Source of the DNA: a virus
Virus record (IMG/VR): IMGVR_UViG_3300046656_000635
Location: 1-28,006 of that record
Direction: 5' to 3' (one strand)
DNA: 28,006 nucleotides
Below the pieces are notes generated by a model. That model saw only the letters and a program-made list of their open reading frames with translations. It was not told the DNA's origin and did not search any database. Positions 1-28,006 of the stretch are shown piece by piece. Within the stretch, counting starts at the first letter, position 1, and the number at the start of each line of letters is the position of its first letter. A program made the translations under genes and the position numbers.

Positions 1-14
1 CAAGTGGCGGGGTG

Positions 15-407
15 TTAGTCGCCGCTGGCGGGGTCGGCCGGCGAAGTGGTCTTCGTCACCGTCGTTGTTTCCGTCACCGTGCCCGGCGGCGCTTCGTGCG
101 CCGCCTTGAGGTCGTGCACGTCATTCACGAGCTGCACCGCCGATGAGACGCCATGCTCGAGCGTCGCCTTCGTCGCGGCGATCGTGGTCGGCGATACACC
201 CTTGGCTTCCATGCCGTCCGTGACGCCCTTGACGACGGCCGCGAGCTTCTCGGCGCCGGTGCCGGGGCCGAGCGCCGTTTCGGCGTCGACGACGGTGTTG
301 GTGATGCCGTGCACCGCTTCCGCGGGAACACCGGCCGCAATCAGCGCGGTCGGCAGGATCAGGCGCGCGATCCCGATCCACTTCAGTACGTTGTCCATCT
401 TCCCCAT
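15..407 (-). CDS. Small putative membrane-associated phage protein
   Basis: Hypothetical protein of 130 aa. A hydrophobic stretch near residues 14-28 (ARLILPTALIAAG) could be one membrane segment. The middle is Ala/Val-rich and probably helical, and the C-terminus is a Thr-rich tail (TVTETTTVTKTT). The ATG at 407 is chosen because GGAGG sits 4 bases upstream; an internal ATG at 398 is possible. It is the most downstream gene of the minus-strand lysis/accessory segment, following a two-helix membrane protein. I do not recognise a family. A role in lysis or host takeover is possible from position only. Confidence 0.7.
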   Translation of the reverse strand: MGKMDNVLKWIGIARLILPTALIAAGVPAEAVHGITNTVVDAETALGPGTGAEKLAAVVKGVTDGMEAKGVSPTTIAATKATLEHGVSSAVQLVNDVHDLKAAHEAPPGTVTETTTVTKTTSPADPASGD

Positions 408-425
408 GTAACCTCCGCGCGTAGT

Positions 426-632
426 CTAGCGCAGTCGCGGCACGATCGGATCGTGACCGACTATACCGAACGCATTGAGCAGCAGCGCGATCGACACGAG
501 CACGACCACGAACCAAATCAGGTTGTCGATTTGCGCGGGATGTCCCGGCGCCAGTGCGTAGACCGCGTAGACCGCCACCCATCCAATCAGCACGACGACG
601 ACGATCCCGACGAATAATTCGATCACACCCAC
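426..632 (-). CDS. Small two-helix membrane protein, holin candidate
   Basis: A 68-aa protein that is almost entirely hydrophobic. It has two transmembrane helices (about residues 4-26 and 38-59) separated by a short polar hairpin (APGHPAQIDN) and a short C-terminal tail ending PRLR. Size and topology fit class II holins, and also small bacterial membrane proteins of the Thivi_2564 type. It starts with GTG at 632; another GTG two codons later is possible. It begins just before the stop codon of the GH26-like gene (637-639). It lies in the same strand segment as an M15-type peptidase, which supports, but does not prove, a holin role. Holins are too diverse for sequence alone to settle this. 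Confidence 0.72.
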   Translation of the reverse strand: MGVIELFVGIVVVVLIGWVAVYAVYALAPGHPAQIDNLIWFVVVLVSIALLLNAFGIVGHDPIVPRLR

Positions 633-636
633 ATTG

Positions 637-1554
637 CTACCCGCCTTTCACGCTTCCGCCATCACAGTACCCCGCCGTCGCGGGGGCGAGGGCTGCAAGT
701 TGATTGCCGTACGACACCTGATGGGCTTCGTTCCAGCCCGGCCAGTGCTGGTACACCGGCCACGCGCATTGTTCGAAGCGCACATTCAGCAGCCCTTCTT
801 CGCCGAGCCGGTGCGCGGTGTCCTCGAGGCCGGCGCCGGTGCCGACTGGATCGCCGGTGATCGGATCGCGGTCGTAGCCTGAGTCCTGCGACAGCAGGCC
901 GAGCACGCCGTACTGGTCGCGCACGTAGCGCCATGACGCCCGTTCGTCTGGATAGCCGGGCGCCCCATGTCCGGCGGTGAAGTGCAGATACAGGTCGGCA
1001 TTCGGCGCGGCCGCGCGGGTGTTCACGATCGCGTCGATGATGCGGCCGGTGTACGTGCCGTTCGGCTGGCGTTCGGCGACGCCGAGCGGCCCGTTCATCT
1101 CCCACATCGGAAAACAGATCGGAATCAGGTCCGCGTTCGCGGTGAAGCTCGAGAACGGCACCGTCGAGCCGCCGTCGGCATCGTCGCAGGCCGACACGAC
1201 CGGGATGATGTCGTCGGTCAGGAGCTCGAGCAGGTCGCGCCGTACGCGCGCTGAATCGTCGGCTAGATAACCGTAGTCCTCGTGATAAATCCAGCCGGCG
1301 CAGTCGTACGGCCAGAACCGATACTGGCGCACCTGCCGGAACTCGCGGCGCATCTCGCGGCGCAGGCCGGCATCGTCATAGCAGCCGTACGCCGGCGTCC
1401 ACAGCCGGCGCCGGTCGCCGCCGAAAATCGTATGCGGCCATGCCGCGGTCGGAAACAGGTCAGGGATACAGAACACCCCGCGCCAGTCGCGACGATTCGG
1501 CGGCCAGGGGGGCACCCCGCCGCCGAACAGCAGCAGATTGGCGGCCGTCGTCAC
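637..1554 (-). CDS. GH26-like TIM-barrel protein, putative glycoside hydrolase
   Basis: A 305-aa protein starting with GTG at 1554, which overlaps the stop of the preceding gene (GTGA). The centre reads ICFPMWEMNG (about residues 146-155), strongly reminiscent of the acid/base Glu segment of clan-A barrels, notably GH26 mannanases (HEMNG). Other barrel-like segments are PVVSACDDAD (119-128) and the strand YLHFTAGHG near residue 188. Many Trp and Tyr residues suit carbohydrate binding. There is no signal peptide. By family it would cleave or bind a polysaccharide. In a phage it could be a virion or lysate depolymerase, or a catalytically dead binding module. I cannot identify the second catalytic Glu with confidence. 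Confidence 0.62.
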   Translation of the reverse strand: MTTAANLLLFGGGVPPWPPNRRDWRGVFCIPDLFPTAAWPHTIFGGDRRRLWTPAYGCYDDAGLRREMRREFRQVRQYRFWPYDCAGWIYHEDYGYLADDSARVRRDLLELLTDDIIPVVSACDDADGGSTVPFSSFTANADLIPICFPMWEMNGPLGVAERQPNGTYTGRIIDAIVNTRAAAPNADLYLHFTAGHGAPGYPDERASWRYVRDQYGVLGLLSQDSGYDRDPITGDPVGTGAGLEDTAHRLGEEGLLNVRFEQCAWPVYQHWPGWNEAHQVSYGNQLAALAPATAGYCDGGSVKGG

Positions 1555-1832
1555 GCGCCCACCATCTTGTAGCCGCGCGGCACGCCGAGCGTGCGTTCGG
1601 TCGCCGACCGATAGACCAAGAAGCCATCAATCACCGTGGCTTGCGTCCACGGTGAATCCCAATTGGGATCGCCGGGCGGCACCGTCCGTGTCTGTGAGCC
1701 GTCCGGTTCGACGACGATCGTCGAGCCGTCCTCGTTGACGCTGAGGGTTTTGCCGGGCGCGGCGGTCGAGGGGACGAAGGTGCACGGCACCAAGGTCGCC
1801 GGCGAATTCAGGTCGATGCGGTACGCTGCCAT
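1551..1832 (-). CDS. Small hypothetical protein with DPNW motif
   Basis: A 93-aa protein, mostly beta-strand-like and Pro/Thr-rich, with a central acidic strand pair (NEDGSTIVVEPDG) followed by PGDPNWDSPW. The start ATG at 1832 overlaps the previous stop (TGATG), so it is likely translationally coupled to the 475-aa gene. DPNW recalls the duplicated DPKDPNWGLP at the N-terminus of the large virion protein at 9031-12156; relatedness is unproven. Probably a small structural or accessory protein. No recognised family. Confidence 0.65.
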   Translation of the reverse strand: MAAYRIDLNSPATLVPCTFVPSTAAPGKTLSVNEDGSTIVVEPDGSQTRTVPPGDPNWDSPWTQATVIDGFLVYRSATERTLGVPRGYKMVGA

Positions 1833-3259
1833 CAGTGCGCCTCGTAAACGTGAATGACGGGGAGTAGCCCGTTTCCGAACAGTTCTGAGATGTAAATCCG
1901 GCCGGTCGCGGGATCATAGGCCGCGCCGCCGATCGACGCATTCGGGCCGAGGTTGGGCACGGTGAGCATGGTATACGGCTTGATGTCCCACGGAGCTTTC
2001 GTGCCGGCCGCCACCGCGGCGAGGTCGTTCGCGTCGAAGCCCCACCATGATGGGTTGTAGGGGTAGCCGTGCACGCCCTTGCTGCCGTTGGTCGGGTCGT
2101 AGCAGGAGCCGGACGGCGGCGGGGTCGTCGGTGAGCCGGGGCCGTAGCAGAACGTCGTGCCGTGGCGACCGAAGAACAGCACCGAGTCGAAGTTCGCCGG
2201 CATCGCGATGCCCGTCACCGTGTCGGAGCCGCCGAAGTATTGATTGGCCTGACTCCACGGTCCAAGGTTCTGGTGCGCGTCGGGATAGCCCACAAGCTCG
2301 ATGGCGCCCGGCGACGCGACCGCGGCCGGATCGAACGCCGCCGTCGACGGGCCGTAGGATGTTCGCGAGATGATGCCGAGACAGGCATTGCCGGTGAAGG
2401 CGCGGCCGCGGAACTTCCCCTGCCAGGCCGCCGGCACATCGCCCATGTAGCCCGAATAGAAGCCCGCGCCGAGCGGGCCCACCCGATACGGCCCGACCAC
2501 CGTCGCCGGCGCACTCGAGAGCAGCAGCGGCCGCCGGAAGTGCGAGACGACCTGGGAGCCGGTCGCATCGTAGTAATCGTACGCGCTGACCACGAGCGAA
2601 TCGCCGTCGACGAACGCGCCGCCGATGTTCTTCTGATTGACCGAGCCCGGGTTGATGTCGCTGATGCGCCCGCCGCACGGATCCACCGGCGGCTGGATCG
2701 ACTTCGCGGTCGCGCCGAAGGCCGGGATCGAGATTTCCCCGAGCGTGTGCGCGTTCACGAAGCCGGCGATGAACAACGACTGGTGCGCGGCGCAGAAGGC
2801 GAGCCGGCCCTGCGCGTAAGCATAGCCGCCGGCGTCGGGTCCGATGATGTTCGGCACCTGGAACGAGCCGAGGTGCACGAGGGACGTGACGCGCGTGCCG
2901 GGCGTCGGCGGCGCGAGCTGGTAGGTCGCCTCGACCTGCACACCCATCGCCGGCATCGTCACCGACGTTGACGGGGCGGTGGGCGCCGCGACCGGGCCGG
3001 TCCACCCCTTGAACACCTGCCCGGGCCCGGGCGGAAGCGCGACCACTGGCACCACCGTACCCGCCGGATAGTTCCCGCTGCCGCTGCCCGACATGACGAC
3101 CAAGGTGTACTGCGTCACCGGCGGCGGCACGATGCCAGCCTTCGCTTGTTCGATGAGACTGTCGGCGGTGGTGAGGTCCGCGTTGGCGGCGGTGAGGTGG
3201 GCGCGGGCGTCGGCGATTTGGTTCTGTGCGGCGGTGAGCAGTTCGGTCGGCGTCGGCAT
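1832..3259 (-). CDS. Coiled coil plus InlB-like repeat plus large beta domain
   Basis: A 475-aa protein. Residues 5-42 form a charged Ala-rich helix, likely a coiled coil. Residues 50-113 (from TLVVMSGSGSGNYPAG through FKGWTG to VTMPAMGVQVEATY) match the pattern of divergent InlB-type B-repeat domains: GSGSG, YPAGT, F.GW and MP...V...Y. The remaining 350 residues are Gly/Pro-rich with motifs such as GRISDINPGSVN and GGAAYDPATGRIYISELFG, suggesting a beta-propeller-like surface domain. The start ATG at 3259 has GGAG 6 bases upstream, making this the head of a translationally coupled run. There is no signal peptide. Likely a virion surface, adhesion or host-binding protein. The propeller assignment is inference. 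Confidence 0.65.
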   Translation of the reverse strand: MPTPTELLTAAQNQIADARAHLTAANADLTTADSLIEQAKAGIVPPPVTQYTLVVMSGSGSGNYPAGTVVPVVALPPGPGQVFKGWTGPVAAPTAPSTSVTMPAMGVQVEATYQLAPPTPGTRVTSLVHLGSFQVPNIIGPDAGGYAYAQGRLAFCAAHQSLFIAGFVNAHTLGEISIPAFGATAKSIQPPVDPCGGRISDINPGSVNQKNIGGAFVDGDSLVVSAYDYYDATGSQVVSHFRRPLLLSSAPATVVGPYRVGPLGAGFYSGYMGDVPAAWQGKFRGRAFTGNACLGIISRTSYGPSTAAFDPAAVASPGAIELVGYPDAHQNLGPWSQANQYFGGSDTVTGIAMPANFDSVLFFGRHGTTFCYGPGSPTTPPPSGSCYDPTNGSKGVHGYPYNPSWWGFDANDLAAVAAGTKAPWDIKPYTMLTVPNLGPNASIGGAAYDPATGRIYISELFGNGLLPVIHVYEAH

Positions 3260-3271
3260 GAAAGCTCCTGT

Positions 3272-3685
3272 TTACACGCGGGTGGCAGTGTCAACCACCG
3301 GCGGCCAGATACTACCCTTCTTCGGCTGGATGTGGAAATGGCGCGCGGTCGCATCAGGGTTCACATACGCGATCGGTTGTAACTGCGGTTCAGTCGGCCG
3401 CGTCGGACACTCGAACAGCACCGTGAATGCCGGGCCAAGTACCTGCTCGAGATAGGTCTTGAGTTGTCCAATCAGGAGCGTCGAGAGGTTCGCGACCGAG
3501 ACGTCGAACGCGAGGCCGTGTTTGTGGGGATCGTCTGGGCCACTGTGCGGGCCATCGGTGCCCGAGGTGATTTCGAGATTCGTGCGGCAGACTTGCGCGG
3601 CCCGATCGAGCACGCCGAGAATGCGCGTGCCGGCCGACGTCGGCACGTCCCATCGGGCGGTCAGTTTCCAGGTAACGACGTACAC
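3272..3685 (-). CDS. M15-type zinc peptidase, probable endolysin
   Basis: A 137-aa protein with the M15/VanY/D-Ala-D-Ala carboxypeptidase signature. HKHGLAFD (residues 54-61) fits HxxGxAxD, supplying zinc-binding His54 and Asp61, and HFHIQ (116-120) supplies the HxH that completes the site. Phage enzymes of this small size usually cleave the peptide stems of peptidoglycan (D-Ala-D-Ala or L-Ala-D-Glu) and act as endolysins. There is no signal peptide, so a partner holin would be expected; the adjacent one-helix protein (3689-4012) and the two-helix protein (426-632) are candidates. It starts with GTG at 3685, 3 bases from the upstream stop. A virion-carried lysin cannot be excluded. Confidence 0.82.
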   Translation of the reverse strand: MYVVTWKLTARWDVPTSAGTRILGVLDRAAQVCRTNLEITSGTDGPHSGPDDPHKHGLAFDVSVANLSTLLIGQLKTYLEQVLGPAFTVLFECPTRPTEPQLQPIAYVNPDATARHFHIQPKKGSIWPPVVDTATRV

Positions 3686-3688
3686 CGG

Positions 3689-4012
3689 CTATTTTTTCTC
3701 GCGCTCGAAGGCGCCTGTCTGTTCCGGCGTCGGGGGCGGCGTGCAGTCTGCCAGCGGGCGGCCGGCGAGAATCGCGAGATTCCGACAGGAAATTTCTTGG
3801 TAGTACCCGCTCCTGAAGACGTGATCGTGCATGTCGGCCTGAATGTGGTCGAGCCGGACCAGGACAATCGAGGCAATGAAGTAGATCAGCGCCGCCGCGA
3901 TGCCGGCCGCGAAGCCGTACCGATCGAAGATGCGAGCAAACCGATTGACCGGGTTCAGATTGTCGTTCAACCGGCGACCTAAATTGTCAGCGATACGAAG
4001 CGGATCGGACAT
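3689..4012 (-). CDS. One-helix membrane protein, spanin- or holin-like
   Basis: A 107-aa protein from ATG 4012. An ATG 18 codons further upstream lies within the divergent control region and is less likely. It has a polar basic N-terminus, one strong transmembrane helix (about residues 33-52, FAAGIAAALIYFIASIVLV), then a hydrophilic tail with two Cys (about residues 78 and 90) and a Pro-rich end. It is the first minus-strand gene after the divergent region and sits directly upstream of the M15 peptidase. Single-span topology with a long soluble C-terminus suits an inner-membrane spanin subunit or an accessory lysis factor. No sequence family was recognised. Confidence 0.65.
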   Translation of the reverse strand: MSDPLRIADNLGRRLNDNLNPVNRFARIFDRYGFAAGIAAALIYFIASIVLVRLDHIQADMHDHVFRSGYYQEISCRNLAILAGRPLADCTPPPTPEQTGAFEREKK

Positions 4013-4060
4013 ACCACAACGTAGCAGGTTATCAGAACGGCACGCCACTACATTTTGGGG

Positions 4061-4076
4061 GGCCAAGAAGTTGGCC
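4061..4076. promoter_or_regulatory. Perfect dyad in divergent control region
   Basis: GGCCAAGAAGTTGGCC has perfect 6-bp arms around a 4-base loop. It lies in the 88-bp gap between the minus-strand lysis segment (starts 4012) and the plus-strand replication cassette (starts 4101). It is a candidate operator for a dimeric regulator or a short RNA hairpin. I could not assign confident -35/-10 boxes on either strand. Confidence 0.4.
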
Positions 4077-4100
4077 GGTCGTGATTGAATCCCGACACCG

Positions 4101-4316
4101 ATGGATGGTTCTGAATCGCCGGTGTTGCTCGAAGAAATTCGGCGCCTCGAGCGGCTGTACGATGACCTGCTCGAACTCGTGGTCGACCAGGCGTTTCGGT
4201 CGGCGGTGTTTCAAACGCTGATGACGGACAAGTTTCGCGAGATCGCCGCCCTGCGGGAAACGAATCACCGGCTGCGCGAGGAACTTCGCCGATACACCGC
4301 GTCGAAAGTCGGGTAG
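4101..4316 (+). CDS. Small helical coiled-coil protein
   Basis: A 71-aa protein, highly charged, with Leu/Ile/Val heptad-like spacing through most of its length (LLEEIRRLERLYDDLLELV, then EIAALRETNHRLREELRRY), so probably a coiled-coil dimer. It opens the plus-strand cassette, immediately after the divergent region. No strong Shine-Dalgarno sequence is seen before ATG 4101. It may be a small regulator or an accessory factor for replication. Function is unknown. Confidence 0.65.
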   Translation: MDGSESPVLLEEIRRLERLYDDLLELVVDQAFRSAVFQTLMTDKFREIAALRETNHRLREELRRYTASKVG

Positions 4317-4327
4317 ACTCCGTTTTT

Positions 4328-4411
4328 CGCCGGGCACCCATGCGTGGTCTTTGCCGGTCGGTGCTTGACCCACCGCCCGGGCCCGGCGAGCTTCTTCACT
4401 CGGTCAAGGGG
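4328..4411 (+). promoter_or_regulatory. Structured leader ahead of helicase
   Basis: The 101-base gap before the helicase contains two interleaved inverted repeats. CGCCGGGC (4328-4335) pairs with GCCCGGCG (4381-4388), and TTGACC (4365-4370) pairs with GGTCAA (4402-4407). There is also a GCCCGGGC palindrome at 4375-4382. The last arm overlaps the AAGGGG ribosome-binding site (4406-4411) of the TTG-initiated helicase. The arrangement would allow alternative hairpins or a pseudoknot affecting translation. This is inferred from the sequence only. Confidence 0.35.
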
Positions 4412-4417
4412 TGAGCG

Positions 4418-5845
4418 TTGGCACTCGTTCTCAGGTCCGACCAGGTTAACGTGCTCGCTGAAGCGCGTCGCCATATGAAACGCGGCGTCCGTCGCGTACT
4501 GATTCAGGCGCCTACGGGTTTCGGCAAAACGTGCCTGACCGCCCACATGCTCGCGCAGGCGACCGGCAAGGGGATGCGCGCGTGGTTCCTCGTGCACCGC
4601 GTCGAGCTGCTCGAACAGTCGGTCGACACCTTCGTCGAGGCCGCCGACATCCACACTGGCGTCATCGCCGCCGGCTTCCCCTCGACACCGATCGCCCCTG
4701 TTCAAGTCTGCTCGATCGGTTCCCTCGCGCGACGCCTCGAGCAGTACGCGCCGCCCGATCTCGTGGTGTTCGACGAGTGCCACCACATCGCGTCCGAGAG
4801 CTGGTCGAAGCTGGCGGCCGCGCTGCCGGGCGCGTTCCATATTGGACTGACCGCGACGCCGCAACGCCTCGACCGGCAAGGGCTGAAACGCTACTTCGAC
4901 GAGCTTGTCATCGGCCCGACCACCGCGGAGTTGATCGCCGCCGGCCACCTCTGCCCGTACGTGCTGTATGCGCCGACCGCGGACGGTCCCACGCTCGACG
5001 GGGTGAAGACGACGGCCGGCGATTTCAACAAGTCACAGCTCGCCAAGGTCATGGACGGGTCGACGATCGTCGGGGATGCGGTCGAATCGTACGTGACGGC
5101 GTGCACGCCGGCGACGCGCGCGCTAGTCTTCGTCTGGTCGATCGACGCCTCGAAGAAACTCGCCCAACGGTTCCGCGACGACGGTATCGTCGCCGAGCAC
5201 CTCGATGGCGACACGCCGGCCGGCGACCGCAAGCGCATCATGGCCGCGTTCCGCGCCGGCGACGTGAAGGTGATTTGCAACGTCGACCTATTCGGCGAGG
5301 GGCTCGACGTGCCCGGCGTCGACGCCGTGTTCCTGCTGCGCCCCACACAGTCGCTCTCGCTGTATCTCCAACAGGTCGGACGCGGGCTGCGCATGTCACC
5401 CGGCAAAGAGTCGGTGAAGATTTTCGACCATGCCGGCAATTGGGCGCGGCATGGGCTACCGGACGCGCCGCGGGTCTGGTCGCTTGAGGACACGCCGAAG
5501 AAGAAGAAAAAGGAACCGAGCGGCCGCCGGTGCCTGAAGTGTCACGCTGTCTCGCCGCCGGGCGCGTCGACATGCGTCGCGTGTGGTGAGGAATTTTTCA
5601 AGAAGCCGCGGCAGGTGAAGCAGGCGCGCGGCGTGCTCGAGGAATGGCGCGCGATGTCGCACGCGGCCGCGCCGGTCGAAACAGGACTCGGCGTCGCCGA
5701 GGCTGCGCTGCGAAAGCCGGAACGGTCGCGGACACTGCGCGAGTGGCGTGCGATCGCCCGGCAACGCGGGTTCAAACCGGGGTGGGCGTACTATCGCTTC
5801 CGCGATGAGCAAATGAAAGTGTTCACGAAAAGAGAACAGGTATGA
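4418..5845 (+). CDS. Superfamily II DEAD/DEAH-box helicase with zinc ribbon
   Basis: A 475-aa ATP-dependent nucleic acid helicase. Motif I is APTGFGKT (31-38), motif II DECH (119-122), motif III TATP (145-148), and motif VI QQVGRGLR (318-325). LFGEGLDVP (291-299) is the typical second-RecA-domain segment. A four-Cys zinc ribbon follows (CLKC 372-375, CVAC 386-389), after a Lys-rich linker. The C-terminal helical tail is REWRAIARQRGF. The architecture resembles phage and plasmid XPB/RAD25-like or UvsW-like helicases used in replication initiation, fork remodelling or recombination. The start is TTG 4418, because AAGGGG is 6 bases upstream and no ATG or GTG in this frame fits. It is coupled by ATGA overlap to the next gene. 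Confidence 0.92.
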   Translation: MALVLRSDQVNVLAEARRHMKRGVRRVLIQAPTGFGKTCLTAHMLAQATGKGMRAWFLVHRVELLEQSVDTFVEAADIHTGVIAAGFPSTPIAPVQVCSIGSLARRLEQYAPPDLVVFDECHHIASESWSKLAAALPGAFHIGLTATPQRLDRQGLKRYFDELVIGPTTAELIAAGHLCPYVLYAPTADGPTLDGVKTTAGDFNKSQLAKVMDGSTIVGDAVESYVTACTPATRALVFVWSIDASKKLAQRFRDDGIVAEHLDGDTPAGDRKRIMAAFRAGDVKVICNVDLFGEGLDVPGVDAVFLLRPTQSLSLYLQQVGRGLRMSPGKESVKIFDHAGNWARHGLPDAPRVWSLEDTPKKKKKEPSGRRCLKCHAVSPPGASTCVACGEEFFKKPRQVKQARGVLEEWRAMSHAAAPVETGLGVAEAALRKPERSRTLREWRAIARQRGFKPGWAYYRFRDEQMKVFTKREQV

Positions 5846-6159
5846 GTACTGAGACGCCCAAGGGCTCGCTGGAACGGCTGATGAAGGAATGGGATGCCGA
5901 AGTCCGCGAGCACGGCATCTGGACAAGCGGGCACAGCATCGCCGCCAAGATTGTCGCCGCCCTCCGTGCGTCCGAGGGGCCGCGAGAGCATGACCGTTGC
6001 ACGTGCGGGCATCAGCGCGAGCCACATCATGTATGGGGCCAATGCCACGGCACGTTCGGTGAGAATGCGCGCCACTGTAAATGCACAAAGTTCGTGCTGA
6101 ATGAAAATGTGGCCGAGGGGCGGCAGGGCACGGCGGCCGCGCAGGAAGGATCGCAATGA
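5842..6159 (+). CDS. Small Cys/His-rich putative zinc-binding protein
   Basis: A 105-aa protein. The N-terminal half is helical (SLERLMKEWDAEVREHG). The second half carries a Cys/His cluster: CTCGHQREPHH (53-63), C68/H69, and HCKC (78-81). The pattern CxCGH...HH...C...CxC recurs in small phage zinc-binding proteins. It overlaps the helicase stop and the next start by ATGA, so it is coupled within the replication cassette. Probably a nucleic-acid-binding accessory factor. The exact function is unknown. Confidence 0.75.
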   Translation: MSTETPKGSLERLMKEWDAEVREHGIWTSGHSIAAKIVAALRASEGPREHDRCTCGHQREPHHVWGQCHGTFGENARHCKCTKFVLNENVAEGRQGTAAAQEGSQ

Positions 6160-6524
6160 CCGAAGGTGAACTGCTCCCGCGGCTGCTCATCGAAGGCTCG
6201 AAGATCGGCCTGCGCATCTTCCGCAACCAGACCGGCAAGTACGAACTGAAAGATGGCCGTTGGCTATCGAGTGGGCTCTGCGAAGGGAGTTCCGATCTCA
6301 TCGGCTACGTGCCGGTGACGATCACGCCGGCGATGGTGGGGCGCCGTGTCGCGGTGTTCGTCGCGGTCGAGGCGAAGGGGACAACCGGGCGCACGACGAA
6401 GGCACGCGCGGAGAAACAAACGCTGTTCCTCGACGTCGTGCGCGCGGCCGGCGCGTTCGGGGCGCAGGTGCGATCGTGCGACGAGCTGCGGGACGCCTTT
6501 GCCGACTGGTTGGCAGGCCGATGA
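6156..6524 (+). CDS. VRR-NUC domain nuclease
   Basis: A 122-aa stand-alone VRR-NUC (PD-(D/E)XK superfamily) nuclease. FRNQTGKY (22-29) precedes the active-site segment GSSDLIG (44-50, Asp47), then VEAKG (71-75, Glu72/Lys74), and Gln88 in the following helix. This matches the N.G...GxSDxxG...ExK...Q order of the family. Such phage proteins are thought to process branched DNA such as Holliday-type junctions or replication intermediates, and they often sit beside SNF2/DEAD helicases, as here. The length is typical of single-domain viral members. ATGA overlaps at both ends imply coupled translation. Confidence 0.9.
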   Translation: MTEGELLPRLLIEGSKIGLRIFRNQTGKYELKDGRWLSSGLCEGSSDLIGYVPVTITPAMVGRRVAVFVAVEAKGTTGRTTKARAEKQTLFLDVVRAAGAFGAQVRSCDELRDAFADWLAGR

Positions 6525-6739
6525 TGGACGATACGTGGTACACCGATCACAACATCTGCGCGGTCGTTTCTGGACGCTACCGCTGCGATCGCGAGAAGGG
6601 TCACAGTGGAGAACATCGAGGCTATAACCTCTTCATTGATGAATCTGTATTTTGGTCGGATGCTCCATTGGTAAGCAACTCCGCGCAACCCTGCGGGTGC
6701 GACGCCGGCGCGAACTACAAGTGCGAGCAGCACCGGTGA
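6521..6739 (+). CDS. Small Cys-rich protein with GHxGxH motif
   Basis: A 72-aa protein from ATG 6521, overlapping the previous stop by ATGA. A second ATG follows directly at 6524. It has a likely zinc-binding arrangement: C13, C22, GHSGEH (27-32), then C58, C60 and C68 near the C-terminus. The C...GHxGxH pattern is common in tiny phage ORFs of unknown role. Its base composition is less GC-rich in the middle (AACCTCTTCATTGATGAATC). The VapE gene starts inside its last codons (GTGA). Confidence 0.75.
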   Translation: MMDDTWYTDHNICAVVSGRYRCDREKGHSGEHRGYNLFIDESVFWSDAPLVSNSAQPCGCDAGANYKCEQHR

Positions 6740-8037
6740 GCAAGACCACCACCGGGTCGACGTCCAGCGCGCCGCGGCTGCCGGCCGACGTCGTGCTCCC
6801 GCCGCCAGGCTCGCAGCAGGAACGCTTCGAGACGGTCGCGGACGCCCAGGACGCGAAGCAGCTCGCGGCGACGTTCCGTCTTCAGGTCGACCAACACAGC
6901 CGCGCCAAAAGCACGCTGTCGAACATCATCGAAGCGATCGCGAACTCCGACCTGTGGCGCGGGCACGTCTGGTACGACGAGTTCCTCGACCGCATCTTGA
7001 TCCGCGACGGTGCCGTGCGCGAGTGGTCGGACTACGACGACGTGCGCGGCGCCGCCTTCCTGCAACGCTACCTGTTGATGGACAAGGTGTCGCCGACGAT
7101 GATGCACGCCGCGGTGTCGGCTTACTGCACCCGCGACGCGCGCAGGCATTGCGTGCGCGACTGGCTCGACACCCTCGAGTGGGACGGCACCGAGCGGATC
7201 GCGGCCGCCTTCGAGGACCATTGGGGCGTCGCCTGCGATGAGCACATGCCGGCCGATTACGTGCGCGCGGCGAGCGCGAACTTCCTGATTTCGATGGCCG
7301 CGCGGATCTATCGGCCCGGCTGTCAGGTCGACCACATGCCGGTATTCGAGGGGAAACAAGGGCGGGGGAAAACTTCCGCACTTCGCGTGTTAGGTGGGGA
7401 GTACTACGCGCAGCAGTCCGATTCCGTCTCAAGTAAGGATTTCTTTCAGACCTTGCCGGGGAAGTGGCTGCTCGAGATTGGCGAGCTCGACGCCTTCAGC
7501 CGCGCCGAAGTCACCCGGGTCAAGACGGTCATTAGCACATCGGTGGACCGATACCGCCCAAGTTACGGCCGCTCCGCGTCCGACCACCCGCGCCAATGTG
7601 TATTCGCCGGCACTACCAACAAGGACGATTGGGGCAACGACGAGACGGGGCTGCGGCGGTTTTGGCCGATTCGGTGCGGCGAGATCAACCTGAAGACGCT
7701 GGCCGATGCGCGGACGCAGTTGTTCGCCGAGGCGGTGCACCGTTTCAAGGCCGGCGCGACCTGGTGGGCGATGCCGACCGGGGCGACGCTCGATGTGCAG
7801 CAGACGCGCCAGCAAGAGGAAGCGTTGAGCGGCCTGATTTCGATGCACCTCGCCAGCCATGACCAGACGACCGTCTCGTATGTGCTGCTGACGGTCCTGA
7901 AGATCGAACCGGGCTCGATCAGAAAGCAACACGAGATGATGGCGGCCAAGGTGCTGAAGGGGTTAGGGTGGGAACGGTCGCCGAAGCGCAGCGAGGGTGG
8001 CTCGCGCGTGTGGCTGAATCCGAACGTGGTGCTGTGA
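6736..8037 (+). CDS. VapE-type primase/helicase ATPase
   Basis: A 433-aa protein of the virulence-associated E family (P-loop ATPase of phage and satellite replication modules). GTG 6736 is chosen because it overlaps the upstream stop (GTGA) and removes an Arg-rich antisense-like extension. Conserved parts are RDWLDTLEWDGTER (141-154), Walker A GKQGRGKTS (206-214), Walker B-like LLEIGELDA (245-253), the sensor region FAGTTNKDD (290-298), and RRFWPI (307-312), probably the arginine finger. In phages it likely acts as a replicative helicase, often with a primase. No primase domain is present here. ATG of the next gene overlaps its stop. Confidence 0.9.
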   Translation: MSKTTTGSTSSAPRLPADVVLPPPGSQQERFETVADAQDAKQLAATFRLQVDQHSRAKSTLSNIIEAIANSDLWRGHVWYDEFLDRILIRDGAVREWSDYDDVRGAAFLQRYLLMDKVSPTMMHAAVSAYCTRDARRHCVRDWLDTLEWDGTERIAAAFEDHWGVACDEHMPADYVRAASANFLISMAARIYRPGCQVDHMPVFEGKQGRGKTSALRVLGGEYYAQQSDSVSSKDFFQTLPGKWLLEIGELDAFSRAEVTRVKTVISTSVDRYRPSYGRSASDHPRQCVFAGTTNKDDWGNDETGLRRFWPIRCGEINLKTLADARTQLFAEAVHRFKAGATWWAMPTGATLDVQQTRQQEEALSGLISMHLASHDQTTVSYVLLTVLKIEPGSIRKQHEMMAAKVLKGLGWERSPKRSEGGSRVWLNPNVVL

Positions 8038-8534
8038 TGGACCGACGACAGTTTCTTGGAACGCTGATGGCGTCGATTGGCGCGCTGACGATTCAGCCGT
8101 CGTCGCTGCTATGGACGCCGCCGCCGGGCGTGCTCGACCTGCCGCCGTTGCGGGGCGACGCGCTGGTGACGTTGCAGCACATCACGTCGACAGTCGCGCG
8201 GCACCTCGAGCGGTTGTGGCAGCCCGGCGAGTCACTCGACGGCGACATGATAGGCCGCGGCGGGGTGACGTCGCTTCAGAACGTCGGGTGGGAATTACCC
8301 AATACCGTTGATGCGGAAGGCTTCACGGACGAGCGGTGTCGCCAGGTCGCGGAGTTACTCGCTGACCGCGCCGATTTTCACAAGCTCGCAAAGTCGGGTC
8401 GCTGGCCGAATCGACCGATCGCCGGTGCACAGTGGGCGGTGGCGCAGCGGCGCAACCTCTCAGTGCGCGGGTTGATTCATTACAACATCCAGACGGACAA
8501 CGATTTTATTCGGTTCTCGATCTTGGGGGGCTGA
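8037..8534 (+). CDS. Tat-signal-like phage protein with coat-like tail
   Basis: A 165-aa protein from ATG 8037, which overlaps the VapE stop (TGATG). The N-terminus MDRRQFLGTLMASIGALTI matches a twin-arginine signal ([ST/D]RRxFL followed by a hydrophobic stretch). The body is helical with no recognised enzymatic motif. The last about 28 residues (NLSVRGLIHYNIQTD, then R and GG) align with the coat protein C-terminal region (KLSMRWVEQYNIQTD, then R and G), including an identical 18-nt DNA string at 8481-8498. Whether it is exported, structural or regulatory is unknown. It lies oddly in a replication cassette. Confidence 0.75.
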   Translation: MDRRQFLGTLMASIGALTIQPSSLLWTPPPGVLDLPPLRGDALVTLQHITSTVARHLERLWQPGESLDGDMIGRGGVTSLQNVGWELPNTVDAEGFTDERCRQVAELLADRADFHKLAKSGRWPNRPIAGAQWAVAQRRNLSVRGLIHYNIQTDNDFIRFSILGG

Positions 8535-8536
8535 CG

Positions 8537-8749
8537 ATGGCGCTGCTCGAGCTGAAAGGCGGGTTGATCGTGCGCGAGGATGCGTTCCAGTTGTATATGG
8601 CCCTCGAAGACCGCGGGCACCATCTTCGCGTGCAGGACGGCAAATTGATCGTGACGAACGGTCGCGAGCTGAAGCCGGCCGACACCGCGGCAATCAAGGC
8701 GATGCGGCTGCACCTGATTGCGCTGGCCGGCTATGTGGTGCCGGAATGA
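8537..8749 (+). CDS. TubC-N-like docking domain small protein
   Basis: A 70-aa protein with GGGGGG ending 6 bases upstream of ATG 8537. The pattern of an N-terminal helix with LEDRGHHLRVQDGKLIVTNG and then a final helix (TAAIKAMRLHLIALAGYV) resembles the TubC N-terminal docking-domain-related proteins that are widespread in phage and plasmid replication modules, often near primase genes. Such domains probably mediate protein-protein docking. A partner here could be VapE or the helicase. This is inference by pattern only. Confidence 0.72.
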   Translation: MALLELKGGLIVREDAFQLYMALEDRGHHLRVQDGKLIVTNGRELKPADTAAIKAMRLHLIALAGYVVPE

Positions 8750-9000
8750 TGGATCGCAAGACGGCGAGACGTTGCGTGATGGCGATCGGTGTCTACTTAC
8801 ATAGTCACGAGAGTCCGCGCGCAGCGAAAGACTTGCTTGAAGCGGTGTCGGTGCTCAGTGGCGGGGGTATCGGTTGGATGTCCGATTTGGCAGATGCTTC
8901 GTCTTCGTCCGCGCGAATTCCTCGAGCTGGCGCTGCGTCATTGACTTCCGCAGTTCCGCGGCCTTCTCGAACGTCGCGCCGTGCGCGGCGGCGGCCATGA
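8746..9000 (+). CDS. Short terminal ORF of replication cassette, C-terminus doubtful
   Basis: An 84-aa ORF starting ATGATG at 8746, overlapping the upstream stop by ATGA. Residues 1-36 (MMDRKTARRCVMAIGVYLH, then SPRAAKDLLEAVSVL) look like a real helical protein. From residue 37 onward the frame lies antisense to the convergent DUF3008-like gene and becomes Ser/Arg-rich low complexity, as expected of a shadow frame. So this is a genuine start with a tail of uncertain value, perhaps a truncated gene. No function recognised. Confidence 0.45.
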   Translation: MMDRKTARRCVMAIGVYLHSHESPRAAKDLLEAVSVLSGGGIGWMSDLADASSSSARIPRAGAASLTSAVPRPSRTSRRARRRP

Positions 9001-9031
9001 GCCGCTGCTGAGACTTCGATTTTGCGGGCAT
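8855..9031 (-). CDS. DUF3008-like small protein
   Basis: A 58-aa basic protein beginning MPAKSKSQQRLMAAAAHG, with FARTKTKHLPNR near the C-terminus. MPAKSKAQQ at the start and D/EFAKTKHKGLP near the end are hallmarks of the DUF3008 family of small phage and bacterial proteins. The start ATG 9031-9029 overlaps the stop of the 1041-aa gene (TGATG). Its 3' 146 bases are convergent with, and antisense to, the end of the plus-strand cassette. It is the last gene of the late operon. The molecular role is unknown. Confidence 0.8.
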   Translation of the reverse strand: MPAKSKSQQRLMAAAAHGATFEKAAELRKSMTQRQLEEFARTKTKHLPNRTSNRYPRH

Positions 9032-12000
9032 CAGCGTTTCCCCTTCGGCCGTTCAGCCTTGTCGAGCGCCTCTTGTGCGGCCTCGAGCGCGCGTCGAGAT
9101 TTCAGGAACTCATCATCGCCGATCGATTTTGCCCGATACAGCTTCACTTTCTCGTTGTAGTCCGCGAGCGCTGAGCGCCAGGCGTTGACTGCCGACTGTT
9201 GCGAGGGCGTCCGGTCTGGAACGTCGTTGAACATCGTCGGCGTCGCGGGTTCAGCCGTCGACGAACCGCCGCCGGTGAGACTGAAATTCCCGCCGCTCGC
9301 CTGCTGCGGCGCCTTGAACGTCGCGGTCGACCCTTTACCGGCGACGCCGGCGCCCGGGAGCCGCGGCTGCGCCTCGCCGGTGTCGAGTTTGTCGACGATC
9401 GGTTCCGCGGCGATCGCGTCGACGGCATCGGAGAACGCCGCGAAACCGTCGTCGACGTCGGGGCCAGGGTTCCCGCGGCCGGCGATGTCCCGTTCGGTGT
9501 GGTACACCAGGTCCGCGAGCGCGCGCGCCTTCCGTTCCGCCGCCGACTCGGCGCCCGTCCGCGCCGCTTTCTGCACGGCTTCGGTGAGGTCGTTGATGGT
9601 CTTGATCTGCTGAAATTTCCCGTCCTGCTTCAGCGCCTCGAGCATCCCATCGAGCGATAGGCCGCCGAATGGCACCTTCCGGGCGCCCTGGCCCATCGCG
9701 ACGCGCTGCATGTTCATACGCTTCACGTCGGCGCTGTTCCGCGAGAGGTCGCGGAAGACGCCGCGGACGCCGTTTGCCGCGTCGCCGTCCTTGAACTCCT
9801 TCAGCCAGGCAATCTCGCCCTTCTGCGCACTCTCGGCGTTGACGGAGATGCCGCCGTACTTCGCGATGGCCTTGAGCAGCCCGGTGCCGGCTTCGTCCCC
9901 CGCGGCCGCGTCATGGTGCAGTTGTTCGATGCCCTGTAGATCCTCGACGAGCTTTGCGCGGATCTGCGCGGGCGAGTCCGGGTGGCCGGCCTCGACGTAC
10001 CGCTGCGTCAGTGTATCGAGGGTTTCGTCCCGAAGACGTGCGGCAGCCTCGCGTGCTTCCCTGAAATGTACCCGCGGAGGGTTGTTGCGTGGCGCACCCG
10101 GTTCAGTGCCGACTCGAGGCTGTGCCCCTGTCGGCGCAGGTGTAGAAAGTGGCTGATTTGCTGATGGAGCAGCCGCGTCAGCGGACTTGAAGACCTTCGC
10201 ATACACGCCTTTCACGGCCCGTACGAACGACGGGTCGTCCTTGGCCGGCACGCCGGCATCTGTCACCCATTTCGACGCCGCGGCTTCCGGCGGTAGGGGA
10301 CGCGGCCATTGCGCATCAGCCGGGATCTGCGGACCCACGCGGTCGCCGCGCCGCACCTTGCCCTTGGCGTCGACGACGAAGGTCGGCGGTTTCGGGAGTC
10401 CCTCGCGCATCGCGGTGCCTTCGTACACGTCGACGGGCGCCGCGGCCGGTGTGGCGGCCGGCGCGGGCGGGAGCTCGCCGACGCCGCTGGTGGTGCCCCA
10501 GGGCCCGGTCTGCGGTTTCGGTCCCCACGGTTCGCCCGGCTTGCCGCCTTGATTCCACCAGGAGTTCGGCACGCCGTTCCGACGCCCCCATTGCTCCCAG
10601 GTTTCCCCGGGCCGGCGCGGTGGCGGCTGGCTGCCCCCGGGACGCGCGCCGCCGGCCGAGGGTCCAGACGGGCCCGCGCCGGCCGATGTCGCGCCAGGCG
10701 CCGCCTGTGGCCCGCCGGGTTGGCCTGTAGGGCCAGCGCCGCCCGGGGCCGCGCCAGCGGCTTGTGCCGGCCCGGCACCAGGAACGTGCGCCGGCATCAT
10801 CGGAAAGCTCAGATTCGGCGCCGGCTTCATCAGCCGGAAGGCTTTCGCGACCGCTTCGTCAATGGTCAGCCGCCGGTTCAGCTGCTTGGAAACCACCTTG
10901 CCGCCGAGATATTTCGCGGCTGTCGTTTCCAGCGCATCTTTCGCGGCCTGTTTCAGCGGGCCCGGGGGCGCCGCGGTCGATCGGACCAGCGTGGTGCCCT
11001 TCCCCTCGACCTTTTCGGCGATTTGTTGGAGCTTGATGACGGCCGCCTGGTCCTGTCGGAACGCCTTCACGCCCGGTACGCCTTGCGAGGTCAGCCCCTC
11101 GTCGATGCCATTGCGCAGCGATGTGGCGAGCGCATCGAGCGCGGCATATGCCGGGTCGGTGGCGAGCATGTCGGTGCGGACGCGCCGCGCCGCCTGCGGG
11201 CCGAGCCGGTCGTTGAGCTGCTTGTTCACCGATGTCAGAATCTCCGCGGCATCGGGAATCGAGATCGGATCCGACACCAGCCGCGTGCCGACCACCTTGC
11301 CGTTCTGCACGATCGGTTCGTAGTGGCCGAGTTGCGGGTACAGCTTCAGCACCGTGCCCCGCCCCTGCTGCACGAAGCGGCTGCCCGGGCCGCCGCCCCC
11401 GATCGGGTTCGACGCGCCCGCGGTGGCGATGTCCCGCAGCGGTTCGGTCGGGATGTCGACGTGGCGGAAGTTCTGCGCGATGCCCTTGACGTGCTCGTCC
11501 ATGTCGTGCGACGTCTGCCGAAGCCGCTGCGCGACCTCATCGCCGGACACGATCGGGTTCTCCGGTGTGTGGGACGTCCACAGCCGCGCGATGGCGGTGT
11601 GGTACTCCGGTTCCGTGATCTGGCCGGCCTTGCGAATGTTCAGCGCATCCGAGAGTTCGTTGAGCCCGACCTGATGCCGGCGGTTCGCGGTGATGTTCTT
11701 CACGAAGTCGCTGAAGGTGCTGCCCACCTCGGCTTCCGGCAACGGCAACACCGGCATCGGGCCCTTGCCCTCGGCAAATGCCTTCGTGCCGAACGGATCC
11801 TCGCGCTGCACTTCTTTCGGCCGCTCCGCGTTCGCCCCGAAGATCGTCCGTCGCACGACGTCAAGGATATTCATCGTCGTCAACGGCTTGTCGACGTAGC
11901 GGTCGCCAAGCTTCGGCGCACCGATCGTCTCCGCGTGCTGCCACGGACTGTGCGGGGTGTTTTCCTCGTCGATCGGCACGCGCACGCCGTTCACCATCGC

Positions 12001-12156
12001 GAAGTTCATCGCGCGGGTGCCGGCGGGCGGCGCGGGGGCCGGCAATCCCCAATTTGGATCTTTGGGATCAGTGACGACACCGGCGGCCGCGGGAGCCGCC
12101 GCGACCGGCAGCCCCCAATTCGGATCTTTGGGGTCGGTGACGATCTGGTCGCTCAT
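9031..12156 (-). CDS. Large ejection-type / internal virion protein
   Basis: A 1041-aa protein. ATG 12156 is chosen because it forms ATGA with the previous stop; an ATG 7 codons upstream is in frame but overlaps the previous gene further. The N-terminus contains two copies of TDPKDPNWGLP, 22 residues apart. Then come about 400 residues of mixed helical sequence, a Gly/Pro/Ala-rich disordered region (about 450-640, with repeated PGG, GPS and PWG), and a helical C-terminal part (about 690-950). No enzymatic motif such as a lytic transglycosylase was found. Its size, low complexity and place after the connector, tailspike and gp10-like genes fit a podoviral internal/ejection protein that enters the host with DNA. 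Confidence 0.75.
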   Translation of the reverse strand: MSDQIVTDPKDPNWGLPVAAAPAAAGVVTDPKDPNWGLPAPAPPAGTRAMNFAMVNGVRVPIDEENTPHSPWQHAETIGAPKLGDRYVDKPLTTMNILDVVRRTIFGANAERPKEVQREDPFGTKAFAEGKGPMPVLPLPEAEVGSTFSDFVKNITANRRHQVGLNELSDALNIRKAGQITEPEYHTAIARLWTSHTPENPIVSGDEVAQRLRQTSHDMDEHVKGIAQNFRHVDIPTEPLRDIATAGASNPIGGGGPGSRFVQQGRGTVLKLYPQLGHYEPIVQNGKVVGTRLVSDPISIPDAAEILTSVNKQLNDRLGPQAARRVRTDMLATDPAYAALDALATSLRNGIDEGLTSQGVPGVKAFRQDQAAVIKLQQIAEKVEGKGTTLVRSTAAPPGPLKQAAKDALETTAAKYLGGKVVSKQLNRRLTIDEAVAKAFRLMKPAPNLSFPMMPAHVPGAGPAQAAGAAPGGAGPTGQPGGPQAAPGATSAGAGPSGPSAGGARPGGSQPPPRRPGETWEQWGRRNGVPNSWWNQGGKPGEPWGPKPQTGPWGTTSGVGELPPAPAATPAAAPVDVYEGTAMREGLPKPPTFVVDAKGKVRRGDRVGPQIPADAQWPRPLPPEAAASKWVTDAGVPAKDDPSFVRAVKGVYAKVFKSADAAAPSANQPLSTPAPTGAQPRVGTEPGAPRNNPPRVHFREAREAAARLRDETLDTLTQRYVEAGHPDSPAQIRAKLVEDLQGIEQLHHDAAAGDEAGTGLLKAIAKYGGISVNAESAQKGEIAWLKEFKDGDAANGVRGVFRDLSRNSADVKRMNMQRVAMGQGARKVPFGGLSLDGMLEALKQDGKFQQIKTINDLTEAVQKAARTGAESAAERKARALADLVYHTERDIAGRGNPGPDVDDGFAAFSDAVDAIAAEPIVDKLDTGEAQPRLPGAGVAGKGSTATFKAPQQASGGNFSLTGGGSSTAEPATPTMFNDVPDRTPSQQSAVNAWRSALADYNEKVKLYRAKSIGDDEFLKSRRALEAAQEALDKAERPKGKR
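12041..12144 (-). repeat. In-frame direct duplication encoding TDPKDPNWGLP
   Basis: Two near-identical 38-nt units (12041-12078 and 12107-12144), 66 nt apart start to start, share GGCA.(C/T)CCCCAATT.GGATCTTTGGG.TC.GTGACGA. Each encodes V-TDPKDPNWGLP. The period equals 22 codons, so the duplication keeps the reading frame. It sits at the N-terminus of the 1041-aa virion protein. Confidence 0.9.
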
Positions 12157-13811
12157 CGCGGCTTCGTCAACGACCACTCACGGCCGTTCCAGTAGCGCGT
12201 TTCGGCGCCGACCGTACGCGCGGTGCCGATCACCGGTCCCGCCGGTGCCGCGGCCGCGGGCGGCGCGGTGGCATAGCCGGCCCGTTTCAGGATCGTGTCG
12301 AGGATCGGCTTGTTCTTGTCGTAGATCACCGGGATGTCGGCGCCGTGCGGGCCGAGCGCGACATCGCGCTGTTCCTCGGTCGAGTCGAGTTTTCCCTTGA
12401 TCAGACTGACGAACTGCGCGAGCCCCTCGACCTGCTGCTGGTGTCCCAGGTTCGAGCCGAGTGATGCCTTCAGCGCGTCAATGTCGCCTTGGCTGCCGCC
12501 GGCGCCGCGCCACAGCCGCTCGATTTCTTTCATGAGCTGCGGCTGCACCGCCTCGAAGTTCGTCGCTTTGGTCGAGCCGAACTGTTTGCCCAGGCTGTTC
12601 TTCACCCAGTTCGCGATCGGGTACTCGGTGTTGCCTTCCTTCTCGATGAGTTCCGAGAGCACGCCGGCGTGCTGCACCGCGGTGTTCAGCGCGTTGATCG
12701 TCTTGCCGCCGGTGCCGTTCGGGGACGTGAGGTCCGCGCGCGCCTTATTCCGCGCGTTGTAATTCGTCGCGTCGAACGTCGGATCGTACTGCGTCACCAG
12801 CCGAATGAGGGGCTCGAGCCGGTAGCCGGCGACGCCGGTCGGCATCGCGCGGCGGCCTTCCGCATACGATTTGATTTCGGACGCGAGGTCCGGGCGCGTC
12901 TCCGACAATTTGTCGATGAAGGCTTGCCCGCTGAGTCCTTGGAGTCCCGCGATCGTATTCGCCGCCGCCACCCCTTGATACGGCGACGCGCCGCCGGTCG
13001 GCGCGGGCGGTGCCGCGGTGCCGCCAGTCGGCGCGGGCGCGGTGCCCCGTTCGCCCGGCACCGGGATCGGGGTCTGCGCGCCGTACATGCCGAGCGGGTC
13101 GAGGCTGAAGTTGTAGCGGCGTACATCGAGGTCGTACTGACGATCCGCGCGCCGCTTCGCATCGACCTGCGCGGGCGTCATGCCGAACTTCGCGGGGTTG
13201 TTCGCCTGGTAGCCGGTGAACCACGCCGACTGTTCCGGCGTGCGAAGTCCCGGCGGGATCGACTGGATGTTGATCGCCTTCGCTTCGATTTCTGCCGTGG
13301 TCGGCGGCTTCGGCGTGCCCGTCACCACCGTTTTCACGCTGCCGTCGGATTGCTGCACGACGCCCGTTCCGCCTTCAGGAATGACCGTGATCGGCTGCAC
13401 CGGCTTGGTCAGCTTCGCATGGATGTCCTGAATCGTGGTGACGAGCTCCGGGTACTTGCTCTGCTGCGCCGCCGCGATGGCGGCCTTGTCGTCGAAGGTG
13501 TTCGGGTCGGCCTGGAATCCGGCCTCGATGATGCCCCGCAACGTCTGTTCTTTTTCCTGATTCTGAAGATACCCCGTCTGTGTGCGAGCTTCTCCCGCCG
13601 CCTGGCGCGTGTCCTCGTTCTGGCGCAGTCGGAGGGCTTCATTCTGGCGCGCGTTCTCCTGGTCGACGAGCGCCTTGCGTTCGCGGTCGACGATCATCTG
13701 CGCGGGAATCGCCGACGCCCCCGCCACCGTGTCCCCGATAATGGCGCCGCGCGCCAATTGCTTCCGCCCCGCGTTCTCCGCAAGGCGCGTCAGAATCTCC
13801 GCGTCACTCAT
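12153..13811 (-). CDS. Internal virion / DNA ejection protein
   Basis: A 552-aa protein with a helical, Gln/Arg/Glu-rich coiled-coil region at about residues 40-95 (RERKALVDQENARQNEALR). A Pro/Gly/Ala linker follows (about 255-290, with two PAPTGG-type repeats). The C-terminal helical region includes INALNTAVQHAGVLSELIE, a pattern I associate with podoviral internal virion proteins (ALNTAxxHxGxL...). The C-terminus ends TRYWNGREWSLTKPR. ATGA overlaps link it to genes on both sides. A role in DNA ejection is inferred from context and the helical motif. Confidence 0.75.
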   Translation of the reverse strand: MSDAEILTRLAENAGRKQLARGAIIGDTVAGASAIPAQMIVDRERKALVDQENARQNEALRLRQNEDTRQAAGEARTQTGYLQNQEKEQTLRGIIEAGFQADPNTFDDKAAIAAAQQSKYPELVTTIQDIHAKLTKPVQPITVIPEGGTGVVQQSDGSVKTVVTGTPKPPTTAEIEAKAINIQSIPPGLRTPEQSAWFTGYQANNPAKFGMTPAQVDAKRRADRQYDLDVRRYNFSLDPLGMYGAQTPIPVPGERGTAPAPTGGTAAPPAPTGGASPYQGVAAANTIAGLQGLSGQAFIDKLSETRPDLASEIKSYAEGRRAMPTGVAGYRLEPLIRLVTQYDPTFDATNYNARNKARADLTSPNGTGGKTINALNTAVQHAGVLSELIEKEGNTEYPIANWVKNSLGKQFGSTKATNFEAVQPQLMKEIERLWRGAGGSQGDIDALKASLGSNLGHQQQVEGLAQFVSLIKGKLDSTEEQRDVALGPHGADIPVIYDKNKPILDTILKRAGYATAPPAAAAPAGPVIGTARTVGAETRYWNGREWSLTKPR

Positions 13812-14806
13812 AGCTGCGGCCCCGGCTTGTAGCTGTTTCCGGCGAGGTTCGCGCCCGGCCCGTACAGGTCGGTCAGGTGCGACCAGTAGTCATTCGCCGT
13901 GTTCCGGCGCGTGCTGATGTTGGTCAGGTAATCGGACAACGACTGCGAATTCGCATCGAGGAACGAACGATAGCGGTTTGCGAACCCGGCCTGCTGCTCG
14001 CCGAAATTCTGGTTGCGCGCGGCCAGGGCGCGGTTCTCGCTGTCGCTGAAGGCCCCGTAGTCGGCGACGTACTTCTCGTACGCATTCGAGTTGTCGCCGC
14101 TGGTCGCCGCGTTGTTCGCGCCGGTGATCGCGAGTCCCTGTCGCACGCTGTTGTCGTACTCGTTCGACGCGAACGTCTGCGCGGCTTCACCGGCCGCGCG
14201 CACGGTGCCGCCGTTCAGCACGGACCCCTGCGCGGCCGCGCTACGCTGGAACGCGCGGTCCTGCGCGTCGAGGCGCGCCATGTAGCCCGGTGTCGCTTTC
14301 AGTTCTTCGGCGGTCGGCGGGCGGTACTGCGCGAGCTTCGTGGCGGTCGGCGCGGTCTGGTCCCACGTCTTCGGGACGTAGGGCGCCATGTCGGGCGGGG
14401 GCGTCGGCGCGGGCCCGGCGCTGCCGGACACGTAGATGTCGGGGTACTTCCCCGCGAGCGGATCGCCGTAGTTGGTCGTCGCCGCGTTCGTCGGTCCCCC
14501 AGGACCATACGTTTGCGGCTGTTCGATTTGCGACAGCGACGGACCCGCGGGGGCTGGATTGCCGGCCGGTGCCGGCGCGGCGGGCTTGGGTGCCGCGGCC
14601 GCGTTGTCTTTGATGAGCAACTGTTCGACGGCCGCGAGGCCACCGGGATTGCCCCGGTGCGCGTTGATTTCTGCCTGCGTCGGGGCGCCGCGGCCGTACT
14701 TCGCGTACAGCGCGGTGAGCTGGTCGGTGAACGGATCGCTGGCCGGCGGCTGATTCTGGTCGAACCAATCGCCGCCGCCGCCGCCGGGATTGTCCATTTC
14801 AGCCAT
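13808..14806 (-). CDS. DNA-transfer / ejection protein with AAQGS-LNGG motif
   Basis: A 332-aa protein. The N-terminal 150 residues are Gly/Pro/Ala/Asn-rich and disordered. The C-terminal half is helical and contains the sequence FQRSAAAQGSVLNGGTVRA followed by FASNEYDN. This resembles the ARGL.SGG...A...F...LA..EY segment typical of podoviral DNA-transfer proteins such as the P22 gp7/T7 gp14 type. The start ATG 14806 overlaps the previous stop (TGATG). Probably an internal capsid or tail-tip protein ejected into the host envelope. Confidence 0.75.
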   Translation of the reverse strand: MAEMDNPGGGGGDWFDQNQPPASDPFTDQLTALYAKYGRGAPTQAEINAHRGNPGGLAAVEQLLIKDNAAAAPKPAAPAPAGNPAPAGPSLSQIEQPQTYGPGGPTNAATTNYGDPLAGKYPDIYVSGSAGPAPTPPPDMAPYVPKTWDQTAPTATKLAQYRPPTAEELKATPGYMARLDAQDRAFQRSAAAQGSVLNGGTVRAAGEAAQTFASNEYDNSVRQGLAITGANNAATSGDNSNAYEKYVADYGAFSDSENRALAARNQNFGEQQAGFANRYRSFLDANSQSLSDYLTNISTRRNTANDYWSHLTDLYGPGANLAGNSYKPGPQL

Positions 14807-16134
14807 CAGGCCGCTGCTCCTACCAGCGTCGCGCCGCGCGCGATGTAGTGGTCAGCATCTTTCTTCGTCACCGTCCGCTGTGAGCCGTCGGGCGCCTGAA
14901 TCGTCACCATCTCCGGTGCCGCGGGCTCCGCCGCCGGCGGGGTGCCGGCATCACGCGGAAGCGGCTGCGTGCCGTACTGCGCCGCCCCCTGCACGCCGCC
15001 GTAGCCCTTCCCCGCGCCATCGCCGATGCTGATGCGGTGCTCGTTCCAGTCCGCGCCGGTCGTGTCGAACCCGCCGTGTAGCGCGTTGATGCCGTACCAG
15101 TAATTCGGGTCGTCGCTGGAATTGTATTTCTTCAGGAGCGCATCGACCTTGGCTTTGTCTTCCGGCGCGAGCTTGTCGGCGTACTGCGTCGGATCCGACG
15201 AGGCGTTGCCGCCGCCGAGCGGCTGAATTGACGGGGCCGCGCCGCCGGGAAGTCCGAGCAGGGCCGCCATGCGCGAGCCGGCCGCGTTCCCCCGTTGCAC
15301 GTAGGGCGCGATGTTGTTCTGAAAGTCGCCGTAGCGACCGGCTTCGCGCGCGATGTTCCCCGCGTCCTTTTCTTTCTCGTACGCCAGGGCTTCTTCGAGA
15401 TACTTCTGCTGCGCGTCGCTCGCCTTGCCCGCGGCGATCGACTGGATGATGCCGCTGGCGATCGTGCCGGCGGTCGGCAGTCCGTAACGCAGCAGGTCGC
15501 TCGAGGTCGACGCGGCCGCGACCGGCGGCACGGCTTCCGGCGCGACGCCGGCGAAGTTCGTCACGACGCCGCCGGGCCCATAGGTCGCCGGCGGGATGCC
15601 GCCCGCGGCCGTCGGCGCCGCCGCACTGGCACCCGCGCCCGCCGCGGCCGGCGCCGCCGCACTCAGGCCAGTCGAGAGCGCCGCCGGCGCCGCCGCGTTG
15701 GACGCCGCCGCTGTGGCCGCGATGTTCTCAGCCGTCGAGGGTCCGAGCGCCGCGGTGCCGCCGCCGCCGATCGCGCCCGCCGCCGCGGGAATCGCCCAGG
15801 CCGCCGCCACCGGCCCGAACGCCAGCAGCGATCCCAAGGCGATGTCGCGGACGTTGTGCATCGGCCAGGAAACCACCCCGTTGTTGTCGATTTCCAGATT
15901 CGTCGGGTCGATGCCCTGCTGTTTCAGCAGCGAGAAGAATTGCTGTTGCTCGCCGTCCGACAGGTTCCGGCCGCCGTTGTGGCCCGACAGCCAGATTTGC
16001 ACGGCCGGGCGCGACCGGATGAAGTCGTTGATGGTCCCCGAGGTGGTGGCGTTCTTCGCTTGCCATTCCGGGGTCGCCTGGTCTTCCGCGGGCGCCTGTG
16101 ACCCTTGGTTGGGGTCGTTCGGATCGTAAGGCAT
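14806..16134 (-). CDS. Ala/Gly-rich ejection-type virion protein
   Basis: A 442-aa protein from ATG 16134, which overlaps the preceding stop (TGATG). The N-terminus MPYDPNDPNQGSQ recalls the DPKDPNWG motif of the 1041-aa protein. Residues about 95-130 are hydrophobic (ALGSLLAFGPVAAAWAIPAAAG), then a long Ala/Gly/Pro stretch. A helical AAGKASDAQQKYLEEAL segment follows, then a polar C-terminal domain ending with VTKKDADHYIARGATLVG, a small peptide motif frequent in phage ejection proteins. The hydrophobic, amphipathic character suits a protein that forms part of a trans-envelope DNA channel. Inference from context and composition. Confidence 0.72.
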   Translation of the reverse strand: MPYDPNDPNQGSQAPAEDQATPEWQAKNATTSGTINDFIRSRPAVQIWLSGHNGGRNLSDGEQQQFFSLLKQQGIDPTNLEIDNNGVVSWPMHNVRDIALGSLLAFGPVAAAWAIPAAAGAIGGGGTAALGPSTAENIAATAAASNAAAPAALSTGLSAAAPAAAGAGASAAAPTAAGGIPPATYGPGGVVTNFAGVAPEAVPPVAAASTSSDLLRYGLPTAGTIASGIIQSIAAGKASDAQQKYLEEALAYEKEKDAGNIAREAGRYGDFQNNIAPYVQRGNAAGSRMAALLGLPGGAAPSIQPLGGGNASSDPTQYADKLAPEDKAKVDALLKKYNSSDDPNYWYGINALHGGFDTTGADWNEHRISIGDGAGKGYGGVQGAAQYGTQPLPRDAGTPPAAEPAAPEMVTIQAPDGSQRTVTKKDADHYIARGATLVGAAA

Positions 16135-16733
16135 CAGATCGTCACCCAATTCGTGCCGTCGAAGAACACCGGACCCACGACCAACCCGCCGCCGACGGCT
16201 GGCGCGAGATATGCGGGCGCGAGCAGGTTCGTACAGAACGCGAGATCCCCCTGCACACCCACCGGCAAGCCGAGCACAGTATAGCCCTTGAGCGTCACCG
16301 GGGCGACGAGTGTGCGCGTCGCGGCCGCCACGAAGGCCGTCGTCGCGATCGTCGTGTCCGCGTCGCCGGGCGAGGCGGTGGGCGCCTTCGGATCGCCGGT
16401 GAACGTCGGCGAGGCCAGCGGCGCGAGTAGGGCCAAGGCCGCGACGAGGCCGGTGATGTCGGCCTGTGGAATCGTGGTGACGGTCGAGGGCGTCGCGTTG
16501 CCGAGCGCCACCGCGATTTTCAGATAGCCGCTGACCAGCGCACCGAGGTTGCGTTCGTTCGACAACAGGGCTTCAGCGGTCGACACCCAGTACGAAGCGT
16601 CGGCCGGCGCCGAGCCGTCGGCAATCTGTGTCGTCGCCTGTAGGAACCACTCTTGCCACGGCAGGGCCATTTCGCCGTTCTTGTCGAGCAGCGCGACGTT
16701 GAACGGGGGCGGTTGGACGTTTGCGCTACTCAT
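16134..16733 (-). CDS. Short tail fibre protein
   Basis: A 199-aa protein from ATG 16733, coupled to the gp10-like gene by ATGA. The central segment ADASYWVSTAEALLSNERNLG (45-64) is typical of phage receptor-binding and tail-needle proteins. ASPTFTGDPKAPTASPGD and TTIATTAFV (107-135) form the classic tail-fibre repeat signature found in many phage side-tail-fibre proteins. The C-terminus is beta-rich, ending FFDGTNWVTI. By position it is most likely a thin trimeric fibre or tail needle at the distal tail. Confidence 0.8.
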   Translation of the reverse strand: MSSANVQPPPFNVALLDKNGEMALPWQEWFLQATTQIADGSAPADASYWVSTAEALLSNERNLGALVSGYLKIAVALGNATPSTVTTIPQADITGLVAALALLAPLASPTFTGDPKAPTASPGDADTTIATTAFVAAATRTLVAPVTLKGYTVLGLPVGVQGDLAFCTNLLAPAYLAPAVGGGLVVGPVFFDGTNWVTI

Positions 16734-18199
16734 AGCGCCCCCGTTCCTGGCCGCGCTTTCATCCAGAGGCCCGGACCCCACACGCGCCGCACCGGGTCGC
16801 TCTGAAACACCTCGAGCACGAGCCGATCGGCCCGGGCGCGTCCGAGCTTGTACCACACCGCGCGCGTCTCGTATTCCCCCTGCGCGCCGAGCGTCGCCCA
16901 CCCGATGAACAGGAACGTGTGCCCGCCGTCGTAGCTGACACGCAGCCCGACGACCGGATTGATGCCCTGACCAGCGATGAGGCCGACACCGGCCTGCATT
17001 CCAAGCTCGAGCCGATCGACGAACACCCACTGGTTCTCGGCCGAGAGATACGGCGCGCGGCGCATGCTGACGATGGTGCTGCCGTCTTCGGTGAACGCAT
17101 CCATGTCGAGCTGGTAAATCTTCCCGTTGTACCAGTCGCCGCATAGCAGGATGCCCGGCGAGCAGATGCCGCGAACGCGCCACTTTTGATCTTGGCCGAG
17201 GTCTTCGTTGTACGACGACCGCTGGTGCCACTGTTGCTCGCGCGCGTCCCATCCCCACGACTCACCGGCGTCGCCGCCGCTTGGGCAGGTCCAGATCGCG
17301 AACGGATGGCCTTCCTGCTCGTAGATGGCGAGCTCGACGTCGGCCAGCGTCGGGTACTGCGCGATGGCGAAGGCGATCGCCGGCGTCGAAATCACCTGCG
17401 GCACATAGTCGGTCGCGCGGACCATGCGCCCTTTGCCCTCGTTGTCCTGCGCCATCCAGACCACGGACTCGCCTTGCACCGCGACCGCCCACATCGACAC
17501 GACACCCTCTTGGAAGATGCTGCCCGGGTACGGCACGAACGGGTTGTCGGCGTCCCCGCTGTCGTAGTAGACCTGGCCGGTCTGCGAGCCGAGGATCCAG
17601 ATGCGGTTGCGGAAGACCACGCCGCCGACGATGTTGTCCGAGGTGTTCGAGCGCGCGAAGAAATCGAGCGCGTCCCAGGTCGTGCCGTCCTCGAGGTTCG
17701 AGAACCACGTCCGCACGGAGTTGCGTTCGCCGAGGATGAAATAGCCGTCGATGAACAGCAGGAATGACGGCGCGTTGGTGAGCGGCAGGGCAATCGGCCC
17801 GCTGAGCACGTTGGTCAGCAAGTCGAAGATTTGGAGTTCGTTCGCGCTACGAATGGCGAGCTGCTCGCCGCCGCGGCCATTACTGGCGAAGAAGACGGGT
17901 TTCCCGTCGTCAGTGACGGAGCCGACCGGGGTCGCGACGGCCGGCGAGACGGTCGTGTCGTACTCGTACAGCACGGTGCCGTTGACGGACCAGGTGCGGC
18001 CGTCCTGCTGGAACATGCCGCGGCCCTTGCCGGTGACGGTGGTTTGCAGCGTGAGGCCGGGCGTGCCGTAGTAGTTGAATTTCTTCGCGTCGCCGGCGGA
18101 TTCGACCGTCTCGAGGAAGACGTTGCGCGCGATCTCGTTATTGATGATCGGCGAGCGCGTCCGGTACGCCGGCCCGATGAAGCTCGCGACCAAAGGCAT
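16730..18199 (-). CDS. P22 gp10-like packaged DNA stabilisation protein
   Basis: A 489-aa beta-rich protein of the Phage_stabilise (P22 gp10) type. Supporting segments include FFARSNTSDNIVGGVVFRNRIWILG, GDWYNGKIYQLD, DRLELGMQAGVGLIAGQG, and LRVSYDGGHTFLFIGWATLG followed by LGRARADRLVLEV near the C-terminus. In P22 this tail hub protein sits between the gp4 collar and the gp26 needle and closes the DNA channel after packaging. The gene order here (gp4-like upstream, fibre/needle downstream) matches that role. Start ATG 18199, 2 bases after the tailspike stop. Confidence 0.85.
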   Translation of the reverse strand: MPLVASFIGPAYRTRSPIINNEIARNVFLETVESAGDAKKFNYYGTPGLTLQTTVTGKGRGMFQQDGRTWSVNGTVLYEYDTTVSPAVATPVGSVTDDGKPVFFASNGRGGEQLAIRSANELQIFDLLTNVLSGPIALPLTNAPSFLLFIDGYFILGERNSVRTWFSNLEDGTTWDALDFFARSNTSDNIVGGVVFRNRIWILGSQTGQVYYDSGDADNPFVPYPGSIFQEGVVSMWAVAVQGESVVWMAQDNEGKGRMVRATDYVPQVISTPAIAFAIAQYPTLADVELAIYEQEGHPFAIWTCPSGGDAGESWGWDAREQQWHQRSSYNEDLGQDQKWRVRGICSPGILLCGDWYNGKIYQLDMDAFTEDGSTIVSMRRAPYLSAENQWVFVDRLELGMQAGVGLIAGQGINPVVGLRVSYDGGHTFLFIGWATLGAQGEYETRAVWYKLGRARADRLVLEVFQSDPVRRVWGPGLWMKARPGTGAL

Positions 18200-18201
18200 G
18201 G

Positions 18202-20415
18202 CTAAGTGTAGTTGAGCTTGCCCATGCGGAACGTGATGTCTGCCGCCGAGGCCGTGCCGTTCAACATCTTCATCGCGACCACTTGGTCGGCGGTCCAGTC
18301 GTCGGTCGATGTCGTAAAGGTCGCGGACATTTCAGCGGCGCCGCTCGATTTGAACATATTCACCCACCACCGCACCGAGTTCGACGCGACCATGATGGCT
18401 TCGATCTCGACCGTCAGTTGCTCCGCGTTCATCGCGGCTGGCGTGCCCAGGGAAAACGACGTGCCGACATAGACGTTGACCGACTTATTGTTGCCGTTCG
18501 CGGCCATCGAGAAGATGCCGCGGAAGTAAAACCCGCGTTTCGGTTGCAGCGTGTTGCCTTTGACCGTGAACGATACCGCCGTCGTTTCGGTGGTGTTCGC
18601 GCCGGTCGCGACTTCATCCGTCTTGATTTGGCCGCCGAAGGCGCCGATGAGGTCATTGTCGCTGGTGATCATCGCCAGGAACGCGCCAAGCTGGTTCCCG
18701 AAAATGGTGTTTTGTCCGAGCGATCCGTTCGTGGTGGTGATCGCGGGCACCACGGTCGTATCTTCATTGACCAGCACGTTGTTCGCGATGACGTTCCGAC
18801 CAGCGCCGGTCGACTGCACGTAGATCAGGCCGCCGACGTTGGTCGCGCCGGGGGCGCTGATGTTGTTGCCGGTGACGATATTCCACGCGCAGCGGAACAG
18901 GAGAATGCCACCCTGCACGCACTTAGAAATCGAGTTCCCGCTGACGACGTTGTACAGATCGACTTCGGCGGCCGCCGAGGGAGCGATCGAGATGCCGACA
19001 CCGGAGCACCCACGGATGACGTTGTTCGACACGACGTTGTGATGACAGAAATTCGTTTCGAACCCACCAAGCTGAATGCCATGTTCGCCCAGGTCGCTGC
19101 CGCTGCCGGTGAACGAGATCGTGTTCCCGGTGATCGACATGAACGCGGAGTCTTGGTCGTAGACGCCGAACAGGTTCGTATCGCTGATGTTGTTGCCCTG
19201 CACGATGCCGAAGTTCGACGACTGCCCGTAGCGCACGCCGCGGCCGAGCGCGACCGTGGTGTTGCGGCCGTTGACGCGGTTGCCCTCGAAGCGGCAGTAC
19301 GGCGAGCTCGCGAACGTGCAGCCGAACTGGCACATGCTGATGTCGTTGCCCTGCACGAGCAGCCCGGTCGCCGTCTGGTTCTCGATGCCGCTGCCGGCGA
19401 CCGTGACGGCGTGCAGGAACGTGTTCCGCAGGATGTTGCCGTTGTAGGTCTGCCGCGTCGTGATGATCGGACCCGTGCTGCCGTCGAGCACGCAGTTCTC
19501 GACCAGCGGCGAGTCGCAGCGCGAGAGTAGGAGCAACGTCAGTTTATTCGTGGGCGCCGTCGACGCGCACGTCAGCGAGACATCATGGAATTCGATGCCC
19601 TCGAGCATCGACCCGGCGGGGTACAGCCGCACGTTCGCCGCTGAGGCGATGAGGAACGGGCAGGGCACCGCATCTTCGAGCGTCAGATCGTTGCCGGCGA
19701 TGCTCTTGATCTTCGTGACCAGCGTGCCGCCGTTGGTCTGCGAGTCGTCGAGGAACGCCCAATCGCCGACGTTCGCCAGCGCCCCGTTCGCGACCGTCAC
19801 CGTCCGATCGCCGATCGCCCCGTCCACCGTCAACGACGTCTGTACCGCCGAAACGGTCGAGTCGATGTCGAAGCCGCGCGTCGCGGTGTCATCCCACACC
19901 AGCACCGCGCCCGGCTTCGACTGGCCCTGCACGCGGAGCGGGGGGCCATCGTGATAGGTCAGGGCGCCGATGATCCGATACGTCCCGTTCGGGATATAGA
20001 GCGTCCCCGGGTTGCCGCTGGCCTTGATGGCGTCGAGCGCCGCTTGGAACGCGGCCGCGTCGTTCGTGGTGCCGTTGCCGACCGCGCCGAAATCGACGAC
20101 GTTGTACTGCGACGCGGAGTCGATGCCGCTGTTGCCGACGTTCGGCTGCGACCACAGCACGTTGTCGTCTTCGTCCTTTAGGATGACGTCGTACTGCACG
20201 CCGAACGCGAGGTAGATCGGCCCGAACAGGCCCGCCGAGTCCGCGACCACCGGCCAGGTGTTCTCATGGATGGTCGCCAGGTCAGCGTTCGACCAAGTGG
20301 TCGCATGGGTCGAGGTGCCGGCGTCGTAGAACTCATATTTCGCGCCGGGCGCGACAATGCCGAGCGGCGTGAAGACGCGCTGGCGAGCGACCGGAGCGAC
20401 AAGGGCAGTGGTCAT
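18202..20415 (-). CDS. Tailspike with pectate-lyase-type beta-helix
   Basis: A 737-aa protein. Residues 1-95 resemble a tailspike virion-anchoring domain (GAKYEFYDAGTSTHATTWS ... ADSAGLFGPIYL). A linker then leads to the Pectate_lyase_3 opening VVDFGAVGNGTTNDAAAFQ (106-124). About residues 300-600 carry repeating N-x-I/V, GN.I and NVI motifs of a right-handed parallel beta-helix (NosD-like coils). The last 130 residues form a non-helix C-terminal domain. Such spikes bind and often degrade host surface polysaccharide. I cannot pick catalytic residues, so endoglycosidase activity is unproven. Coupled by ATGA to the collar-domain gene upstream. Confidence 0.88.
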   Translation of the reverse strand: MTTALVAPVARQRVFTPLGIVAPGAKYEFYDAGTSTHATTWSNADLATIHENTWPVVADSAGLFGPIYLAFGVQYDVILKDEDDNVLWSQPNVGNSGIDSASQYNVVDFGAVGNGTTNDAAAFQAALDAIKASGNPGTLYIPNGTYRIIGALTYHDGPPLRVQGQSKPGAVLVWDDTATRGFDIDSTVSAVQTSLTVDGAIGDRTVTVANGALANVGDWAFLDDSQTNGGTLVTKIKSIAGNDLTLEDAVPCPFLIASAANVRLYPAGSMLEGIEFHDVSLTCASTAPTNKLTLLLLSRCDSPLVENCVLDGSTGPIITTRQTYNGNILRNTFLHAVTVAGSGIENQTATGLLVQGNDISMCQFGCTFASSPYCRFEGNRVNGRNTTVALGRGVRYGQSSNFGIVQGNNISDTNLFGVYDQDSAFMSITGNTISFTGSGSDLGEHGIQLGGFETNFCHHNVVSNNVIRGCSGVGISIAPSAAAEVDLYNVVSGNSISKCVQGGILLFRCAWNIVTGNNISAPGATNVGGLIYVQSTGAGRNVIANNVLVNEDTTVVPAITTTNGSLGQNTIFGNQLGAFLAMITSDNDLIGAFGGQIKTDEVATGANTTETTAVSFTVKGNTLQPKRGFYFRGIFSMAANGNNKSVNVYVGTSFSLGTPAAMNAEQLTVEIEAIMVASNSVRWWVNMFKSSGAAEMSATFTTSTDDWTADQVVAMKMLNGTASAADITFRMGKLNYT

Positions 20416-21227
20416 GACTTCGAGCAGCCAATCAGGTTGATGTACGCGGCCCGATTGTCGAACTGCGTGCCGGTGAACGTCGGCGCGGCCACGCTGCCGG
20501 TGAGGACCGCCGCCGAGCCGGTGAACGTCTCGGCCGGCACCGTGCCGCTCGATCCGGTGAACGTGTGCGTATGGGTTGCCAGCGCCGAGCCAGTGAACGT
20601 CTGCGCGGTCACGCTGAGGTTGGGCGCGGTGGCCTTACACGCATTCGTCGCGCCGGTGCCGATCGCAACGTTCGTCGCGGCGCAGTTGCCGGTGGTCGCA
20701 CTCGTCGAGTTGGTGCCCGCGGGGGTGCCGGCGGTGATCGCCGCGTTGGTGCCGGCCGGCGTGAACGCGGCCGTGCCGTTCGTTCCCGCAGGCGTATAGC
20801 TATTCATCGTCAGCGCGGGCGCACCGTTCGTGCCAGCCGGCGTGATGGTGTCGGAGCCGCCGGTGCCGCCGACGTTCCCGTTCGCCGCGACCGTGCCGCG
20901 CACCATGCGCCCATCAAGGCCCGCCACCTCGCTATAGCCGCTTGGGCATGTGCCGCTCGCGACGAAGATGATCGCGCCCGTCGGCACGCCAGCGGCCGAG
21001 GCCCAGCCGAGTTGCGACCAGGTATTCGTGGCCGTGCACAGCCAGAGCGAGGGCGCGGTGGCGACCTGCACATAAATGCTCGCCGTTGAGCAGTTGATCA
21101 CAGGCGCGGCGGTGCCATAGATGACGGGCTGGAAGCCGGACATCGACCAAGGCGGTTGTGCGCGCAGCACCGCCGCGAGCATCAGGAAGCCGCAGAACGC
21201 CGCAAGCACCTTAGAAGTAGGGAACAT
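20412..21227 (-). CDS. Tail collar-domain fibre with Sec signal peptide
   Basis: A 271-aa protein. It has an N-terminal Sec-type signal peptide (KVLAAFCGFLMLAAVLRAQ, cleavage likely after the Ala before Gln 24). A collar-like domain follows, with PTGAIIFVASGTCPSGYSEV, the loop GLDGRMVRG, and the C-terminal signature DNRAAYINLIGCSK. Between them lie PAGTN repeats (five, residues about 130-170) and FTGS repeats (about 208-255). Tail collar (Phage_collar) domains form trimeric fibre tips. A signal peptide on a virion protein is unusual. ATG 21227 lies inside the upstream gene's end (17-base overlap). Confidence 0.82.
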   Translation of the reverse strand: MFPTSKVLAAFCGFLMLAAVLRAQPPWSMSGFQPVIYGTAAPVINCSTASIYVQVATAPSLWLCTATNTWSQLGWASAAGVPTGAIIFVASGTCPSGYSEVAGLDGRMVRGTVAANGNVGGTGGSDTITPAGTNGAPALTMNSYTPAGTNGTAAFTPAGTNAAITAGTPAGTNSTSATTGNCAATNVAIGTGATNACKATAPNLSVTAQTFTGSALATHTHTFTGSSGTVPAETFTGSAAVLTGSVAAPTFTGTQFDNRAAYINLIGCSKS

Positions 21228-22443
21228 AGCGCACTTGGAATTCCTTCAGCGTGATCGCACTCGCGACGGGCGTGCCATCCGTATTCCGCGCTTCGCACGC
21301 GATGTTCTGAGCATCGGTGATGGTGAGCGCTGTTGAATTCGTCCAAACATCATTCTGATAGCTGGTCCCGACAAGGCTCTCAGCCCAATAATTAAAACTC
21401 GTCGAGCTGACCCGCTTGATGTAGATCCGAGAATGAATGTTCACCGAAGCCGATGCCGTCGAATGCGACGCGAGATTGATCCCGCCGGTAAATCCGACCG
21501 TGTTGCCAGTCCATGACGTGAAGCCATAATTGCAAAGGTACGCTCGTGAATCAGTCGCCTCCGAGCTTTGGAGGTAGACCATATCCACTTCGAGCATGTC
21601 ACCGTTGTTGATGAGCGTGTTCGAGGGGATGCTGTAGGTTGAAGACTTGACGTAGTTGTTGTCGGCCGCGGTGCTGGTGCTGATGGACTCGGAGAACAGG
21701 ACGCCGCCCGTATGGTACGTCTGCGTGCCGGTGCCCGCCGTCAGGAGCGGGTTGCCGCTATAGGCGGGTGCAGTCGATGTTCCGGCCGAGGCGAGCACCT
21801 GCCCAACCGCGACGGCCGCCCTGACGCCAACAGTGTTCGCCGAGGTCGCCATCAGCAGGTCGCCGGTCGTGGCCGCATTCGGCAACACCAGCGTCGACCA
21901 GAGCGGCGCGACCCCGACCCCGCCCGACCGCAGGTAGCTGCCAGCTGCGACGTCTGCGAGGCCGCTGATGACGTTCGCCGCGCTGGCATAGAGCAGGTCG
22001 CCGGTCGCGAACGAGCCGAACGACGGGAAGGCTCGAGACGAGCTCGAGGCTGACCCGCGCGTCAGGGTGAGGTTCGCCGCGCCCGACGTGACGACGGTGC
22101 CGACGACGCGCAGCGCCACGATGCCCGGGTTCGTGAAGGCGTACTGCCCGGTGGTGGTCGTCGTGGCCGCCTGCACGCCGGTCGACACCTTGGTCGCCAG
22201 GATGTCGAAGAAGGTATTCCCGTCGGCCGAGCCGCGGAACGTTAGCGTCACCGTGGTCAGCGTGCCCGTCACCTGCACCGTGAACGAGGGCGCCCCGTTC
22301 GGCAGTTGCCATTGCGCGCAGGCGCCCGCGACCGAGCACTGGGTACCGGAGTCGACCACTGAGATCGTCTGCGAGGGCGGAATGACTTGCGCGGCCGCCA
22401 GTCGAGGCACCAGCAGCGCGAGGATGAGCAGGATCTTTTTCAT
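21211..22443 (-). CDS. Tail fibre with Sec signal peptide and foreign-looking tip
   Basis: A 410-aa protein opening with a Sec signal peptide (MKKILLILALLVPRLAAAQ). A Ser/Thr/Gly/Ala-rich repetitive shaft follows (GDLLYASAANVISGLADVA and GDLLMATSANTVGVRAAVA are two shaft repeats). The last 150 residues form a beta-rich domain ending FQVRYVPYF, compatible with a receptor-binding tip. The tip-coding DNA (about 21211-21620) is visibly more AT-rich than its neighbours. ATG 22443 is one base from the connector gene stop. Likely a fibre or a secreted fibre-related protein. Ligand unknown. Confidence 0.78.
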   Translation of the reverse strand: MKKILLILALLVPRLAAAQVIPPSQTISVVDSGTQCSVAGACAQWQLPNGAPSFTVQVTGTLTTVTLTFRGSADGNTFFDILATKVSTGVQAATTTTTGQYAFTNPGIVALRVVGTVVTSGAANLTLTRGSASSSSRAFPSFGSFATGDLLYASAANVISGLADVAAGSYLRSGGVGVAPLWSTLVLPNAATTGDLLMATSANTVGVRAAVAVGQVLASAGTSTAPAYSGNPLLTAGTGTQTYHTGGVLFSESISTSTAADNNYVKSSTYSIPSNTLINNGDMLEVDMVYLQSSEATDSRAYLCNYGFTSWTGNTVGFTGGINLASHSTASASVNIHSRIYIKRVSSTSFNYWAESLVGTSYQNDVWTNSTALTITDAQNIACEARNTDGTPVASAITLKEFQVRYVPYF

Positions 22444-22444
22444 G

Positions 22445-23197
22445 TCAGTAGTTTCCGGTTTCGATGTTGTAGCCGCCGCCGGGCGCGTTCACGAAGTCGT
22501 TCGCCATGTCGTACATCTTCAGGTTGTTCCGGGTGATGACCTTGAAGCTGTGAAGCTGCGCCTGGATCATGCCTTCGGTCAGCTCCGCGCCCCACGGTGT
22601 CGACAGGTCAATGACGAGCTGGTCGTGAATCGCCTTGTCGTAGCCGACCGGCACTTGGTAGATCGTCGTCAGGTCCGCGAAGTTCGTCAGCGCCTTCCGC
22701 ATGTAGAGCACGAGGTCGTTGACCACCGTGTTCGGCACCGGCCAGAGGTTGACCGTGCCGAAACCCGATGTCACAAATGTCGGGTTGTAGTACACCCCGG
22801 TGAACATCGAGTTCGGCATTTCCTTAATCGAAATCGCCTGATACGCGCTGTCGGTGAGCACGTCGCGCGGCACTTCGACGCGCGGCGCCCCCGCGTTGCT
22901 AGGCAGGAGAATGCCGGCGCCGTATAGCGCCGCCTGGTTCGGCGGGGCTTCCGTGTTCAGGTTCGCCCCTGAGCCGATGGTGTAGGGATTCGACGGCCCG
23001 CCCTTGCCGACCGTCAGCGTGAATGTTTCACGTGAAACACATGGGACGGTGAACGACTGCTGCGCCCACAGTCCCATGAGCATGTTCAGGTACATCAGCG
23101 CAAGGTTCGACTGGTCCGGCGGAATCGACTGCGCCGGCTGAAAGACGTTCAGGGTCGTGAACGCCAGTCGAATGAGTCCTTGCGCCGTGACCTGCAC
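22445..23197 (-). CDS. P22 gp4-like head-tail connector; contains parS
   Basis: A 250-aa protein of the podoviral tail accessory / head completion type (P22 gp4-like). It has an N-terminal helix bundle (ALMYLNMLMGLWAQQ), then FTLTV...NPYTIGSG and NLWPVPN, a central domain with DLVLYMRKALTNFADL, and QVPVGYDKAIHDQLVIDLS near residue 190. Such proteins ring the portal exit after packaging and bind gp10. The start is GTG 23197 (AAGAG 8 bases upstream), just past the beta-helix gene's stop. Codons 53-58 embed a perfect parS palindrome and are unusually A/T-ending for this gene. Confidence 0.82.
   Translation of the reverse strand: MQVTAQGLIRLAFTTLNVFQPAQSIPPDQSNLALMYLNMLMGLWAQQSFTVPCVSRETFTLTVGKGGPSNPYTIGSGANLNTEAPPNQAALYGAGILLPSNAGAPRVEVPRDVLTDSAYQAISIKEMPNSMFTGVYYNPTFVTSGFGTVNLWPVPNTVVNDLVLYMRKALTNFADLTTIYQVPVGYDKAIHDQLVIDLSTPWGAELTEGMIQAQLHSFKVITRNNLKMYDMANDFVNAPGGGYNIETGNY
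23024..23039. promoter_or_regulatory. parS: Perfect canonical parS site (ParB-binding)
   Basis: TGTTTCACGTGAAACA is a perfect 16-bp palindrome identical to the conserved bacterial chromosomal parS consensus bound by ParB/Spo0J. It lies within the connector gene, over the last base of codon 53 and codons 54-58 (GTT TCA CGT GAA ACA). All five end in A or T although neighbouring codons mostly end in G or C, which argues the DNA site is conserved for its own sake. No parA or parB gene is visible in the window, so host ParB is the simplest binder. I saw no second exact copy. Confidence 0.85.
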
Positions 23198-23206
23198 GCA
23201 CGTCTC

Positions 23207-24223
23207 TTACGAGGCGTTGACCATCTCGCCGCCGGCGGACGCGGACGGAGCGGCCGCGTCGAGATAGCTGTTCGCGAGGAAGTTCGTATCCCCGAGAATG
23301 GTGATCCCGACCATCGCGTGATTCTTGAACGCGATGAGCCCCCCGGGCGCCGAGTTGGTGAAGCTGCCGAGCACCGCCATGCTCGCCCCGCCGCCCGATT
23401 TGATGGCGTTCAGGAACGAGCAATCTTCGAACAGATTGAAGCGGTCGCAGCACGCCGCGCCGGTGCCGAGGATGGCGAGCGGCGAGGTCGCCGAGCACCA
23501 GAATGGGAAGACGCAGCGCCGGAAGATGTTCCGCACCGCGTCGCCGGTGAACTCGACGGTGGCATTCGCGCCGGTGCGCTTCGTGCCGGTGTCGACGCCG
23601 AACGTGCAGTCTTCGAACAGGTTCTCGCCGGCGCCCGCCCCGCCGATGACGATCGTCCGCGAGCCGGCGTCGACCGCCGAGGCCGCGTCACCCATCCCGA
23701 CAATGTGGCACTTCTTGAAGAAGTTCCGCGAGCCGGTCAGCACCATGCAAATCTGCGCGGTGGTGCCGGTGTCGAAGCCGTGGAACCACTGAATGTTCTG
23801 GAACACGCACCCGCTGCCGCTGATGGTGAAGAACGGCGTGAACGCGGTGGTCGAGCCGGTCGGCGCGATGCGGGCCCGCTGCGAAAGCATCACCGGCGAG
23901 CAGACGCCGAGCAGGTGCGTCGCGTTCTTCGACCAGGTGAACGAGGCGTTCACCCGCGCGGTGGCGCCGGTGCCCCCGTTGCCGACCAGGACCACGACGT
24001 CGTTGTTGCCCGACACGCAGGCGTTGTACGCCGCGAGCAGCGTCGAGTACGGTTTCGCCTCGCTGCCGTCCTGATTGGCGACCGCGACGGTGGTATCCGG
24101 CTGACAGAAAAAGACGTTGCCGACCTGCAACAGCCCGCCGAATAGCGCGTTGAAATTGGCGTTGATCGCGTCTTTGGTGGCTGAGGTGAAGGCGCCGACG
24201 CTCGAAATAATCTGCTGAGACAC
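23207..24223 (-). CDS. Right-handed beta-helix virion protein
   Basis: A 338-aa protein from GTG 24223, where AGGAG lies 6 bases upstream. An upstream ATG at 24283 has no comparable site. The N-terminus VSQQIISSVGAFTSATKDAINANFN leads to repeating strands with F..C motifs (NFFKKCHIVG, NLFEDCTFG, NIFRRCVFP, NLFEDCSFL), which are Cys/Phe-stacked coils of a parallel beta-helix. Position between the capsid genes and the gp4-like connector suggests a head or tail decoration or spike. Polysaccharide binding is plausible from the fold, not shown. A candidate promoter lies about 70 bases upstream. Confidence 0.78.
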   Translation of the reverse strand: MSQQIISSVGAFTSATKDAINANFNALFGGLLQVGNVFFCQPDTTVAVANQDGSEAKPYSTLLAAYNACVSGNNDVVVLVGNGGTGATARVNASFTWSKNATHLLGVCSPVMLSQRARIAPTGSTTAFTPFFTISGSGCVFQNIQWFHGFDTGTTAQICMVLTGSRNFFKKCHIVGMGDAASAVDAGSRTIVIGGAGAGENLFEDCTFGVDTGTKRTGANATVEFTGDAVRNIFRRCVFPFWCSATSPLAILGTGAACCDRFNLFEDCSFLNAIKSGGGASMAVLGSFTNSAPGGLIAFKNHAMVGITILGDTNFLANSYLDAAAPSASAGGEMVNAS

Positions 24224-24289
24224 TGGAAACTCCTTCTGGCCCGCCCGCACGACCGCGGTGAGGCCGCTGGATATGGGGCGCACCTAGAA

Positions 24290-24319
24290 ATTAGCGTTTC
24301 CCCCTATTTTTCCGGTCAA
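24290..24319 (-). promoter_or_regulatory. Candidate sigma70-like promoter, minus strand
   Basis: On the minus strand TTGACC (24319-24314) and GCTAAT (24295-24290) are separated by 18 bases in an AT-rich patch of an otherwise GC-rich region, upstream of the beta-helix gene. The -10 match is weak (4 of 6). It may restart late transcription downstream of the HNH insertion. Confidence 0.3.
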
Positions 24320-24347
24320 TACGCACCGACTTGAGTTACGATGCGGC

Positions 24348-24818
24348 GTGCCGAAATTCATCGATCTAACTGGTCGTCGATTCCGTCGTCTACTTGTCGT
24401 CTCCTACGCTGGCGGTCCTCGCGGAAAGTGGCTGTGTCGCTGCGACTGTGGTACCGAGAAGCCCATCGCCGGCGGTCATCTTCGTTCCGGTGCGACGGTT
24501 TCCTGCGGGTGTCAGGTGCCCGACAACTGCCGTGAGAAGAATCGCACCCACGGTCAGTCGAGAACCCCGACGAACATCTCTTGGCTGATGGCGAAAAACC
24601 GTTGCTTCAACCATCGGACGCCTCGATACAAAGACTACGGCGGTCGCGGCGTCACGATGTGCCAACGATGGAAAGACTCGTTCGCCGCCTTCCTCGCCGA
24701 CATGGGGCCAAGGCCAATCGGCACCACGCTCGACCGCTGGCCTAACAACGACGGCCACTACGAACCCGGCAATTGCCGGTGGGCCACCGTCACCGAGCAA
24801 AACCGCAACAGACGCTAG
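24348..24818 (+). CDS. HNH-type homing endonuclease-like protein
   Basis: A 156-aa protein from GTG 24348, which gives the family-like N-terminus VPKFIDLTGRRF; an ATG at 24341 is in another frame. A zinc-binding part has CRCDCG (30-35) and SCGCQ (52-56). The nuclease part reads NISWLMAKNRCFN, YGGRGV (97-102), CQRW (105-108), DMGPRP (118-123) and LDRWPNNDGHYEPGNCRWA (128-146), the typical HNH/homing-endonuclease arrangement. It is the only plus-strand gene within the late minus-strand operon. This suggests a free-standing homing element inserted between structural genes. Its TAG stop is shared within a CTAG palindrome with the convergent small gene. Confidence 0.9.
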   Translation: MPKFIDLTGRRFRRLLVVSYAGGPRGKWLCRCDCGTEKPIAGGHLRSGATVSCGCQVPDNCREKNRTHGQSRTPTNISWLMAKNRCFNHRTPRYKDYGGRGVTMCQRWKDSFAAFLADMGPRPIGTTLDRWPNNDGHYEPGNCRWATVTEQNRNRR

Positions 24819-24982
24819 TTGTTGTGGAGCGCGTCGGGCGATTCCGGTGCGTCGGCGGCGGCCTGCTTTTCGGCGTCAGCCTTGTCGCTGGCTTCGGCCG
24901 CTTCCGCCGCGTCGAGCGCCTCGGATGCGTCCATCGCGTCCTGCGCATCTTCCGCTTCGATGTCTGACTTTTTCCTGGTCAT
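24815..24982 (-). CDS. Small acidic Ala/Asp/Glu-rich protein
   Basis: A 55-aa protein, MTRKKSDIEAEDAQDAMDAS..., Ala/Glu/Asp-rich and strongly acidic. The start ATG overlaps the stop of the 165-aa gene (TGATG), so it is probably translated by coupling. Its stop TAG and the HNH gene's TAG are the two strands of one CTAG. It was found by following the overlap pattern of the operon. It is low-complexity and may be a disordered head-associated or regulatory peptide. Function unknown. Confidence 0.6.
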   Translation of the reverse strand: MTRKKSDIEAEDAQDAMDASEALDAAEAAEASDKADAEKQAAADAPESPDALHNN

Positions 24983-25479
24983 CAGATCCCGTCATCGGCC
25001 GGCGCCGACGCCTTCTGCCGCTGCGTGGCCTTCTGCCGGGCCAGCGTGTCGTCGGACGCCGGTACCGGGCGGTTGATCGGCGTCTCAGGAACGGCCGGCA
25101 GGTGTTCGGTGCCGTGCACCGCTTCGGCGCGCATGACTTCCTCGCGCGCCTTCTCGCCGAGCCGCTTCACGACGTCGTAGCTGCGTTCCGCCGAGAGCTT
25201 CGCGTGCTCGAGCTGCTCCGCTTCCTTGCCCTCGACCGCTTCCTTGGCCGAGCGGAAGAAGCCGCGCGAGAGCATGTTCTGTTCTTCCCGTTCGCTCTCG
25301 ACCTTGACCCGTTCAGTGATGCCGAGCGGGCCGTGCTCGATGCGATCGGCCTTGTAGAGCATGGCAGGGAAGCGTCGAAATTCGTACGGACGTCCCGGGG
25401 GTCCGGCCTGGGTGTGGTGGGCTTCCCACTTCACCTTTTCTTTGCCGTACTCCGAGTCGGGCGTGATGATGATCGACAT
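24982..25479 (-). CDS. Head-region charged helical protein
   Basis: A 165-aa protein from ATG 25479 (AGGGAAG 4 bases upstream). An in-frame ATG at 25614 would run into the upstream gene and is not used. The N-terminus MSIIITPDSEYGKEK leads to GRPYEFRRFPAMLYKADRIEHG, a motif (FPAMLYKA) that recurs in small phage proteins encoded beside coat genes. Then comes a long charged helix (EGKEAEQLEHAKLSAERSYD) and a Pro-rich tail. Probably a structural or assembly protein, perhaps a head decoration or ejection-related factor. I cannot name the family. Confidence 0.7.
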   Translation of the reverse strand: MSIIITPDSEYGKEKVKWEAHHTQAGPPGRPYEFRRFPAMLYKADRIEHGPLGITERVKVESEREEQNMLSRGFFRSAKEAVEGKEAEQLEHAKLSAERSYDVVKRLGEKAREEVMRAEAVHGTEHLPAVPETPINRPVPASDDTLARQKATQRQKASAPADDGI

Positions 25480-25523
25480 AGCTTCCCTGCTGCCTTTCCG
25501 TCGCTGATGCGACGCCGCGTGGT

Positions 25524-26156
25524 TTACGAAACGGTGACGCCGACCGCGGAAATCACATTCCACAGGCCGTTGGCCGACTCGAGCACGATGGACGCACCGA
25601 TGTACGCCGCCCACGTCAGCGTCGTGTGTGGCGAGCCCGACACGCCATCGGCGATCAGCGAGGTCGCGGTGATGACGTGCGCCGCGGCCGTTTCACTGGT
25701 GATGGTCAGCCGCACCCCGTCCTTGGCCTTCGACGGCGCACCGAGCGTGGTGGTCGCGAGTGCGGACGCCTTCGTCAGCAGGAGGGTGGTGTTCTTGATC
25801 GGCACGGCAATCGTGCCGTTCTGGCCGCACGTCACGATGTCGTCGGTGTACGGCGGCCGATCGTCGACCGCGCCGACCGGGACGGTCCCGAAGTCCTGCG
25901 CGTTCGCCGAGGTGGTCAGCGGCGCCAGCGTGTCGTGCGCGACGGCGACCGTGCCGTTGTAGCCGCGCATGAGCACGTTGATCACGCCGGATGCGACCAC
26001 CTGGTCGAGCAGCATGTACTCGCCATCGATCTGGATGAGCTGCCGGCTGCCGAGCACGCCGACGGCGGGAAAGCCCGACGACGTGCTGGTGACGCTGATG
26101 TTCTTCGTCTGCGTCGCGGTCATCGCCGCCGCGAGCGAGGTAGTGGTGAGGGCCAT
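25524..26156 (-). CDS. Capsid-adjacent Ala/Thr-rich structural protein
   Basis: A 210-aa protein from ATG 26156, just 2 bases past the coat gene's stop. It is Ala/Thr/Val-rich and beta-strand-dominated (LIQIDGEYMLLDQVV, then VLMRGYNGTVAVAHDTLAPL, then the C-terminal SLIADGVSGSPHTTLTWAAY). Lacking a known enzyme motif and lying directly after the coat gene, it fits a head decoration/cement protein or a minor capsid component. Not recognised as a named family. Confidence 0.7.
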   Translation of the reverse strand: MALTTTSLAAAMTATQTKNISVTSTSSGFPAVGVLGSRQLIQIDGEYMLLDQVVASGVINVLMRGYNGTVAVAHDTLAPLTTSANAQDFGTVPVGAVDDRPPYTDDIVTCGQNGTIAVPIKNTTLLLTKASALATTTLGAPSKAKDGVRLTITSETAAAHVITATSLIADGVSGSPHTTLTWAAYIGASIVLESANGLWNVISAVGVTVS

Positions 26157-26158
26157 GA

Positions 26159-27382
26159 TTACGATTTCCCCTGCGCCCGCAGCGCGAAGTACGGCAACAC
26201 CGGCGCCACGCCGACGATCATGTCGACGCGCGACGGCATCTGGTCCGTCTGGATGTTGTACTGCTCGACCCACCGCATCGAGAGCTTGGCGTCGGCGTCG
26301 TTCTTGCGCGCCGCGACCGCACCCGCGAGCTTGACCGGCAGATCCGCGATGACGAACGCGAACGCCGCCGGGTTGAAGATGAGCCCCTGCTTCGACGTCA
26401 CCGCCGTCATGGTCGCGTTGACCGCGCCGGTCGCGCCGACGAAGTTCAGCGCGGCATTGTCCGCGGGCGACGCCGTGACCGTCTGAAGCTGGCCGCTCGT
26501 GATGATCGCCGGCGAGATGGTCAGCGTCGCGGTGCTCGATCCGGCCAAGTCGGCTTGGATCGAGAACTGCTGAAGCAGTCCCGAATCGTCGTATGACAGC
26601 GGGTTCACGCCGTTCACGCCATCGATCGTGAAGATGTCGCCGGCCTTGAACGAATACGTGCCCAGGCCGTCGATCGAGAGCGTCGAACCCGTCTGCCCGG
26701 CGCCGACGATGGCCGGCGAGCTCGAGTTGAACGAGCCCTGCGTGTGGGTCGGCATGTTCGGGTCGTAGAACCAGTCGTCGACCCCAAGCGCGGCCGCGGA
26801 GAACTGGCCGGTCGAGAAGTACTCCTGATACTGCTTGCCGAACAGCGCGAAGTTCGCCGCGAGCAGCTTGCTTTGCGCGGTCGGGGTGATGACGGCGCAG
26901 AGTTCTTCGGGAACCCCGTACTGCCGCATGATGGCGACACCATCGGTGTACGTCTCATCCGACGTGATGTTCGTGCCGGGGACGCCGATCGAGAAGTACA
27001 CCGACTGGTACACCTCGCGGCCGGCCTGCACGTCGGCCTTGTTCGCCAGCGCCACCGCGGACGCCTTGGTGTACCGCTGCACTTCCTCGACGACGAGCGC
27101 GTCGTCGGCCGATGACCAGCCGCACCCCACCTGGTACTGGTGGTTCAGCGAAATGGGCACCGTCTGGTTGATGATCGGCTGCTGCTGAAGGGCCTGGCCT
27201 TCGTTCACGACCATGCGGGGCGGGAGCCGCGCCTGCACCGTGAAACCGATCTGGGCGCCCTTGGGCTTGTTCTCCCACTGGTTGTCCCACGATCGATCGA
27301 AGCGACCGACCAGCTTGATGCTGTTTTTCCAGTTGACGGCGGTATCCGTCGTCACCCAGGCCGGAGTGATAAACGTATTCAT
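26159..27382 (-). CDS. P22-type major capsid protein
   Basis: A 407-aa coat protein of the P22 gp5 family (HK97 fold). Recognisable are SIKLVGRFDRSWDNQW (N-terminal arm), LPPRMVVNEGQALQQQ, QTVPISLNHQYQVGCGWSSAD, AALANKAD-like ASAVALANKAD, and the C-terminal KLSMRWVEQYNIQTDQMPSRVD. An inserted beta domain (about residues 245-300, with AGDIFTIDGVNGVNPLS) corresponds to the I-domain of P22-like coats. Start ATG 27382 has AGG 7 bases upstream. It follows the scaffold-like gene, as expected for a P22-type morphogenetic order. Confidence 0.9.
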   Translation of the reverse strand: MNTFITPAWVTTDTAVNWKNSIKLVGRFDRSWDNQWENKPKGAQIGFTVQARLPPRMVVNEGQALQQQPIINQTVPISLNHQYQVGCGWSSADDALVVEEVQRYTKASAVALANKADVQAGREVYQSVYFSIGVPGTNITSDETYTDGVAIMRQYGVPEELCAVITPTAQSKLLAANFALFGKQYQEYFSTGQFSAAALGVDDWFYDPNMPTHTQGSFNSSSPAIVGAGQTGSTLSIDGLGTYSFKAGDIFTIDGVNGVNPLSYDDSGLLQQFSIQADLAGSSTATLTISPAIITSGQLQTVTASPADNAALNFVGATGAVNATMTAVTSKQGLIFNPAAFAFVIADLPVKLAGAVAARKNDADAKLSMRWVEQYNIQTDQMPSRVDMIVGVAPVLPYFALRAQGKS

Positions 27383-27415
27383 CGAACGGACCTATCCCGT
27401 CGACGATAGAGAAAC

Positions 27416-28006
27416 TTAGCGGCGCTTTTTGCTGTAGTACGCTTCGTGTTCCGCGATCGAAGCGTCTTCGCCGGGTGGTTCGTCCATCGCGACGTTCATT
27501 GGTCCTGTCCGCACCGGAGTCGGCGGGCGAGGAAGCCGGGTAGCTGCTGTGGCGGGCGCGGACGCTCCGGTCGTGCCGTCCGGCGAGGCCCCTGGTGCGA
27601 GTCGTCGCGCAAGCGACGTGAGAGCTTCGAGCTGCGGGTACGATCCCGTTGCCGGGTCGAACAGGCTCAACGCCATAATGGAGTCGAGCTCCGCAGGGTT
27701 CTTTTGCAGATGATACAACACGTCGAGCCCGGGTTCGGCTTCGATGATGTAGTTGTCGATCATGCTGCCTTGTGGGATCCGCGTCGGCGCGTAGGCGACC
27801 CGTTCGAAGTCGCCGTACTTCGCCTTCGCGCCGACCTCGCGACGCGCCCAGGATGTCGCCAGCCGGGTTTTCTCGGCGGCAATCGTCGTGGCAGCGTGGG
27901 CGTCAGCGGCGCGGGCGTTCGCCTCGCGGATTTCCTGGCGGGCTTCCCACCGCGCTTGGTCCTTGACGTAGTTTTTTTCCGGCGCGTCGACGTAATCGGC
28001 CGGGTT
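27416..28006 (-). CDS. Scaffold-like assembly protein, 5' end cut by window
   Basis: At least 196 aa. The reading frame stays open to the right window edge, so the ATG at 27763 is internal, not the start. The upstream part is a charged helix (KDQARWEARQEIREANARAAD). It continues with GDFERVAYAPTRIPQGSMIDNYIIEAEPGLDVLYHLQKNPAELDS. The C-terminal half is Pro/Ala-rich and ends with a basic helix (AYYSKKRR), as coat-binding C-termini of scaffolding proteins often do. IDNYI..EPGLDVLYHL..NP.EL is a segment seen in phage scaffolds encoded just before P22-type coats. Scaffold identity is inferred from location and motif. Confidence 0.68.
   Translation of the reverse strand, partial: NPADYVDAPEKNYVKDQARWEARQEIREANARAADAHAATTIAAEKTRLATSWARREVGAKAKYGDFERVAYAPTRIPQGSMIDNYIIEAEPGLDVLYHLQKNPAELDSIMALSLFDPATGSYPQLEALTSLARRLAPGASPDGTTGASAPATAATRLPRPPTPVRTGPMNVAMDEPPGEDASIAEHEAYYSKKRR

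Follow-up and report, generated by a model that had tools for sequence, protein, structure and literature searches.

Why should a phage virion gene contain, base for base, the site at which bacteria load their chromosome partition protein ParB? The question is raised by a perfect 16-bp palindrome, TGTTTCACGTGAAACA, at positions 23024-23039 of the IMG/VR record IMGVR_UViG_3300046656_000635. The window analysed here is this entire record of 28,006 bases. The palindrome is the bacterial chromosomal parS consensus as attributed to Livny et al. (2007) in PMC10197239. After binding parS, ParB closes around the DNA as a CTP-dependent clamp, slides along it, and recruits ParA and SMC (PMC8367383, PMC8494293).

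A parS sequence within a connector gene

The exact match described in the initial annotation was confirmed. It is a single copy, the sole site at up to three mismatches on either strand of the 28-kb record. Base composition predicts 7e-7 copies per window and a first-order Markov model 2.6e-6; redrawing synonymous codons with the window's own proteins kept gives 8.3e-7. All three apply to a site picked by a reader and possibly noticed among many windows. The figure given before, 28000/4^16 = 6.5e-6, was of the right order and slightly generous. That the 16-mer is a functionless accident, helped by a V-S-R-E-T reading at that place in the protein, appears unlikely to us; an expectation of about 1e-6 per window speaks against it, while the way in which the site was picked, possibly from many windows, speaks for it.

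parS falls in frame within a minus-strand gene (22445-23197, GTG start, 250 aa) that matches phrog_12985 (5e-20). Phage relatives detected by tblastn are annotated as "tail accessory factor" or "head completion adaptor", and the family profile matches P22 gp4 structures over residues 4-48 (E = 3e-5). The gene order coat ... gp4 ... Hc3 also agrees with membership in the P22 gp4-like head-completion proteins, and the earlier identification of a gp4-like connector was right. On the same strand are genes for the head closure Hc3 (P22 gp10-like) protein (16730-18199; phrog_578, 1e-81), the P22-type major capsid protein (26159-27382; phrog_283, 7e-45; PF11651, 9e-15), and a head scaffolding protein truncated at the record end (27416-28006; phrog_8865, 2e-11), and a tail spike gene is nearby as well. 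The source of the window is a P22-like podovirus.

Neither a terminase nor a portal gene was found in the 28,006 bases, and the record is therefore probably incomplete. A search with PF02195 (ParB_N) identified no ParB-like gene in this probably partial genome. A phage-plasmid ParABS module would have parA and parB next to parS, but here no ParB_N domain was found and the neighbors are virion genes. The suggestion that the virus segregates as a phage-plasmid is thus unsupported by the window, which probably covers only part of the genome. The host could not be read from tRNA genes, none of which were found in the window, and no host or prophage relatives were found among the genome contigs.

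Some parS-bearing records in INPHARED and IMG/VR resemble host DNA, which raises the thought that a chromosomal parS may have entered this assembly as a contaminant or in a chimera. In this window, however, the motif is read in frame within an intact gp4 gene, the protein aligns without gaps on both sides, and the surroundings are a cluster of virion genes. This context in effect refutes contamination of the window, and we regard the idea as hardly credible.

Several other features of the record were noted in passing. An HNH endonuclease ORF (24348-24818, plus strand; phrog_374, 2e-52), probably encoding a homing endonuclease, lies within the virion gene block on the opposite strand. The C-terminal part (16134-16730, minus strand) of the ORF 16134-17258 matches tail-fibre families; the remainder overlaps the Hc3 gene, so that the true gene start is probably later. 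Also on the minus strand, 1832-3259 encodes a 475-residue protein with an InlB B-repeat-like domain, and 9031-12177 a 1048-residue protein without a PHROG match.

The codons that spell the site are exceptional for the gene. Read on the minus strand, 23024-23044 is a row of seven codons ending in A or T, CCA TGT GTT TCA CGT GAA ACA (P-C-V-S-R-E-T), in a gene with a GC3 of 0.84. The second-longest such run in the same gene comprises 2 codons, and the maximum in the other virion genes tested was 2-6. The probability of a run of at least seven A/T-ending codons was 0.0002, and the joint synonymous probability of the VSRET codons was 4.4e-6 under the phage's own codon usage. The claim that the motif is written in off-bias codons was borne out.

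The site in relatives of the phage

The gp4 protein as a single query in IMG/VR found no relatives. A profile of Hc3 and the capsid protein did, yielding 80 and 49 relatives, respectively, with 1.6 Mb in total. Neither TGTTTCACGTGAAACA nor a version with one mismatch was present in the loci of these 129 relatives (whole records for a subset), and only two sites with two mismatches were found, in L172 and L360. Even the nearest relative, L349, with 62% identity in gp4 and 86% in the capsid protein, lacks parS. Either the site is a recent acquisition of this lineage or the other lineages have lost it. The initial annotation proposed, as a check, to see whether related connectors conserve the 16-mer; they do not, the motif being absent from all relatives, of which the nearest has 62% protein identity. 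On the sequences compared, the absence of parS down to this identity in gp4 is a lineage-specific gain or loss and silent on selection within the lineage.

The peptide, in contrast to the DNA motif, is ordinary for the family. The homologous position typically reads [VI]-x-R-E-x-F, which resembles VSRETF, in ordinary codons: VIAREVF in L349 (GTC ATT GCG CGC GAG GTC TTC), ISRNRF in L125 (ATC TCG CGC AAT CGC TTT), and ISREEF in L171 (ATC AGC CGG GAG GAG TTT). A purely peptide-driven motif was rejected, since relatives encode similar peptides by other codons. Insertion of the motif was likewise rejected, as the gp4 alignment is gap-free at parS and relatives align on both sides of it.

These comparisons bear on two statements of the initial annotation. 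The first was that related connectors with the same amino acids in varied synonymous codons would count against selection at the site. Similar amino acids in other codons are indeed what the relatives have, but their divergence is too great to bear on selection within this lineage. The second was that the DNA motif, not the peptide, is favored, and this is well supported, because relatives spell similar peptides differently, because VSRETF is ordinary for the family, and because unrelated phages use the very same five codons (see below). An accidental origin draws on the same data, as the site is absent in relatives and as a family-typical peptide leaves only synonymous luck to be explained.

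In a few relatives, codons resembling a half-site occur at the homologous place, namely CGT GAA ACA in the gp4 genes of L387-L389 and L396, and GTT TCG CGG GAA in those of L391 and L395. These could be remnants or precursors of parS.

A related podovirus, L360, whose gp4 is 45% identical, has a perfect TGTTCCACGTGGAACA at 1661-1676; the scaffold gene there encodes T-V-P-R-G-T, part of a linker. We take TGTTCCACGTGGAACA to be the palindrome typical of Pseudomonas parS. L360 is thus a second family member with a natural parS variant, located in a different virion gene.

parS sites in other phages

Phage collections were queried with the N-padded 16-mer and, as controls, two permuted palindromes of equal composition, of which the first was judged too unlike parS, while the second keeps the CACGTG core. 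Exact parS was found in 286 of 50,697 INPHARED records, and neither control palindrome occurred there at all. In IMG/VR, at least 120 matches were listed for parS, whereas the control palindromes gave 1 and 11. Of the loci from a further, narrower scan, 11 had already appeared in the first, and capture-recapture gave a lower bound of about 1,300 IMG/VR stretches, provided that the first 120 matches sample the collection fairly. Grouping by flank placed the 277 IMG/VR sites whose flanks were complete in 221 clusters, indicating that most contexts are independent. Since RefSeq duplicates and clades make the records interdependent and host DNA is evidently among them, such as the Listeria LM 4-xx fragments and an Acinetobacter MD-2021a transporter gene, the counts show enrichment, not prevalence. 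With 0-11 matches to permuted palindromes per whole collection and hundreds to parS, a random phage parS match should far more often than not be non-accidental, which argues against chance in the window as well. A padded 30-mer found no match in the plasmid collection, a larger one, in which a 16-base match probably lies beyond the E limit of 10.

A ParB_N match was present in only 4 of 50 parS-bearing IMG/VR records; in another set of 50, largely the same records, 23 have a terminase match. Of 12 named phages that were checked, a ParB_N protein is encoded by two Microbacterium phages and, as a weak match, by the Arthrobacter phage, so that the sites in these phages may serve a phage protein.

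The parS variant appears to track host type, though the match is partial. TGTTTCACGTGAAACA in INPHARED occurs mostly in phages of Listeria, Microbacterium, Arthrobacter, Gordonia, and Lactobacillus, with Gram-positive hosts in the lead, and TGTTCCACGTGGAACA and TGTTCCACGTGAAACA are commonest in Pseudomonas phages. Ten Klebsiella records have a Pseudomonas-type parS and are, among the matches listed, mostly RaK2/K64-1-like jumbo phages. Enterobacteria have, to our knowledge, no chromosomal ParB, and the Klebsiella phages therefore indicate that a parS match alone is no proof of function. That some matches may be meaningless lends weight to an accident in the window too. In several of the RaK2/K64-1-like Klebsiella phages (H281, H282, H296, H298, H307, H309, H315, and H325), the site lies in a baseplate wedge gene.

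In other phages, too, the site is spelled within coding sequences. The codons GTT TCA CGT GAA ACA recur in the endolysin gene of B103-like (phi29-like) phages, the portal gene of Arthrobacter phage Ranunculus (GC3 0.90), a Microbacterium phage HTH gene, and RobinRose gp90. In the Microbacterium HTH gene, parS is kept in an indel-rich linker at 71-78% nucleotide identity; Metamorphoo was misaligned in this comparison and has its parS at a later point in the linker. Phage phi29 (L330) has four TGTTTCACGTGGAACA sites, at 10445, 15903, 17243, and 18760, which lie in gene 10 (connector), in gene 15, just past gene 16, and in gene 17, and which fit the B. subtilis parS consensus TGTTNCACGTGAAACA. 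All TGTTTCACGTGGAACA codons are identical in the connector genes of phi29, B103, and Chedec 11, compared to a gene-wide codon match of only 43-49% at identical residues. At the level of sequence comparison, this is direct evidence that phages of the phi29 family preserve parS as DNA within the connector gene, a conservation within the clade that was not found for the phage of the window.

The location in the middle of a virion operon invites the thought of a local effect, in which ParB loaded at parS spreads and represses or times the late (virion) genes, or brings in condensin, which would obstruct transcription or packaging. Spreading of ParB from parS is established (PMC8367383). However, sites in other phages share no position; they are found in early and late genes, in replication and lysis genes, and in intergenic stretches. 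We consider a local role distinctly improbable.

The number of copies per genome also varies, from a single one in some of the other parS phages to five or six in filamentous inoviruses. This variation is relevant for the idea that the site is a decoy. Multiplying phage genomes would bring hundreds of parS into the cell and titrate ParB clamps off the chromosome, disturbing segregation, origin organization, or division. Many parS-bearing INPHARED phages, such as the Listeria P100-like and the phi29-like ones, are virulent and present in high copy number, as a decoy would have them be. One site per genome would suffice when genomes are numerous, and its position in the genome would be irrelevant. 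Against this, one-site phages side by side with five- or six-site inoviruses give no hint of a dosage rule, and the role reported for phi29, as far as the citing paper relates it, is positive genome capture, not poisoning. On balance, a decoy seems unlikely, but it is the alternative that we take most seriously.

Some arrangements deserve mention in their own right. The 5.8-kb filamentous inovirus L218 (bajarodino virus 69) has five exact parS, at 712, 1182, 2767, 4108, and 5764, each followed by TT and three of them directly after a gene end. Glutamicibacter phage Voltaire (L336), a phi29-like phage of an actinobacterial host, has two exact sites three bases apart (8742 and 8761) between its amidase and tail genes. 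In Listeria phage P100 (L211), parS at 1501-1516 overlaps the GTG start of gp159, and the motif is present in dozens of P100-like Listeria phages.

Proposed recruitment of host ParB and known systems

We think it probable that parS at 23024-23039 is a loading site for host ParB. The site is best read as recruiting that protein, given the precedent of phi29 and the partial match between parS variant and host. The substitutions that created parS would have fallen where the family peptide [VI]-x-R-E-x-F was already near V-S-R-E-T, so that selection on the DNA could install the motif cheaply for the protein. The ParB of the host chromosome, a CTP-dependent DNA clamp, would bind the 16 bp on the phage DNA, close around it, and slide outwards, giving a partition complex without a phage ParB. 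We infer such binding for the host of this phage. More tentatively, coupling to host ParA and SMC might then cause infecting or replicating genomes to be placed, kept, or segregated with the nucleoid, in the way that Spo0J reportedly acts for phi29 during sporulation.

The sequence context favors function, by the excess of parS over permuted palindromes, the variant site in L360, and the conservation in phi29 connectors. Speaking against a loading site are the 129 relatives, none of which has it, the single copy compared to four in phi29, and the chance that the motif was picked among many windows.

Whether the finding extends beyond this phage is, in our estimate, evenly balanced. The broader proposal is that tailed, filamentous, and micro-viruses, including virulent phages of non-sporulating hosts, widely capture host ParB and condensin by bare parS sites, often in structural genes, with the variant tuned to the host ParB. 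Phi29 would be the sole worked example and the phage of the window an independent recent recruit. If this is true, 16 bp, with no gene spent, let many phages pass off their DNA as host chromosome to the segregation and condensin-loading machinery. This would offer a common handle on the place of phage DNA in the cell, on the persistence of virulent phages in non-lysogenic states, and on possible phage interference with chromosome segregation. The proposal is directly testable in site-bearing pairs, such as phi29 with B. subtilis, Listeria P100, and the Microbacterium and Arthrobacter phages, and the parS variant could be used as a bioinformatic clue to host type.

The known case is that of phi29: according to PMC9437464, which cites Meijer et al. 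(2005), host Spo0J (ParB) has a part in trapping the phage DNA inside spores. In the open-access literature consulted, no account of chromosomal-type parS in phages was found beyond citations of the phi29 work. Members of the phi29 family (Salasmaviridae) are, like the phage of the window, tailed, and have parS in the connector gene, among others. They are without a ParB of their own, and no ParB gene was found in the probably incomplete record of the window. The two differ in that phi29 has four dispersed sites and a sporulating host, whereas the window has one site in 28 kb, in a P22-like podovirus lineage in which no close relative shares it. Bacterial chromosomal parS is the same 16-bp palindrome, but is located near the replication origin, whereas the candidate site is in a phage virion gene. 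Phage-plasmid ParABS systems, such as those of extrachromosomal mycobacteriophage prophages (PMC7157519), likewise place a centromere-like site on a phage genome. The window differs from them in that its record has no ParB_N gene and in that its site is of the host-chromosomal type and in a structural gene. Finally, CtrA sites in alphaproteobacterial phages (PMC9437464) and Spo0A sites in phi29 are also phage-borne sites for a host cell-cycle protein, but they regulate promoters, whereas the parS of the window is embedded in coding sequence.
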